Below are positions 1-64,000 of a stretch of DNA of 64,000 bases, in pieces (positions within the stretch are counted from its first letter, which is position 1; each line of letters starts with the position of its first letter). The notes beneath the pieces were generated by a model. That model saw nothing but the letters and a program-made list of their open reading frames with translations. It was not told where the DNA came from and ran no database searches. The stretch comes from Hydrotalea flava. GTDB taxonomy: Bacteria > Bacteroidota > Bacteroidia > Chitinophagales > Chitinophagaceae. The stretch covers positions 124,001 through 188,000 of the forward strand of contig NZ_LUHG01000100.1 of assembly GCF_001623405.1 (NCBI RefSeq), in the 5' to 3' direction. The position numbers and the translations under genes are program-made.

Positions 1-180
1 TAATAAAACAATGGCGGCTTTAACCGCATTAATGGCACTGCCGCCATTTTCAAGTACTGCATAACCAGCCTCCAATGCTGCAGCCAGTCCATCTTCATAT
101 GCCTGTTCTAATTCGGGGGTCATATCTTCTTTTAGAATAGTGCCGGCACCCCCATGTATTACCAATGCGTAAATTGACAT
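1..180 (-). CDS. Isoaspartyl peptidase / L-asparaginase, N-terminal part (cut by window edge)
   Basis: Only the first 60 codons lie inside the window; the gene runs off the left edge. The protein starts MSIYALVIHGGAGTI, and the HGGAGT motif close to the N-terminus followed by an NGGSAINAVKAA segment is characteristic of plant-type (Ntn-hydrolase) isoaspartyl peptidases/asparaginases. These enzymes cleave isoaspartyl dipeptides and asparagine after autoproteolysis at an internal Thr. The catalytic Thr is not visible here. The ATG at 178-180 is chosen because it directly precedes the conserved core. Family assignment is by motif only. Confidence 0.8.
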   Translation of the reverse strand, partial: MSIYALVIHGGAGTILKEDMTPELEQAYEDGLAAALEAGYAVLENGGSAINAVKAAIVLL

Positions 181-285
181 ACTTGTAGAATTTCAACCCG
201 AAATTATACAAATCAACGAAGTAGAATTTTGAAATATATTTACAGAATGATGAAGAACATGCAATGTATTTGCCAGTTTGTTGAA

Positions 286-293
286 CAAAGCTA
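286..293 (-). promoter_or_regulatory. Putative -7 element for the isoaspartyl peptidase gene
   Basis: Read on the minus strand this is TAGCTTTG, an exact match to the Bacteroidota -7 consensus TAnnTTTG. It overlaps the stop codon of the upstream heptose kinase gene and would give a leader of about 100 nt. No clear -33 element was seen. Confidence 0.4.
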
Positions 294-1277
294 TGAAAGC
301 AGGATGTTGCATTCTTTCAATAATTTTTCTTTTTGAATAGCAGCGGTACCCACTTCTTCACAAACCAACCCACCGGCAATATTTGCCATGTCAGCTGCCA
401 GTGCAATTTGATAGGTTGCTGCATATACCAGCGAGGCTACAGCAATTACGGTATCGCCGGCACCGCTAACATCTGCAATGTTTCGCACATGTGTAGGAAT
501 AATTTTAGATTCATTCCCATATTGATAAAAAACCCCTTTTTCGGAAAGTGTAATCAGTGAAATTTTGTGTGCTAAAATATTGGCTAATTCGGCATGTATT
601 TTCTCCAAAACAGATTGGTTCACTTCTTCCAACAATAGGTTAAGCCCTTCTTTTACCTCTTTTAAATTAGGTTTAAAAATATCTACCCCTTTGAAGGATA
701 AGAAGTTTTTCTTTTTAGGATCTACTGCTGTAAGCACATTATACTGCTTACAAAGTGCAATTGTTTTTTGAATAATTTTTGGAGTAAGTACTCCTTTGTT
801 GTAATCTTCAAAAATGAGCACATTGGGTTGATGCTGCATAAAGTATTGCTCTACATTATGCAATAAAGCATTTTCAGTTGTTTCATCAATATCAGTAGCT
901 ACCTCGCAATCTAACCGCAGCATTTGCTGATTACGGCTCATAATCCTGGTTTTATTGGTGGTAACCCGATTAGGTGCTGTTATAATAAAGCCGGTATCAA
1001 TCCCATTTTGACTGAGCAAACCGGTTAACAGTTTGCCATCATCATCATTGCCAATTACAGATAAAATTGTGGTGGGTGCACCCAGAGAAATGGTATTTAA
1101 AGCTACATTACCAGCACCACCAATACGCAATTCTCTTTTATCTAATGCTACAACAGGTACCGGTGCTTCAGGAGAAATACGATCTACATGACCCCACCAA
1201 TAACTATCTAACATTATATCGCCAATTACGGCTACTTTAATTTCTGTAAAACGATGAAATAGTGCTTCGAAATTCAT
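291..1277 (-). CDS. rfaE1: D-glycero-beta-D-manno-heptose-7-phosphate kinase (RfaE1/HldA type)
   Basis: A 328-residue PfkB-family sugar kinase. It should phosphorylate D-glycero-D-manno-heptose 7-phosphate at C1 in the cytoplasm, a step of ADP-heptose synthesis for lipopolysaccharide. The N-terminal IGDIMLDSYWWG and RISPEAPVP segments are diagnostic of RfaE domain I. GGAGN (residues 53-57) binds the sugar, and DVSGAGDT (269-276) holds the catalytic Asp of the GAGD motif. The length fits a stand-alone kinase without the C-terminal nucleotidyltransferase domain found in bifunctional HldE. The stop codon of the upstream APC permease gene directly abuts this start codon, so the two are probably cotranscribed. 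The exact sugar substrate is inferred from family resemblance. Confidence 0.88.
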   Translation of the reverse strand: MNFEALFHRFTEIKVAVIGDIMLDSYWWGHVDRISPEAPVPVVALDKRELRIGGAGNVALNTISLGAPTTILSVIGNDDDGKLLTGLLSQNGIDTGFIITAPNRVTTNKTRIMSRNQQMLRLDCEVATDIDETTENALLHNVEQYFMQHQPNVLIFEDYNKGVLTPKIIQKTIALCKQYNVLTAVDPKKKNFLSFKGVDIFKPNLKEVKEGLNLLLEEVNQSVLEKIHAELANILAHKISLITLSEKGVFYQYGNESKIIPTHVRNIADVSGAGDTVIAVASLVYAATYQIALAADMANIAGGLVCEEVGTAAIQKEKLLKECNILLS

Positions 1278-2687
1278 TTATTGATGCTTTGACTTTGTTG
1301 CGAGTGCAAGATAATACAAAGGAATACCTAAGAGTGCAAAAATTAATCCCGGCCAGGTATATTCTGGTTTATAAATAATTAATAGTGTACAAAAAGTTAA
1401 TCCCATTATGATATATAATGCAGGTAAAACCGGGTACCCAAATGCACGGTAAGGCCTTTCTGCCGCAGGCATTTTTTTTCTGAGAATGAAAATGCCGATA
1501 ATGGTTAACACATAAAAAATTACAACAACAAAAGAAACCATATCTAATAAATCGCCATACTTTCCGCTTAAGCATAGTATAGAAGCCATAGCACATTGTA
1601 TCCATAATGCAAATTCGGGAACGGCTTTTTTGTTTAGCTGTGCTGTTTGTTTAAAAAACAAACCATCATTGGCCATTGTATAATAAACTCTTGCACCTGC
1701 CAAAATTAATCCGTTATTACAACCAAAAGTTGAAATCATAATCATCACTGCAATAATGATAGTTCCTATATTACCGAAAATAACATGAGAGACAGCTACA
1801 GCAACCCGATCGTTTGCTGCTGAGGCAATGCTTTGCATGGGCAATAATCCGGTGTAAACAATATTGGTAGACACATAAACGATGGTTACCAACAAAGTTC
1901 CAAGAAATAGGCTTAAACCTATGTTCCGTTTAGGGTTTTTAATTTCCCCCGCAATAAAGGTTACATTGTTCCAGGCATCACTACTAAAAATGGAGCCTAC
2001 CATGGCTGCGGCTATGGCACCCATTGCAGCGGCCATTCCGTAAGATTGGTATGAACCATCTTTGTTGAGGCGTTGCAAATACCATGCATTTTCAGTCCAG
2101 TTCTTGTGCCAAACTTCAGGTTGTAAGGCCATCCATCCAAAAACAATTAAACCAAACAAACTCAGTAATTTGGTTAAGGTAAAAGTTGTTTGAATGAATT
2201 TGCCGCTTTTAATGCCACGGGTATTGATATAAGTTAAAAGTACAATGATGGCAATTGATAAAATTTGTGCGGGAGAAATGTGTAATGAACCGATGCTAAA
2301 TAACACTATATCATCACCTACCTGCGGAATAAGATAAGCCGTGAATTTGGCAAATGCCACCCCAACGGCTGCAATGGTACCTGTTTGAATAATGGCAAAA
2401 AAACTCCATCCGTACAGGAATCCAATTAAAGGGTTGTAGGCTTCTTTTAGATAAACATATTGCCCGCCCGCCTTTGGGAACATACCACTTAATTCACCAT
2501 AACTTACTGCAGCAATTAAAGTCATTAACCCGGTCAGTAACCAAACAACAATTAACCATCCGGCAGAACCTACATTTCGGGTAATATCTGCACTCACAAT
2601 AAAAATACCGGAACCAATCATACTACCGGCTACAATCATGGTAGCATCTAATAAGCCTAAAGAGGGTTTAAAGGAGGTTGTACTCAT
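1278..2687 (-). CDS. APC-family amino acid permease
   Basis: A 469-residue integral membrane protein with about 12 predicted hydrophobic segments. The first segment has the APC-superfamily signature GSMIGSGIFIVSADI (around residues 21-35), and a second conserved stretch, MFPKAGGQYVYLKEAY, follows near residue 70. This architecture matches LAT/L-type amino-acid permeases, which move neutral or cationic amino acids across the inner membrane by proton symport or exchange. The substrate cannot be read from the sequence. The gene lies between ompH and rfaE1, ends directly at the rfaE1 start, and is preceded by a terminator-like hairpin that reaches its start codon. Confidence 0.85.
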   Translation of the reverse strand: MSTTSFKPSLGLLDATMIVAGSMIGSGIFIVSADITRNVGSAGWLIVVWLLTGLMTLIAAVSYGELSGMFPKAGGQYVYLKEAYNPLIGFLYGWSFFAIIQTGTIAAVGVAFAKFTAYLIPQVGDDIVLFSIGSLHISPAQILSIAIIVLLTYINTRGIKSGKFIQTTFTLTKLLSLFGLIVFGWMALQPEVWHKNWTENAWYLQRLNKDGSYQSYGMAAAMGAIAAAMVGSIFSSDAWNNVTFIAGEIKNPKRNIGLSLFLGTLLVTIVYVSTNIVYTGLLPMQSIASAANDRVAVAVSHVIFGNIGTIIIAVMIMISTFGCNNGLILAGARVYYTMANDGLFFKQTAQLNKKAVPEFALWIQCAMASILCLSGKYGDLLDMVSFVVVIFYVLTIIGIFILRKKMPAAERPYRAFGYPVLPALYIIMGLTFCTLLIIYKPEYTWPGLIFALLGIPLYYLALATKSKHQ

Positions 2688-2717
2688 AAAAAAAGTCCCT
2701 TATTGCATTTGGGACTT
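2688..2717 (-). terminator. Hairpin plus T-tract downstream of ompH, abutting the permease start
   Basis: On the minus strand AAGTCCC and GGGACTT form a perfect 7-bp stem around an 11-nt loop, followed by seven T. It lies about 25 nt after the ompH stop. The T-tract ends right at the ATG of the permease gene, so it may also control that gene. Confidence 0.75.
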
Positions 2718-2742
2718 GAAGATAATGATTTGATGGTAAAAA

Positions 2743-3333
2743 TTATTTTTTCTGACGATATTGTTCATTCAATCCTTTTACAATATCAGCAGTTATATTA
2801 TAAGCTGTATCTTTATAATACATCATATCAGGTACATTTGAAAAAATATATGCATAACCTTTACTTTGATTATACTCTTTCAGGTAATCTTCAATTCGTT
2901 TTTTTACATCCTGTAACTTCTTGAAACTTTCATCCTGCATTTCCTGTTCCATTACCTGCCGCTTGTTTTTAAGATTTTTATCTAAATCCATAATTTCCTG
3001 TTGCCTGCTTGCTATCTCGGCCTGGCTTAATGCGTTCCCATTTTTTTGTAAATCCTGGTATTTATTGCGTAATGAATTCTCTAAACCCGATAATTCTTTG
3101 CCCATTTCCTGATCTTTGGCCATTAATGCACTTCTTACTTCTTTCAATAGAACATATTGATTTTGCAATGAATCCATTTCAAAATAAGCTATTTTAAAAC
3201 CATTGGCGGGCACGGCTGTATATGAATTTGAAACAGTTGTTATAAGATGATTTTTTTCAGTAAAATGTGCATACAATAAATAAGCAACTGCAAGTACTAA
3301 GATAGCATTAATGATAAGTAGAACATTCTTCAT
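2743..3333 (-). CDS. OmpH/Skp-family periplasmic chaperone-like protein
   Basis: A 196-residue protein with a single N-terminal hydrophobic segment (MKNVLLIINAILVLAVAYLL), followed by the FKIAYFEMDSLQNQY motif seen at the start of mature OmpH/Skp domains. A long, highly charged coiled coil (roughly residues 60-155) comes next, then a short C-terminal segment with YIFSNVPDMMYYKD. Skp-family proteins form trimeric jellyfish-shaped holdases that carry outer-membrane proteins through the periplasm. The hydrophobic N-terminus has no obvious lipobox and could stay as a membrane anchor. A terminator follows, so the gene is probably monocistronic or only partly read through into the permease. Confidence 0.8.
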   Translation of the reverse strand: MKNVLLIINAILVLAVAYLLYAHFTEKNHLITTVSNSYTAVPANGFKIAYFEMDSLQNQYVLLKEVRSALMAKDQEMGKELSGLENSLRNKYQDLQKNGNALSQAEIASRQQEIMDLDKNLKNKRQVMEQEMQDESFKKLQDVKKRIEDYLKEYNQSKGYAYIFSNVPDMMYYKDTAYNITADIVKGLNEQYRQKK

Positions 3334-3509
3334 ATTACAATTTTAATTAAATTAATTTTTTCATCAAATGTGCATAATAATGCCGGAAAATAATTGTAGG
3401 GGCATTCCATAAATGCATTTCTACAGAAATTGCAACGAATATACAGGCAATTAAAATATTTAAGAAAATTAGCAGTTACTTTTAAAAATTAATTAGGATT
3501 TAACGAACA

Positions 3510-3551
3510 AAAAAGCCTGCAATATTGAATCATCTCAAAAATTACAGGCTT
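3510..3551 (-). terminator. Rho-independent terminator of rpoC
   Basis: On the minus strand AAGCCTGTAAT pairs with ATTGCAGGCTT (11 bp, one T-G wobble) around a 17-nt loop, followed by TTTTG. It sits 44-85 nt after the rpoC stop. The rest of the 261-nt gap between rpoC and ompH is AT-rich and shows nothing else. Confidence 0.8.
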
Positions 3552-3594
3552 ATTATATATAAATTACAGAAACCGATAATGAATTAGATAAAGT

Positions 3595-6500
3595 TTATTC
3601 ATCCTCATCAAAATTCATAGCTTCTCTTGCGGTAGTTAATACATCAAAGTCTTCTTTACTGCCCACAATTAAATTTTCAAATTCGCGCTGTCCGGTACCG
3701 GCAGGTATTAAATGACCGGTAATTACGTTTTCTTTCAACCCAATCATTAAATCGGTTTTACCCTGAATGGCAGCCTGACTTAAAACTTTGGTGGTTTCCT
3801 GGAATGAAGCAGCTGAAATCCAGCTTTTCACGCCCAGAGAAGCTTTGGTAATACCTAATAATACCGGTGTAGCAGTGGCTGGTTTTGCATCGCGAACCTC
3901 CACCAACTTTTTATCTGCACGGCGAAGGATAGAGTTTTCCTCTCTCAATTCACGCAGTGTAACAATTTGTCCGGCTCTTAATTTGGTACTTTCACCCGGG
4001 TCTGTAACTACTTTCTTATCGAAGATGCGGTCATTTTCTTCTATAAATTCAAACCTGTCTTCTAAATCTTCTTCTAAGAACTTTGTATCACCTGCATCTA
4101 CAATTTCTACTTTCTTCATCATTTGGCGAACGATTACTTCAATGTGTTTATCATTAATATCCACACCTTGTAAACGGTACACTTCCTGAATTTCATTTAC
4201 AATGTATTCCTGAACTGCAAATGGTCCTTTGATGGTTAAAATATCATAAGGTGCAATTTGTCCGTCAGAAAGGGGTGCGCCTGCTTTTACAAAGTCGCCA
4301 TCCTGTACTAAAATCTGGCGGGTTAATGGTACCAGATATTTCTTCACAATACCATCTTTTGCTTCTACAATGATTTCACGGTTACCGCGTTTTACGTTAC
4401 CAAATGCTACCACTCCATCTATTTCACAAACAATTGCAGGATTACCCGGATTTCTTGCTTCGAATAATTCTGTTACCCTTGGCAAACCACCGGTAATATC
4501 TCTTAATTTTCCTAATACACGTGGTATTTTTACCAGTACCTGACCTGCTTTTACCTCTTCACCTTCTTCTATGGAAATATGGCTACCAACAGGTAAATTG
4601 TATTGACGCGTATCTTTACCTTCTACAATAATGGTAGGAATTTTGGTTTTATCTTTCGATTCAATAACCACTTTTTCGCGGTGGCCGGTTTGTTCGTCGG
4701 CTTCATCCCGATAAGTGTAACCATCAATAATATTTTCGAATTTAATTACCCCATTTTGTTCGGCAACAATTACGTTGTTAAATGGATCCCAGGTACAAAT
4801 AATTTCACCTTTTTTCACCTGCTGACCATCTTTTACTATTAAAGTAGAACCATAAGGTATATTGTTGGTAATGAGTAAACGATCATTTTTTTCATCCATT
4901 AAACGCATTTCGCCGGTACGTCCAATTACAATATTCACTTTATTTCCTTCATTGTTTAAAGTGCTTACTGTTCTTAAACCATCAAAACGAACGGTACCAT
5001 CAAATTTTGCCAATAAAGAAGATTCAATGGATGAGCTACCCGCAACACCACCTACGTGGAACGTACGAAGGGTTAACTGTGTACCGGGTTCACCAATTGA
5101 CTGGGCAGCAATGATACCTACAGAATCGCCACGTTGTGCAATGTAACCTGTTGCCAGGTTTTTACCGTAGCATCTTACACATACGCCTTTCTTAGCCTCG
5201 CAGGTTAATACGGAGCGAATTTCTACGCTGTCTATTCCGGAATCTTCAATTTGTTTGGCCACATCATGGCTAATTTCTTCGCCTGCTTTTATAATCAATT
5301 CTTCAGTAACAGGATGCAACACATCGTGTAACGAAGTTCTACCTTCAATTCTATCTGATAATGGTTCAATAATATCTTCATTATCTTTTAATGCACTGAT
5401 TGATATACCTCTTAAAGTTCCGCAATCATCTTCAGCTATTACCACATCCTGCGCCACGTCAACCAATCTGCGGGTCAAGTAACCGGCATCAGCAGTTTTA
5501 AGAGCGGTATCGGCTAAACCTTTACGGGCACCATGGGTAGAAATGAAGTAGTCTAATACGTTCAAACCTCCTTTAAAGTTAGACAGAATGGGGTTTTCAA
5601 TAACTTCACTACCTGAGCTGCCACTTTTACGGGGTTTTGCCATCAATCCACGAATACCCACCAACTGTTTTACCTGTGTTTTTGAACCACGGGCACCGGA
5701 ATCAAGCATCATGAAAACAGAATTAAACCCTTGCTTATCAGTAGCCATTTCACGAATAAGGGTTTCAGTAATCCGCATATCTACACGGCCACAAATATCA
5801 ATTACCTGGTTATAGCGTTCGTTATTGGTAATTAAACCCATATTATAACTTTCACGCACCTCATCTACTTCGGCTTTGGCACTTTCCAACAACTGGTCTC
5901 TTATTTCAGGTACAATCAGGTCGTTTACACTAAAGCTTAAACCTCCTTTAAAGGCCATGCGGAAACCAAGTGTTTTAATATCATCCAAGAACTTAGCTGT
6001 TTTTGGAATATTTGTTATTTTAATGATATTACCAATAATTTCCCGCAGGCTTTTTTTGGTTAATAACGCATTAATGTAACCTACCTCTTCCGGTACAAAC
6101 TGATTGAATAAAACACGACCAACGGTAGTATCGATAATTTTCTTTTCTAATTTACCATCTGGATTGCGAACATGGGTTCGTAGTTTAATATTGGCATGCA
6201 AGTCAACACGTTTTTCGTTGTATGCAATAATTACTTCATCCATGTTGTAAAAAGTTTTTCCTTCACCTTTTACAATTTCAGTTTCTGTGCTCTTTTTACC
6301 TTTTGTGATGTAGTACAAACCAAGCACCATGTCCTGAGATGGAAGGGTAATGGCAGTACCATTTTGAGGGTTTAAAATATTGTGAGATGAGAGCATTAAT
6401 AATTGTGCTTCCAGAATAGCAGCGCTACTTAATGGAACGTGCACAGCCATTTGGTCACCATCAAAGTCGGCGTTGAAAGCAGATGTTACCAACGGATGCA

Positions 6501-7881
6501 ACTGTATGGCTTTTCCTTCAACTAAACGAGGCTGGAAGGCCTGAATGGATAAACGGTGCAATGTTGGGGCCCTGTTCAACAAAACAGGGTGCCCTTTCAG
6601 TATATTCTCAAGAATATCCCAAATAATAGCTTCTTTTTTATCAACTAATTTTTTGGCCGATTTTACCGTTTTAACAATACCTCTTTCAATGAGTTTACGA
6701 ATAATAAACGGTTTAAATAATTCAGCAGCCATATCTTTTGGCAAACCACATTCGTGCATTTTTAATTCAGGACCTACTACAATTACAGAACGTCCGGAAT
6801 AGTCAACACGCTTACCTAATAAGTTTTGACGGAAACGGCCTTGTTTTCCTTTTAAAACATCACTCAATGATTTTAAAGCACGGCCTCCTTCTGCTTTAAC
6901 GGCATTAGATTTTCGGCTATTATCAAAAAGTGAGTCAATGGCTTCCTGCAGCATTCTTTTTTCATTACGAAGAATTACTTCAGGTGCTTTAATTTCCAAT
7001 AATCTTTTTAACCGGTTGTTACGGATAATAACACGACGATATAAATCATTTAAATCGGAAGATGCAAAACGACCACCATCCAAAGGCACCAATGGCCTTA
7101 ATTCGGGAGGTATGACAGGTATATATTGCATCACCATCCACTCGGGGCGGTTATTAATTCTTGAATTGGCATCTCTGAATGCTTCTACAACACTCAATCT
7201 TTTTAAAGCATCGGCTTTTCTTTGTTGCGATGTTTCATTGGCGGCAGCATTGCGGAGCGAAAAACTTAATTCATCTAAATCTAAGCGCGCCAATAAATCA
7301 CTTACTGCCTCAGCGCCCATTTTAGCAATGAATTTATTGGGATCTTCATCAGGCAGCATTTGATTTTCTTTGGGCAATGCATCAATAATATCTAAATATT
7401 CTTCCTCAGATAATAAATCGCCTGCAGAAAGACTTTCTTTAATACCTCCCTGAATTACCACATATCTTTCATAATAAACAATGCTTTCTAACTTTTTAGA
7501 GCTCATCCCCAACAAATAACCAATTTTATTGGGTAAACTTTTAAAATACCAGATATGCACTACAGGTACCACTAATTTAATGTGGCCCATACGTTCGCGG
7601 CGTACTTTTTTCTCGGTTACTTCTACCCCACATCTGTCGCATACAATACCTTTATATCGAATACGCTTGTATTTTCCACAAGCGCACTCATAATCCTTTA
7701 CCGGTCCAAAAATTCTTTCGCAAAATAAACCATCTCTTTCAGGTTTATAGGTACGATAGTTAATGGTTTCGGGCTTTAACACTTCACCAAAACTTTTTTC
7801 CAAAATTGAATCCGGAGAAGCAAGACTAATGGTAATGGTTGAAAAGGTTGATTTCGGACGATTGTCTCTTTTGATGGCCAT
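3595..7881 (-). CDS. rpoC: DNA-directed RNA polymerase subunit beta'
   Basis: A 1428-residue catalytic beta' subunit of RNA polymerase. The N-terminal zinc site is visible as C66, C68, C81 and C84. The active-site Mg-binding motif NADFDGDQ lies around residues 465-475, and the second zinc site reads [11 protein letters not shown]. The bridge-helix/trigger-loop region includes [13 protein letters not shown]. Length and order of motifs match intact Bacteroidota beta'. The context is unusual: rpoB is not the upstream neighbour but lies about 37.6 kb away on the same strand. Here rpoC has its own promoter about 150 nt upstream and its own terminator. Confidence 0.98.
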
Positions 7882-8035
7882 AGTACTATTTGCAATTTAT
7901 TTAATTCCAGACGTTGAAATACCCCATTCTACAATAAAAAAAGCGGACAAAACAGCCATGCAGACTGCATTTACCCACTACGGCGTTAATTTTTTATGTA
8001 AAAAGAATTGGAATACTTCAAAATCATTAAGGGGG

Positions 8036-8043
8036 CAAAGGTA
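8036..8043 (-). promoter_or_regulatory. -7 promoter element for rpoC
   Basis: The minus strand reads TACCTTTG followed by CCCCC, an exact TAnnTTTG match in the same extended form as the rpoB, rplK and tRNA-operon promoters in this window. The predicted transcript would start near 8029 and have a leader of about 148 nt before the rpoC ATG. That leader has only a short hairpin (ATGCA/TGCAT near 7958-7970) and no recognisable riboswitch. The region from 8044 to 8271 shows no other feature. Confidence 0.7.
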
Positions 8044-8271
8044 AGGACTGCTTTTTAAATAGAAAAAAGAAACCCTTAAAAATTTGGTTTTGAAAGATTT
8101 TGACAATTAAATGTGGCAAAAATCTCCTTTTTTAAATTGCTGTTTGCATGGGTACCACATTTTTTATTAGAAAATTTAGTATCCACAATTTTTTCTACAC
8201 TTTTTATCGGGATTATGAAGTATAAAAGCGTAAACATGATGAAAATCAGTATTTAAGCCAATTCATCAGGA

Positions 8272-8279
8272 TATTTTTG
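8272..8279 (+). promoter_or_regulatory. -7 promoter element for the 131-aa unknown protein
   Basis: TATTTTTG is an exact TAnnTTTG match. The predicted transcript start (about 8286) lies 12 nt before the ATG at 8298. This supports that ATG over an in-frame upstream TTG. Confidence 0.5.
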
Positions 8280-8297
8280 TTTTTGAGCCCATTTAGC

Positions 8298-8693
8298 ATG
8301 AACCTAACCATTAACGATAACAAAAATATTCAAACCCTGCAGTCGGAGTTTAATGCAATGTTCCCCTTTTTACGTTTAATGCTTACAAAAGCACAAACTG
8401 AAGGAGAAACATCCAGAAATATATCAGTGAAACAACCTTTTGATGAACATACAACCCTGCTTGCGTATAAAATTGCTTCGGATGCTGCCCCAATCACCAT
8501 TTATCCTGAAATGACTGTTGCCGAACTGGAACACCAATTTGTACAGCAATATGGACTTGAACCCATTATTCTGCGAAAATCTGGTAAAGTTTGGATTGAA
8601 ACCTCTATTACAGATGATTGGACCTTGGAAGAACAAAACACCCAGGGTGAATTAATTACCAGACAAATGAATGAGCGAAACAAACCCTCATAA
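8298..8693 (+). CDS. Conserved-looking small protein of unknown function
   Basis: 131 residues with no signal peptide or membrane segment. I do not recognise the family. The N-terminal half (LQSEFNAMFPFLRLMLTKA) looks helical. The C-terminal half (TVAELEHQFVQQYGLEPIIL, then KVWIETSITDDWTLEEQN) looks like a compact alpha/beta domain. The ATG at 8298 is preferred over the in-frame TTG 21 nt earlier because that codon lies inside the probable promoter. The gene is convergent with the receiver-Crp regulator and its stop lies only 5 nt from that gene's stop. A link to signalling would rest on position alone. Confidence 0.65.
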   Translation: MNLTINDNKNIQTLQSEFNAMFPFLRLMLTKAQTEGETSRNISVKQPFDEHTTLLAYKIASDAAPITIYPEMTVAELEHQFVQQYGLEPIILRKSGKVWIETSITDDWTLEEQNTQGELITRQMNERNKPS

Positions 8694-8698
8694 ACCGC

Positions 8699-9760
8699 TT
8701 AATTTCGCAAAGCCAATAATTTGGGATAATTTAAAATGGTAATTTTACTGGATTGAATTTCGATCAATTTTTCATCTTTTAAATCGCTGAGGGTTCTGAT
8801 GGTGCTTTCAGTAGCAATGCCGGCTATGTTTGCCAAATCTTCTCTTGAAATTTGCATACTAAAGTTCTCGCCGGGTTTTTGTTGATATTTTTCCTGTAAT
8901 GTTAATAATGCATCGGCTACTTTTTTACGGGCTGAATTGTAAGCCAATTTCAACAACTGCTCTTCCCGTTGTTGTACCTGATTAGAAAGCATTTGAATGA
9001 ATTTTCTGGAAACCTCCGCATTTTTATACACCAGTTCATAAAAATCTGCCTTAGGTACCATACAAACCTGTGCATCTTCCAGCACTACTGCACTATCTGC
9101 GTGCTTTGCATCCTCCAACAAAGCTATATACCCAAAATAATCACCATCTTTATACAGGCCGGTAATTAATTCTTTTCCATCATCGTTGGTTTTACAGGTT
9201 TTTATTTTACCGCTTACCAATAAGTAAAGCCCTTTTGGAAAACTTCCTTCTTTATAAATTTCTTCTTTCCTTTTATAAGAGCGTAATTCATTCTCTTCCG
9301 ATAACCTTTTTAAACTATCAAACCCCCTTGCTGTTTGAATAAAATTGTTTAACCCCTCTACATTATTGGCATATTCCTGTTTAATTAAATCAGATTTTTT
9401 TAACCGACTTTCAATGGCATTTAACAATTCAATATCATCGAAGGGTTTGGTTAAATAATCATCGGCTCCCATTTCCATGCCTTTTCTAAAATCAGTTCGC
9501 TCGGCCTTGGCTGTTAAAAAAATGAAGGGTATGGCACTGGTTTTTTTATTTTTAGAAAGCAGGTGTAAAACGCCATACCCATCTAAAACCGGCATCATAA
9601 TATCACATATTATTAAATCAAAATGTTCTTCCTCCGCCAAAGCAACACCTTCTTTTCCATTTTTTGCAGTTTTAACTGTATAATTAGCCAATTGCAAAAT
9701 TTCAGCTGTATTTTCCCGCATATCGGGGTTATCTTCAATCAATAAAATTTTTTTACTCAT
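8699..9760 (-). CDS. Response regulator with receiver, cyclic-nucleotide-binding and Crp-type HTH domains
   Basis: 353 residues. A CheY-like receiver domain (residues 3-120) has the acidic pair E9/D10, phospho-acceptor D53 and the Lys of the LTKPFDD motif. A Crp/Fnr-type cupin domain follows (about 150-275). The C-terminal winged helix (about 290-345) contains SREDLANIAGIATESTIRTL, which matches the Crp-family recognition-helix region. The protein therefore combines phosphorylation input with a Crp-like DNA-binding module. Its start overlaps the end of the upstream histidine kinase gene by 8 nt, so the two are translationally coupled and very probably partners. The signal and target promoters are unknown. 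There is no Cys cluster typical of iron-sulfur Fnr sensing. Confidence 0.9.
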   Translation of the reverse strand: MSKKILLIEDNPDMRENTAEILQLANYTVKTAKNGKEGVALAEEEHFDLIICDIMMPVLDGYGVLHLLSKNKKTSAIPFIFLTAKAERTDFRKGMEMGADDYLTKPFDDIELLNAIESRLKKSDLIKQEYANNVEGLNNFIQTARGFDSLKRLSEENELRSYKRKEEIYKEGSFPKGLYLLVSGKIKTCKTNDDGKELITGLYKDGDYFGYIALLEDAKHADSAVVLEDAQVCMVPKADFYELVYKNAEVSRKFIQMLSNQVQQREEQLLKLAYNSARKKVADALLTLQEKYQQKPGENFSMQISREDLANIAGIATESTIRTLSDLKDEKLIEIQSSKITILNYPKLLALRN

Positions 9761-10970
9761 TTTCTATAGTATTTGGTATAACAATGGTAAATGTGGTTCC
9801 ATGTTCTATTTGGCTCTCAAAGGTAATATTACCTTGCATTAATTCTACATATCTGGCAATGATATTCAAACCTAAACCCGTACCCTGAATATTGGTGGCA
9901 TTTTGAGCCCTGAAAAAACGGCCAAATAAATTGGGTTGATCTTCTTCGGGTATACCCATGCCTTCATCTTTTACAACAATTGTCATGGCTGAATCGGTAA
10001 TGGATAATGACAAATAAATATTTGTTTTTGCAGGTGAAAATTTAATGGCATTGGAAAGCAAATTCATGATGATGGTAGTAAAAATGTTTTGATCAATATA
10101 TCCCAGCTCCTGCCCCTGATGCTGAAAATGTATTTGTTGTCCGGTTTTCAGAATGGGCCGAATTTCCTGAATAATGTGTTGAGAACACTGGGTCAAGTTA
10201 ATCCAGTCTTTTTGAATGATAATTTTTCCTTCTTCAATTTTACTGATGGAGAGCATATCATTTAAAATGTCTGTCATGTGATTGATGGCCGTTTTAATGC
10301 GCATGATATGTCTTTGCTGATTTTCCCTGTCGTTTAAAGTGCCATATTTTTCAACTAAATTGAGTGAGGATAAAATGGTCGCCAATGGAGTTCTGAATTC
10401 ATGCGATGCCATAGAAACAAAGCGTGATTTTAATTCATTCACTTCTTTTTCTTTTTCTAGTAACTGGCTCAGTTCCGCTCTGGAATGCTCTAATTCATGT
10501 AACGCTTCTTCTAAAATTAACGTTCGGTGGCGTACCCTTTTTTCTAATTCAGCAGTTAATTTTTCTAACTCCTCTTTTTGTTTACGCAAAGTGGCCTCCG
10601 TTTGTTTGCGTAAAGTATTGTCAATAATAAATGCAATTACAAAATTGCCTTCTGCTGTTTTAAAGGGGCTTAAACTCACTTCTACCGGAAACTCAGAACC
10701 ATCTTTTCGTAATGCATATAAATCCATACCAATACCCATACTACGGGCATGTGGCTTTTGAGAATACTTGGTTCGGTAATCGTGATGCGTGTGTTCATAC
10801 CTTTTGGGAATCAGTTGCTCCAACTGCGTGTGCAATAAAGTGCCGGGTTCATAACCAAACAAACGCTCAGCAGCAGGATTGGCCATGGTTAATTTACCTT
10901 GCTCATTTACTACAATAATTCCTTCGGTAGCATAAGTAAAAAGCGCACTAAATTCTTCCTTATTGGGCAT
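9753..10970 (-). CDS. PAS-domain sensor histidine kinase, apparently soluble
   Basis: 405 residues. A PAS domain with PAC motif spans roughly 5-120 (GIIVVNEQGKLTMANPAAER and RKDGSEFPVEVSLSPF), followed by a coiled coil (122-180). The HisKA domain has the phospho-acceptor H190 in SMASHEFRTPL. The HATPase domain has the N-box NLLSNAIKFSP, G1 box DEGMGIPEED and G2 box GTGLGL. No transmembrane segment is present, so it should sense an intracellular cue through the PAS domain. The cue is unknown. Overlaps of 11 nt with the upstream helical-repeat gene and 8 nt with the downstream regulator indicate one operon. Confidence 0.92.
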   Translation of the reverse strand: MPNKEEFSALFTYATEGIIVVNEQGKLTMANPAAERLFGYEPGTLLHTQLEQLIPKRYEHTHHDYRTKYSQKPHARSMGIGMDLYALRKDGSEFPVEVSLSPFKTAEGNFVIAFIIDNTLRKQTEATLRKQKEELEKLTAELEKRVRHRTLILEEALHELEHSRAELSQLLEKEKEVNELKSRFVSMASHEFRTPLATILSSLNLVEKYGTLNDRENQQRHIMRIKTAINHMTDILNDMLSISKIEEGKIIIQKDWINLTQCSQHIIQEIRPILKTGQQIHFQHQGQELGYIDQNIFTTIIMNLLSNAIKFSPAKTNIYLSLSITDSAMTIVVKDEGMGIPEEDQPNLFGRFFRAQNATNIQGTGLGLNIIARYVELMQGNITFESQIEHGTTFTIVIPNTIENE

Positions 10971-12564
10971 CGTTATTGGTTTTATAAACAGAATTATTTT
11001 TGTGTTTTAATGAGGCAGGAGTTTTTCTGCCCTGCAGAAATTTTTTGCGCCTAACCTCCTGCACCGGAACCCCTTCAATTTTGCTTTCGAGCCAACCTAT
11101 AATATCCAAATACATAAATGAGCGACTTTCTAACGGATGGCCTTCTAATTGTTCTAATTTTTCTTTTAAACTTTTAAATGCCGGTAATAATTTTTGTGGC
11201 GAAAGTGAAAAAGATTTTCGGATAAATTTAAATATCTCTTCTTCAACCGTACTTAAATTTTTCATTTTTGCCATGAACCGGTATACCGATTTTATCAGAT
11301 ATTCCAACAAACTATCATTGCCTAATTCGTAGTGTGCAATCAGGTGCAGCAGGCGGGCATAGCATTGCAAGTCGGTTCGTAAATCAACTTTCCAATTAAT
11401 AATTTTATTCAAATAATCAATAGCCTGCTCATTATCGCCGCTGCCAAAATATAAACAGGCAATTTTATAATAAAACACCAATGTGCGGTGGCGGTCTAAA
11501 TGCAGGCGATATTCTTCTAAATGCTGAATAATTTCCGGTACCAGTAGTAACCCTTCTGTAAAAGTACCTTCTAAAAAATGTTTGTTGATGCGAGCCGTAT
11601 TTAAATACACAAAAGTCTGTATGCGAACATTATCATTAATATTTCCTAAAGTTGATGTCGCAAAAGCTTCAAACCGGGTCAGATACTCATTAAATTTTTC
11701 AAAATTATTTAAATTAAACTGGGCGCCCAGTAAATTATGCATACCGCGAATATACTGGCCGGTTTCTATACGCTTCATATATTCATTTTCTTCGAATAAT
11801 GATACCCATTTTTGGGTGTAGCGATAGTACATCAGCAAATCTTGCAGAATAAATCCATACCAGCAATACGATTGATAGAGGTATAATTTTTCATAAAACC
11901 CAAGTTGCGCTGCATTACAGGCAGGTAAATTGGATTCAAAAAAAACTTTAACCGCATGCACATCTCTTTTATCTCTGGCATGGCCATTTTGAATATACCA
12001 ACTATACAACTCCAATGCCAGGTTGGATAGTTTGCCGGTTAAATAAAGTTGTTGATGAACCGCATCAGATTCTGCACTCAATGCTTCTGCCCGGTTTTCC
12101 ATACTTCGGGTAATGTGCATTGATTCAATTTTCTTCTCGAATTGAATGGCCAGCAACTGATAGGCATGTTGCTGTTGAGTGGCTGCCGTTTCTTTTAATT
12201 TTTCAAGCAGTTTTAAACTTTGCAGGTAAAGCCCTTTGTTGTATAATATCCGGGCAAAATCTAACTGTTCATGAGCGTACATATCAATATTATCCGCCTG
12301 TTGAATCAACCGCAGGCTTGATAATAGTTCGCGGTATAAATGTGCCTTAATATTGGAAAGTTGTTGTTTTTTGATACCGGGATTTTTTTGCAGTAACTGC
12401 CCTTCATCATAATCTTTCATCTTATCCAAAGCATCAAATAACTGCACTATTTTCAAATCTTCGCCCGATGCATTCCGTTTTACATATAATTTAAAATTAC
12501 GTTTTTCGCCTTTTTCAAGCGACTTAATAAGCTGGAACAGCATGTCGGTACTTCGGTTAGGCAT
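10960..12564 (-). CDS. Large helical-repeat protein of unknown function, first gene of a two-component operon
   Basis: 534 residues, with no signal peptide, membrane segment or catalytic motif that I recognise. Almost the whole sequence looks alpha-helical with TPR-like spacing of aromatic and alanine residues (for example LLEKLKETAATQQQHAYQLL and ACLYFGSGDNEQAIDYLNKI). The N-terminus has a distinctive LIKSLEKGEKRNFKLYVKR segment. The C-terminal tail is Lys/Arg-rich and poorly ordered. The stop overlaps the start of the PAS kinase gene by 11 nt, so it is probably the first gene of a kinase/regulator operon and may act as a scaffold or input protein for that pathway. That role is inferred from position only. 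Confidence 0.75.
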   Translation of the reverse strand: MPNRSTDMLFQLIKSLEKGEKRNFKLYVKRNASGEDLKIVQLFDALDKMKDYDEGQLLQKNPGIKKQQLSNIKAHLYRELLSSLRLIQQADNIDMYAHEQLDFARILYNKGLYLQSLKLLEKLKETAATQQQHAYQLLAIQFEKKIESMHITRSMENRAEALSAESDAVHQQLYLTGKLSNLALELYSWYIQNGHARDKRDVHAVKVFFESNLPACNAAQLGFYEKLYLYQSYCWYGFILQDLLMYYRYTQKWVSLFEENEYMKRIETGQYIRGMHNLLGAQFNLNNFEKFNEYLTRFEAFATSTLGNINDNVRIQTFVYLNTARINKHFLEGTFTEGLLLVPEIIQHLEEYRLHLDRHRTLVFYYKIACLYFGSGDNEQAIDYLNKIINWKVDLRTDLQCYARLLHLIAHYELGNDSLLEYLIKSVYRFMAKMKNLSTVEEEIFKFIRKSFSLSPQKLLPAFKSLKEKLEQLEGHPLESRSFMYLDIIGWLESKIEGVPVQEVRRKKFLQGRKTPASLKHKNNSVYKTNNDAQ

Positions 12565-12608
12565 CGTAATTATATGAATTGAAAATGTTTACCGGTAAAG
12601 GGTTTGGG

Positions 12609-12616
12609 CAAAATTA
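12609..12616 (-). promoter_or_regulatory. Putative -7 element for the helical-repeat/kinase/regulator operon
   Basis: The minus strand reads TAATTTTG, an exact TAnnTTTG match, giving a leader of about 40 nt before the ATG at 12564. No convincing -33 element precedes it. A promoter for leuA must lie in the same 184-nt divergent gap; only an imperfect TATATTGA (12669-12676) was seen. Confidence 0.4.
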
Positions 12617-12748
12617 GCACAATTTAAGCAGCGTAAAATACACTTCATTTTGTTGCCCAACACCTTTTTATATTGAGTACATTCGATGTTACGTAAAAAT
12701 ACGGCTGGTTTTTCGTATTAAAAGCAATAACCGAATAACAAATTTTAC

Positions 12749-13909
12749 ATGAGCCAAAAAGTAAATATATTTGATACTACTCTAAGAGATGGCGAGCAGG
12801 TACCCGGTTGTAAACTGAATACTACCGAAAAAATTGAACTGGCTCTGGCCATTGAACAATTGGGTGTTGATGTTATTGAAGCGGGTTTCCCCATTTCTTC
12901 GCCCGGCGATTTTTTTTCAGTGCAGGAAATTGCCAAAATAATTACCCGCGCTACCGTTTGTGGTTTAAGCAGAGCAGTTAAAAAAGATATTGAAATAGCG
13001 GCAGAAGCATTAAAACATGCCAAAATGCCCCGCATCCACACCGGTATTGGCACATCTGATTACCACATTAAAGGAAAATTCAACTCAACCAGAGAAGATA
13101 TTTTAGAAAGAGCAGTACAATGCGTGAAGTGGGCAAAAAACTTTGTAGATGATGTTGAATTTTATGCTGAAGATGCAGGCAGAACAGATAATGAATATTT
13201 AGCCCGTGTAGTGGAAGCAGTAATTAAAGCAGGCGCCACCGTTATTAATATCCCTGATACCACCGGCTATTGCCTACCCAGCCAGTACGGCGCCAAAATT
13301 GCATTCCTGAAAAATAATGTTCCCAATATTGATAAGGCCATTCTCTCCTGCCACTGCCATAACGATCTGGGTTTGGCTACCGCCAATTCGATTGAAGGTG
13401 TTATAAATGGCGCCCGACAAATAGAATGTACTATTAATGGTTTAGGCGAAAGAGCAGGAAATACTTCATTAGAAGAAGTAGTGATGATTATACAACAACA
13501 CAAAGATTTAGGTTTTTATACCAACATACAAAGCCAGCAATTAAATCCCATTAGCCGATTGGTGAGCGATACCATGCGTATGCCGGTACAGCCCAATAAA
13601 GCAATAGTAGGTGCCAATGCATTTTCACATTCGTCCGGTATTCATCAGGATGGATTTTTAAAGAGCGCTATTACTTATGAAATCATCAACCCAAAAGATG
13701 TGGGTGCAGATATTTCTAAAATTGTGTTAACAGCCAGAAGCGGACGAAGTGCTTTGGCTTATCGGTTAAAAAATTTAGGTTATGAATGCACCCGTAATGA
13801 TATTGATGCTTTATATGAAAAATTTTTACAAATAGCTGATCAGAAAAAAGAAGTTGGCGATGATGATTTGCATGCAATGGCCAAACAACATCAAAGCATA
13901 GTAGCATAG
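12749..13909 (+). CDS. leuA: 2-isopropylmalate synthase, short form without C-terminal regulatory domain
   Basis: 386 residues. It condenses acetyl-CoA with 2-oxoisovalerate to 2-isopropylmalate, the first committed step of leucine synthesis. The DRE-TIM metallolyase signature [14 protein letters not shown] is at residues 8-21. The metal-binding HxH motif ([14 protein letters not shown]) lies near residue 205, and [13 protein letters not shown] near 293. Classical LeuA is about 500-520 residues with a C-terminal leucine-binding domain. This protein stops soon after the catalytic and linker regions, so leucine feedback through that domain is not expected. It heads a run of plus-strand genes; the next start codon follows the stop by 1 nt. 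Confidence 0.9.
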
Positions 13910-13910
13910 T

Positions 13911-15452
13911 ATGAATGTAGCACCCGCAATACAGGTTCAACATTTACAAATAAAACAATATGGTAAAACCATTTTGCAGGATGTGTTTTTTACTTTAAAT
14001 AGTGGTGAGCATTTGTTGATTACCGGTGCTGCAGGTGCAGGAAAAACGACATTGGGAAAAGCCATTGCAGGAAAAATTTTTTACAAAGGAAGCATTGACA
14101 TTAACAATAGCAATCATACACCTGAACAGGCACAAATTGTAATGATTGAAGATACGCATCGGTGGAAAAATTTAACCAACCAATCACAATTTTATTACCA
14201 GCAACGCTTCAATAGTTGCGATGCAACAGACAGCATTACTGTTGAAGCCGATTTACTGCAACATTTGCAACAATTTGGTATTTCAGATACAGAAGCACTG
14301 TATTTAAATTATTGCCAACAATTTAATTTACTGCACCGCTTACAAACACCACTTATTCAATTATCGAATGGTGAACAAAAAAAACTGCAAATTATTAAAG
14401 CACTGCTGCAGCAACCGCAGTTATTGATTGCAGATAATATTATGACCGGATTAGATGTTGCAGCCAAAGAAACCCTGTTACAAATATTGCAACACCTGAG
14501 CAGAAATGGAACTACACTGATTTTTATTACTTCCGGAACACTTTGGCCCGATGTTATTACGCATGTATTAACACTTGAATTGAACGGAATTTATGCGTTT
14601 TTAAAAAAATCTGAATACCAAATTAAAAATACATATACTACACCGTTACCCAGATTTATGAATGCAACAAAGCCAATTGAAAAACAGACAGCTTTGGCGC
14701 ATTCAATGATTGAAATAAAAAATACCACCATTCAATATGGTTCAAAAAAAATATTGGATAATATTAACTGGCAGGTTCATAGTGGCGAAAAATGGCTGAT
14801 TCAAGGACATAATGGTGCCGGCAAATCAACTTTATTAAGCCTAATAACAGGAGATAATCCACAGGCCTATGCCAATCAAATTAAAATATTTGGAAAACAA
14901 AGAGGCAAGGGTGAAAGCATTTGGGATATTAAAAAAAGAATTGGCTACATCTCTCCGGAATTACATAAATATTTTGACACAGATATATCCGTTGAAAAAA
15001 CCATAGCATCGGGCTTTTTTGATACAATGGGTGTATATAAAAAGCTAACGGATGATCAGCAAATTGCAATAAGCGCAATTATGCAACAGTTTCATCTGAA
15101 CGAATACAGCCAACAAAAACTGGGTGCATTGTCATTGGGTTTACAACGCTGGGTATTATTGGCAAGAGCATTGGTAAAAAATCCGCCTTTATTGATTTTA
15201 GATGAACCCTGTCAGGGATTGGATGAAGCACACATTCAACATTTCCTGTCAACCATACAACAAATTGTAGCAACCAATCACACCACTTTAATCTATGTTA
15301 CACATGTTGAAAATGAAATTCCTGAAGGAATTGATTTTGTGTTACAGCTACAGCAAGGCAAACAATTCATTCATCAACATATAGCTGGCAAAGTATCAAC
15401 TTCAACAAAGCAACCAGAAACGCTTGAATCCATCATCGGTGAAAACAATTAA
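13911..15452 (+). CDS. Tandem ABC ATPase, ModF-like, with a degenerate first nucleotide-binding domain
   Basis: 513 residues with two fused ABC ATPase domains and no membrane segment. Domain 1: Walker A GAAGAGKTT (39-47), signature LSNGEQ (151-156), Walker B LLIADN (171-176). The usual catalytic Glu is N176 and the H-loop His is S208, so this half is probably non-hydrolytic. Domain 2: Walker A GHNGAGKST (299-307), signature LSLGLQ (407-412), Walker B LLILDEP (427-433) with catalytic E432 and an intact H-loop (VTH). The arrangement resembles ModF/PhrA-type proteins, whose role is poorly defined. It sits between leuA and leuB, 1 nt after leuA and 10 nt before leuB. A link to leucine synthesis is suggested only by this position. 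Confidence 0.82.
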   Translation: MNVAPAIQVQHLQIKQYGKTILQDVFFTLNSGEHLLITGAAGAGKTTLGKAIAGKIFYKGSIDINNSNHTPEQAQIVMIEDTHRWKNLTNQSQFYYQQRFNSCDATDSITVEADLLQHLQQFGISDTEALYLNYCQQFNLLHRLQTPLIQLSNGEQKKLQIIKALLQQPQLLIADNIMTGLDVAAKETLLQILQHLSRNGTTLIFITSGTLWPDVITHVLTLELNGIYAFLKKSEYQIKNTYTTPLPRFMNATKPIEKQTALAHSMIEIKNTTIQYGSKKILDNINWQVHSGEKWLIQGHNGAGKSTLLSLITGDNPQAYANQIKIFGKQRGKGESIWDIKKRIGYISPELHKYFDTDISVEKTIASGFFDTMGVYKKLTDDQQIAISAIMQQFHLNEYSQQKLGALSLGLQRWVLLARALVKNPPLLILDEPCQGLDEAHIQHFLSTIQQIVATNHTTLIYVTHVENEIPEGIDFVLQLQQGKQFIHQHIAGKVSTSTKQPETLESIIGENN

Positions 15453-15462
15453 AACGGAATGT

Positions 15463-16581
15463 ATGAAAAAAAATATAGTTATTATAAATGGAGACGGAAT
15501 TGGCCCTGAAGTAACTGCACAGGCTGTTCGTGTATTACAAGCTATTGCAGAAAAATTTAACCATGAATGGCATTTTACCGAATGTTTAATGGGAGCAATA
15601 GCCATCGATAAAACAGGGGATCCTTTACCCGATGCAACGATTGAAGCCTGTTTAAACAGTGATGGAATTTTATTTGGTGCAATTGGTGATCCTAAGTATG
15701 ATAATAATCCCTCAGCAACCGTTCGTCCTGAACAGGGTTTATTGAAATTAAGAAAAGCATTACAGTTGTTTGCAAATGTGCGCCCTGTTACAACGTACCC
15801 GTCTTTACATTATCTGTCACCCTTAAAAGAAAAACAATTACAAAACGTTGACTTTGTAATTTACCGCGAATTAACAGGTGGTATTTATTTTGGAAAAAAA
15901 GAATTAAACGAGGAAAAAACTCAGGCTATTGACGAATGTATTTATACAACAAATGAAATAGAACGCATTGCCCACATTGCATTTAAAGCTGCAGAACAAA
16001 GAAGAAAAAAATTAACATTGGTTGACAAAGCAAATGTGCTGGAAACATCAAGGCTTTGGAGAAAAGTAGTGCAAGATGTTGCTAAAAATTATCCGGAAGT
16101 AGAGGTGAACTATTTATTTGTAGATAACGCTGCTATGCAGATCATCCTTAATCCTTCGCAGTTTGATGTAATACTTACAGAAAATATGTTTGGCGATATT
16201 TTAAGTGATGAAGCAAGTGTGTTAAGTGGTTCTTTAGGTTTATTACCCTCAGCTTCGTTCGGGCTAAGTATTGCATTATTTGAACCGATTCATGGCTCCT
16301 ATCCTCAGGCTGCAGGAAAAGATATAGCCAATCCACTCGGTGCTATTCTTTCTGCTGCAATGATGTTAGACTATTTTGATTTACCCAATGAAGCAGCCAT
16401 CATTCGCGCTGGTGTTAGTTGGACACTCAATAACAAATTTGTTACAAAAGATATAGATCCAATTAATTTTTATTTCACATCAACGATAGGAGAATTAATA
16501 TGCGATTTTATTGCAAGCAATAACAATTTTGAAGACATCAATCATAAAAATATTGAGTTGCGCAAGTCTACCATTATTTAA
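15463..16581 (+). CDS. leuB: 3-isopropylmalate dehydrogenase
   Basis: 372 residues from the ATG at 15463. An in-frame TTG 39 nt upstream lies inside the ABC gene and is not preferred. The enzyme oxidatively decarboxylates 3-isopropylmalate to 2-oxoisocaproate with NAD. The conserved start IVIINGDGIGPEV, the substrate-binding RPEQGLLKLRKAL and YRELTGGIYFG segments, the VDKANVLETS motif, the metal-binding NMFGDILSDEAS and the nucleotide-binding EPIHGSYPQAAGKDIANP are all present. Upstream genes are leuA and the ABC ATPase. The stop TAA overlaps an ATG (TAATG) whose frame runs into the ilv leader. Confidence 0.95.
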   Translation: MKKNIVIINGDGIGPEVTAQAVRVLQAIAEKFNHEWHFTECLMGAIAIDKTGDPLPDATIEACLNSDGILFGAIGDPKYDNNPSATVRPEQGLLKLRKALQLFANVRPVTTYPSLHYLSPLKEKQLQNVDFVIYRELTGGIYFGKKELNEEKTQAIDECIYTTNEIERIAHIAFKAAEQRRKKLTLVDKANVLETSRLWRKVVQDVAKNYPEVEVNYLFVDNAAMQIILNPSQFDVILTENMFGDILSDEASVLSGSLGLLPSASFGLSIALFEPIHGSYPQAAGKDIANPLGAILSAAMMLDYFDLPNEAAIIRAGVSWTLNNKFVTKDIDPINFYFTSTIGELICDFIASNNNFEDINHKNIELRKSTII

Positions 16582-16610
16582 TGCCAACTTGTTCAACTCA
16601 AAAAAAGTTC

Positions 16611-16641
16611 TTTGTTCTTAAGCATACAACAGGTATATTTG
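16611..16641 (+). promoter_or_regulatory. Internal promoter of the ilv section
   Basis: TTTG (16611-16614), a 19-nt spacer and TATATTTG (16634-16641) match both parts of the Bacteroidota promoter (-33 TTG, -7 TAnnTTTG) with good spacing. Transcription would start near 16648, about 30 nt before the leader ATG at 16678 and upstream of the attenuator. Confidence 0.65.
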
Positions 16642-16677
16642 TTCTAAACACAAAAACGTTGAAGAACAAATTTTATA

Positions 16678-16757
16678 ATGCAATTTTTTTTCGTCTGTTT
16701 GTATTAACAGCAGCGATAGTTATTGTCATTATTCTGCCTGTCTTTAGAGGGGGGTAA
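16678..16757 (+). CDS. ilv leader peptide rich in Ile/Val/Leu (reading frame interrupted at an 8-T tract)
   Basis: The frame ending at TAA 16755-16757 encodes LFVLTAAIVIVIILPVF followed by RGG. It contains seven consecutive Ile/Val/Leu codons at 16716-16736, which resembles ilv operon leader peptides. The natural-looking ATG at 16678 is in another frame and stops at 16705-16707 after nine residues. One extra T in the T8 tract (16684-16691), or a -1 slip there, would join it to the BCAA-rich frame as a 26-residue peptide. The only in-frame ATG is at 16581, overlapping the leuB stop, which gives 58 residues; an in-frame TTG is at 16659. The start is therefore unresolved, but codon content and position before a terminator make the leader role likely. 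Confidence 0.65.
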
Positions 16758-16798
16758 GTTGATTTGTTCTAACCTATAAACAAATTTGACCCGTCTCT
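16746..16798 (+). promoter_or_regulatory. Antiterminator arms of the ilv attenuator
   Basis: AGAGGGGGGT (16746-16755), the last codons of the leader, can pair with ACCCGTCTCT (16789-16798): eight Watson-Crick pairs, one G-T and one mismatch. The second arm contains the whole 5' side of the following terminator stem, so the two structures exclude each other. A ribosome stalled at the Ile/Val/Leu run would leave the first arm free (read-through). A ribosome at the stop codon would cover it (termination). Confidence 0.65.
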
Positions 16799-16816
16799 AA
16801 AAATGGCGGGTTTTTT
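16789..16816 (+). terminator. Attenuator terminator before ilvE
   Basis: ACCCGTC (16789-16795) pairs with GGCGGGT (16805-16811): 7 bp with one T-G wobble and a 9-nt loop, followed by T to 16816. It ends 24 nt before the ilvE ATG, where a simple intergenic terminator would block the rest of the pathway. That fits attenuation. Confidence 0.8.
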
Positions 16817-16840
16817 ATTTCATACAACAAAAACAAACAC

Positions 16841-17746
16841 ATGTATTACAACGAAAATACTTTTATTTATTTAAATGGCAGCTATGTAAAAGCAGCCGAT
16901 GCAACTACAGATTTATATGGCCAGACATTGCATTATGGTTATGGTGTTTTTGAGGGAATACGCTCTTATAAAACAATTGCAGGCACAACAAAAATATTTA
17001 AGCCCGAAGCCCATTTTCATCGGTTACAACAATCTGCAAAAGCACTAAATCTGCCTTATCATTATACTGTTGAAGAATTAATTGAAGCCACATATAAAGT
17101 GTTGGCACTAAATGAATTGCAAGACGCATATATACGTCCGTTAGTATATGCACCTGCCAATATGAGCTTTGTACAAAATACTACTTCATATATTGTTATT
17201 GAAGCTTGGAAAATGGAACCATTTTTAGGTGATAAAATGTTACGGGTGGTAACATCTTCTTTTGAAAGACCTAATCCTAAAGCCTTTCACATTCATGCCA
17301 AAGCAACCGGCCATTATGTAAATTCCATCTTAGCCAGTCAGGAGGCAAAGCAAAAAGGATACGATGAAGCCTTGTTATTAGATATACATGGTTATGTTGC
17401 AGAAGCGCCTGGCGCAAATGTTTTTTTTGAAAAGAACGGCACCCTCTTTACACCAAAATTGGGAAATATTTTACCCGGTATAACCCGTGCAACCGTATTG
17501 GAATTGTGCAACGAATTAAACATTCCGGTGAAAGAAATACAATTTAAAATTGAAGATATGTACCATGCAGATGCGGCTTTTTTCTGCGGAACTGCTGCCG
17601 AAGTGATTGGTATTGCATCATTAGATGATAAGCCCTTTGTAAAACCCTGGGCCGAAACAATCAGCAAACTCATTCAAACTTCTTATAAAAACTTAATTAC
17701 TGAAAACAAAAGAACACTTTTAAACGAAGTGTTAGGAACCGAATAA
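16841..17746 (+). CDS. ilvE: Branched-chain amino acid aminotransferase
   Basis: 301 residues. A fold-type IV PLP enzyme that transfers the amino group between glutamate and the 2-oxo acids of Val, Leu and Ile, the last step of all three pathways. [14 protein letters not shown] (about 30-43) is the family N-terminal motif. The PLP-binding Lys lies in [11 protein letters not shown] (near residue 154), and [13 protein letters not shown] follows around 186-198. [12 protein letters not shown] binds the cofactor phosphate. It is the first gene after the attenuator. The glutamate donor would come from gltBD encoded downstream. Confidence 0.93.
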
Positions 17747-17781
17747 TTGATTCACCACTATCATTACACAATTTTAATTTT

Positions 17782-19482
17782 ATGCCGAACGAATTAAATA
17801 AGTACAGTAAAACACTTACAAAAGATGAAACACAACCTGCAGCGCAGGCCATGTATTATGCTATTGGTTTTAAAGAAGAAGATTTTAATAAAGCACAAAT
17901 TGGCATAGCAAGTATGGGATGGGACGGAAACCCCTGCAACATGCATTTAAATGATCTGGCTACAGCAGTTAAAAAAAGTGTTGATCATACAGAAGGTTTA
18001 TTAGGACTGCGATTTTATACCATTGGTGTAAGTGATGGTATTAGTATGGGAACTGACGGTATGCGTTATTCTCTGGTTAGCAGAGATTTAATTGCAGACA
18101 GTATTGAAACGAATGCAGGTGCCCAATATTATGACGGTTTGATTACCATTCCGGGATGCGATAAAAATATGCCAGGCTCTATCATGGCTATGGGCCGTTT
18201 AAACAGACCCGGTATTATGATTTATGGTGGCACCATTGCCCCCGGACATTACAAAGGAGAAGATTTAAATATTGTTTCTGCTTTTGAAGCATTGGGACAA
18301 AAAATTGCCGGTAAATTAAGTGAAGGTGATTTTAAAGGTATTATTCAACATGCTTGCCCGGGTGCAGGTGCTTGTGGTGGTATGTACACCGCCAATACCA
18401 TGGCAACTGCCATTGAAGCACTGGGTATGAGCCTTCCTTATTCCTCTTCCAATCCTGCATTAAGTAAAGAGAAACAAAAAGAATGTGAAGAAGCAGGTAA
18501 AGCCATCAAATTATTACTGGAAAAAGATATTAAACCAAGAGATATTATGACACGTGAGGCTTTCGAAAATGCCATCACCGTTGTTATGATTATGGGAGGC
18601 AGTACCAATGCAGTATTACATTTAATTGCCATGGCCAAAAGTGTAGGCATAGCATTGAACATTAATGACTTTCAAAAAATTAGCAATAAAGTTCCGGTAC
18701 TTGCCGACTTTAAGCCCAGCGGTAAATATTTAATGGAAGATTTACATCAATATGGTGGCCTTCCTGCAGTAATGAAATATTTATTGAAAAAAGGATTACT
18801 GAACGGTCAATGCCTTACCGTTACCGGCAAAACTGTTGCCGAAAATGTTGTAACAGCTCCTGATCTTGATTTTAACCAACAACAGGTTATTAAACCTGTT
18901 GAACAACCCATTAAAGCAACCGGACATTTACAAATTTTATTTGGCAATTTGGCCACTGAAGGTGCCGTTGCAAAAATAAGTGGTAAAGAAGGAACACATT
19001 TCAAAGGTACCGCAAGAGTATTTGATGGTGAACATGACTTTATAAAAGGCATTGAAAATAATTTAATTAAACCCGGTGATGTCGTCGTTATACGCTATAT
19101 AGGCCCGAAAGGTGCACCCGGCATGCCCGAAATGCTAAAACCAACCAGTGCCATCATTGGTGCAGGCTTAGGTAAAAGTGTGGCATTAATTACTGACGGG
19201 CGTTTCAGTGGCGGTACACATGGCTTTGTAGTAGGCCATATTACCCCGGAAGCATTTACAGGAGGCCTATTAGCACTGGTTGAAAATGATGATATTATTG
19301 AAATTGATGCAATAAAAAATACCATCAATCTTTTGGTAGATAACAGCATTATTGAAGCCAGAAAATTAAAATGGAAACGCCCTGCTTTAAAAGCAACCAA
19401 TGGCGTTTTATATAAGTACGCTCAGTTGGTAACCTCCGCATCTGAAGGCTGCGTTACCGACGAAAAACCATATCAATCATAA
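17782..19482 (+). CDS. ilvD: Dihydroxy-acid dehydratase
   Basis: 566 residues, full length. It dehydrates 2,3-dihydroxy-3-methyl acids to the 2-oxo acid precursors of Val/Leu and Ile using an iron-sulfur cluster. Cluster and metal ligands are visible in [15 protein letters not shown] and [18 protein letters not shown]. The C-terminal [20 protein letters not shown] is the family signature. It follows ilvE by 35 nt and precedes ilvB by 13 nt. Confidence 0.96.
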
Positions 19483-19495
19483 TTAAAATTATTTT

Positions 19496-21241
19496 ATGGA
19501 AACAACACTTACAGCACCTAAAAATATTGCCGCATCCACTCCTGGTAATACCACTAATATATCCGGATCACAAGCAGTATTAGAAGCCTTTATGGCAGAA
19601 GGCGTTGATACCATATTTGGTTACCCTGGTGGCGCAATTATGCCAATTTATGATGCATTGTATGATTATAATAATGAACTAACACACATACTCGTAAGGC
19701 ACGAACAAGGAGCCATTCATGCTGCACAAGGCTATGCACGCAGTTCTGGTAAAACAGGCGTAGTGTTTGCAACCAGCGGACCGGGTGCTACAAATCTGGT
19801 AACAGGATTGGCTGATGCAATGATAGATAGTACACCGTTGGTTTGTGTAACCGGACAAGTTTTTGCACACTTGTTAGGTACCGATGCATTTCAGGAAGTA
19901 GATGTAATTAACATTACAACACCCATTACAAAATGGAATTACCAAATTACCGATGCTACTGAAATACCGCATGTTTTAGCAAAAGCATTTTATATTGCCA
20001 GAACAGGAAGACCCGGTCCGGTATTGATAGACATAACCAAAAATGCGCAGTTGCAAAAATTTGATTATGAAGGCTACAAAAAGTGCGAACATATTAGAAG
20101 CTATAGGCCTAAACCCATTGTTAGAAAAGAATACATTGAACAAGCTGCACAACTCATTAACGAAGCCAAAAAACCTTTTGTACTATTTGGGCAAGGCGTT
20201 ATTTTAGGCAGAGCAGAAAATGAATTCAAAGCATTTATAGAAAAAGCCAATCTGCCCGCTGCATGGACGCTTTTAGGGTTGAGTGCGCTGCCAACAGACC
20301 ATCCGTTAAATGTTGGAATGCTTGGCATGCACGGTAATTATGGCCCCAATGTATTAACCAATGAATGCGATGTACTCATTGCCGTGGGTATGCGATTCGA
20401 TGACAGGGTAACCGGACGTTTAGACAAATATGCCAAACAAGCCAAAATAATACACTTAGATATTGACCCCGCAGAAATAGACAAAAACGTGCAAACAACG
20501 GTACCGGTTTGGGGCGATTGCAAAGAAACGCTACCCATGCTCACTAAATTATTGCAACCCAATCAAAATAAAGAGTGGATTGAAAAGTTTAGTGCTTTTG
20601 CCCAAAAAGAATACGACATAGTAATACATGAAGAACTGAACCCAAGTACCGAAATTATGACCATGGGTGAAGTAATTAAAACATTGAATGAGTTAACCAA
20701 CGGTGATGCCATTATTGTTACCGATGTAGGCCAACACCAAATGGTAGCATGCCGTTATGCAAAATTCAATCAGTCAAAAAGCAATATCACTTCCGGAGGA
20801 GCCGGCACTATGGGATTTGGATTACCCGCTGCCATTGGTGCAAAATTTGGCGCACCCAACCGAACAGTTGTGGCAATTATTGGTGATGGCGGCTTTCAAA
20901 TGACCTTACAGGAATTAGGGACAATCATGCAATTTAATGTAAATGTAAAAATACTCATACTGAATAACCGGTTTTTAGGAATGGTTCGCCAATGGCAACA
21001 ATTATTCAATGACAAACGCTACTCATTTGTTGATATTACCAGTCCCAATTTTGTTCAATTAGCAAAAGCATATAGCATTGAGGCCAACAGTATTGATAAA
21101 AGAACAGATTTAAAAAATGCATTACAAACCATGTTGAACCATAACGGTAGTTATTTATTAGAAGTGATGGTTGGAAAAGAAAATAATGTTTTCCCAATGG
21201 TACCGCAAGGTTGCAGCGTTGCAGAAATCAGGTTACAATAA
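19496..21241 (+). CDS. ilvB: Acetolactate synthase, large catalytic subunit
   Basis: 581 residues. A thiamine-diphosphate and FAD enzyme forming 2-acetolactate (Val/Leu) or 2-aceto-2-hydroxybutyrate (Ile). The N-terminal domain carries GYPGGAIMPIYDALYD and the catalytic Glu in RHEQGAIHAAQGYARSSGK. The C-terminal ThDP/Mg motif begins GDGGFQMTLQELGTIMQF and ends at the NNRFLGMVRQWQ segment. FAD-domain features (GMRFDDRVTGRLDKYA) are intact. The regulatory subunit gene follows. Confidence 0.96.
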   Translation: METTLTAPKNIAASTPGNTTNISGSQAVLEAFMAEGVDTIFGYPGGAIMPIYDALYDYNNELTHILVRHEQGAIHAAQGYARSSGKTGVVFATSGPGATNLVTGLADAMIDSTPLVCVTGQVFAHLLGTDAFQEVDVINITTPITKWNYQITDATEIPHVLAKAFYIARTGRPGPVLIDITKNAQLQKFDYEGYKKCEHIRSYRPKPIVRKEYIEQAAQLINEAKKPFVLFGQGVILGRAENEFKAFIEKANLPAAWTLLGLSALPTDHPLNVGMLGMHGNYGPNVLTNECDVLIAVGMRFDDRVTGRLDKYAKQAKIIHLDIDPAEIDKNVQTTVPVWGDCKETLPMLTKLLQPNQNKEWIEKFSAFAQKEYDIVIHEELNPSTEIMTMGEVIKTLNELTNGDAIIVTDVGQHQMVACRYAKFNQSKSNITSGGAGTMGFGLPAAIGAKFGAPNRTVVAIIGDGGFQMTLQELGTIMQFNVNVKILILNNRFLGMVRQWQQLFNDKRYSFVDITSPNFVQLAKAYSIEANSIDKRTDLKNALQTMLNHNGSYLLEVMVGKENNVFPMVPQGCSVAEIRLQ

Positions 21242-21273
21242 ATGCAATTGATTCAAATTATAACATCAACAAC

Positions 21274-21861
21274 ATGAAACAGGAATTTACCATTACCGTA
21301 TATACCGAAAATCAAATCGGGCTTTTAAACAGAATTGCCATCATTTTTTCGCGTAGAAAAATAAATATTGAAAGCCTGAATACTTCTCCTTCCGAATCAG
21401 AAGGCATACACCGGTTTACGATTGTTATTAATGAAACCGAAGATGTAGTAAGAAAACTATGCCGCCAAATAGAGAAACAGGTAGAAGTTTTAAAAGCTTA
21501 TTACAATACAGAAGATGAAATAGTATGGCAGGAATTGGCCATGTACAAAGTATCTACAGAAGCCATTGCAGAAAAAGTAAAAGTAGAAAGGTTATTAAGA
21601 GAATATGGCGCCAGAGCCGTTGTAATTAGAAAAGATTATACCGTTTTTGAAACTTCCGGCCATCGCGAAGAAACCGATCGGTTAGTAAAATTTTTAGAAC
21701 CCTACGGTTTAATAGAATTTGTAAGAAGTGCAAGAGTAGCCATCATCAAATCAAGCCATGGCTTTCATGAAAAATTAAAAGAATTTGAACAAACTGAACC
21801 TGGCGAGGAAGTAATAGAAAATGAATACCTCAGTAAACAGGCAGAAGTATTTACCATGTAA
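21274..21861 (+). CDS. ilvN: Acetolactate synthase, small regulatory subunit
   Basis: 195 residues from the ATG at 21274. An earlier in-frame start inside ilvB is rejected because the ACT domain begins right after this Met. The N-terminal ACT domain (EFTITVYTENQIGLLNRIAI, then RRKINIESLNTSPSE) binds valine in this family, and the C-terminal domain (about 85-165) matches AHAS small-subunit region 2. It should activate IlvB and give valine feedback inhibition. It lies between ilvB and ilvC. Confidence 0.93.
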   Translation: MKQEFTITVYTENQIGLLNRIAIIFSRRKINIESLNTSPSESEGIHRFTIVINETEDVVRKLCRQIEKQVEVLKAYYNTEDEIVWQELAMYKVSTEAIAEKVKVERLLREYGARAVVIRKDYTVFETSGHREETDRLVKFLEPYGLIEFVRSARVAIIKSSHGFHEKLKEFEQTEPGEEVIENEYLSKQAEVFTM

Positions 21862-21906
21862 TACAGAATCATAAACAACCAACTTTAAAAATTAAAAATT
21901 AGCAAA

Positions 21907-22956
21907 ATGGCAAAATTGAATTTCGGCGGCGTTGAAGAAAACGTAGTAACCCGTGAAGAATTTCCATTATCAAAAGCACAGGAAGTATTAAAAAATGAAA
22001 CTGTTGCTGTAATTGGTTATGGCGTTCAAGGACCCGGACAAGCTTTAAACCAAAGAGACAATGGTATTAATGTTATTGTAGGGCAACGTAAAAGTTCTAA
22101 AACATGGGATAAAGCTATTGCCGATGGCTTTGTACCCGGCGAAACTTTATTTGAAATTGAAGAAGCATTACAAAGAGGTACCATTATTTGTTACCTGTTA
22201 AGCGATGCTGCGCAAATAGCATTGTGGCCAACCGTAAAAAAACACCTCACACCCGGTAAAGCACTTTATTTTTCGCATGGCTTTGGCATTACATTCAATG
22301 AACAAACCGGCATCATCCCTCCAAAAGATGTAGATGTATTTTTAGTTGCACCAAAAGGTTCCGGTACTTCATTAAGAAGAATGTTTTTACAAGGCCGTGG
22401 CTTAAACAGCAGCTATGCTATTTATCAGGATGCTACCGGTAAAGCGAAAGACAGAGTAATTGCATTAGGCATTGCCGTAGGAAGCGGCTATCTGTTCGAA
22501 ACAGATTTCAGAAAAGAAGTATTCAGCGATTTAACCGGCGAACGGGGTACATTAATGGGTGCTATACAGGGAATATTTGCCGCCCAATACCAGGTACTGC
22601 GTGATAAAGGCCATTCACCCAGTGAAGCTTTTAACGAAACTGTAGAAGAACTTACACAAAGCCTTATGCCGTTGGTTGCTGAAAATGGCATGGATTGGAT
22701 GTATGCCAATTGCTCTACTACAGCGCAAAGAGGTGCATTAGACTGGTGGAAGAAATTCAGAGATGCCACAGCTCCTGTATTTAAAGAATTATATGAAAGT
22801 GTTGCAAGCGGAAAAGAATCTCAGCGTTCTATTGACCTGAATAGCCAACCCGATTACCGCGAAAAATTAGAAGTTGAATTGAAAGAATTAAGAGAAAGTG
22901 AAATGTGGCAGGCAGGAAAAACAGTGCGCAGTTTAAGACCCGAAAATCAAAAATAA
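21907..22956 (+). CDS. ilvC: Ketol-acid reductoisomerase (short class)
   Basis: 349 residues. It isomerises and reduces acetolactate-type intermediates with NADPH and Mg. The nucleotide-binding loop reads VIGYGVQGPGQALNQRDNG, and the following GQRKSSKTWDKA has the Arg/Ser/Lys pattern usually associated with NADPH preference. GSGTSLRRMF and the metal-binding E-rich segments (DLTGERGTLMGAIQGIF, FNETVEELTQSLMPL) are present. The single C-terminal helical domain separates it from the ~490-residue class II form of E. coli. It is followed by a strong hairpin before ilvA. Confidence 0.94.
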   Translation: MAKLNFGGVEENVVTREEFPLSKAQEVLKNETVAVIGYGVQGPGQALNQRDNGINVIVGQRKSSKTWDKAIADGFVPGETLFEIEEALQRGTIICYLLSDAAQIALWPTVKKHLTPGKALYFSHGFGITFNEQTGIIPPKDVDVFLVAPKGSGTSLRRMFLQGRGLNSSYAIYQDATGKAKDRVIALGIAVGSGYLFETDFRKEVFSDLTGERGTLMGAIQGIFAAQYQVLRDKGHSPSEAFNETVEELTQSLMPLVAENGMDWMYANCSTTAQRGALDWWKKFRDATAPVFKELYESVASGKESQRSIDLNSQPDYREKLEVELKELRESEMWQAGKTVRSLRPENQK

Positions 22957-22967
22957 AGTGAATGAAA

Positions 22968-23008
22968 AAGATGGTGGTGTAACATACACACCATCATCTT
23001 CTTTTAAT
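22968..23008 (+). repeat. Inverted repeat/hairpin between ilvC and ilvA
   Basis: AAGATGGTGGTGT (22968-22980) can pair imperfectly with ACACACCATCATCTT (22986-23000) through GGTGT/ACACC and AAGATG/CATCTT, with small bulges. A T-rich stretch (CTTCTTTT) follows. It could be a leaky terminator or an mRNA-stabilising element lowering ilvA relative to ilvC. Its position in front of the ATG at 23018 supports that start over the GTG at 22958. Confidence 0.5.
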
Positions 23009-23017
23009 GATCAGTGC

Positions 23018-24271
23018 ATGCATGTAGCAGAAAATACATATCAATTCAATTATAATGAAGCTTACCAAAAACTAAAGCAGGTGGTAGCGCATACGCCCTT
23101 GCAATACAATCAAATTTTATCTAACCAATACAACTGCCAGGTATATTTAAAACGGGAAGATTTACAAATAGTTCGCTCGTATAAATTACGCGGTGCATTT
23201 AATTTGTTAAGCAGCCTATCATCTGAACAATTAAAGAAAGGAGTGGTTTGCGCCAGTGCAGGCAACCACGCACAGGGCTTTGCGTATAGTTGTAAATACT
23301 TAGGCATCAAGGGCATTGTATTTATGCCCATTATAACACCAAAACAAAAAATTCATCAAACAAAAATGTTTGGTGAAGGTGCTATTGAAATAAAATTAAC
23401 AGGCGATACTTTTGATGATTGTTCCCATACAGCACAACAATTCACCCTCAAAAATGAAATGACATTTATACCACCATTTGATGACCGGAAAGTAATTGAA
23501 GGACAGGCCACTGTTGGTATTGAAATCTTGGAATCCTTATCAAATATTGATTATTTATTCATACCGGTTGGCGGTGGCGGATTAGCAGCCGGAGTGGGTA
23601 GTTATTTTAAACAATATGCCCCCAATACGCAATTAATTGGTGTTGAACCCGAAGGAGCGCCTTCTATGCTAAAAGCTTTTGAGGCCGGCCAGCCTGTAAT
23701 GCTGGAACAAATTGACCGCTTTGTAGATGGTGCTGCCGTTAAAAAAGTGGGTAGCCTCACCTATCCTATCTGCAAAGAAACACTCGCAACCATTTGTTTG
23801 GTACCAGAAGGAAAAGTATGTACCACCATCTTAAACCTCTATAATCAAAATGCCATTGTTGCTGAACCTGCAGGTGCATTAAGCATTGCCGCATTAGATC
23901 GGTATGCAGAACAAATTGCAGGTAAAAAAGTAGTTTGTATTGTAAGTGGCGGTAATAATGATATTGACAGAATGCCTGAAATTAAAGAACGCTCATTACA
24001 ATATGAAGGCATTAAACATTATTTCCTCATTCAATTTGCACAAAGGCCTGGTGCCCTTAGAGAATTTTTAAACAAAGTATTAGGGCCAAGTGATGATATT
24101 ACCCGCTTCGAATACATGCAAAAAACCAATAAAGAAACCGGCCCCGCTTTAGTGGGCATTGAATTAAACAATCCTAAAGATTATAATGCCCTTTTAAACA
24201 GAATGCACGTAAACGGGATTGATTTTACTGAAATTAATAAACAGGATACACTTTATAGTTATCTTATCTAA
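23018..24271 (+). CDS. ilvA: Threonine dehydratase (biosynthetic)
   Basis: 417 residues from the ATG at 23018. A GTG at 22958 would add 20 residues with no similarity to the family and would place the hairpin inside the coding region. A PLP fold-type II enzyme deaminating threonine to 2-oxobutyrate, the first Ile-specific step. The cofactor Lys lies in VRSYKLRGAFN, SAGNHAQGFA is the substrate loop and VGGGGLAAG the phosphate-binding loop. A single C-terminal ACT-like regulatory region (from about 325) contains FAQRPGALREFLNKVLGPSD, consistent with Ile feedback. Its substrate would come from thrABC in the same window. Confidence 0.92.
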   Translation: MHVAENTYQFNYNEAYQKLKQVVAHTPLQYNQILSNQYNCQVYLKREDLQIVRSYKLRGAFNLLSSLSSEQLKKGVVCASAGNHAQGFAYSCKYLGIKGIVFMPIITPKQKIHQTKMFGEGAIEIKLTGDTFDDCSHTAQQFTLKNEMTFIPPFDDRKVIEGQATVGIEILESLSNIDYLFIPVGGGGLAAGVGSYFKQYAPNTQLIGVEPEGAPSMLKAFEAGQPVMLEQIDRFVDGAAVKKVGSLTYPICKETLATICLVPEGKVCTTILNLYNQNAIVAEPAGALSIAALDRYAEQIAGKKVVCIVSGGNNDIDRMPEIKERSLQYEGIKHYFLIQFAQRPGALREFLNKVLGPSDDITRFEYMQKTNKETGPALVGIELNNPKDYNALLNRMHVNGIDFTEINKQDTLYSYLI

Positions 24272-24322
24272 ATTTTTGCATAAAAACTTAAATTTTTTAT
24301 ACAAATTTTTCTAAAAATTGAA

Positions 24323-24330
24323 TATATTTG
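24323..24330 (+). promoter_or_regulatory. -7 promoter element for gltB
   Basis: TATATTTG is an exact TAnnTTTG match 40 nt before the gltB ATG. The -33 region is only AT-rich. No terminator was recognised between ilvA and this element, so read-through from the ilv operon is possible. Confidence 0.5.
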
Positions 24331-24369
24331 AACGATTGCTGCCATTATATAAAAACAATTTAAATAACA

Positions 24370-27300
24370 ATGGTAAATTATAACAAAAAAATGGCTGAAA
24401 CTACCGGTTTATACAACCCCGCTTTTGAGCATGATGCATGTGGTATTGGCTTCGTTGCCAATATTAAGGGAAACAAATCGCATCAAAATGTATTAGATGC
24501 CTTAACCATTTTGGAAAATATGGAGCACCGGGGTGCCTGTGGTTGTGAAAACAATACGGGTGACGGTGCCGGTATTATGATACAATTACCCCATGAGTTT
24601 TTCTTTGAAGAATGTGTAAAACTGGGCGTACATCTTCCATCTTTTGGTAAATATGGTGTAGGCATGATTTTGTTTCCAAAAGATATTCGTTTAAAAGAAG
24701 AATGCAGAGATATTTTTAATCGTGCAGCCGAAACATTGGGTTTAGAAGTATTGGCTTATCGAAAAGTACCGGTTAATCCCGCTAATATTGGGCCTACTGC
24801 ACTTTCAGTTGAACCCGAAATGGAACAGGTATTTATTGCCTGCCCCGATCATATCAATCATCCCGATGCCTTTGAAAGAAAATTATTTGTTTTAAGAAAT
24901 TATGCTTCGCATACTATTCAAGATACAGTAAAAAAAGATGCCATTGGTTTTTATATCGCTTCCTTATCTTACAAAACCATTGTATATAAAGGCCAGTTAA
25001 CCAGTATGCAGGTTCGGAATTATTTCCCCGATTTAGTAAACAAAAAAGTAGTCAGTGCTTTCGGTTTGGTTCACTCCCGTTTTGCTACCAATACTTTTCC
25101 TTCCTGGAAATTAGCACAACCCTTTCGCTACATTGCACACAATGGAGAAATTAATACCCTCCAGGGTAATTTAAACTGGCTAAAAACCAGTGAAAAAGGC
25201 TTTACTACGCCTTATTTTACCAAAGAAGAAATGGATATGCTGTTGCCTATTGTAACCGAAAATCAATCAGACTCCGCTTGCTTAGACAATATGATTGAAT
25301 TACTGACACTTTCCGGTCGTTCATTGCCACATGTAATGATGATGCTGATTCCGGAAGCATGGGATGGCAATGATCAGATGGATGCTGTAAAAAAGGCATT
25401 CTATGAATTTCATGCAGCTTTTCAGGAACCATGGGATGGACCAGCCTCTATTTCTTTTACAGATGGTAAAATTATTGGGGCCACTTTAGATAGAAACGGA
25501 CTGCGTCCGTCCAGGTATTGCGTTACCAAAGATGATCGTGTTATCATGGCTTCTGAAACAGGCGTATTACCCGTAGCCCCCGATTTAATAATTGAAAAAG
25601 GCCGCCTGCAACCCGGTAAAATGTTTGTGGTTGATATGGAACAGGGTAGAATTATTAGTGATGAAGAATTAAAGAACGAAATATGTTCTAAAAAACCTTA
25701 TGCAGAGTGGTTAAACAAATATAAAATCAGATTAGAAGAATTACCGGAACCAAGAGTAACGTTTAGCCATTTGCATCACGATCAGGTTTTTAAATACCAA
25801 AAAGCATTTGGTTATTCAACCGAAGATTTGGAAACCATTATTGCGCCTATGGCTTTAGATGGAAAAGAGCCAATCGGTTCAATGGGTACAGATACACCTT
25901 TAGCTGTATTAAGCAATCAACCACAACACTTAAGCCATTACTTTAAACAATTATTTGCACAAGTTACCAATCCGCCCATTGATCCCATTCGCGAAAAAAT
26001 GGTAATGAGCCTGGCAACTTTTGCAGGTAACAATGGGAATATTTTAGTTGAAGATCCGTTAGATTGCCATAGTGTAGCTTTAAAACATCCTATACTCAAC
26101 AACCACGAATTAGAAAAAATCAGAAGTATCGATACCGGTATCTTTCAAGCTAAAACCTTACAAACTTATTTTCGTGCCGATGGCAAACCGGGTTCATTGC
26201 AAAAAGGCATCGACCGCCTTTGCCGCTATGCAGTTGATGCTGTGGAAGATGGCTTTGAAGTATTAATTCTTTCAGATCGTGCTATTGATAGCGAACACGC
26301 ACCCATACCCTCTTTATTAGCCACTGCAGCAGTACACCACCATTTAATTAGAAAAGGTTATCGCGGACAGGTAGGTATTATTGTTGAAGCCGGTGATGTA
26401 TGGGAAGTGCATCATTTTGCCTGCTTAATTGGATTTGGTGCCACAGCCATTAATCCTTATCTGGCACTTTCTACCATTCGGGATATGAAAATTGATGGTT
26501 ATTTGCAAACCGAATTAGATGTTGATCAACTCAAAAAAAATTATATCAAAGCTGTGTGCGATGGGTTGTTAAAAGTTTTCTCCAAAATGGGTATTTCTAC
26601 CCTGCAATCTTATCAGGGGGCACAAATATTTGAAATAGTAGGCTTAAACAAATCAGTAGTAGATAAATATTTTACCGGAGCCACTTCGCGTATTCAGGGT
26701 ATGGGGCTCGATGAAATTGCCCGTGAAGCCTTGGCCAAACACAACCTCGCTTTCAGTAAAAAAGATATTCCGGTACAACGATTAGCCGTTGGTGGACAAT
26801 ACCAATGGAAAAGAAAGGGAGAAGAACATTTATTTAACCCACAAACCATTCATTTGTTGCAATATGCTACCAGAATGAATGACTACAATACCTATAAAAA
26901 ATATGCAAAACTAATTAACGAACAAGGCTTAAAAGCTTGCACCATCCGCAGTTTGTTAGATTTTAAAAGAACACGTGAACCAATTTCAATTGATGAAGTA
27001 GAACCCGCAGAAAATATCTATAAACGCTTTGCTACTGGTGCCATGAGTTTTGGTTCTATTTCACATGAAGCACATAGCACATTGGCCATTGCCATGAACA
27101 GACTGGGCGGAAAAAGTAATACGGGCGAAGGTGGTGAAGATGAATTACGGTATGAAAAATTGCCCAATGGCGATAGTATGCGCAGTGCCATTAAACAAGT
27201 GGCTTCTGCCCGTTTTGGAGTTACCAGTTTGTACCTTTCAGAAGCCGATGAATTGCAAATTAAAATGGCACAGGGTGCTAAACCCGGTGAAGGCGGTCAA

Positions 27301-28911
27301 CTACCCGGACATAAGGTTGATGAATGGATAGGCAAGGTTCGGCACGCTACACCGGGTGTAGGGTTAATTTCTCCTCCACCCCATCATGATATTTATTCCA
27401 TTGAAGATTTGGCGCAATTAATTTACGATTTAAAAAATGCCAATAGAAAAGCCAGAATTAGTGTAAAACTAGTTGCTAAAGCAGGTGTTGGAACCATTGC
27501 CGCCGGTGTAGCAAAAGCAAAAGCCGATGTTATTTTAATTTCAGGATATGATGGCGGAACCGGCGCTTCTCCGTTAAGTTCAATTAAACATGCCGGATTA
27601 CCTTGGGAACTTGGTTTAGCAGAAGCGCACCAAACCTTGGTAAAAAATAAATTACGCAGTAGGGTTGTATTACAGGCAGATGGACAAATGAAAACCGGAA
27701 GAGATATTGCTATTGCTACTTTAATGGGTGCTGAAGAATGGGGCGCCGCTACTGCAGCATTGGTTGTAGAAGGTTGTATAATGATGCGTAAATGCCATTT
27801 AAACACCTGCCCGGTAGGTGTTGCCACACAAGATCCTGAATTAAGAAAACGCTTTACCGGCGATCCTGAACATGTAATACATTTTTTTCAATTTGTAGTA
27901 CAGGAGCTCAGAGAAATTATGGCAGAACTTGGTTTTAGAACCATCAATGAAATGGTAGGAAAAGTAGATAACTTAACCCTACGTGAAAATGTAAAACATT
28001 GGAAATACAGTAAACTAGACCTTTCACCTATTTTGTATAAAGAAGAAGCATCTCCTTATGTAGGATTATATCATCAGGAAGAGCAGGATCATGGATTAGA
28101 AGGTGTATTAGACTGGAAATTATTGGAAGCAGCAAAACCTGCCATTGAAAGCGGCAAAAAAGTAAAAGCCGATTTCCCCATTAAAAATACCGATAGAACA
28201 GTTGGGGCAATACTTTCCAATGAGATTACAAAAATTTATCGTTCAAAAGGACTGCCAACAGATACCATTCATTTCAATTTTACCGGCACAGCAGGCCAAA
28301 GTTTTGGAGCCTTCAATACCAACGGCATTACGCTTGAGTTAGAAGGCGATGCCAATGATTATTTTGGCAAAGGTTTAAGTGGTGCCAAACTCATTGTATA
28401 TCCACCCAAAAACGCTTCTTATATTCCTGAAAACAATATCATTATTGGCAATGTTGCCTTCTATGGTGCTACTTCAGGCGAAGCCTACATTAGGGGGAAA
28501 GCCGGCGAACGTTTTGCCGTACGTAATTCGGGTGTTGTAGCCGTTACAGAAGGCGTGGGCGATCATGGCTGCGAATATATGACCGGCGGTAAAGTGGTTA
28601 TTTTAGGAAATACCGGAAGAAACTTTGCTGCGGGTATGAGTGGTGGCATTGCATACATATATGATGTAAACAACAATTTTAAACAGAATTGCAATACCGA
28701 AATGGTTGATTTAGACCCGCTTGATGAAGCAGACAGTAAGGATTTACAGCAATTAATACAGGCGCATTACAATTATACCGGCAGCGCGGTGGCCCGTTTT
28801 GTAATGGATGATTTTGATAACCAGTTGAAAAATTTCATCAAGGTATTTCCGAAAGATTATAAAAAAGTGCTGAAAGAAAAAAGCACAAAAACTGTTAAAC
28901 AATCTAAGTAA
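24370..28911 (+). CDS. gltB: Glutamate synthase, large (alpha) subunit
   Basis: 1513 residues. It makes two glutamates from glutamine and 2-oxoglutarate. The N-terminal class II amidotransferase domain begins at Cys24 (HDACGIGFVANI), which should become the N-terminal nucleophile after removal of a 23-residue propeptide. The central and FMN-binding (beta/alpha)8 domains follow. The 3Fe-4S motif CIMMRKCHLNTCP lies in the synthase domain, and the C-terminal beta-helix (GXG) domain begins around residue 1265. An in-frame ATG seven codons later is an equally possible start and would shorten the propeptide. gltD follows after 46 nt. Confidence 0.96.
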   Translation: MVNYNKKMAETTGLYNPAFEHDACGIGFVANIKGNKSHQNVLDALTILENMEHRGACGCENNTGDGAGIMIQLPHEFFFEECVKLGVHLPSFGKYGVGMILFPKDIRLKEECRDIFNRAAETLGLEVLAYRKVPVNPANIGPTALSVEPEMEQVFIACPDHINHPDAFERKLFVLRNYASHTIQDTVKKDAIGFYIASLSYKTIVYKGQLTSMQVRNYFPDLVNKKVVSAFGLVHSRFATNTFPSWKLAQPFRYIAHNGEINTLQGNLNWLKTSEKGFTTPYFTKEEMDMLLPIVTENQSDSACLDNMIELLTLSGRSLPHVMMMLIPEAWDGNDQMDAVKKAFYEFHAAFQEPWDGPASISFTDGKIIGATLDRNGLRPSRYCVTKDDRVIMASETGVLPVAPDLIIEKGRLQPGKMFVVDMEQGRIISDEELKNEICSKKPYAEWLNKYKIRLEELPEPRVTFSHLHHDQVFKYQKAFGYSTEDLETIIAPMALDGKEPIGSMGTDTPLAVLSNQPQHLSHYFKQLFAQVTNPPIDPIREKMVMSLATFAGNNGNILVEDPLDCHSVALKHPILNNHELEKIRSIDTGIFQAKTLQTYFRADGKPGSLQKGIDRLCRYAVDAVEDGFEVLILSDRAIDSEHAPIPSLLATAAVHHHLIRKGYRGQVGIIVEAGDVWEVHHFACLIGFGATAINPYLALSTIRDMKIDGYLQTELDVDQLKKNYIKAVCDGLLKVFSKMGISTLQSYQGAQIFEIVGLNKSVVDKYFTGATSRIQGMGLDEIAREALAKHNLAFSKKDIPVQRLAVGGQYQWKRKGEEHLFNPQTIHLLQYATRMNDYNTYKKYAKLINEQGLKACTIRSLLDFKRTREPISIDEVEPAENIYKRFATGAMSFGSISHEAHSTLAIAMNRLGGKSNTGEGGEDELRYEKLPNGDSMRSAIKQVASARFGVTSLYLSEADELQIKMAQGAKPGEGGQLPGHKVDEWIGKVRHATPGVGLISPPPHHDIYSIEDLAQLIYDLKNANRKARISVKLVAKAGVGTIAAGVAKAKADVILISGYDGGTGASPLSSIKHAGLPWELGLAEAHQTLVKNKLRSRVVLQADGQMKTGRDIAIATLMGAEEWGAATAALVVEGCIMMRKCHLNTCPVGVATQDPELRKRFTGDPEHVIHFFQFVVQELREIMAELGFRTINEMVGKVDNLTLRENVKHWKYSKLDLSPILYKEEASPYVGLYHQEEQDHGLEGVLDWKLLEAAKPAIESGKKVKADFPIKNTDRTVGAILSNEITKIYRSKGLPTDTIHFNFTGTAGQSFGAFNTNGITLELEGDANDYFGKGLSGAKLIVYPPKNASYIPENNIIIGNVAFYGATSGEAYIRGKAGERFAVRNSGVVAVTEGVGDHGCEYMTGGKVVILGNTGRNFAAGMSGGIAYIYDVNNNFKQNCNTEMVDLDPLDEADSKDLQQLIQAHYNYTGSAVARFVMDDFDNQLKNFIKVFPKDYKKVLKEKSTKTVKQSK

Positions 28912-28957
28912 GCATTTGAACATTGTACAAGAGCAATAACAATTATTTTTAAAAGAA

Positions 28958-30472
28958 ATGATTATGGGTAAACCAACAGGATTTATAGAATTTCAAAGAG
29001 AAACTCCCAAAAAAAGACCGGTTGAAGAGCGGTTAAAAGATTTTAAAGAATTTGTACTTCCCTTTACAGAGGAACAACTCAATCATCAGTCAGCCCGTTG
29101 CATGAATTGTGGCGTACCTTTTTGCCACAATGGCTGCCCCTTGGGTAATGTTATTCCTGAATTCAATGATGCAGTGTATGATGGTAATTGGAAGGAGGCC
29201 TATGACATCCTCATCTCTACCAATAATTTTCCGGAATTTACAGGTCGCATTTGCCCCGCTCCTTGTGAAAGTGCCTGCGTTTTAGGTATTAATCAGCCTG
29301 CAGTTACCATTGAAGAAATTGAAAAACATATCATTGAAATTGCCTTTGATAAAGGCTTTGTTCAACCCAAAAAACCCAATGTATACACCGGTAAAAAAGT
29401 GGCTGTAATTGGCTCGGGACCAGCAGGTTTAGCTGCTGCTACACAATTAAACTATGCAGGCCATGCAGTAACCATATTTGAAAGAGATGATGCGCCAGGT
29501 GGATTGCTGCGTTATGGAATACCCGATTTTAAATTAGAGAAATCTGTGGTGGATAGAAGAATTCAATTAATGGAACAAGAAGGTGTTGTATTTAAATGCA
29601 ATGCCAATGTTGGCGTAAATGTTAGCATTAATGATTTACTGCGCGAATTCAATGCTATTGTATTGGCGGGCGGATCAACTTTTCCAAGAGATTTGAACAT
29701 ACCCGGCAGGGAATTAAATGGCGTATATTTTGCCATGCAATTTTTAAAACAAAACAATAAACGAGTGGCCGGTAAAAAACCAACTGCCGATGAAAACTTC
29801 TGTATAGAAAGTAATATGCTATCGCATGAATTAATGGCCACAAGCAAAAATGTTGTCATCATAGGCGGTGGTGATACTGGAAGTGATTGTGTAGGTACCT
29901 CTAACCGGCACAAAGCTAAATCAGTTACACAATTTGAATTATTACCCAAACCACCGGAAAGCAGAACCCCTTATATGCCTTGGCCTACATATCCAATGGT
30001 ATTAAAAACCACTACTTCACATGAAGAAGGAGCTGACAGAAAATGGGCAATTGCAACTAAAGCTTTTTTAGGTGATGAAAACGGCAACCTGAAAGCCATT
30101 AAAGTGGTGGATTTGGAATGGACCATTACGAATGATGGAAAGCCGGCAAGGTTTATTGAAAAAGAAGGTAGTGAAAGAGATATGCCTTGCGAATTGGCAT
30201 TATTGGCCATGGGTTTTGTTCATCCTGAACACAGTGGGTTAATAGAAGAACTTGGCGTTGAATTAGATGAAAGGGGCAATGTAAAAGCCACTGAAAAAAA
30301 CTATCAAACCAATATTGCCAAAATATTTACAGCCGGCGATATGCGAAGAGGCCAATCGCTGGTAGTATGGGCCATTAGTGAAGGCAGAGAATGCGCCAGA
30401 AAAGTAGATGAATTTTTGATGGGCAGTTCAATTTTAGAAACAAAAGATGAATCTTTATTGGCTGTAATTTAA
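28958..30472 (+). CDS. gltD: Glutamate synthase, small (beta) subunit
   Basis: 504 residues (502 if the second ATG at 28964 is used). It supplies electrons from NAD(P)H to GltB. The N-terminal Cys-rich region binds two 4Fe-4S clusters: CMNCGVPFCHNGCPLGN and GRICPAPCESACVLG. A FAD-binding dinucleotide fold follows (VAVIGSGPAGLAAATQL), and then a second dinucleotide fold for NAD(P)H (NVVIIGGGDTGSDC). The order and length match bacterial GltD. A strong terminator lies 29 nt downstream. Confidence 0.96.
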   Translation: MIMGKPTGFIEFQRETPKKRPVEERLKDFKEFVLPFTEEQLNHQSARCMNCGVPFCHNGCPLGNVIPEFNDAVYDGNWKEAYDILISTNNFPEFTGRICPAPCESACVLGINQPAVTIEEIEKHIIEIAFDKGFVQPKKPNVYTGKKVAVIGSGPAGLAAATQLNYAGHAVTIFERDDAPGGLLRYGIPDFKLEKSVVDRRIQLMEQEGVVFKCNANVGVNVSINDLLREFNAIVLAGGSTFPRDLNIPGRELNGVYFAMQFLKQNNKRVAGKKPTADENFCIESNMLSHELMATSKNVVIIGGGDTGSDCVGTSNRHKAKSVTQFELLPKPPESRTPYMPWPTYPMVLKTTTSHEEGADRKWAIATKAFLGDENGNLKAIKVVDLEWTITNDGKPARFIEKEGSERDMPCELALLAMGFVHPEHSGLIEELGVELDERGNVKATEKNYQTNIAKIFTAGDMRRGQSLVVWAISEGRECARKVDEFLMGSSILETKDESLLAVI

Positions 30473-30500
30473 ATTAATTAAATTTTAATACCTTGCAATT

Positions 30501-30525
30501 AGTCACCCATTTGGGTGACTTTTTT
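30501..30525 (+). terminator. Rho-independent terminator after gltD
   Basis: AGTCACCC and GGGTGACT form a perfect 8-bp stem with an ATTT loop, followed by TTTTT. It closes the gltBD unit. Confidence 0.9.
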
Positions 30526-30577
30526 GTTTATATTATCATAAAAATTTGAAAATCAGTTATTTATACAAACTCATACT

Positions 30578-30665
30578 ATTTTGCCAAAATAATATATTCA
30601 AATTATAATAAATTACATTTGATATTTTTATTTGTTTTTGTAAATTTTTTGCTATTTTAGCAAAA
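30578..30665 (+). promoter_or_regulatory. amt promoter region with two palindromes
   Basis: ATTTTGCCAAAAT (30578-30590) and TTTTGCTA-TTT-TAGCAAAA (30647-30665) are perfect inverted repeats with centres 72 bp apart and shared TTTTGC half-sites. Between them lies TACATTTG (30614-30621), an exact -7 element about 87 nt before the amt ATG. The arrangement suggests regulated transcription of the ammonium transporter. The binding protein is unknown. Confidence 0.45.
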
Positions 30666-30707
30666 TAAATTTCATATTTTTATTAAATTTAAATTTAAAT
30701 CTGTATC

Positions 30708-32123
30708 ATGGTAAAAAAAGTATCTTTTAAAGCAATTGCACCTTTTACTTTACTTGGCATTGTTGCAATCGCAGCTTTATCTATCCATTCATTACCAGAT
30801 TTTGTAGATACCAAAGGCCAATACAATACCGCAGATATTGCCTGGATATTGGTGGCAACGGCATTGGTATTTTTAATGACACCCGGATTAGCCTTCTTTT
30901 ACGGCGGTATGGTGCATAGAAAAAATGTACTTTCTACTATGATAAAAAGTGTAGTAGCCGCAGGTATTGTTAGCATTCTTTGGGTGGTTGTAGGGTATAG
31001 CTTAGCATTTGGTGATTCCATTGGAGGATTTATTGGCAACCCAGCTACCCACTTTTTCTTTAATGGTGTAGCTTCAGGGGCTCCCTGGGTAGGTGCTCCT
31101 ACCATTCCGCTTACTTTATTTGCCTTATTTCAATTAATGTTTGCCATTATAACACCCGGTTTGGTCGTAGGCGCTGTAGCAGAACGTATTCGCTTCACGG
31201 CATATATATTGTTCATTGCATTGTTTAGTTTACTGGTATATGCACCCATTGCACACTGGACATGGCATCCGGATGGCTTTCTGGCAAAAATGGGTGTTCT
31301 GGATTTTGCAGGTGGAACCGTAGTACATATTTCAGCAGGCTGCGCTGCCTTAGCCGGTGCACTGGTATTAAAACGTAGAAAAGCTCATATAGAGCAAAGA
31401 GAAATTCCTCCGGCCAATATACCTTATGTTTTAATTGGTACAGGTTTGCTTTGGTTTGGCTGGTTTGGTTTTAATGCCGGCTCTGCAATGGCGGCTAATG
31501 CTTTGGCTGTATCGGCCTTTGCTACTACCAGTATTGCAGCCGCTGCCGCAGGATGTTCATGGATGTTTTTTGATGCTGTAAAAGGTAAAAAACCCTCTGT
31601 ACTCGGCTTTTGCATTGGCGCAGTGGTTGGACTTGTTGCCATTACTCCTGCATCCGGCTTCATTGGTATACCTCAAAGTATTTTTGTAGGAGTAATTGCA
31701 GCCGTCATTTCTAACATCGCGGTTCATTACAAATCAAAGTCTACACTCGATGATACATTAGATGTTTTTCCCTGCCATGGTTTAGGTGGTATTGTTGGCA
31801 TGCTATTAACCGGCTTATTAGCCACTAAAACGGTGAATGCAGCAGGGAATAATGGATGGTTGTATGGAAATGCTGGTTTGTTTTTTATTCAATTCAAAGC
31901 CATGCTTATAGTGGTAGCATATAGTTTCACGATGTCGTTTGCCATATTCAAATTTATCAATTTCATTTTACCATTAAGGGTAAGTTCAGCTGAAGAAGAA
32001 GTAGGATTAGACAAATCACAACACGACGAAAAGTACGTTCAGGGAACAATTTTATTAGAAGAGATTGGTGAAAACGAAGAAGGTTCCATCATTCAAAAGG
32101 AAATTATTATGCATGCTTCATAA
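30708..32123 (+). CDS. amt: Ammonium transporter (Amt family)
   Basis: 471 residues with about 11-12 membrane segments. It conducts ammonium across the inner membrane. Conserved elements include DIAWILVATALVFLMTPGLAF, AERIRFTAYILF, DFAGGTVVHISAGCAALAGA and, late in the protein, PCHGLGGIVGMLLTG. The two His-containing segments fit the pore twin-His pair. The C-terminal tail of about 45 residues is charged. No glnK/P-II gene accompanies it. It follows gltBD, which uses the assimilated nitrogen, and precedes a porin-like gene and a second amt. Confidence 0.92.
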   Translation: MVKKVSFKAIAPFTLLGIVAIAALSIHSLPDFVDTKGQYNTADIAWILVATALVFLMTPGLAFFYGGMVHRKNVLSTMIKSVVAAGIVSILWVVVGYSLAFGDSIGGFIGNPATHFFFNGVASGAPWVGAPTIPLTLFALFQLMFAIITPGLVVGAVAERIRFTAYILFIALFSLLVYAPIAHWTWHPDGFLAKMGVLDFAGGTVVHISAGCAALAGALVLKRRKAHIEQREIPPANIPYVLIGTGLLWFGWFGFNAGSAMAANALAVSAFATTSIAAAAAGCSWMFFDAVKGKKPSVLGFCIGAVVGLVAITPASGFIGIPQSIFVGVIAAVISNIAVHYKSKSTLDDTLDVFPCHGLGGIVGMLLTGLLATKTVNAAGNNGWLYGNAGLFFIQFKAMLIVVAYSFTMSFAIFKFINFILPLRVSSAEEEVGLDKSQHDEKYVQGTILLEEIGENEEGSIIQKEIIMHAS

Positions 32124-32130
32124 ATCAAAA

Positions 32131-32184
32131 AAGGTACAGCAGGTAAAAAGCTTCTGACCAAGCCTATTTGCTGTACCCTTTTAT
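32131..32184 (+). terminator. Probable terminator after the first amt gene
   Basis: GGTACAGCA (32133-32141) pairs perfectly with TGCTGTACC (32169-32177) around a 27-nt loop, followed by CTTTTATT. The large loop makes it less certain than the other terminators. Confidence 0.6.
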
Positions 32185-32203
32185 TAACAAAAAACCAACC
32201 ACA

Positions 32204-33248
32204 ATGTTAAAGAAAATCTGCCAACTAACTGCAATAAGTTTTGCAGCGGTCACTTCTATTGAGGCTCAAACGGACTCCACAAAAAAAGTAGAAAGTAACA
32301 CCACATTTACTTACGCTGTTGATGCTTATTACAGAACTGATTTCACTGACCCCTCCTCCGATGGTAAATCGAACAGTTTAACCAGTTTTACCGATTCAAA
32401 AAATTCGTTTGAATTAGGGATGGCCTCTGTTAGAGTTGACCACTCCTTTGGAAAAGTAGGCGCTACTGCCGATTTAGGCTTTGGAAAAAGAGCCGAAAAT
32501 TACTCTTACAATGATGCAGGTACCATGGCTGCTATTAAACAGTTATTTTTAACCTATACGCCTGTTAAAGGGCTTACCTTAACCGCAGGTAAATTTGGTA
32601 CTTTTATCGGTTATGAAGTGTTGGATGCTTATGCCAATAGAAACTATAGCATGAGTTATGGCTTCTCTTATGGGCCTTCCTTTCTTTCATACGGGTATTA
32701 AAGCCGATATATCATTAGGTGGCAAAACTGCTATTATGGTGGGCATTGCCGATCCTACCGACTTCTCCACTACCACTTCAGGTAACAAAGTAGCCTTAGC
32801 ACAATTTAGTACCGGAACAAAGAATGACCACTTCAAAGCATTCTTAAACTTTCAGGGAGGCAATGGCTTCAATCAATTTGATTTGGTATTGAATGCAAAT
32901 GTAACTGACAAACTAAGTTTAGATTATGATGGTACCATTAAAACAGTAAAAGTTGCCGGTATTAGTAACAGCTGGTCTAGCAACGCACTGTACATTAATT
33001 ATGATGCCACAAAAACGGTTGGCTTTACCTTGAGAGGCGAATATTTTGATGACAAAAAAAATGTAGCGGGCGTTGGAGCCGGAATTATTGCAACCACATT
33101 ATCCGGAAACATTCACATCAATAATCTTACACTCATCCCCGAAGTAAGAATAGATAATGCGCAATCTGCCATTTTCTCAAAAAGCAGCCTCAATTCATTT
33201 AGTAAAAGCGATGTAAGCTGCTTATTGGCCGCTGTATATAAATTTTAA
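32204..33248 (+). pseudogene. OmpL-like beta-barrel porin gene interrupted by a frameshift
   Basis: The 5' part encodes a Sec signal peptide (MLKKICQLTAISFAAVTS, cleaved before QTDST) and the first half of an outer-membrane barrel. That frame ends at TAA 32699-32701. The other half begins in the +1 frame and runs to 33248. Removing one T near 32681-32687 joins them as GPSFFHTGIKADISLGGK and gives one 347-residue protein. Both halves have alternating beta-barrel sequence, a TAGKFGTFIGYEVLDAY motif and a C-terminal Phe (AVYKF), as in outer-membrane barrels of the OmpL-like porin-2 type. It lies between two amt genes, so ammonium diffusion is a plausible but unproven role. The break may be a real mutation or a homopolymer sequencing error. 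Confidence 0.75.
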
Positions 33249-33290
33249 AAATTACCAACCAAAACTAACTACTAATTAAAAAAAATTACA

Positions 33291-34889
33291 ATGAAAAGAA
33301 AGAAATCAATTTTTTTAGGAAAAAGAATTACTGCACTATCGTTTTTATTGCTTTTCAGCCTAGCAATGATTTTTCCAAAATCGGGATGGACACAAGACCC
33401 AACCGGTGCCAAAACGGGCACACTATCTGATATTGATACAGCAGCAGTAAAAACATTAGATACTTTAAGTAAGGCCAAAGACAGCAGTACTGTAAAATTG
33501 TCTGAACATCTCAACCAATTAGCAGCTACAGTGCATAGTATTGGTGATGCAGACGGGCATAATAAAATTGCCATCAATATTATGTGGACATTAATTGCAG
33601 GGTTTTTGGTAATGTTTATGCAGGCAGGTTTTGCAATGGTGGAAACTGGTTTTACACAAAAGAAAAATGTTGCACACACCATGCTGATGAATTTTTTAAT
33701 TTATGCCATTGGCATGTTAGGGTTTTGGATAGTAGGTTTTGCCATTATGTTTGGTGGCGCATTAAACCCGGCAACATTAGGTGGCGCAGCGGGAGTAACC
33801 AGTCACGAAGTGGTAATTCATTTATTCGGACATGATTTTGGAATAGCAGGATCTGCTGCATATTTTTTAAACAGTAAGGTATATGACGTAGGCGTATTTA
33901 CGTTGTTCTTATTCCAAATGGTTTTTATGGATACTACAGCCACTATACCAACAGGTGCTATGGCTGAACGTTGGACATTAAAATCATTTATAGTTTATGG
34001 TTTCTTTATTTCAATGTTTGTATATCCCTTATTTGGTAACTGGGTTTGGGGCGGTGGCTGGTTATCAGCTTTAGGCACCAATTTTGGTTTAGGTCATGGA
34101 CATGTAGATTTTGCAGGATCTTCTGTAGTGCATATGGTTGGCGGTGTTGCTGCATTAGCCGGTGCACTTGTAATTGGCCCCCGATATGGAAAATATGGTA
34201 AAGATGGCAGCGTAAAAACCATACCCGGTCATAATATTCCTATGGCTATTATTGGAACATTTATTTTGGCATTTGGCTGGTTTGGATTTAACCCCGGTTC
34301 AACATTAGCCGGTGGCGATTTACGTATTAGCATTGTTGCGGTAAATACCATGCTGGCCTCCGCTGCAGGTGCCATAGCAGCTCTTTTTTACATGTATATA
34401 AAAGGCAGCAAGGCTGACCCCGGAATGATTGCCAATGGCATGTTAGCAGGTTTAGTAGCTATAACAGCACCTTGTGCTTTTGTAACAGCTATTTCTGCAG
34501 TTATTATCGGAGCCATTTCAGGCATATTGGTAATTCTGGTTTACAATTTTGTAGATACCAAATTAAAGATCGATGATCCAGTTGGTGCATTTGCGGTGCA
34601 TGGAGCCAATGGTGCATGGGGTGTTTTATCGTTGGGCTTATTTGCCGATGGTTCTTATGGTGATGGCTGGAACGGAGTACCAGGTACTGTTAAAGGTTTG
34701 TTTTATGGAGATTATAAACAATTTATAGCACAATGCATTGGAACAATTACCTGCTTTGTATTTGTATTTGTTACCATGTATATATTTTTCAAAGTATTAA
34801 ATAAAATAATACCATTAAGAAGCAAAGAGGCTGATGAAATTGCAGGTTTGGATATACCTGAAACAGGTGTTTTAGGTTATGTTGATTAA
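33291..34889 (+). CDS. amt: Ammonium transporter with N-terminal signal sequence and periplasmic extension
   Basis: 532 residues, longer than the first Amt. The N-terminus has a signal-like segment (KRITALSFLLLFSLAMIFP), followed by about 75 polar residues (TDAQ/S-rich, SKAKDSSTVKLSEHLNQLAA) before the first conserved Amt helix (IMWTLIAGFLVMFMQAGFAM). Core motifs include ETGFTQKKNVAHTM, YPLFGNWVWGGGWLS, DFAGSSVVHMVGGVAALAGA and VHGANGAWGVLSLGLF. It belongs to a different Amt branch from the upstream copy, so the pair are not a recent duplication. Expression as a unit with the porin is likely, since only 42 nt separate them. Confidence 0.9.
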   Translation: MKRKKSIFLGKRITALSFLLLFSLAMIFPKSGWTQDPTGAKTGTLSDIDTAAVKTLDTLSKAKDSSTVKLSEHLNQLAATVHSIGDADGHNKIAINIMWTLIAGFLVMFMQAGFAMVETGFTQKKNVAHTMLMNFLIYAIGMLGFWIVGFAIMFGGALNPATLGGAAGVTSHEVVIHLFGHDFGIAGSAAYFLNSKVYDVGVFTLFLFQMVFMDTTATIPTGAMAERWTLKSFIVYGFFISMFVYPLFGNWVWGGGWLSALGTNFGLGHGHVDFAGSSVVHMVGGVAALAGALVIGPRYGKYGKDGSVKTIPGHNIPMAIIGTFILAFGWFGFNPGSTLAGGDLRISIVAVNTMLASAAGAIAALFYMYIKGSKADPGMIANGMLAGLVAITAPCAFVTAISAVIIGAISGILVILVYNFVDTKLKIDDPVGAFAVHGANGAWGVLSLGLFADGSYGDGWNGVPGTVKGLFYGDYKQFIAQCIGTITCFVFVFVTMYIFFKVLNKIIPLRSKEADEIAGLDIPETGVLGYVD

Positions 34890-34947
34890 GATAAATTTTA
34901 TTTAACTATTGATAGCTATGCACATGGGAAGGGATACATATGGGGAT

Positions 34948-34963
34948 GGGGTTGCAAAACCCC
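34948..34963 (+). repeat. GC-rich hairpin after the second amt gene
   Basis: GGGGTT-GCAA-AACCCC is a 6-bp stem with a GCAA tetraloop. It is followed by TCCTTATATTT rather than a clean T-tract, so terminator function on the plus strand is only possible. The rest of the 136-nt gap shows nothing else. Confidence 0.4.
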
Positions 34964-35025
34964 TCCTTATATTTAAAAAAAACGGATAAAATACACTATT
35001 TACTATACCAAAAAAACTTTTTGTT

Positions 35026-36249
35026 ATGTATAAACATATAAAAAAAGCCATCCAACCCATCCGGCTAATATTAAATGATAGCAGGGTTACCGGTATTTTA
35101 TTAATTATTTGCACGCTACTATCTGTTTTATTTTCTAATGCAACCCAAACACATGCATATCAGTTGTTCTGGCATAAAAATTTTTTCAAAACCTCTTCGG
35201 CGGTTTTGCCCGCTAATCCATTAGAATGGATTAATACAGCTATGATGTCATTTTTCTTTTTACTGGCTGGTATGGAAATTAAAAGAGAATTATTAAATGG
35301 CGAATTATCTTCCTTTAAAAAAGCAATATTACCTTTTGGTGCTGCCTTAGGTGGTATGGTTATGCCTGCAATACTATATGCCGTATTTAACCATGCATCC
35401 GGCCATTTATCTGGTTGGGGTATACCCACTGCAACAGACATTGCTTTTTCATTAGGTATTGCTTCTATCATCGGTAAAAGATTTCCTGTTGGTCTAAAAA
35501 TATTTTTAATGGCACTGGCTATTATAGACGATTTAGGTGCCATTGTAATTGTAACACTGTTTTATGGCGGTAAAATAAATTTATTTTTCTTAGCTGCAGC
35601 AGGTATTTTATATTCAATACTAATCATACTAAATATTTTAAAAATAAAAAATATATTTTTATATATCATTATTCCGATTGCTTTATGGTATTGCATGTAT
35701 CGCTCAGGTATCGAGGCGGGCATTACAGGTGTGTTGGTAGCATTTGCCTTGCCGGTTAATTTTTTACCTTCAGTTGAGAAAGCAATACATTTCCCGGTTA
35801 ATTACCTTATTCTCCCATTATTTGCATTAGCCAACACGGCAATTATACTACCGGATAACTTATTTAATCATATGATTAGCCCAATAAGTATGGGCATTAT
35901 TGTTGGATTAGTAATTGGGAAACCATTGGGCATTTATTTGTTTAGCAGAATATTGGTTTATTTTAAAATTGCGCACTTACCGGCTAAAACAAATTGGACA
36001 CAATTAATAGGCATGGGTACATTAGCAGGCATAGGGTTTACAATGTCAATTTTTACCACCACATTGGCATTTAAAAATCAGGAATTTAAGGAAGAAGCAA
36101 CTGTTGCTATTATGTTGGCTATGTGCTTGTCGTTCATTATCAGTAGTATTTACTTTTTTGTATTAGATATCAGGAAAATAAAACTTACCCGTACACAACA
36201 AATATTAAATTCCAGCGCTTCAAATGAATGGATTATTTCTCAAAACTAA
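35026..36249 (+). CDS. nhaA: Na+/H+ antiporter NhaA
   Basis: 407 residues with about 12 membrane segments. It exchanges cytoplasmic Na+ for protons for pH and salt homeostasis. Family motifs include NTAMMSFFFLLAGMEIKREL, GWGIPTATDIAFSLGI (with the ion-binding region), ALAIIDDLGAIVIVTLFY with the paired Asp residues of the transport site, and GTLAGIGFTMSIFTTTLAF near the C-terminus. It is a stand-alone gene followed by a terminator. Confidence 0.94.
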   Translation: MYKHIKKAIQPIRLILNDSRVTGILLIICTLLSVLFSNATQTHAYQLFWHKNFFKTSSAVLPANPLEWINTAMMSFFFLLAGMEIKRELLNGELSSFKKAILPFGAALGGMVMPAILYAVFNHASGHLSGWGIPTATDIAFSLGIASIIGKRFPVGLKIFLMALAIIDDLGAIVIVTLFYGGKINLFFLAAAGILYSILIILNILKIKNIFLYIIIPIALWYCMYRSGIEAGITGVLVAFALPVNFLPSVEKAIHFPVNYLILPLFALANTAIILPDNLFNHMISPISMGIIVGLVIGKPLGIYLFSRILVYFKIAHLPAKTNWTQLIGMGTLAGIGFTMSIFTTTLAFKNQEFKEEATVAIMLAMCLSFIISSIYFFVLDIRKIKLTRTQQILNSSASNEWIISQN

Positions 36250-36296
36250 TTGCTTAAAATTGTTGTGAGCACTTTCTTACAAACACTTAAGAAAGT

Positions 36297-36334
36297 AAAG
36301 AGGCTGTATCAAAAGTGCTATGCAGCCTCTTTTT
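36297..36334 (+). terminator. Terminator after nhaA
   Basis: AAAGAGGCTG (36297-36306) pairs with CAGCCTCTTT (36323-36332), followed by further T. The stem includes the left end of the inverted-repeat element described next. Confidence 0.75.
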
Positions 36335-36406
36335 ATTCGGTAAGGGAATGGAGAAAATTTTCGTTTATGCAAATCTCAGCCCCTTCTTTTTGCTTTTGAT
36401 ACATCC
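36302..36406. repeat. 105-bp element with terminal inverted repeats (possible MITE or IS remnant)
   Basis: The left end GGCTGTATCAAAAG (36302-36315) and the reverse complement of the right end GGATGTATCAAAAG (36393-36406) match at 13 of 14 positions. There is no coding sequence inside. The termini resemble those of some transposons, but I cannot name a family. No target-site duplication was recognised. It fills most of the nhaA-ppc gap. Confidence 0.5.
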
Positions 36407-36423
36407 TCCTATTTTTTGCAAGG

Positions 36424-38997
36424 CTAAGCAGAATTTCGTCCGGCATTAATAATACCAAAGGAACAACGCATTGCTAATTTTTCGTAAGTATTTTTTAATG
36501 ATTCTTGTGAAGAATATGCTTCCAGCTCTCTAACTTTCGTAATAGCATATTGTTGAATGGTTACCAACGGTAAAACAATACGTTCACGCATTTGAATAGA
36601 CATTTGATCAACAGGATAATCTGCCATTAAGCCAGATTTGTTGTTTAAAAGCAGTATATATTTTTTTGTGAGTTCATATTCGCTATAAACCATATTCCAA
36701 ATTTCACCATACTTTTCATCATTTGCTAAAAATGCGGTTAATGGAAAGAAACATTTTTGCATGGCCATCTCACAATTATCAATTAAAGTTTTGAAAAATA
36801 ATGAATGCTGGTATAATGCTTTAATAGCGTCCCATTTCCCTTGATGCTCTGCAGCTTGCAAAGCGGTTCCAACTCCATAATAACCGGTAACATTTTGTTT
36901 TATTTGACTCCACGAGCCTACAAAAGGTATGGCACGCAAATCATTCAAAGTTAATTTACTGGAACCACCTCTTTTGGTAGGCCTGCTTCCTATGTTGGTT
37001 TCTGAATATAATTTAAGCGGACTAACATGCACCAGATAATCAATAAAATAAGGATGATTTTTTAATTGTAAATAAGCCTGATAACTGGTTTCGGCAATTG
37101 CTTCCATTAATTGTTCTTCCATTTTTTCTAATGTTATTTTATTATTAGAAAAAATTTCATTCGATATGCCGGCATGTATTAATTGCTCAATATTGTATTG
37201 TGCTGAATCGATCGTACCAAAATTAGAACTAACGGTTTGGCCTTGAATGGTTAACTGTATTTCTTTGTTGGAAATATTGCTGCCCATTGATGCATAGAAT
37301 TGATGAGTTTTACCACCGCCTCTGGCAGGAGGGCCGCCACGTCCATCAAAAAACACTACGTCAATTCCATATTGTTTTGAGATATCGGTTAATGCCTCTT
37401 TCGTTTTATAAATACTCCAGTTAGCCATTAAATAACCGCCATCTTTTGTTCCGTCTGAAAAGCCCAGCATGATGGTTTGCTTATTATGCCTTTTTTGAAG
37501 ATGTGCACGATAGGTATTTTGCTGATACAATGTTTCCATAATCGCAGCAGCATTTTTTAAATCATCAATGGTTTCAAATAGTGGAACAATATCTATGTTT
37601 AAATCTTCTTTCTTCCACCCCATTAATAAAAACATACCAAAAACTTCCATTACATTAATGGCACTAAAGCAATGGCTAATAATATATCGGTTACAACCCG
37701 CCTCGCCGTTTAAATGCTGTATATCACGAATTGCAGCAATAATATCTAATGTATCTTTTTGTACGGGATCTTTCAAAACTCCTGAATCAATTGTAGTTTC
37801 AATAGCAGCCAGCATGTTTAATTTTTCAGCATCACTTGATGCAGCATAATCTTTGGGCAAGACATTGGTATCATGAATAAGAAAGTCAAAAATTCTGGCA
37901 TGAATACTGCTATCCTGCCTAATATCTAATGTTGCAAAATGCAACCCAAACAATTCAACTTTATTAATGAATGATTCAACCAGATTTACAAAAAGATGAT
38001 TGTGTTCATAAATGAGTTGATACCTTATTTTTTCCAGTGCTTGTACAATTTCATTTTTGGTTAAATCAAATTCATGCTCTGGAACAAATAAATTATCGTA
38101 CAATCTTTTTTCCAAATTAGTTAAAGCTACATCTACCCCTTTAAAAGTTAAACGCCGCTTTAACTTTCTAACTTCACTGAAATAGGAACGAATAATACTT
38201 TCACGTAGCACATTGGCTACCTTTAAACTGATATCACGAGTAACAAACGGATTACCATCTCTATCACCACCCGGCCAAAAACCCATTCTAATGATAGCAT
38301 GATGCTCACTTAATAAACCAGGTACATTTTCTTTAATATAAGTAATAATGCGGCCTGCAGCATGATAAAATACATTTTCAAGATACCATATTAAACTAAC
38401 TGCTTCATCGAAGGGAGTAGGTTTTTGTTGTTGAAAAAAAGGAGTTCTTCCTAATTGTTGCAAATAAGTATATATCTGTTTTTCATTATTGGTATTGATG
38501 GCAGAAGAAAGATCATGAATAATGCCCAATACAGCACCCCTGTAAAATTGAGTAGGATGAGCAGTGAGCACTAACTGAATACTAAAATCATTGATACGTT
38601 TTTTCAAAGTATCCATCACCTGCTTTTGATCTGCTTCTAACAGTAATTGTTTTACAGTTCCTTTGCCCTGCATATCATTTACTTCCTTAAAAGCTGCATC
38701 TTCTAAGGCATCAAACAATACTACCTGTCTTTCAATATATTGAACAAACCTAAAAAGCAAATCAATTTTTTCTTGCTCAGAATTTAAATTGGTTTGTTTA
38801 TTAAAAAATTCCTGAATAATTTCTAACGGTCCTTGCTTTTTTTTATATCCTTCTTCACAATTTAATAAAAGCAATGAAACCAAAATACCGGTTTTCTCAA
38901 TTCTGTGAAAAGGTAATGATGTGAACAAACTATTGTATAACTGAAACTTAATAGCCACCTGGCTTTGAAATACGGATAAATTAGCTGACGCAGACAT
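36424..38997 (-). CDS. ppc: Phosphoenolpyruvate carboxylase (divergent Bacteroidota type)
   Basis: 857 residues. It carboxylates phosphoenolpyruvate to oxaloacetate, the precursor of aspartate. Recognisable parts are the LTAHPTQFYRGAV motif (near residue 145), GGDRDGNPFVT (about 243), the flexible glycine-rich loop FFDGRGGPPARGGG, and the C-terminal SRPTKRGG. The loop differs from the usual FHGRGGTVGRGGG pattern, marking a divergent branch. The C-terminus ends at AGRNSA rather than the usual NTG. It is divergent from thrABC across a 345-nt gap that holds the threonine leader. Confidence 0.9.
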   Translation of the reverse strand: MSASANLSVFQSQVAIKFQLYNSLFTSLPFHRIEKTGILVSLLLLNCEEGYKKKQGPLEIIQEFFNKQTNLNSEQEKIDLLFRFVQYIERQVVLFDALEDAAFKEVNDMQGKGTVKQLLLEADQKQVMDTLKKRINDFSIQLVLTAHPTQFYRGAVLGIIHDLSSAINTNNEKQIYTYLQQLGRTPFFQQQKPTPFDEAVSLIWYLENVFYHAAGRIITYIKENVPGLLSEHHAIIRMGFWPGGDRDGNPFVTRDISLKVANVLRESIIRSYFSEVRKLKRRLTFKGVDVALTNLEKRLYDNLFVPEHEFDLTKNEIVQALEKIRYQLIYEHNHLFVNLVESFINKVELFGLHFATLDIRQDSSIHARIFDFLIHDTNVLPKDYAASSDAEKLNMLAAIETTIDSGVLKDPVQKDTLDIIAAIRDIQHLNGEAGCNRYIISHCFSAINVMEVFGMFLLMGWKKEDLNIDIVPLFETIDDLKNAAAIMETLYQQNTYRAHLQKRHNKQTIMLGFSDGTKDGGYLMANWSIYKTKEALTDISKQYGIDVVFFDGRGGPPARGGGKTHQFYASMGSNISNKEIQLTIQGQTVSSNFGTIDSAQYNIEQLIHAGISNEIFSNNKITLEKMEEQLMEAIAETSYQAYLQLKNHPYFIDYLVHVSPLKLYSETNIGSRPTKRGGSSKLTLNDLRAIPFVGSWSQIKQNVTGYYGVGTALQAAEHQGKWDAIKALYQHSLFFKTLIDNCEMAMQKCFFPLTAFLANDEKYGEIWNMVYSEYELTKKYILLLNNKSGLMADYPVDQMSIQMRERIVLPLVTIQQYAITKVRELEAYSSQESLKNTYEKLAMRCSFGIINAGRNSA

Positions 38998-39065
38998 GAT
39001 AGTATAAAAATTTTAGATTAAAAAAGTGACAGGCCATCGTTTTGGGCTTGAAAATTAATAAATAT

Positions 39066-39098
39066 TTTGGTAGTATAATTAGATTTTATTTACCTTAG
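39066..39098 (+). promoter_or_regulatory. Probable promoter of the thr operon
   Basis: TTTG (39066-39069), a 21-nt spacer and TACCTTAG (39091-39098, one mismatch to TAnnTTTG) would start transcription near 39105, about 43 nt before the leader ATG. No equally good site for the divergent ppc gene was found in the gap. Confidence 0.4.
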
Positions 39099-39147
39099 CA
39101 TTACAATCAGTAAAAAAACAGCAATAAAAATTGATTTTTATTTAGCA

Positions 39148-39201
39148 ATGATTAACTCCATCATTTACATATTTTCTACCACCACTACTACTACCCTGTA
39201 A
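39148..39201 (+). CDS. thr operon leader peptide (Thr/Ile-rich)
   Basis: A 17-codon open frame, MINSIIYIFSTTTTTTL, with six consecutive Thr codons (ACC ACC ACT ACT ACT ACC) and four Ile codons, ending 141 nt before thrA. This composition parallels the thrL leader of enterobacteria, where ribosome stalling at Thr/Ile codons relieves termination. TACCCT-GTAA-AGGGTA (39192-39207) forms a 6-bp hairpin across the last codons and the stop. A downstream terminator is weak: only TTCTT-CAAA-AAGAA followed by TTTATTTT near 39248-39270. The peptide call is strong on codon content; the termination step is unclear. Confidence 0.72.
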   Translation: MINSIIYIFSTTTTTTL

Positions 39202-39342
39202 AGGGTAACATTATTTTATATTACACATTGGGCATTTTCGCTGTTTTCTTCAAAAAGAATTTATTTTAACAAAGTTAATACTAGTAGGCAAATTGAAATG
39301 TATATTTTAAAAAATAATTATTATATAAAATAATTTAAATTT

Positions 39343-41781
39343 ATGAAGGTTTTAAAATTTGGCGGTTCCTCTGTTGCAAATGCAGAGAATATAAAAAAAG
39401 TAGCTGAGATAGTAGCTGATAAAAAATATGAACAATCCATTATTGTAGTTTCAGCATTGGGTGGTGTTACAGATGCATTAATACAAACAGGCACTACTGC
39501 GGCCAAAGGCGATGATAACTACAAACAATTGTTACTAAATTTAGAAACCCGGCATTTAGAAACCGTTAAAAATTTATTACCTGTAACTATACAGAGCAGT
39601 TGCCTAAGCAACGTAAAACAAAAATTTAATGAATTAGAAGATATATGTGAAGGCGTATTCCGATTAGGTGAATTATCTAAAAGAACCATGGATAGAATTG
39701 TGAGCTATGGAGAATTGCTTTCATCCACTATCATTTCTCATTATTTGAATGCCATTCAAATTAACAACGAATGGCTGGATAGCAGAAAATTAATTACCAC
39801 CAACAGCCAATTCGGATTTGCACAGGTTATTTTTCCGGTAACCAATAAAAATATACAGGATTGTATTGCACAATCGTCCTCAAAAAAATTTGTTTCCCCC
39901 GGCTTTATTGCTGCCAATCAGGAGGGTTTAACTACTACACTGGGACGAGGTGGCTCAGATTATACTGCAGCAATTTTTGCAGCAGCCATACAATCAGAAG
40001 CATTAGAAATTTGGACCGATGTTACCGGAATGATGACAGCCGATCCGAGATGGGTTTCAAATGCAAAAACCATTCCTTCCACTTCTTACAGAGAGGCCAT
40101 GGAATTATCGCATTTTGGAGCAAAAGTAATTTATCCGCCTACCATACAACCGGCAATGCAACAACTTATTCCAATATGGATTAAAAATACTTTTCAACCT
40201 CAGCAGCCCGGTACCGTTATTGAAAACATTTCAGCACAAAAAAATGAAATTATTACAGGAATATCCAGTATCAATACCATTAGTCTGCTTAGCTTAGAGG
40301 GCAGCGGCATGGTAGGTATTCCCGGTTTTTCAAAACGCTTGTTCGAAGCATTATCTTCAGCAGGAATTAATGTTATACTGATAACACAAAGTTCTTCTGA
40401 ACATTCTATATGTGTGGCAGTAAACAGCGCAGATGCAAATATGGCTAAACACTTTGTAGATGAGCATTTTGCCAATGAAATTGCTTCGGGAAAAGTAGAT
40501 CCTTTGAAAGTTGAACATGAATTATCGATTATTGCTTTAGTTGGCGATAAAATGAAAAGCCACCCGGGAATTGCAGGAAAAATGTTTGCAGCACTGGGCA
40601 GAAATGGTGTAAACATCAGGGCAATTGCGCAAGGCTCATCAGAAAGAAATATTTCTGCTGTAGTTGCTTTTAAAGATGTAAAAAAAGCAGTCAATGTTTT
40701 ACATGAGGCATTTTTCGAATCGAGTTACAAACAACTGAACCTTTTTATTATAGGTTCCGGAAATGTAGGTAGTAAATTATTGGAACAAATTAAACAACAA
40801 CAAGAATATTTACTGCATCATTTGAATTTGCAAATCAGAATTACCGGTATTGGCAATAGCAGGCACATGCTTTTTAATGATGATGGCCTTCAACTCAACA
40901 ATTGGAATCAATTATTACAAGAAGCGCCACCCATGAAATTGAGTGGGTTTATTGAAACCATTTTGTTAAAGAACTTACGTAACAGTGTTGTTGTAGATGT
41001 TACTGCCAATCATCAGGTGGCAGATACCTATGCCGAATTATTATCCCACTCTATAGCTATTGTTGCATGCAATAAAATTGCAGCCTCTTCTGCCTATAAA
41101 AATTATATAAAGTTGAAACAATTAGCCAAGGAGTTTAATGTTCCCTACTTCTTTGAAACCAACGTAGGTGCAGGATTGCCAGTGATAGGAACATTAAATG
41201 ATTTAATTAGAAGCGGCGATAGTGTTCATAAAATTCAGGCTGTATTGTCAGGTACCTTAAATTATGTTTTTAACAATTATAATGCTACTGAAACGTTTGC
41301 AACAGTTGTAAAACAAGCACAAAAAGAAGGTTATACTGAACCCGATCCAAGGTTAGATTTAGGTGGTACAGATGTAATGCGTAAAATAATGATATTGGCC
41401 AGAGAAGCGGGAACTGCTATAGAAATGGAAGATGTAACCAATCATTCTTTTTTACCGCCATCTTGTATGCAGGGAACCGTAGACGATTTTTATGTGGAAT
41501 TAGAAAAACATGAAGCACATTTTAAAGAATTATACTTAAAGGCTAGCGCAAACAACTGTAAGCTAAAATTTGTAGCTGAGTATGTAAATGGAAAAGCCGA
41601 GGTAGGATTAAAGCATATACCTGCTGATTCTGATTTTTATCATTTATACGGAAAAGATAATATTGTATTGTTTTATACACAGAGATATCCGGAACAACCC
41701 CTTGTAATAAAAGGGGCCGGTGCAGGTGCCGATGTAACTGCATCAGGAGTTTTTGCGGATATTATTCGGGTGGCTCATTAA
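39343..41781 (+). CDS. thrA: Bifunctional aspartate kinase / homoserine dehydrogenase I
   Basis: 812 residues. The N-terminal aspartokinase (about 1-285) begins KVLKFGGSSVANAENI and includes TLGRGGSDYTAAIFAA. Two ACT-type regulatory segments follow (about 310-455; GMVGIPGFSKRLFEALSSAG, then HPGIAGKMFAALGRNGVNIR). The C-terminal homoserine dehydrogenase (about 460-812) starts LFIIGSGNVGSKLLEQ and has ETNVGAGLPVIGTLNDLIRS and TDVMRKIMILAREAG. It phosphorylates aspartate and later reduces aspartate semialdehyde to homoserine; the intervening asd gene is not in the window. It is first in thrA-thrB-thrC, downstream of the Thr/Ile leader. Confidence 0.95.
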   Translation: MKVLKFGGSSVANAENIKKVAEIVADKKYEQSIIVVSALGGVTDALIQTGTTAAKGDDNYKQLLLNLETRHLETVKNLLPVTIQSSCLSNVKQKFNELEDICEGVFRLGELSKRTMDRIVSYGELLSSTIISHYLNAIQINNEWLDSRKLITTNSQFGFAQVIFPVTNKNIQDCIAQSSSKKFVSPGFIAANQEGLTTTLGRGGSDYTAAIFAAAIQSEALEIWTDVTGMMTADPRWVSNAKTIPSTSYREAMELSHFGAKVIYPPTIQPAMQQLIPIWIKNTFQPQQPGTVIENISAQKNEIITGISSINTISLLSLEGSGMVGIPGFSKRLFEALSSAGINVILITQSSSEHSICVAVNSADANMAKHFVDEHFANEIASGKVDPLKVEHELSIIALVGDKMKSHPGIAGKMFAALGRNGVNIRAIAQGSSERNISAVVAFKDVKKAVNVLHEAFFESSYKQLNLFIIGSGNVGSKLLEQIKQQQEYLLHHLNLQIRITGIGNSRHMLFNDDGLQLNNWNQLLQEAPPMKLSGFIETILLKNLRNSVVVDVTANHQVADTYAELLSHSIAIVACNKIAASSAYKNYIKLKQLAKEFNVPYFFETNVGAGLPVIGTLNDLIRSGDSVHKIQAVLSGTLNYVFNNYNATETFATVVKQAQKEGYTEPDPRLDLGGTDVMRKIMILAREAGTAIEMEDVTNHSFLPPSCMQGTVDDFYVELEKHEAHFKELYLKASANNCKLKFVAEYVNGKAEVGLKHIPADSDFYHLYGKDNIVLFYTQRYPEQPLVIKGAGAGADVTASGVFADIIRVAH

Positions 41782-41856
41782 TGATGAATACCTATAAAGT
41801 GTACATAAGCTTTCTGTTCACTTATAGCAATATTTTTAAAAAGCAAAAAAGAAATT

Positions 41857-42789
41857 GTGCAAATAAAACAACAAAGCATTACCGTTAGTAGTCCTGCAAC
41901 TGTTGCCAATATAGTATGCGGTTTTGATATTCTGGGTTTTGCAATCAATCAACCTGAGGATTTCTATACCTTAACTATTAGCGATACCAAAGGTGTTACA
42001 ATAATAAATGAAGATAATTTTAACCTACCACTTAAAGCGGAAGAAAATGTTGCCGGAGCTGCACTTTTAGCATTTTTAGAAGCAGTACCTGAAATAAATG
42101 GATTTACACTGATCAGTAAAAAACAAATTAAACCCGGCAGTGGAATAGGTTCCAGCGCAGCCAGTGCAGCAGGTGTAGTGGTTGCAGCCAACTTTTTATT
42201 AAATAATTATTTTAACCAATTAGACCTGGTTCGTTTTGCCATGTTTGGTGAAAAAGTGGCCAGTGGAGTAAAACATGCCGATAATATTGCACCGGCAATT
42301 TATGGTGGCGTTACACTCATCCGTTCTATTTTTCCATTAGATATTATTCCCATAGCAGCTCCCGATTTATATGTAACCGTTGTTCATCCTCAAATTGAGG
42401 TGAGAACAGCCGATGCCCGTCAAATTTTAAAACAAAATGTTTTACTAAAAGATGCTATCAAACAGTGGGGTAACATTGCAGGTTTGGTAGCAGGTTTTAT
42501 TCAACACGATTATGAATTAATTTCAAGAAGCTTAGAAGATGTAATCATTGAACCGGTAAGAAGCATATTAATTCCAGGATTTTATGAAATAAAGAACAAA
42601 TGTAAAGAAGTGGGTGCTTTAGGTGGCGGTATTTCAGGTTCAGGTCCTTCTATTTTTATGCTAAGCAAAACCAAAGACATAGCCATTGCAGTTGAAAATA
42701 TTATGAAAGAGGTATACAATGCTATTGGTTTAGATTACTATACCCATGTAACCACTATTAATCAGCAAGGTGTAAAAATCATCAATTAA
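41857..42789 (+). CDS. thrB: Homoserine kinase
   Basis: 310 residues, starting with GTG. A GHMP-family kinase phosphorylating homoserine with ATP. The N-terminal SITVSSPATVANIVCGFDIL motif and the ATP-binding loop KPGSGIGSSAASAAGVVVAA (about 88-107) are typical, and the C-terminal motif GALGGGISGSGPSIFML is intact. It lies 75 nt after thrA and 91 nt before thrC. The GTG start is preferred because the ThrB N-terminal strand begins just after it and no ATG lies upstream in frame. Confidence 0.93.
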   Translation: MQIKQQSITVSSPATVANIVCGFDILGFAINQPEDFYTLTISDTKGVTIINEDNFNLPLKAEENVAGAALLAFLEAVPEINGFTLISKKQIKPGSGIGSSAASAAGVVVAANFLLNNYFNQLDLVRFAMFGEKVASGVKHADNIAPAIYGGVTLIRSIFPLDIIPIAAPDLYVTVVHPQIEVRTADARQILKQNVLLKDAIKQWGNIAGLVAGFIQHDYELISRSLEDVIIEPVRSILIPGFYEIKNKCKEVGALGGGISGSGPSIFMLSKTKDIAIAVENIMKEVYNAIGLDYYTHVTTINQQGVKIIN

Positions 42790-42880
42790 GATATGTATAT
42801 ATAATTTATTTATAACAAATAAGTATTGGCTACACATTTCATTTTAAAACATCACATCAACATCCATTTATTTTATAATC

Positions 42881-44185
42881 ATGAAATATTTTAGTTTAAA
42901 CCATAAAGCTCCTGTTGTAGATTTTTCAGTAGCCGCCATTCAGGGACAGGCACCGGATAAAGGGTTGTATTTTCCGGAAAACATACCTGCTTTACCCAAA
43001 GGATTTATTGAAAATATTCAAAACTACACAAAAACAGAGATTGGGGTAACCGTAATGCAACCTTATGTGGGTAATGCAATGCCACTATCCATTCTTGAAA
43101 AAATTATTGAGGAAACGGTTGGCTTCCCATTTCCTTTAGTAACCATCACACCCTCCATCGCTGCATTGGAGTTATTTCATGGTCCAACCTTAGCTTTTAA
43201 AGATGTAGGCGCAAGATTTATGAGCAGATGTCTGGCTTATTTTAACCGGAATAATACCCAGCCGGTAACTGTGCTGGTAGCTACTTCCGGCGATACCGGC
43301 GGTGCTGTTGCTCATGGATTTTTAGGTGTGAAAGGTGTTGAAGTAATTATTTTATATCCCAAAAATAAAGTAAGTAAAGTACAGGAATTGCAATTAACAA
43401 CACCGGGTAATAATATTACAGCACTTGAAATTGAAGGTAATTTTGATGATTGCCAGGCAATGGTGAAGGAAGCATTTATGGATAAAGATTTAAACAGGAA
43501 ATTAACGCTTACTTCTGCCAACTCTATCAATGTAGCCAGATGGCTGCCACAACAATTGTATTATTTTTTTGCATACCAGCAATGGCAACAGCAAACCCCT
43601 CCCGTTATATCTGTACCAAGCGGTAATTTTGGTAATATCGGTGCAGCAATACTGGCACACCATTCGGGCCTGCCTGTTCAGCATTTTATTGCAGCTTGTA
43701 ATGCCAATAAAGTAGTAACCAACTATTTAAGTACCGGCACTTATCAGGCGCAACATTCTGTTCCAACCTTTTCCAATGCAATGGACGTGGGCAATCCAAG
43801 TAATTTCATAAGAATTCTTGAAATATTTCAACACTCATTTCAATCATTAAAAAATAAAATAAGCAGTTTTAGTATTGATGATGCAACTACAATACAAACC
43901 ATTCAAACAGTATATCAACAATATAATTATTTGTTAGACCCGCATGGAGCAGTTGCTTTTGCGGCATTATCACGCTATTTACAACAATTTCCAAATTTGC
44001 AAGGTTATATAGCTGCAACTGCACACCCGGTAAAATTTCCTGATGTAGTTAAAACTGCCACAGGTTATGAGGTACCCATTCCGGAAGCTATTGAGGAACT
44101 GTTCACTAAAGAAAAAACAAGTATGAATATGCCTGCAAACTTTAATGCATTGAAAGAATGGTTATTGAACAGGAAACATTTTTAA
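42881..44185 (+). CDS. thrC: Threonine synthase
   Basis: 434 residues. A PLP enzyme converting phosphohomoserine to threonine. The N-terminal AIQGQAPDKGLYFPENIP, the PLP Lys in LFHGPTLAFKDVGARFMSR (near residue 108), the ATSGDTGGAVAHGF loop and the SVPSGNFGNIGAA phosphate-binding loop are present. It ends the thrABC operon. Its last 24 nt overlap the end of the convergent lactonase gene. Threonine made here is the substrate of IlvA encoded upstream. Confidence 0.95.
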   Translation: MKYFSLNHKAPVVDFSVAAIQGQAPDKGLYFPENIPALPKGFIENIQNYTKTEIGVTVMQPYVGNAMPLSILEKIIEETVGFPFPLVTITPSIAALELFHGPTLAFKDVGARFMSRCLAYFNRNNTQPVTVLVATSGDTGGAVAHGFLGVKGVEVIILYPKNKVSKVQELQLTTPGNNITALEIEGNFDDCQAMVKEAFMDKDLNRKLTLTSANSINVARWLPQQLYYFFAYQQWQQQTPPVISVPSGNFGNIGAAILAHHSGLPVQHFIAACNANKVVTNYLSTGTYQAQHSVPTFSNAMDVGNPSNFIRILEIFQHSFQSLKNKISSFSIDDATTIQTIQTVYQQYNYLLDPHGAVAFAALSRYLQQFPNLQGYIAATAHPVKFPDVVKTATGYEVPIPEAIEELFTKEKTSMNMPANFNALKEWLLNRKHF

Positions 44186-45283
44186 ACAAACCGGCTTTTC
44201 CGTTTTTATTTGTACACCGGTGGGTACTAACATACCGGTACTCTTATATATGGTAAATACCACAATATTATTGGTATCTCTATTGGCCACCAATAAAAAT
44301 TTTCCGGTAGGATCAATGGTAAAATTTCTGGGATGTATACCCAATGTTGATTGATGCCCCAATTCCGTTAAAGTACCATTGGCAGCAATTCGGTAAATGG
44401 TAATATCGTTTGCCTTACCCCGATTTGAAGTATATAAATATTTCCCATCAGGAGTAATATGAATGTCTGCACTTCCCCGCTCATTGGGATCACCAACAGT
44501 ACATGATGCAATGGTTTGTATGGCTTGCAGCCGCCCGGTATTGCTATCATAATTAAAACAAATTACTTTACCGGCCAATTCTGTAATTAAGTATGCAAAT
44601 TTTTTGTTGGGACTAAATGTTAAATGCCTTGGGCCATATCCGTCAGGAACATCAAATAATGCGGTATCTGTTTCTGATAAAGGCGCTGTTTCATTGGTAG
44701 GATTAAAATGATATTGATACACTTTATCTGTTCCTAAATCATCCACAAATAAATATTTATTGCCAGGAGAAAAAATGGTACAATGCACATGTGCCTGTTC
44801 CTGTCGGGTAACATTTACACTATATCCGTGATGCTCTATATTTTGTGCCAGTGGTTGCAAAGAACCATCTGCATTAATCTTTAACATAGACAAGCTACCG
44901 CTGCTATAATTAGCCACAGCAGCCCATGTATGGGTAGCATCTACATCAATATAGCAGGGATCATCTCCCCCACTTGGCGTGGTATTTAACAATTGTAGTG
45001 TTCCATTTTTTTTATTGAAGGAAAAGGCACTTACGGCCCCCGGAATTTCTTTGTGATTTTCATTCACAGCATAAACAAATTTGCCATTATCTGAAACAGT
45101 AAGATAAGAAGGATTGGATGTTCCAGTAAATGTACTCACCAAATTAGCAGAACCGGTATTCGTATTAAACTTATACACTTCAATATGATTGGTATAACTA
45201 CCTACCATCATATAATATTCATGGGGCTGACTGATTCCTAATAAAGAAAAAACTGAACAGCACAGCGCAAGCAATAAACGCAT
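44162..45283 (-). CDS. Lactonase-family seven-bladed beta-propeller protein, exported
   Basis: 373 residues from the ATG at 45281-45283, chosen over a Met seven codons earlier because it starts a clean signal peptide (MRLLLALCCSVFSLLGISQ). The mature part has repeated propeller blades with motifs such as NPSYLTVSDNGKFVYAVNEN, GPRHLTFSPNKKFAYLITEL and HITPDGKYLYTSNRG. This is the 6-phosphogluconolactonase-like (Pgl) family. Export to the periplasm makes a pentose-phosphate role less likely than action on another lactone or sugar. Convergent with thrC, with a 24-nt overlap. The 160-nt gap to rpoB holds only the rpoB terminator. Confidence 0.8.
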   Translation of the reverse strand: MRLLLALCCSVFSLLGISQPHEYYMMVGSYTNHIEVYKFNTNTGSANLVSTFTGTSNPSYLTVSDNGKFVYAVNENHKEIPGAVSAFSFNKKNGTLQLLNTTPSGGDDPCYIDVDATHTWAAVANYSSGSLSMLKINADGSLQPLAQNIEHHGYSVNVTRQEQAHVHCTIFSPGNKYLFVDDLGTDKVYQYHFNPTNETAPLSETDTALFDVPDGYGPRHLTFSPNKKFAYLITELAGKVICFNYDSNTGRLQAIQTIASCTVGDPNERGSADIHITPDGKYLYTSNRGKANDITIYRIAANGTLTELGHQSTLGIHPRNFTIDPTGKFLLVANRDTNNIVVFTIYKSTGMLVPTGVQIKTEKPVCLKMFPVQ

Positions 45284-45384
45284 AAAAATTAATTTTAAGT
45301 ACAAGGTAAATATTTTAAAATGAAAGCATTACTTAAAAAAATACTAAGGAGCAGAATTTGATTTTTGTTAAGTAGAATGTACAA

Positions 45385-45416
45385 AATAAAAAAACCGTTT
45401 GAAAAAATCAAACGGC
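45385..45416 (-). terminator. Rho-independent terminator of rpoB
   Basis: On the minus strand GCCGTTTGA pairs with TCAAACGGT (9 bp, one G-T), with a short T loop, followed by a long T-tract. It lies about 28 nt after the rpoB stop, where rpoC would normally begin. Confidence 0.9.
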
Positions 45417-45443
45417 TTTGTATGAAAGAAATATTCAGGCAGA

Positions 45444-48400
45444 TTACTCAAATTTCAAATCGAGCCCTAAACCTCTTAATTCATGAACCAATACATTGAA
45501 AGACTCCGGCACACCTGCCTTTGGTATGTTTTCACCTTTTACAATGGCTTCATATGTTTTTGCACGGCCAATAATATCATCAGATTTTAATGTTAATAAT
45601 TCCTGTAATATATTAGCTGCGCCATAAGCTTCTAATGCCCAAACTTCCATTTCACCAAAACGCTGACCACCAAATTGTGCTTTACCACCCAAAGGTTGTT
45701 GGGTAATTAAGCTGTAAGGTCCAATTGAACGAGCATGCATTTTATCATCAACCATGTGGTGCAGTTTAATCATGTAAATAACACCCACAGTGGCTTTTTG
45801 ATCAAAACGTTCACCGGTTTCACCATCATACAAATAAGTATGACCGTTTAATGGAATATTCGCTTCTTCACAGTATTTTTCAATTTCTGTTGTAGTAGCA
45901 CCATCAAAAATTGGCGTAGCAAATTTCAACCCTAATTTTTTTCCGGCCCATCCTAAAATGGTTTCATAAATCTGGCCCAGATTCATACGGGAGGGCACCC
46001 CTAATGGATTTAATACAATATCCACCGGTGTGCCATCTTCCATAAAAGGCATATCTTCTGCACGTACAATTTTTGCAACAATACCTTTATTTCCATGTCG
46101 TCCGGCCATTTTATCACCAACTTTCAATTTACGCTTAACAGCCAGATAAACCTTAGCCAATTTTAAAACACCTGCTGGCAATTCATCACCAATTGAAATA
46201 TTGAATTTCTCTCTTTTGTATCTGCCCAGTTCTTCATTATATTTAATACTGTAATTATGCAACATTGTATTAATATAATGATCAGTTTCGGCTTCACCTG
46301 TCCAGCCTAACGGATTAACGCTTTGATACTCAATAGAAGCAATATTTTTGGCATTGAATTTTGCGCCTTTCCCAATTAATACCTCACCAAAAGTATTGGT
46401 AACACCGGCAGATGTTTTATCTTTTAATAAAACCTGCAGTTTACTATGCAATTGTTCTTTTAAAACTTCAACATTTTGCTGATGTATTTTTTCTACTTTT
46501 TCTAATTGTGATTTTTCTTTTTGTTTACTGTTCTTATCTTTCTTAGCACGCTGAAACAATTTTTTATCAATCACAACGCCTTCTGTTCCGTTAGGTGCTT
46601 TTAAAGAAGCATCTTTTGCGTCACCGGCTTTATCACCAAATATGGCTCTTAATAATTTTTCTTCCGGTGTAGGATCAGATTCACCTTTGGGCGTTATTTT
46701 ACCAATTAATATATCACCCTCTTTAATGGATGCCCCAATTCTGATGATACCATTTTCATCCAAATCTTTGGTGGCTTCTTCAGAAACATTTGGTATATCG
46801 GGCGTTAATTCTTCTTCACCCAGTTTGGTATCGCGTACTTCTAATTCATATTCATCAATGTGAATAGAAGTAAATAAATCTTCACGAACTACTTTCTCAT
46901 TAATTACAATAGCATCTTCAAAATTGTAACCTTTCCATGGCATGAAAGCTACTTGCAAGTTTCTTCCCAAAGCCAATTCTCCATTTTGAGTGGCATAACC
47001 TTCGGTTAAAAAATCACCTTTTTTAACAATTTGTCCTTTTTTAACAGCCGGACGAAGATTGATAGAGGTAGCCTGATTGGTTTTGATAAATTTGGTTAAT
47101 TTATAAACACGCAAATCATCATCGAATGAAATGAGTTTATCAATCTCGCTTCTTTCATAACGCACATGTATTTCATTGGCATCTACAAATTCTATCACAC
47201 CATCTCCTTCTGCATGAATTTGAATTCTGGCATCACGGGCTGCTTTACCTTCCAAACCTGTACCTACAATCGGAGATTCTAATCTGATTAATGGTACGGC
47301 CTGACGTTGCATGTTAGAACCCATCAATGCACGGTTGGCATCATCATGCTCTAAGAAAGGAATTAATGAGGCACTTAATCCTACAATTTGGTTGGGCGCC
47401 ACATCCATATATTCAACTTCCTCTTTATCTAAAATGGGAAAATCGCCTGTTTCACGGGAAATTACCTGATCAACAGCGAATTCACCATTAGAGGTAAGTG
47501 GTGTATTACTTTGTGCAATTTTTGCGGTATCTTCTTCTTCTGCACTTAAATAGGTTAATTCTTTCAAATTAACTTTCCCATTTTCTACTTTACGATAAGG
47601 GGTTTCTATAAAGCCCATATCATTAATGGTTGCATGTACACAAAGGGTAGAAATCAATCCTATATTCGGGCCTTCGGGTGTTTCAATGGTACATAAACGA
47701 CCGTAATGCGAATAGTGAACGTCGCGCACCTCAAATCCGGCTCTTTCTCTGCTTAAACCACCGGGTCCTAAGGCTGAAATCCTACGTTTATGTGTAATTT
47801 CAGATAAGGGGTTGGTTTGGTCTAAAAATTGAGATAATTGGGAAGTACCAAAAAATGAATTAATAACGGAAGATAAAGTACGAGCATTGATTAAATCAAC
47901 AGGCGTAAATACTTCATTGTCGCGTACATTCATTCTTTCACGAATGGTACGAGCCATACGAGCTAAACCTACGCCAAATTGTGCATACAATTGTTCGCCC
48001 ACTGTTCTAACACGGCGATTGCTTAAATGATCAATATCATCTACTTCGGCTTTACCATTGGTTAAACGAACCAGATATTTGATAATTTCAATAATATCTA
48101 ATCTTGTTAATACTTTTTTCTCGATGGATAAATCAAGGTTCAATTTGCGGTTAATTTTATAACGGCCAACTTCACCTAAATCGTAACGTTTGTCTGAGAA
48201 AAATAATTTATCGATAATACCACGTGCTGTTTCATTATCAGGGGCATCAGCACCACGTAACTGACGATAAATGTGCTGAACAGCTTCTAATTCACTGTTT
48301 GAGGTATCTTTATTTAAAGTATTGTAAATAATTGCGTAATCACCGCCTACATCTTCTTTTTGAATGAATACGCTTTTAATGCCTAATTCAATAATTGTAT

Positions 48401-49247
48401 CAATGGCATCTTCATCTAAAATGGTATCGCGTTCCATTACAATTTCATTACGCTCAATCGATACCACTTCACCCGAATCTTCATCTACAAAATCTTCAAC
48501 CCAGGTTCTTAGTACACGGGCAGCTAATTTTTTTCCAATGAATTTGGATAATTCCTTCTTATCGGTTTTAACTTCATCGGCCATTCCGAATAATTCAAGA
48601 ATATCTTTATCTGTTTCATAGCCTATGGAACGTAAGAGGGTGGTTACCGGGAATTTTTTCTTACGATCAATATACGCATACATTACATTGTTAATATCGG
48701 TGGCAAATTCCATCCATGCACCTTTAAAAGGAATTACACGGGCAGAATAAATTTTAGTACCGTTAGGGTGTACAGACTGGCCAAAGAATACACCCGGGGA
48801 GCGATGTAATTGAGATACAACAACGCGTTCAGCACCATTTACCACAAATGTGCCGCGAGGTGTCATATAAGGAATATTTCCTAAAAACACATCTTGAACA
48901 ATGGTTTGAAAATCCACATGTTCTTCATCATTACAACTTAACCGCAGTTTAGCTTTTAATGGAACGGCATAGGTTAAACCACGCTCCATACATTCTTCAA
49001 TTGAATAACGTGGCGGGTCAATAAAATAATCTAAAAATTCCAGCACGAAAATATTACGTGTATCTGTAATAGGAAAGTTTTCCTTAAATACACGGAATAG
49101 TCCTTCTACATTCCTTTTATCGGGTGTAGTTTCTAACTGAAAAAATTCACGAAATGATTCAAGTTGAATGTCTAATAAATCAGGTGCTTCAGCTAAATTT
49201 TTTGTTTTGCCAAAGTTGATCCTTTTGTTCAGTGTTGTTGTTGACAT
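45444..49247 (-). CDS. rpoB: DNA-directed RNA polymerase subunit beta
   Basis: 1267 residues. The N-terminus ([20 protein letters not shown]) and the fork-loop/rifampicin region ([40 protein letters not shown]) are typical. So is the C-terminal clamp segment ([20 protein letters not shown]). A Bacteroidota-style insert rich in Lys lies around residues 890-930 ([20 protein letters not shown]). It has its own promoter 135 nt upstream and its own terminator, so it should be transcribed alone rather than as part of rplKAJL-rpoBC. Confidence 0.98.
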
Positions 49248-49381
49248 AGTATTTTGTAAAACCGGTTTTAGCTAATAAATAGGGAAACGATAGGTTCCCG
49301 GCGCTTTGTTATACAAAGATGAAAGGGATTTAATGGCCATTCCCAATTCACCGGAATCTAAATGCCTTAAAATAAGGATGG

Positions 49382-49389
49382 CAAAAGTA
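49382..49389 (-). promoter_or_regulatory. -7 promoter element for rpoB
   Basis: The minus strand reads TACTTTTG followed by CCATCC. TTTTG lies 23 nt upstream as a possible -33 element. The leader would be about 130 nt. The 320-nt gap between rpoB and rplL holds only this promoter and the rplL terminator. Confidence 0.7.
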
Positions 49390-49509
49390 CGGAAAGCAGG
49401 TGAAAGAAAAAACAAAATTTATTTCAATATTGGCTGGTTTTTGCTTCCGGTACATCAGTCAGGTTGTTCACTACCAACCCAATGCATTACCCAGTCCCAA
49501 AATTCCCTT

Positions 49510-49545
49510 TAAAAAAATTACCCCCGAAAGTATTTCGGAGGTAAT
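49510..49545 (-). terminator. Rho-independent terminator after rplL
   Basis: On the minus strand ATTACCTCCGAA pairs with TTCGGGGGTAAT (12 bp, one T-G), followed by a run of T. It separates rplKAJL from rpoB. Confidence 0.88.
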
Positions 49546-49567
49546 GAATGAATGATTTACGGTAAAG

Positions 49568-49945
49568 TTATTTGATTTCAACTTCAGCTCCGGCATCTTT
49601 CAGCTTATTGGCTAATTCTTCAGCTTCAGCTTTAGAAATACCTTCTTTTACTGGTTTGGGTGCACCATCAACCAGATCTTTCGCTTCTTTCAAACCTAAA
49701 CCGGTTAATTCTTTTACAATTTTAACCACATTTAATTTGCTGGCTCCACCACTTTTCAGAATAACATCAAATGAAGTTTGTTCTGCAGCAGCAGCAGCAC
49801 CGCCACCATCACCACTTGCAACTACTACAGCTGCGGCAGCGGCTGGCTCAATACCATATTCTGCTTTTAATACATCTGCTAATTCTTGTACTTCTTTAAC
49901 TGTTAAACCTACCAGGGTTTCGGCTAATGCTTTTACGTCTGCCAT
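49568..49945 (-). CDS. rplL: 50S ribosomal protein bL12 (L7/L12)
   Basis: 125 residues. The N-terminal dimerisation domain ([20 protein letters not shown]), an Ala-rich flexible hinge ([20 protein letters not shown]) and the C-terminal factor-binding domain ([20 protein letters not shown]) are all visible. It forms the ribosomal stalk with bL10. It is the last gene of rplK-rplA-rplJ-rplL. Confidence 0.97.
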
Positions 49946-49957
49946 AATATTTAAGTT

Positions 49958-49991
49958 TTAAAAACCGCCTTCATTGCGTTTGCTCCGGCGG
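49958..49991 (-). terminator. Possible attenuator hairpin between rplJ and rplL
   Basis: On the minus strand CCGCC and GGCGG form a 5-bp stem with a 17-nt loop, followed directly by TTTTT, about 20 nt before the rplL ATG. An overlapping CCTTC/GAAGG pairing is an alternative. This may be partial termination or an mRNA-processing structure, since rplL must still be expressed. Confidence 0.4.
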
Positions 49992-50055
49992 AAGGTTATG
50001 GAAAAATACCCCATTTTTACCTCAGAGGTGTTGGTTATAAAATTTTACAAATGAA

Positions 50056-50574
50056 CTATTCAACAGCAGTGGTTGTTTCTGCCTGTTTTTCGTGATGGTG
50101 CAATAAAGCAGCCAAAACACGTTTTGCAGGAGATTGTAGTAAACCAATTACTTCACCTATCAATTCATCTTTTGTTTTAATTTTTGTTAATGTTACCAGA
50201 TTAGCATCACCGGTGTAAATATCACCATTAATGAAAGCTGCTTTTAATTGAGGCTTTTCATTATTGCTTGCTTTTCTGAAAGAAGAGATAATCAATGCAG
50301 GATCTTTCGGGTTTTCCGAAAAAAGTAACGCTGTTACATTGTGCAATGATTCATATACCCCTGTATATTTTTCAGCATCTAATGCTTCCAATGCTTTTTT
50401 AATCAGTGTGTTTTTGGCTACTTTCAGCTCTACATTCTTATCGAAACAGGCTTTACGTAATTTACCTACCTGATCTACTGTTAATGATTCAGTATCGGTA
50501 ACATAAAAGTTATTGTATTGTGAGAACTTTTCTTTTAAAAGTTCAATCACTTCATTTTTTTGTTCTTTGGTCAT
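50056..50574 (-). CDS. rplJ: 50S ribosomal protein uL10
   Basis: 172 residues from the ATG at 50572-50574. An upstream in-frame Met would add nine residues not found in the family. MTKEQKNEVIELLKEKFSQY and the NNFYVTDTESLTVDQVGKLR strand are typical of the rRNA-binding domain, and the C-terminal helix binds bL12 dimers. It is preceded by a 16-bp palindrome in its leader. Confidence 0.95.
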   Translation of the reverse strand: MTKEQKNEVIELLKEKFSQYNNFYVTDTESLTVDQVGKLRKACFDKNVELKVAKNTLIKKALEALDAEKYTGVYESLHNVTALLFSENPKDPALIISSFRKASNNEKPQLKAAFINGDIYTGDANLVTLTKIKTKDELIGEVIGLLQSPAKRVLAALLHHHEKQAETTTAVE

Positions 50575-50601
50575 AACTAATTTTTTAAATACCCGGGTCA
50601 T

Positions 50602-50617
50602 ATTCGGAATTCCGAAT
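50602..50617. repeat. 16-bp perfect palindrome in the rplA-rplJ gap
   Basis: ATTCGGAATTCCGAAT is fully self-complementary and lies about 28 nt upstream of the rplJ ATG. It could fold in the rplJ mRNA leader, where uL10-bL12 autoregulation acts in other bacteria. No kink-turn was identified. Confidence 0.5.
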
Positions 50618-50626
50618 CACCAGGAC

Positions 50627-51319
50627 TTAGTTTGCTAATGATTTTGCATCTAATGTAATACCGGGGCTCATAGTGCTGGCCATATTAACGCCTTTTAAAT
50701 AAGTACCCTTTGCAGTTGCGGGTTTTAATTTTAAAATAGCATTAATTAATTCAGTGGTATTTTCTGCAATTTTATTGGCATCGAAAGAAACACGGCCAAT
50801 GGAAGCATGAACAATACCTGCTTTATCCACTTTAAATGCAATTTTACCACCTTTTACTTCATTCACTGCAGCGGCTACATCGTTGGTAACGGTACCGGTT
50901 TTGGGGTTGGGCATTAAGTTACGAGGACCCAATACTTTACCTAATTTACCAATTTTAGGCATTACTGATGGGGTTGCAATAATTACGTCTACATCAACCC
51001 AGCCTGATTCTATTTTTTGAATGAATTCATCCAACCCAACATAGTCAGCGCCAGCCTGTTTTGCAGCATCTTCTTTATCAGGTGTACATAAAACCAGTAC
51101 TCTTTTGGTTTTACCAGTACCATGTGGTAAACTTACAGTACCGCGTACTTGCTGATCGGCTTTTTTAGGATCAACACCTAAGCGAATATGTATATCTACA
51201 GAACTATCGAATTTGGTGCAATTAATTTCTTTTACTAATGCAGCGGCTTCTTTAAGGGAATAAACTTTGTTTTTATCCACCTTACTTTCTGCTACTTTTC
51301 TTTTTTTAGTCAGTGCCAT
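50627..51319 (-). CDS. rplA: 50S ribosomal protein uL1
   Basis: 230 residues of the usual length. [19 protein letters not shown] and the [12 protein letters not shown] loop are uL1 signatures. It forms the L1 stalk at the E site. Located between rplK (26 nt upstream) and rplJ. Confidence 0.97.
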
Positions 51320-51345
51320 TTTATAAAGTTATTTAAGGTGAATAA

Positions 51346-51789
51346 TTAGTTTTTCCAGGGAGCATCCCCCTCAATATTAAGTCCTAAACTACGTGCAGTA
51401 CCTGCAACCATTTTCATGGCGCTTTCTAAAGTAAAACAGTTCATATCGGGCATTTTATCTTTTGCAATGCCTTCAATTTGTTCCCATGTTACTTTTCCAA
51501 CCTTAGCACGGTTGGGTTCTTTACTGCCTTTTTGAATTTTTGCTGCTTCCATTAATTGAACGGCAGCCGGTGCGGTTTTAATAACAAAGTCGAAAGACTT
51601 GTCGGAATACACTGTAATTAAAACGGGAACAACTTTTCCCATTTTATCCTGAGTTCTTGCATTGAATTGTTTGCAGAACTCCATAATATTAATTCCCTTG
51701 GAACCAAGGGCAGGACCTACAGGTGGTGCGGGGTTGGCCTGACCACCTTTTACCTGCAGCTTTACAAAGCCGGAGATTTCTTTTGCCAT
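51346..51789 (-). CDS. rplK: 50S ribosomal protein uL11
   Basis: 147 residues from the ATG at 51787-51789, which starts [21 protein letters not shown] longer frame adds 17 residues not found in uL11 and is rejected. The [20 protein letters not shown] segment contains the conserved GTPase-centre contact residues. First gene of the rplKAJL unit, about 80 nt after its promoter. Confidence 0.97.
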
Positions 51790-51876
51790 AATTTTACGAT
51801 TTGATTGGTAATAACGTTTTGTTTTAAACAAAACTCCCAAGCTCCATCATTAAGAATAAGAACTATTTTGGGACGG

Positions 51877-51884
51877 CAAAGGTA
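51877..51884 (-). promoter_or_regulatory. -7 promoter element for rplKAJL
   Basis: The minus strand reads TACCTTTG followed by CCGTCCC, matching the extended form seen at several translation genes here. It lies just downstream of the nusG terminator and starts an independent transcript. Confidence 0.72.
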
Positions 51885-51915
51885 ATAGAATTTTTGATTC
51901 ATTTAACCTTCCAAC

Positions 51916-51945
51916 TAAAAAATCTCCTGAATGGGAGATTTTTTA
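51916..51945 (-). terminator. Rho-independent terminator after nusG
   Basis: AAAAAATCTCC and GGAGATTTTTT form an 11-bp stem with a 6-nt loop. The flanking A and T tracts would allow termination in both directions. Confidence 0.85.
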
Positions 51946-51967
51946 GAAAATATTTTCTGGATTACCA

Positions 51968-52570
51968 TTAGCCTATCTTTTCAACCTGCATATAATTTAA
52001 CTCTACCGGAGTTGATCTTCCGAAAATTTTAACGGTAACTTTTAGTTTTTTCTTCTCGTCATTCACTTCTTCAATAATACCATTAAAATCGTTAAATGGC
52101 CCTTCAATAATTTTAATGGTTTCACCAACAATAAAAGGCTCGCTGATGCTGATACCCTGATCATTCATTTCATCCACTTTTCCAAGCATTTTATTTACTT
52201 CACTTTTACGAAGTGAAATGATATTGCCTTTAGAACCCTTGCCATCAGTAAGAAAATGCATTACATTGCTAATATTGCTAATGTGCTGAACAATTTCATC
52301 GTTTAATTTACCATCAGCTACTTCTATCATTACATAACCTGGAAAATAGTTTTTTTCCCGCATTATTTTTTTACCATTCTGCACTTTGTACACTTTTTCC
52401 ATTGGTAAAAAAACCTGTTTAATAATATCAACCCAACCACTGCGCTGAATATCTTTATCCAGATATTCTTTTACTTTTCGCTCTTTTCCACTCACTACCC
52501 GTAACACATACCATTTGGTTTCTGGTTGTGGTGTAGTAATGGCATCTATTACTTCTGAAGAAATCTCCAT
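51968..52570 (-). CDS. nusG: Transcription termination/antitermination protein NusG
   Basis: 200 residues. The NGN domain (KWYVLRVVSGKERKVKEYLD, then FPGYVMIEV) is followed by a C-terminal KOW domain (VGETIKIIEGPFNDFNGIIE). It binds RNA polymerase and links it to Rho or the ribosome. It lies 10 nt after secE and ends at a terminator. Confidence 0.97.
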   Translation of the reverse strand: MEISSEVIDAITTPQPETKWYVLRVVSGKERKVKEYLDKDIQRSGWVDIIKQVFLPMEKVYKVQNGKKIMREKNYFPGYVMIEVADGKLNDEIVQHISNISNVMHFLTDGKGSKGNIISLRKSEVNKMLGKVDEMNDQGISISEPFIVGETIKIIEGPFNDFNGIIEEVNDEKKKLKVTVKIFGRSTPVELNYMQVEKIG

Positions 52571-52580
52571 GGAATAAAAA

Positions 52581-52775
52581 TTACTTGAACAATGAATAAA
52601 TTAATTTTAGTACCTGGTTGGAGCTAAAATCCATTAACCATACAATACCTGTAATAATGATGGTTGCTACCAAAACAATTACGGTGCTTTGTTGCAACTC
52701 TTGCCAGGTTGGCCAGGTTACTTTTTCAACTAACTCGCGGTAGCTGTCTCTAAAATAGGTAGTAACTTTATTCAT
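52581..52775 (-). CDS. secE: Preprotein translocase subunit SecE
   Basis: 64 residues: a short amphipathic segment (YFRDSYRELVEKVTWPTWQE) and one membrane helix (TVIVLVATIIITGIVWLMDF). This is the minimal SecE form that stabilises SecY. The Lys-Val-Thr-Trp-Pro motif is diagnostic. Between tRNA-Trp and nusG. Confidence 0.94.
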   Translation of the reverse strand: MNKVTTYFRDSYRELVEKVTWPTWQELQQSTVIVLVATIIITGIVWLMDFSSNQVLKLIYSLFK

Positions 52776-52881
52776 TTTATTTTTGATATTATGATGGCAA
52801 ACACATTTGTTGCAGCACTGCTAATATTCAGTTCGTTGCATAAGGCATGTGTAAACCCCCGTTAAAATAAAACCACAATAG

Positions 52882-52953
52882 CACGGGTACTAGGATTCGA
52901 ACCCAGATCGAAGGTTTTGGAGACCTCTATACTAACCGTTGTACGATACCCGT
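52882..52953 (-). tRNA. tRNA-Trp (anticodon CCA)
   Basis: Folds as a complete cloverleaf: acceptor ACGGGTA/TACCCGT, anticodon stem GAGGT/ACCTT with loop CTCCAAA, T-stem CTGGG/CCTAG with TTCGAAT. Discriminator G; CCA is not encoded. Lies between tuf and secE. Confidence 0.95.
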
Positions 52954-52962
52954 ATAAACTTA

Positions 52963-52995
52963 AAAGCTATCCCGATGTTGTCGGGACAGCCTTTA
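52963..52995 (-). terminator. Hairpin between tuf and tRNA-Trp
   Basis: On the minus strand AAGGCTGTCCCGA pairs with TCGGGATAGCTTT (13 bp with G-T wobbles) around CAACA. Only a short T stretch follows, so it may be a partial terminator or a processing site between tuf and the tRNA. Confidence 0.6.
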
Positions 52996-53055
52996 AGAAA
53001 TTTTCTGTTGCAAATATAGGAAAATTACAACAAAGGATTTATTAAAATAAAGAGC

Positions 53056-54246
53056 CTATTTCAAAATTTCAGTAACCTGTCCTGCTCCTACTGTTCTACC
53101 ACCTTCTCTAATCGCAAATTTCAAACCTTTTTCCATTGCGATGGGTTGGATTAATTTTACAGTTAAGTTAATATTATCACCAGGCATTACCATTTCTGTT
53201 CCTTCAGGTAAGGAAACTTCACCGGTTACATCGGTAGTGCGGAAATAGAACTGAGGACGGTATTTATTGAAGAATGGAGTATGACGGCCACCTTCTTCTT
53301 TGCTTAATACGTAAACCTCACCTTTAAATTCTGTATGTGGGGTAATGCTTTTGGGTTTGCAAATTACCATACCACGACGAATATCTTTCTTTTCAATACC
53401 ACGTAATAATAAACCAGCATTATCACCAGCCTGACCTTCATCTAATAATTTCTTGAACATTTCCACACCAGTTACAGTTGAGGAAAGCGGCGCTTCCATT
53501 AAACCAACAATTTCAACTGATTCACCAACTTTTATCACACCCCGTTCAATACGACCAGTAGCTACTGTACCACGACCTGTGATAGAGAATACATCTTCCA
53601 CACTCATCAGGAATGGTTGATCAATTGGGCGGGGAGGTAATGGAATATAACTATCAACAGCATCCATTAATTCATCAATTTTACCAACCCATTTTGGATC
53701 TTCAGCCAAGGCGCCGGTTGCAGAACCCTGAATAATAGGAGTATTATCACCATCAAAACCATATGAGTTTAATAACTCACGGATTTCCATTTCCACTAAT
53801 TCTAATAATTCAGGATCGTCAACTAAGTCAACTTTGTTCATAAATACTACAATACGTGGTACACCTACCTGACGGGCCAAAAGAATGTGTTCTTTGGTTT
53901 GAGGCATTGGACCATCTGTGGCAGCAACCACCAGAATAGCTCCATCCATTTGTGCAGCACCGGTAATCATGTTTTTAACATAGTCGGCGTGACCAGGACA
54001 GTCAACGTGTGCATAGTGACGGTTAGCAGTTTGATATTCCACGTGTGCAGTATTAATGGTAATACCACGCTCTTTTTCTTCAGGTGCACCATCAATCTCA
54101 TCATATTTCCTAGCCACATTACCCATTCCTTTTTTAGATAAGATTGTAGTTATGGCCGCAGTCAAGGTGGTTTTACCATGATCCACGTGACCAATTGTTC
54201 CAACGTTAACGTGGGGTTTATCCCTCAAGAAGCTTTCTTTTGCCAT
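53056..54246 (-). CDS. tuf: Elongation factor Tu
   Basis: 396 residues. The G1 motif GHVDHGKTT (near residue 19), G3 [13 protein letters not shown]4 NKVDLVDD and G5 SATGAL are intact, followed by the two beta-barrel domains ending in [15 protein letters not shown]. It delivers aminoacyl-tRNA to the ribosome. No promoter was seen between it and the upstream tRNA genes, so it is probably cotranscribed with them. Confidence 0.98.
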
Positions 54247-54379
54247 TTTATTTGTTTTTAGTTGTGTGTAAAAATTTAAGGCCTCTGCCTTGTTTTAGTT
54301 TTTATTTTCTTGATTTTTCAAATCCTGTTATTCAAATTAGTACCACTATTTCCAACTGCACATTCTTTTCCATTATAAA

Positions 54380-54454
<75 letters not shown>

Positions 54455-54549
54455 CTGATAAAAAAAATCGGTTTTACTTATTAATAGTATCCATTCCAAT
54501 TCAAAAAGTCATGAACCTATTTTTTTTATTTCCGTTATTTCAGGCAAAG

Positions 54550-54622
54550 AGCGGGAGACGAGGCTCGAACTCGCCACCTATAGCTTGGAAGGCTATCGCT
54601 CTACCAAATGAGCTACTCCCGC
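54550..54622 (-). tRNA. tRNA-Gly (anticodon TCC)
   Basis: Acceptor GCGGGAG/CTCCCGC and anticodon stem ATAGC/GCTAT around CTTCCAA. Discriminator T; CCA is not encoded. Confidence 0.95.
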
Positions 54623-54701
54623 TTGAAATTGTAACAGCCACTGAGCCGATACTTTTTCGATTTAAAGAACTATTTTACTCTCCCCAAAAAAAGAATAATT
54701 G

Positions 54702-54784
54702 TGGGCAGGAGTGGATTCGAACCACTGAAGTCGAAAGACAGCGGATTTACAGTCCGCCCCATTTGGCCGCTCTGGAACCTGCCC
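54702..54784 (-). tRNA. tRNA-Tyr (anticodon GTA)
   Basis: An 83-nt class II tRNA with a long variable arm. Acceptor GGGCAGG/CCTGCCC, anticodon loop CTGTAAA. Discriminator A; CCA is not encoded. Confidence 0.95.
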
Positions 54785-54797
54785 AATACATTTTTTG

Positions 54798-54870
54798 AGC
54801 CGAAGAAGGGAGTCGAACCCACGACCTGCTGATTACAAATCAGCTGCTCTACCAACTGAGCTACTTCGGC
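54798..54870 (-). tRNA. tRNA-Thr (anticodon TGT)
   Basis: Acceptor GCCGAAG/CTTCGGC and anticodon stem CTGAT/ATCAG around TTGTA. Discriminator T; CCA is not encoded. First of the four tRNA genes after the promoter. Confidence 0.95.
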
Positions 54871-54903
54871 TTACACAAAGAACTACCGTTTTTTTCGGGA
54901 TGG

Positions 54904-54911
54904 CAAAGGTA
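54904..54911 (-). promoter_or_regulatory. -7 promoter element for the tRNA-tuf-secE-nusG transcript
   Basis: The minus strand reads TACCTTTG followed by CCATCCC. TTTTG lies 18 nt upstream as a -33 element. It starts just before the first tRNA gene. Confidence 0.75.
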
Positions 54912-55028
54912 ATGGAAAACTTATTTCAACAAAATTCTTCTACAAAAATTTTTAATCAGTTTTCAACATTTCTGCAAAAGTACTGCTATTACTGAGCAAT
55001 TAATTTAAAAATCGAATGCCACAATAGC

Positions 55029-55055
55029 AAAAAAAAAGCCCTCTTTGCAGAGGGC
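55029..55055 (-). terminator. Rho-independent terminator after the HPF gene
   Basis: On the minus strand GCCCTCT-GCAA-AGAGGGC is a perfect 7-bp stem with a tetraloop, followed by nine T. Confidence 0.92.
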
Positions 55056-55067
55056 CGGTAAAATTTG

Positions 55068-55370
55068 TTAAGCAATGGTTAGCTTTTCTTTTTTTCGTTT
55101 AATTTGATTGATCATGGAATCAAATGCCATATCAAAAGACTCTTCGAATGATTTTGAAGAGGCTTTTACAAAAAAATCGTGTTTGGGAACATGAACGCGG
55201 ATTTCAACAATCTTGTCTTTAATTTTATGAACTACATTATCCAATTTAAGAAAGACATCTACTTTTAAAACCTGATCATGAAAAGTGTTTAATTTTTCCG
55301 TTTTTTTAGTTACATAATCTAACAGTTTAAAATCTGCTTCAAAATGCACAGTTTGAATGTTGATGTTCAT
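55068..55370 (-). CDS. hpf: Ribosome hibernation promoting factor, short form (HPF/RaiA)
   Basis: 100 residues with the beta-alpha-beta-beta-beta-alpha pattern of the family: MNINIQTVHFEADFKLLDYV, then KVDVFLKLDN, KIVEIRVHVPKHDFFVKASS and FEESFDMAFDSMINQIKRKK. It binds the ribosomal decoding centre and inactivates ribosomes in stationary phase. It lacks the C-terminal dimerisation domain of long HPF. Located between the recombinase gene and the tRNA cluster. Confidence 0.9.
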   Translation of the reverse strand: MNINIQTVHFEADFKLLDYVTKKTEKLNTFHDQVLKVDVFLKLDNVVHKIKDKIVEIRVHVPKHDFFVKASSKSFEESFDMAFDSMINQIKRKKEKLTIA

Positions 55371-55418
55371 AGCAACACACGTTTAATGGTGAAAAAATAA
55401 TGTAAAGAACTGTTTTAA

Positions 55419-55440
55419 ATGATGTGTTTTTATACATCAT
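55419..55440. repeat. Hairpin between the recombinase and HPF genes
   Basis: ATGATGT (55419-55425) and ACATCAT (55434-55440) form a perfect 7-bp stem with an 8-nt loop. On the minus strand it is followed by TTTAAAAC. Possibly a weak terminator for the recombinase gene, about 100 nt after its stop. Confidence 0.4.
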
Positions 55441-55537
55441 CATTTCATGATAAATCTACAGCTTTCATTTTATAAAATAAAGCTAATTCGTTATTGTTTT
55501 TCTTAAAAAATTTTCCTATTGCTGGTGCCATAAAATT

Positions 55538-56440
55538 TCAGGCTTTAGGATGAGCTTTTTTGTGAATGTCTTTTAGCTTTTCGATGGTGGTGTGGGTATA
55601 TACCTGTGTTGCGGCTAAACTGCTGTGCCCCAATAGTTCTTTTACGGCATTTAAATCTGCACCATTGTTTAAGAGATGGGTTGCAAAAGTATGGCGTAGC
55701 ACATGCGGACTCTTCTTTTGCATGGTTGTTACTGTACCCAATAAATTTTTAATGTTTTGATACACCTGTCTGGGTTGCAATGGTTTATTTTTTTTATTCA
55801 CAAATACACAGGGTTCAATAGTTCCAAACTGATGATGCTTTTCCTTCAGATACCCTTTTAACTGAGTCAATAAGGTATCATGAATGGGTATGATTCGTTC
55901 TTTGTTCCCCTTCCCTATTACTTTTATTTGTTGGTTGGCAGCATCAATTTGCATTTCTTTTAAATGTATTAACTCACTTAAACGAATGCCTGTAAAATAA
56001 AATAACTGCAAAACCAGAAAATTTGTTTTTTCATCCCAATTGGTGGTATCAATAGCTGTTTGTAACAATAATTCCATTTTGGATTCATCTACAAATGCAG
56101 GCAGCCTTTTTTTGGCTTTTGGAGAAATAATGGTTGCCATGGGCGATTGCCGCAACAATCCCAATTTTTGAAGATGCTTGAAAAATGATTTTAAAGTAGA
56201 AATTTTTCGATTGATGCTCTTGGACTCAAGTCCCTGTTCTTTTAAAAATGCAAGCCAACTTTTAATAAATGTGGGCTGAATATCGTTGATAGCCGGAGAA
56301 TTAAACTGATTAATTTGGAAATGAAGAAATTGTTCCAAATCCTTTTGATAAGCTGTAACGGTATATTTTGAATATCGCTTCTCAAAACTGAGATACGCAA
56401 TAAATTGTTGTAATTCAGGATATGTTTCAATAATAGACAT
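55538..56440 (-). CDS. xerC: Tyrosine recombinase, XerC/XerD type
   Basis: 300 residues. The N-terminal core-binding domain (YLSFEKRYSKYTVTAYQKDL) is followed by the catalytic domain with Arg in FTGIRLSELIHL, His-x-x-Arg in HVLRHTFATHLL, His in LGHSSLAATQ and the nucleophile Tyr in VYTHTT. Length and motifs match chromosome-dimer resolvases rather than phage integrases, and the position between rpsU and hpf is the usual housekeeping place in this phylum. Whether it is XerC or XerD cannot be settled from one sequence. Confidence 0.85.
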   Translation of the reverse strand: MSIIETYPELQQFIAYLSFEKRYSKYTVTAYQKDLEQFLHFQINQFNSPAINDIQPTFIKSWLAFLKEQGLESKSINRKISTLKSFFKHLQKLGLLRQSPMATIISPKAKKRLPAFVDESKMELLLQTAIDTTNWDEKTNFLVLQLFYFTGIRLSELIHLKEMQIDAANQQIKVIGKGNKERIIPIHDTLLTQLKGYLKEKHHQFGTIEPCVFVNKKNKPLQPRQVYQNIKNLLGTVTTMQKKSPHVLRHTFATHLLNNGADLNAVKELLGHSSLAATQVYTHTTIEKLKDIHKKAHPKA

Positions 56441-56475
56441 AAAAAAGTAGCCTAAAATTAACTATCTCAGGCTAC
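56441..56475 (-). terminator. Terminator between rpsU and the recombinase gene
   Basis: On the minus strand GTAGCCT pairs with AGGCTAC (7 bp, 15-nt loop), followed by six T that reach the recombinase ATG. The recombinase therefore depends on read-through or another promoter. Confidence 0.78.
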
Positions 56476-56502
56476 TAAATATATTTTGGGTATAAAAGCA
56501 TT

Positions 56503-56700
56503 TTATGCTTCTATTTTTCCACTGGCAATTTTTTGCTTGTAGATTGCTTTTAACACAGTTTCTCTGCGTTTAACAGAGGGCTTTGTAAAAGTTTGACGCT
56601 CTCTTAATTTAAGCAGTGTTTTGCTTTTTTCAAACTTTTTCTTATACTTTTTCAGCGCCTTGTCAATGTTTTCGCAATCTTTTGAATCGATAATAAGCAT
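56503..56700 (-). CDS. rpsU: 30S ribosomal protein bS21
   Basis: 65 residues, highly basic, starting MLIIDSKDCENIDKALKKYK with RERQTFTKPSVKRRETVLKA in the middle. This is the usual bS21 length and charge. In Bacteroidota, bS21 helps hide the anti-Shine-Dalgarno end of 16S rRNA. The gene has its own promoter, a clear Shine-Dalgarno and a terminator, so it is a short single-gene transcript. Confidence 0.94.
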   Translation of the reverse strand: MLIIDSKDCENIDKALKKYKKKFEKSKTLLKLRERQTFTKPSVKRRETVLKAIYKQKIASGKIEA

Positions 56701-56710
56701 AATAAAATAT

Positions 56711-56720
56711 CTCCTTTTTT
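56711..56720 (-). promoter_or_regulatory. Shine-Dalgarno of rpsU
   Basis: The minus strand reads AAAAAAGGAG, 10 nt before the rpsU ATG. The starts of rpoB, rpoC, tuf and leuA in this window have no such purine motif, so it is an exception. It fits control of bS21 by ribosomes lacking bS21. Confidence 0.65.
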
Positions 56721-56734
56721 GAATGAATGGGCTG

Positions 56735-56742
56735 CAAAGATA
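56735..56742 (-). promoter_or_regulatory. -7 promoter element for rpsU
   Basis: The minus strand reads TATCTTTG followed by CAGCCC. It gives a leader of about 28 nt that contains the Shine-Dalgarno. Confidence 0.7.
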
Positions 56743-56774
56743 ATAGGTTCCGGTAAAATTCCAAATATCAAAAT

Positions 56775-56782
56775 TATTTTTG
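56775..56782 (+). promoter_or_regulatory. -7 promoter element for ribE
   Basis: TATTTTTG is an exact TAnnTTTG match 26 nt before the ribE ATG, divergent from the rpsU promoter. No FMN riboswitch fits in this short leader. Confidence 0.55.
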
Positions 56783-56807
56783 TGTCTTTTCCATTTAAAT
56801 TGCAGGT

Positions 56808-57404
56808 ATGTTTACAGGAATTATTGAATGTACTGGCTATGTTGAAAAGATTGAAAAAAGTGGTACAAATACCATATTTTGGATCTCATCGCCACTTAGC
56901 AATGCTTTAAAAGCCGACCAAAGTGTATCGCATAATGGCGTTTGCCTTACTATTGAGGTGGCTGAAGGTAACTCGCATCGAGTAACTGCTATTGAAGAAA
57001 CCTTACAAAAAACCAATTTAAACCATTTACAACCGGGCGATATCGTGAATATTGAACGCTGTATGGTTATGAACGGACGTATAGACGGGCATTTGGTGCA
57101 GGGTCATGTAGATTGTACTGCAACCTGTATGGAAGTAAAAACCTTAGTCGGAAGCTGGGAGTATACGTTTCAGTTTCCAGCAGCCTTTGCCCCATTGATT
57201 ATTGAAAAGGGTTCTATTTGTTTAAATGGTATTAGTTTAACCTGTTTTAATGTTACGGAAAACAGTTTTAAAGTAGCCATTATTCCTTATACATTTGAAC
57301 ATACCAATATGTCATCTGTAACAATAAAAACTGAGGTGAATCTTGAATTTGATATAATTGGAAAATATATCTTAAGAATGGAAACGTTGAAAAAATTTTC
57401 TTAA
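56808..57404 (+). CDS. ribE: Riboflavin synthase, alpha subunit
   Basis: 198 residues with two tandem lumazine-binding domains, beginning MFTGIIECTGYVEKIEKSG. The repeated motif appears as NGVCLTIEV in the first domain and NGISLTCFNV in the second. It dismutates two 6,7-dimethyl-8-ribityllumazine molecules to riboflavin. No other rib gene is adjacent. The gap after it (57405-57529) has only a tandem 11-bp repeat. Confidence 0.95.
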   Translation: MFTGIIECTGYVEKIEKSGTNTIFWISSPLSNALKADQSVSHNGVCLTIEVAEGNSHRVTAIEETLQKTNLNHLQPGDIVNIERCMVMNGRIDGHLVQGHVDCTATCMEVKTLVGSWEYTFQFPAAFAPLIIEKGSICLNGISLTCFNVTENSFKVAIIPYTFEHTNMSSVTIKTEVNLEFDIIGKYILRMETLKKFS

Positions 57405-57529
57405 ATCATTTTTCTTTTACAAAAACATCTTATAAAATCTTTACAAAATCTTTACTTTAAGGTAATGCGCTGAAAATAGTTGGTGATTTTTCAATTTAAA
57501 AAACATACAGTGATGTCCTTCCAAAAAAA

Positions 57530-57907
57530 TTAAGCTTCTACTACCCTGGTTTTACTTAAATAATCATGCAATGGCATTTCTAAAAAAGGAATAAAAAAAG
57601 CATCTATAATAGTTAACCGGATAATACTGCGCATAAATATAGGCCATATACCGGGTTTACCTCCCGATTGGGTTACCACCTTACTTCGTGAAAACCATTT
57701 TCCCGGTGTACGTGCAAAGATCCATTCAAACAAAAAATAATATATGAACACTACCAATCCAAATATTTCACCAAAATTATAAGGCGTGTATTCATAAAAA
57801 ACAACATACCAATCCCATACTTTATTCAATAAATATGCGATTGAAAACACAAGAATTAAATCTACCAGAAAATTAAGCACCCGGGTGCCAAAACCTACTA
57901 TTTGCAT
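57530..57907 (-). CDS. RDD-family membrane protein
   Basis: 125 residues from the Met at 57905-57907. A longer in-frame start would add 39 polar residues and reach the tyrS promoter region, so it is not preferred. The start QIVGFGTRVLNFLVDLILVF has the Arg-Asp pair of RDD domains. Two or three membrane helices follow, then FARTPGKWFSRSKVVTQSGG and a C-terminal amphipathic part. The function of the family is unclear (some members act in ion transport). Confidence 0.8.
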   Translation of the reverse strand: MQIVGFGTRVLNFLVDLILVFSIAYLLNKVWDWYVVFYEYTPYNFGEIFGLVVFIYYFLFEWIFARTPGKWFSRSKVVTQSGGKPGIWPIFMRSIIRLTIIDAFFIPFLEMPLHDYLSKTRVVEA

Positions 57908-58030
57908 ATTGTTATTATTTTTATGATAGAACTTCCCATTGTGGCATCTTCCTGAATTATTGAACAGCATTAGCTGATTCATTTGCAAACATAACGCAAC
58001 AATTACATTTATTCCGAACATCAAAGTAAT

Positions 58031-58038
58031 TACTTTTG
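58031..58038 (+). promoter_or_regulatory. -7 promoter element for tyrS
   Basis: TACTTTTG followed by CGC, an exact TAnnTTTG match. It ends 17 nt before the tyrS ATG, so the leader would be only about 10 nt and no T-box is possible. Confidence 0.55.
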
Positions 58039-58055
58039 CGCAAATTGAATTTTGT

Positions 58056-59348
58056 ATGAATCTAAATCTAATGGAAGAATTGCAATGGCGTGGATTAATT
58101 CAGGATATAATGCCCGGAACCATTGAACAATTGAATAAGGAAATGACCTCGGCCTATATTGGTTTTGATCCTACTGCAGATAGTTTACATATTGGCAGTC
58201 TGGTGCCCATTTTATTATTGGTTCATTTGCAAAAAGCAGGGCATAAACCCTTTGCTTTAGTAGGTGGTGCAACTGGCATGGTGGGCGATCCGAGCGGAAA
58301 AAGTGAAGAAAGAAATTTGCTGAGTGAAGATGTTTTACAGCACAATGTGCAATGCGTAAAAAAACAGTTAGAAAAATTTTTAGACTTTGATACTACAAAG
58401 CCCAATGCCGCCGAAATGGTGAATAATTACGACTGGTTTAAAGACATGAGTTTTCTGCATTTTATCAGAGATGTAGGAAAGTATATTACCGTAAACTATA
58501 TGTTGGCCAAGGATAGTGTAAAAAAACGGATAGAAAATGAAAACGGAATGAGTTTTACCGAATTTACCTATCAGTTGGTACAGGGCTATGATTTTTACTG
58601 GCTTTATACACACAAAAACTGCAAACTGCAAATGGGTGGCAGCGATCAGTGGGGCAATATTGTAACCGGAACTGAAATTATCAGAAAAAAAGCAGGCGGC
58701 GAAGCCTTTGCATTTACCTGCCCGCTGATAACCAAAGCAGATGGCGGTAAGTTTGGTAAAACTGAAAAAGGCAATGTTTGGTTAGATGCGCAAAAAACTT
58801 CTCCCTATCAATTTTATCAATTTTGGCTGAATGCCAGTGATGAAGATGCAAAAAAATGGATTAAAATATTTACGCTGCTACCAAAAGAAACCATTGAAAG
58901 CTTATTGGAAGCACACGATAAAGCACCATATGAAAGGATTTTACAAAAAAAATTAGCCGAATCATTAACCATTTTTGTGCATAGCAAAGCAGATTATGAT
59001 TTTGCAGTGCAGGCTTCTGAAATATTATTTAATAATGAAACTGCTGATATACTGGCCAGTTTAAGTGAAAAGCAACTATTACAGGCTTTGGAAGGTGTGC
59101 CTACCATCACCATTTCAAAATCACAAATTGAAAGCGGTTATGATTTATTAAACTTTTTAACTGAAACCAATATTTTCCCCAGTAAAGGCGAAGCCAGAAA
59201 AATGTGGCAGAATGGTGGTATCCGCATCAATAAAAAGAAAATTGAAACCGATTATGTGCAGATTACAAAACAAGACCTTTTGCAGAACAAATACATCCTC
59301 ATTCAAAAAGGAAAAAAAAATTACTATTTAGTAGTTGTAAATGATTAG
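58056..59348 (+). CDS. tyrS: Tyrosyl-tRNA synthetase
   Basis: 430 residues, a class I synthetase of the TyrS1 type. The HIGH motif is SLHIGSLVP (near residue 47), the KMSKS-equivalent is KFGKT (about 232), and [16 protein letters not shown] binds tyrosine/ATP. The C-terminal S4 RNA-binding domain ([20 protein letters not shown]) starts near 378. A bidirectional terminator follows. tRNA-Tyr is encoded about 3.3 kb upstream. Confidence 0.96.
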
Positions 59349-59392
59349 GATTTGAGTGGGCTTACTCAATTTTGTATTCATCTAAATTATGT

Positions 59393-59429
59393 AAAAAAGA
59401 CAGTTTACTTTCAAACAAACTGTCTTTTT
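59393..59429. terminator. Bidirectional terminator between tyrS and the SGNH hydrolase
   Basis: AAAAAGACAGTTT and AAACTGTCTTTTT form a 13-bp stem with a 10-nt loop. It serves both convergent genes. Confidence 0.88.
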
Positions 59430-59432
59430 GTT

Positions 59433-60122
59433 TTATAAAAACCCGGGAATTTGAGCTATGGTTTGCCAAATATTTTCTGCTACCACCCTATTGCCGGTTT
59501 CATTTAAATGAACCCCATCTTTGGTTAAAAACCCCCTGTCGGCATTGGTATGATTTTGTGCTGCAATACAATCAAATGCCGCTTTTCGCAAATCACAAAG
59601 TGGTACCTGGTAAGTGGTGGAAAGATTTCTGATAATACCATTGTATACATCAATATCATCATCTTGCCGGTTTTGACCTTGTAATTTTTCGCCAATGGAT
59701 ATAATGGTGCATAAAACCACAGGAATATTGGACGCCTGAAGTTTATTTAAAATGGCTTTGTAAAATTTTTCAAACTTATCGGCATCGGTACCTGTTCCGT
59801 GCGATACTTTATGCCATACATCATTTACACCAATTAAAATAACTACCAAAGCAGGATTTTTATTCAAAACATCATCTTCTAACCGAAGGTATAAATCGTA
59901 AATTTTATTGCCACTAATACCAGCTCCCAAACAAGTTAGCTGAGCTAAGCCATTTTGTACTATTTTTTCATTTAACAACTGCAAATAACCACCGGGCAAC
60001 GTGCTAAATTCGGTAATTGAATCGCCGAAAAATAGAATTGTTTTTGTTTTTTTTGAAACTGTGTGTGACATAAGCAACATTGCAATTACAAATAATGCCA
60101 ATAAAATTAGTTTACTTTCCAT
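59433..60122 (-). CDS. SGNH/GDSL-family hydrolase, probably exported
   Basis: 229 residues from the Met at 60120-60122, chosen because it gives a compact signal peptide (MESKLILLALFVIAMLLMSH); two in-frame Met codons lie 4 and 14 codons earlier. The four SGNH blocks are present: GDS in FFGDSITEF, Gly in GAGISGNKIYD, Asn in IGVNDVWH and Asp/His in KDGVHLNETG. These enzymes hydrolyse esters of lipids or acetylated sugars. The substrate is not predictable here. Confidence 0.85.
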   Translation of the reverse strand: MESKLILLALFVIAMLLMSHTVSKKTKTILFFGDSITEFSTLPGGYLQLLNEKIVQNGLAQLTCLGAGISGNKIYDLYLRLEDDVLNKNPALVVILIGVNDVWHKVSHGTGTDADKFEKFYKAILNKLQASNIPVVLCTIISIGEKLQGQNRQDDDIDVYNGIIRNLSTTYQVPLCDLRKAAFDCIAAQNHTNADRGFLTKDGVHLNETGNRVVAENIWQTIAQIPGFL

Positions 60123-60271
60123 TTGGATACCCATCAGGGATGAATTAAAGATAACCTGTTGCAACGGAAATAAAAAGGATGTGAAATCATTTTTTAACCA
60201 TAAAATCTATTCCATACAAAATAAATAGAGGAACTTAGTGTTTCTTTTATATTCAACACTAAAATTGATAC

Positions 60272-60721
60272 ATGTTAAAAAAAACACTTTTCTTACTGGG
60301 TATCATTTTTTCAGGACTTTTGGCAAAAGCTGCCGAACCAGATACCACCAGTGCCAGGGTATATTTTCAATTCAATAAACCCGATTTAACACCTGCTGCA
60401 AAATTAATTTTAAATGATGTACCGCCCGGCGATTCAAGTATTACTTTAACCAGAATTAGAATTTATGGTAATGCACTTTCTAAAGAAAAAAATACAAACC
60501 TTGCTGTTAAAAGAGCCAATAATATTAAAAAATATTTAATGCAAATTGGTATCAATCCGGCTATCATTTCAACATTTGCAGTTTCAGAAAATGGAACTGC
60601 ACTTCCCCAGCAAAATGATGAAGTTGTTGTTACTATTTTAATTGATTACGATGCAGCGGTAATAGAAAGAACGATTATCATAAAACCACCCGCAAAACAA
60701 ACTGATTATTTGAAAGATTGA
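60272..60721 (+). CDS. Small exported OmpA-like protein
   Basis: 149 residues with a signal peptide (MLKKTLFLLGIIFSGLLAKA). The mature part resembles an OmpA C-terminal peptidoglycan-associated domain: VYFQFNKPDLTPAAKLILND, then NLAVKRANNIKKYLMQIGI, where the Arg corresponds to the conserved OmpA-domain Arg. The C-terminal 35 residues are variable. The domain is short and the Asp ligand is unclear, so peptidoglycan binding is only probable. Confidence 0.65.
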   Translation: MLKKTLFLLGIIFSGLLAKAAEPDTTSARVYFQFNKPDLTPAAKLILNDVPPGDSSITLTRIRIYGNALSKEKNTNLAVKRANNIKKYLMQIGINPAIISTFAVSENGTALPQQNDEVVVTILIDYDAAVIERTIIIKPPAKQTDYLKD

Positions 60722-60796
60722 AGCCTTATTGAAGTTGTAACCAGAAAATTTCCTTTTATTGTGATAAAATTTTTTGGAACAAACCAAAGGCTCCCC

Positions 60797-60804
60797 TATT
60801 TTTG
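60797..60804 (+). promoter_or_regulatory. -7 promoter element for tRNA-Gln
   Basis: TATTTTTG followed by CACCCC, the same extended pattern as at the ribosomal promoters. It would start the transcript about 23 nt before the tRNA. Confidence 0.65.
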
Positions 60805-60833
60805 CACCCCAATGTAAAAATTGGTGATAGGAT

Positions 60834-60907
60834 TGGGTTATGGTGTAACGGTAGCACTACAGATTTTGGTTCTGTCTGTCTAGGTTCGAATCCTAGTAAC
60901 CCAACCA
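60834..60907 (+). tRNA. tRNA-Gln (anticodon TTG)
   Basis: Cloverleaf with acceptor TGGGTTA/TAACCCA and anticodon stem ACAGA/TCTGT around TTTTGGT. Discriminator A and an encoded CCA (60905-60907). Confidence 0.95.
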
Positions 60908-60914
60908 AAAATAA

Positions 60915-60942
60915 GCCCCGGTAAATATTTCCGGGGTTTTTT
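60915..60942 (+). terminator. Terminator after tRNA-Gln
   Basis: CCCCGG and CCGGGG form a 6-bp GC stem extended by A-T pairs, followed by TTTTTT. Confidence 0.9.
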
Positions 60943-61004
60943 ATTGCAATAAAAAACCGAAGTATTGATAGTGCTTCGATTTTTTGTTTTAATTTATTAT
61001 GCAA

Positions 61005-63389
61005 TCAATTTTTGGAAGATACTTTAATTTCCTGCATTGGATTAGGTGGTGTAACAGGGTTTCTTCTATTGATTAAACCTGCTTTAAATAATTCAAATTT
61101 AGTAGGCGAACTTACTTTTGGCCACGAATTATTACTTTCATCAATATCTGCAGTTTCGCGTAATGGGTCTAATTGCATGGATTTTACTACCTGATTGGTA
61201 ACAAATACTTTGGTTACCTCATTTTCATTTTTTCTCCAAATTTGAGCAGGTATTCTTTCCATAGCTGTGGTGCCATCTTCAAATGTGAATTGAAGAATGA
61301 TGGGCATTACCAAACCGCCTTTATTTTTAAAAGTTATTTCATACAAGTGTTTACCCAGATAAGGCTTTAATTCATCCTGCGTAAACTTTTCTGCAGTAAC
61401 GCTTGCAGGAAGTGTTACATGAATCGTTGAATCGTACGGAATGATACCGCGGTCATATTTCCAGTAAAAATCGCGGAGAGAGGTATCTGCATCGGTAAGA
61501 AAAGTAATGGAATTATTTTCCCTGTTCCTTATTTTAGAAATATCATCAAACTGAGGAACGGCAGGTTTGGCTAATGGCATTGTACGAACACCATTTCGCT
61601 GAGGCATGGCACCTATTAAAGCAGCATCGACTACAGCATGTTTTACTGAATCAATGGCAATATCGCAGGGATCGGTACTGTAAAACCAACCTCTCCAAAA
61701 CCAGTCTAAATCTTCACCGCTTGCATCTTCCATTGTCCTAAATAAATCGGCAGGTGTTGGATGTTTGAATGCCCACCGGCGTGCATATTCCCGGAATGCA
61801 AAATCAAACAACTCACGACCCATAATGGTTTCGCGTAATATATTTAATCCGGTAGCCGGTTTGGTATATGCATTAGGGCCAAACTGAACAATATTTTCAC
61901 TATTGGTCATAATAGGTTCTAACTGATCTTTAGGCAAACGCATGTAATCGGTTATTGTCCAGGCGGCTCCTTTACGGGATGGGAATTTATTGTCATACAA
62001 TTCTTCGGTGAGGTATTCAACAAAACTGTTCAGGCCTTCATCCATCCAGGTCCATTGGCGTTCATCACTATTTACTATCATTGGGAAGAAATTATGCCCC
62101 ACTTCATGAATTATCACACCTAACATGCCATTCTTAACGGCTTCGCTGTAAGTGCCATCTTTTTCGGTTCTTCCATAATTAAAACAAATCATAGGATATT
62201 CCATACCATTACTGGCTTCAATACTTTGTGCTACGGGATAAGGATAGGGGATAGAGAATTTTGAATACGTTTTAATGGTATGTGCTACTACCTTGGTTGA
62301 AAATTTTCGGTATAATCCATATGCTTCTTTACCGTAAGCGCTCATACACATAACTTTTTTACCATCTATATAAGCAGGCATAGCATCCCAAATAAATTTT
62401 CGGGATGATGTCCATGCAAAATCGCGTACATTATCGGCTGAAAATATCCAGGTTTTGGTTACAGATATTTTCCCTGTTTCAGCCTTTTTTGCCTCATCTA
62501 AGGTTACTATTTCAATCGGTTCTTTGGCAGTTTGTGCTTTGTTCCAACGTGCTAATTGATTGGGCGACAAAACCTGATTGTAGTTTTGGCAGGTGCCGGT
62601 TGCCATTACAATATGATCGGCAGGCACTGTTATTTGTACTTTAAAATTTCCAAAAGTTAATGCAAACTCGCCTCTGCCGGTAAACTGATGGTTTTGCCAT
62701 CCTTGAAAATCGCTGTACACACACAAACGGGGATACCATTGCGTAATAGTAAATAAATAATTTCCATCTTCAGGAAAGTATTCATAACCACCACGGCCTC
62801 CCATTTGCATTCTGTCGGAAATTTTATAACTCCAGTTTATTTTAAAATTAAATTGCTGGCCTGGTTTTAAGGGATGAGGTAAATCAATGCGCATCATGGT
62901 TTTATTGATGGTATAGGGCAAAGCTTTTCCGTTTGCTATATTGATAACTGCATAAATTTTATCGCCATAACCATTGTCTTCGTTCGAAGTTTCCAATCTA
63001 TTTATTATGGTGTTGGTCATTTGGTTATTCAGGTAACTGGCGTCCTGATAATTGGCATTGTGCAGGTTATTGTGTTCATTTTCATCTAACTGAATCCATA
63101 AATAAGTAAGCACATCGGGTGAATTGTTGTGATAGGAAATGGTTTCAGTTCCAGTTAAAAGCAATTTTTTTTCATCTAACGAACACTGAATATCATAATC
63201 ACAGCGTTGTTGCCAGTATTTAGGCCCCGGGGCGCCACTAGCTGTTCTATACTCATTAGGAGTAGGTAAAATGGTTCCCAATTGTTCAAATTTGTTACCA
63301 TGGTTGGAACCCGGATTGTTTTGAATATTTTGGGCAGGTAAAATATTCCAACCCAACAATAACAAAATAAAAAACAGCAACTTTCTCAT
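61005..63389 (-). CDS. M1-family zinc metallopeptidase, exported
   Basis: 794 residues from the Met at 63387-63389, which starts a signal peptide (MRKLLFFILLLLGWNILPAQ). A longer frame adds 63 residues overlapping the upstream gene and is rejected. The zinc motif HEVGH is followed 18 residues later by Glu in WMDEGLNSF, an exact HEXXH-X18-E. The substrate motif reads NGMEYP instead of GAMEN, so aminopeptidase specificity may differ. The N-terminal beta-domain (YDIQCSLDEKKLLLTGTETI) is typical. It lies 17 nt after the HupE-like gene. Confidence 0.88.
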   Translation of the reverse strand: MRKLLFFILLLLGWNILPAQNIQNNPGSNHGNKFEQLGTILPTPNEYRTASGAPGPKYWQQRCDYDIQCSLDEKKLLLTGTETISYHNNSPDVLTYLWIQLDENEHNNLHNANYQDASYLNNQMTNTIINRLETSNEDNGYGDKIYAVINIANGKALPYTINKTMMRIDLPHPLKPGQQFNFKINWSYKISDRMQMGGRGGYEYFPEDGNYLFTITQWYPRLCVYSDFQGWQNHQFTGRGEFALTFGNFKVQITVPADHIVMATGTCQNYNQVLSPNQLARWNKAQTAKEPIEIVTLDEAKKAETGKISVTKTWIFSADNVRDFAWTSSRKFIWDAMPAYIDGKKVMCMSAYGKEAYGLYRKFSTKVVAHTIKTYSKFSIPYPYPVAQSIEASNGMEYPMICFNYGRTEKDGTYSEAVKNGMLGVIIHEVGHNFFPMIVNSDERQWTWMDEGLNSFVEYLTEELYDNKFPSRKGAAWTITDYMRLPKDQLEPIMTNSENIVQFGPNAYTKPATGLNILRETIMGRELFDFAFREYARRWAFKHPTPADLFRTMEDASGEDLDWFWRGWFYSTDPCDIAIDSVKHAVVDAALIGAMPQRNGVRTMPLAKPAVPQFDDISKIRNRENNSITFLTDADTSLRDFYWKYDRGIIPYDSTIHVTLPASVTAEKFTQDELKPYLGKHLYEITFKNKGGLVMPIILQFTFEDGTTAMERIPAQIWRKNENEVTKVFVTNQVVKSMQLDPLRETADIDESNNSWPKVSSPTKFELFKAGLINRRNPVTPPNPMQEIKVSSKN

Positions 63390-63406
63390 AGCAGATGTGT
63401 TATTGT

Positions 63407-63994
63407 TTAAATATGAAAAGGCACTCTTTGCAAACACATTTCTAAAGATAAGGCAATAATGGCTGCCGACAAAAACAGCAAATAATCCCTGCGACTTACC
63501 TTCATAATACTTACCAGTATAAAAGCAATGATAAGAATGATTAGTACAATGATTAATTGGCCTACTTCTAAGCCACAATTAAAGGCAAATAATTGCCAGA
63601 TGATCCGCTGGTCTTTCCCCAATAAACTCTTTAAATAATTACTAAAACCCAACCCATGAATTAATCCAAAAAATAATGCAAAAAAATAAATAACCGAAAA
63701 CTTTGATTTGAACACAAATTTTTTCACAAATAAATTACTAATGGCTGTAATTAAAATGGTAACAGGAATTAAAAACTCAATCCATCGTGTTGAAAAATGC
63801 ACTACATTCAAAACACTTAAAGCAAGGGTAATAGAATGGCCAATGGTAAATGCGGTTACTAAAATTAAAATTTTTTTCCAATCTGCAAATTGATATCGGG
63901 TGCATAAAGCTGCAATAAACAAAATATGGTCTAATGCAGTGATATTGGCAATATGTTCACGCCCTAATGTAAAATACAAATTAAAATCGCTCAT
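63407..63994 (-). CDS. HupE/UreJ-like membrane protein
   Basis: 195 residues with about six membrane helices. The N-terminus has GREHIANITALDHILFIAAL, helix 2 has TAFTIGHSITLALSVL and the middle FGLIHGLGFSNYL; these conserved His-containing segments are typical of HupE/UreJ-type metal (nickel/cobalt) permease relatives. No hydrogenase or urease gene is in the window, so metal specificity is open. It shares a likely operon with the M1 peptidase. The start lies 6 nt inside the window edge. Confidence 0.75.
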   Translation of the reverse strand: MSDFNLYFTLGREHIANITALDHILFIAALCTRYQFADWKKILILVTAFTIGHSITLALSVLNVVHFSTRWIEFLIPVTILITAISNLFVKKFVFKSKFSVIYFFALFFGLIHGLGFSNYLKSLLGKDQRIIWQLFAFNCGLEVGQLIIVLIILIIAFILVSIMKVSRRDYLLFLSAAIIALSLEMCLQRVPFHI

Positions 63995-64000
63995 GGCGTT

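Follow-up and report, generated by a model that had tools for sequence, protein, structure and literature searches.

The stretch of DNA analysed here, called the window, comprises 64,000 nucleotides of Hydrotalea flava and carries a leu-ilv locus in which, according to the ORF list of the window, leuA (12749), an ABC ATPase gene (13911) and leuB (end 16581) are followed by a gap of 259 bases and then by ilvE-ilvD-ilvB-ilvH-ilvC-ilvA. The gene names follow a reading of the translations, and ilvD was additionally identified by NCBIfam TIGR00110. The gene between leuA and leuB (13911-15452) reads in translation as a double ABC ATPase, and leuC and leuD were not seen adjoining leuA or leuB in the window. 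The leuB-ilvE gap contains a putative Bacteroidetes-type promoter, a leader frame and a terminator (Table 1), and the gene order places the switch behind leuAB, in control of ilv only.

Table 1. Features of the leuB-ilvE gap and of the first gene behind it (positions in the window).
Feature	Position	Strand	Sequence or description	Basis or remark
Putative promoter, Bacteroidetes-type	16611-16641	+	TTTG (16611-16614), 19 nt, TATATTTG (16634-16641)	
Leader ORF, TTG start, 32 codons + TAA	16659-16757	+	MKNKFYNAIFFRLFVLTAAIVIVIILPVFRGG (TTG read as M)	
Regulatory codon run	16716-16736	+	ATA GTT ATT GTC ATT ATT CTG (I V I V I I L)	Matches family IIIVVVIII run
Spacer, last run codon to arm	16737-16745	+	9 nt	12 nt in most relatives
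Segment 2, arm at the end of the leader ORF	16746-16755	+	AGAGGGGGGT, overlapping the stop codon	GGAGG/AGAGG core near-invariant in family alignment
Segment 3	16789-16798	+	ACCCGTCTCT, common to antiterminator and terminator	Sequence, folding, alignment
Segment 4 and U-tract	16805-16816	+	GGCGGGT TTTTT, 3' half of intrinsic terminator	Sequence, helix conservation
ilvE (branched-chain aminotransferase)	16841-17746	+	First gene behind the switch; ilvD, ilvB, ilvH, ilvC, ilvA after it	ORF list

The conservation of this arrangement was evaluated in Chitinophagaceae. When 59 genomes were searched with ilvE, the element was found directly before ilvE at the window locus and at ten others among the 15 best loci (L001-L011); L012 and L015 had no element before ilvE, none was seen in the 118 nt available before the contig end in L013, and L014 showed at most another form of it. 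The covariance model R1 was built from the 11 loci L001-L011 and describes the arm and spacer, segments 3 and 4 and the U-tract, with no peptide included. R1 matched 178 of 294 Chitinophagaceae genomes at E <= 0.01, distributed over 75 of 101 genera, and 154 of the 249 genomes of good quality. Sixty-one non-training matches, taken from the better-scoring ones, were opened (n = 72 together with the training set), and an in-frame leader with an Ile/Val run (approximately IIIVVVIII-P-A-x-x-GGG) was present in all 61 and in 72/72 overall, with ilvE or ilvD after the element in 60 and 71, respectively. The conserved leader frame and codons that the preliminary description had proposed to look for in related gaps were found in leuB-ilvE or leuB-ilvD gaps. 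The nearest gene behind the element was ilvE in 54 and ilvD in 17 of the 72 loci, and leuB lay upstream in 67. In the 61st match (L079/L102), the next gene is a frame of 98 residues, presumably an acetolactate synthase small subunit from the way it reads. Ten loci from further named genomes yielded the element in nine cases; three of these loci (L181, L182 and L185) were the already counted L002, L003 and L034, and the new ones carried it in six of seven, namely in Chitinophaga qingshengii, C. fulva, C. varians, C. eiseniae (DSM 22224, L189), C. niabensis and Terrimonas pollutisoli, with the uncultured Chitinophagaceae bacterium of L183 being the one without it. The ilvD of another member of the family (G017) was also without the element. 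The conservation of leader and element across the family argues that the element is not a product of chance.

The reading frame of the leader differs from the one first proposed. The start implied by the preliminary description, ATG 16678, belongs to a different frame from the run and is closed by a TAA at 16705-16707. In the frame of the run no ATG lies close by, and the frame extends upstream without a stop past TTG 16659; at the position of this codon (16659-16661), TTG is found in the same-genus genomes G001 and G003 and GTG in G002, and an ATG lies close by and in frame in most of the family, so that TTG 16659 was taken as the start, from which the leader is probably translated. ATG is the start in 69 of the 72 leaders, a count in which the script enters L003 as ATG though TTG is also present there. 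A frameshift at the eight T's (16684-16691), by which ATG 16678 would be connected with the run, was rejected, as the relatives begin at TTG, GTG or ATG in the run's own frame. The frame closes with AGA GGG GGG TAA, and its stop codon (16755-16757) is at the place given for it previously. Summarized by eye, the common leader of the family is approximately M-L-x-x-R-I-N-N-V-I-x-x-x-x-A-I-I-I-V-V-V-I-I-I-P-A-x-H-G-G-G. The leader frame of the window is also open from ATG 16581 (16581-16757), which overlaps the stop codon of leuB (TAATG), and this overlap could couple translation of the leader to that of leuB on read-through RNA.

The codon run lies exactly where it had been described, at 16716-16736. 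It had been called an Ile/Val/Leu run, of which Ile and Val were borne out and Leu proved to be hardly present; the ten codons ending at the run in the 72 leaders comprised 376 Ile, 263 Val and 22 Leu among 720 residues. As Ile and Val dominate the run, the codon composition suggests that the switch should read Ile and Val and hardly sense Leu, in keeping with its location between leuAB and the ilv genes. Among the valine codons of the run, those that are rare in the neighbourhood are favoured, GTC accounting for 79 of 263 compared with 238 of 3310 in neighbouring genes; over 70 loci, GTC was observed 74 times vs. 18.5 expected and GTG 133 times vs. 72.9 expected. In eight genes of the window, GTC makes up 3 of 283 Val codons. 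The Ile codon of the run was ATT in 338 of 376 cases. The use of rare Val codons might make the response sharper, or it might be maintained for the sake of RNA structure.

The arm at the end of the leader frame (AGAGGGGGGT) and the terminator were likewise located where first reported, the latter as ACCCGTC (16789-16795) and GGCGGGT (16805-16811) followed by a U-tract to 16816, and the dual pairing claimed for segment 3 was recovered, since the arm at 16746-16755 pairs with 16789-16798 at nine of ten positions (one G-G mismatch and one G-U). The terminator had been missed by a terminator scan with a loop limit of 8, the loop here being 9. A terminator lies between the leader and the first structural gene, with U-tracts in the family alignment. 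Its helix was paired in 92.7% of cells over 70 distinct sequences, with five of nine pairs changed on both sides and 0 of 500 shuffles as good. The antiterminator was paired in 95.8% of cells within the family, with 0 pairs showing double changes, which is attributed to the near-invariance of the arm. Covarying arms, proposed earlier as a check, were therefore obtained for the terminator within the family and for the antiterminator between families (see below), and not for the antiterminator within the family. A Shine-Dalgarno/anti-Shine-Dalgarno role for GGAGG/CCTCC was set aside, because other families use other arms. The window copy is degenerate: it lacks an ATG, its run is mixed (IVIVIIL), and its terminator (-12.2 vs. 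a median of -18.1) is the weakest among the 72, on account of which the copy may be leaky.

The distance between run and arm was found to be narrowly constrained. It was 12 nt in 59 and 9 nt in 13 of the 72 leaders, as measured from the last run of two or more to the model-placed arm by a script that accepts only spacers of 6 nt or more and stop codons close to the arm. A simpler measurement, based on the longest run and a motif-searched arm, gave 12 nt in 57 leaders and 9 nt in 12, with 24, 15 and 27 nt once each. The stop codon lies 0-21 nt after the start of the arm in 72/72 leaders. The leading edge of a ribosome lies some 12 nt downstream of the A-site codon's first base, and the gap between run and arm is similar to the stretch that a ribosome covers. 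With a spacer close to this distance, a ribosome starved at the last codon of the run would just free the arm, and one at the stop would cover it.

The preliminary description had also assigned ilvE a promoter of its own, and a conserved match of the Bacteroidetes type makes this probable. The sequence TAnnTT[TC]G was found at most 75 nt before the leader start in 53/72 leaders (8.0 ± 2.7 in shuffles, maximum 15), with its end 15-20 nt before the start codon in 46 of those 53, and TT[TG] lay 17-22 nt before this box in 51/72 leaders (2.0 ± 1.3 in shuffles, maximum 5). Promoters of this type have a -33 element ahead of the box, and by their usual distance from promoter to RNA start the RNA of the window would begin at about 16646-16648. 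A sigma-70 promoter scan was discarded as unsuited to the phylum. The sequence TAnnTTTG is the -7 box of Bacteroidetes promoters (PMC9723704).

The two folds that had been proposed for 16640-16840 were evaluated by computation. Without masking, the antiterminator was the minimum, at -50.8 kcal/mol, compared with -33.5 ± 3.9 for 200 shuffles (z -4.4, 0 as good). When the arm was hidden, as by a ribosome at the stop, the antiterminator (mean pairing 0.88, with the terminator at 0.00) gave way to the terminator (0.78), in line with the expected exchange. In RNAs ending at segment 3, the arm was paired with segment 3 (probability > 0.5) in 69/72 leaders with no ribosome, in 72/72 with a ribosome stalled at the last codon of the run and in 0/72 with a ribosome at the stop, where the arm is covered by construction; a ribosome at the stop covers it in all 72 because the stop falls so soon after the start of the arm. 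In the full-length RNA at equilibrium, the antiterminator exceeded the terminator in only four of 72 leaders with a stalled ribosome (L001, L063, L070 and L092) and, with no ribosome, only in the window. As the terminator mostly wins at equilibrium, the choice must be kinetic, with the switch acting during transcription, and since segment 4 is made last, this preference does not speak against the mechanism. A protector hairpin was predicted for few leaders, the arm being paired upstream (probability > 0.5) in only three of the 72 ilv leaders. No general protector hairpin is predicted on this ground, so that an untranslated leader should read through.

Leaders of comparable design were found outside the family. 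A class-wide scan with R1 gave a match in 76 of 295 genomes at E <= 0.01, with only family members below 1e-6. Seven of the non-family matches were opened; six were rejected as plain gene-end terminators and one (L106) was a thrA leader. The own form of R1 therefore looks limited to Chitinophagaceae. Six of 12 non-family ilvD loci, from six different families of the class, nevertheless have a terminator behind an Ile/Val leader; their arms are different, and their run-to-arm spacers measure 7-14 nt. These six were selected by eye, the criterion being an Ile/Val frame with a hairpin and a T-run behind it, and five weaker ilvD matches were left out. In L164, two leader-like frames with hairpins, MKNQTLYIIIIIQTL and MKISIITAVIIIHLPA, each ending at a stop, stand in tandem before the gene preceding ilvD and perhaps form a double attenuator. 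Within Chitinophagaceae, the arms of Chitinophaga (GGAGGATAGG / CCTTCCTCC / GAGGAAGG) differ from those of most others (GGAGGTGG / CCCGCCTCC / GAGGCGGG). The fit between arm and strand was assessed by exchanging arms among eight leaders (the six non-family ones, the window and one Chitinophaga, with L186 in place of L009). The arms bound their own strand with a mean of -15.0 kcal/mol and swapped strands with -9.7, the own strand was best in five of eight rows and six of eight columns, and the natural assignment was the single lowest of 40,320 permutations. The result was weaker with shortened strands (95 of 40,320; own -10.5, other -7.7). An earlier exchange among six ilv leaders, in which L164 and L169 were left without a script-detected terminator, gave 27 of 20,000; 18 his leaders alone were poorly separated (own -9.5, other -8.7; 192 of 20,000).

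Leaders before other amino acid genes were also inspected. Of 39 relatives, 22 yielded hisG, and a His-codon run, stop and terminator were present at 18 of the 19 hisG loci tried, that of the own genome included, with arms such as GTAAGC/GCTTAC/GTAAGC. In the own genome (L124, contig C50), the His leader MNLNNVYMHHHTLPTL ends at a stop before hisG and is accompanied by GTAAGC / GCTTAC / GTAAGC and a U-tract. In L106, from another family, a thrA-type gene stands behind the leader MTINNTIITTIITTGIKDGGR (ending at a stop) and a terminator of the GGAGG design (GGAGGAAG / CCTTCCTCC / GAGGAAGG), which by its sequence is a putative Thr/Ile attenuator built like the ilv element. The his and thrA leaders of like build suggest that leader-peptide attenuation looks to be a common device here. 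The window itself has a leader, MINSIIYIFSTTTTTTL (ending at a stop), at 39148-39250 before thrA (start 39343). Its stop codon (39199-39201) lies within the loop of the hairpin ACCC-TGTAA-AGGGT, which is followed by ...TATATTA...GGGC....GCTG and then by more than 100 nt to thrA; no U-tract terminator was seen between hairpin and thrA. Thirteen of 19 thrA loci, the window included, are alike by eye, their joint fold shows only the stop-codon hairpin, and a script found a Thr-rich ATG frame ending at the hairpin stop in five of the 13. This thrA leader seems not to be a terminator switch of the classic type.

The observed anatomy, conservation, alternative pairings, spacer and promoter match of the ilv element are very probably those of a ribosome-mediated transcription attenuator, through which ilvE-ilvD-ilvB-ilvH-ilvC-ilvA would respond to charged tRNA-Ile and tRNA-Val. 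Ribosome stalling, termination in the cell and the response to amino acids would then be connected as follows. The RNA would begin at the promoter or arrive from leuB, and a ribosome would initiate at TTG 16659. If Ile- or Val-tRNA were short, the ribosome would stall within the run with its leading edge at or before 16746, leaving the arm free to pair with segment 3 while segment 4 is still to be transcribed; RNA polymerase would then continue into ilvE. If the tRNAs were charged, the ribosome would reach TAA 16755 and cover the arm, segment 3 would pair with segment 4 and transcription would stop at 16811-16816. The interpretation given in the preliminary description thus appears supported in its main points by sequence comparison, with the start corrected, sensing assigned to Ile and Val and a default-on design predicted.

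Other explanations were weighed against attenuation by the ribosome. The strongly hydrophobic and conserved leader peptide would suit a real small membrane peptide, with the hairpin as the ordinary terminator of its gene or of leuB and the ilvE promoter elsewhere, but this would leave unexplained the fixed spacer of 9 or 12 nt, the agreement between arm and terminator strand from family to family, the placement before branched-chain amino acid genes and the like-built Thr and His leaders before thrA (L106) and hisG. Moreover, no Pfam or NCBIfam family exceeded its cut-off for the three leaders tried, and this explanation is considered highly improbable. Even less credence is given to a riboswitch, a T-box or a leader bound by protein, working independently of translation. 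Such devices would likewise show a terminator and alternative folds of the RNA, but no Rfam 15 family scored above threshold for the window's gap or for four relatives (L006, L008, L186 and L190), the nearest leaders being Trp_leader (13.1 bits, window) and Phe_leader (26.6 bits, L190), with cut-offs of 41 and 55, respectively, and what is conserved is a reading frame with the product's codons and no structured aptamer.

It has also to be asked where translation begins and what an untranslated leader does. Translation from ATG 16581, as a 58-residue frame coupled to leuB and with the leu operon promoter as the main one, agrees with the long frame that is open down to the run in the window; such a frame is, however, absent among the best three frames listed for each of G001, G002 and G003, and a promoter with conserved spacing lies inside it, which makes this explanation very unlikely, if slightly less so than a membrane peptide. 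A classic enteric design of three hairpins, in which a protector hairpin would make the untranslated leader terminate, has rather more in its favour, as the codons of the run can self-fold and, by eye, a GAUG that follows the arm seems capable of pairing with the CAU codons in the his leaders. The folding predictions, in which the arm pairs upstream in three of the ilv leaders and with segment 3 in 69 without a ribosome, nonetheless argue against it, and it is held to be unlikely. Attenuation by a ribosome that starts at TTG 16659 remains the preferred reading, and a more specific form of it is put forward tentatively, at somewhat below an even chance. The model is that of a two-stem, default-on attenuator in Bacteroidota, which would read through without a ribosome and would terminate only when a closely following ribosome sits on the leader stop. 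In such a device, the spacer between control codons and arm, which measures 9 or 12 nt in Chitinophagaceae and 7-14 nt in the six other families, would be held close to the footprint of a ribosome. If true, the ilv switches, together with the related his ones, would mean tight coupling of transcription and translation in a phylum that initiates translation without Shine-Dalgarno pairing.

The leader switch most likely turns on isoleucine and valine synthesis only when those amino acids run short. Leader-peptide attenuation of ilv would be a standing device in Chitinophagaceae (75 of 101 genera), found also with other arms in six further families of the class, and the results point to a family of leader genes of about 30 residues that the covariance model finds. 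As a leader-peptide switch needs a ribosome keeping pace with RNA polymerase, transcription-translation coupling in Bacteroidota becomes directly testable.

The principle of attenuation is textbook knowledge, and the Bacteroidota version was unmatched in the RNA and protein-family libraries checked. The enterobacterial leaders of ilvGMEDA (ilvL) and ilvBN (ivbL) are attenuators that resemble it in a leader peptide rich in branched-chain codons, a mutually exclusive antiterminator and terminator and the ilv genes behind. They differ in that Leu codons are prominent in the enteric leaders, whereas the run here is Ile/Val with hardly any Leu, and in that the window has a TTG start and an internal Bacteroidetes-type promoter between leuB and ilvE. 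The protector hairpin of the enteric trp and ilv leaders has no predicted counterpart here. The earlier proposal that the logic of enteric ilvGMEDA works at this locus is supported, as far as sequence can tell, in the conserved leader and both pairings; the element departs from the enteric design in the protector (1:2) hairpin, which is not predicted. In the open-access literature searched, no recognisable description of a Bacteroidota ilv attenuator was found; the 2010 survey of Lopatovskaya, Seliverstov and Lyubetsky, which by its title is said to be a comparative search for attenuators of bacterial amino-acid operons, lies outside that scope.

In 2010 the authors of one study stated that, ermC aside, they knew of no demonstrated leader-peptide system beyond Proteobacteria and Actinobacteria (PMC2965389). 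Leader-like sORFs have been mentioned in B. thetaiotaomicron (PMC7366714). In the same phylum, 'strong clues' for leader-peptide attenuation before amino-acid operons were reported in Flavobacterium psychrophilum, where conserved 5' elements are named before pheA and hisG and where ilv has 0 occurrences in the main text (PMC9723704). The ilvB-II motif, or ilvBNC uORF, reported from Corynebacterium with 103 representatives, is similar in its uORF enriched in branched-chain amino acid codons and in its antiterminator/terminator switch, and differs in belonging to another phylum, in having another structure and in standing before ilvB (PMC10272879). Compared with ribosome-mediated attenuators in general, the leader codon run, the terminator and the strand-sharing antiterminator are all present here, as judged from the computed structures and the comparison of relatives.
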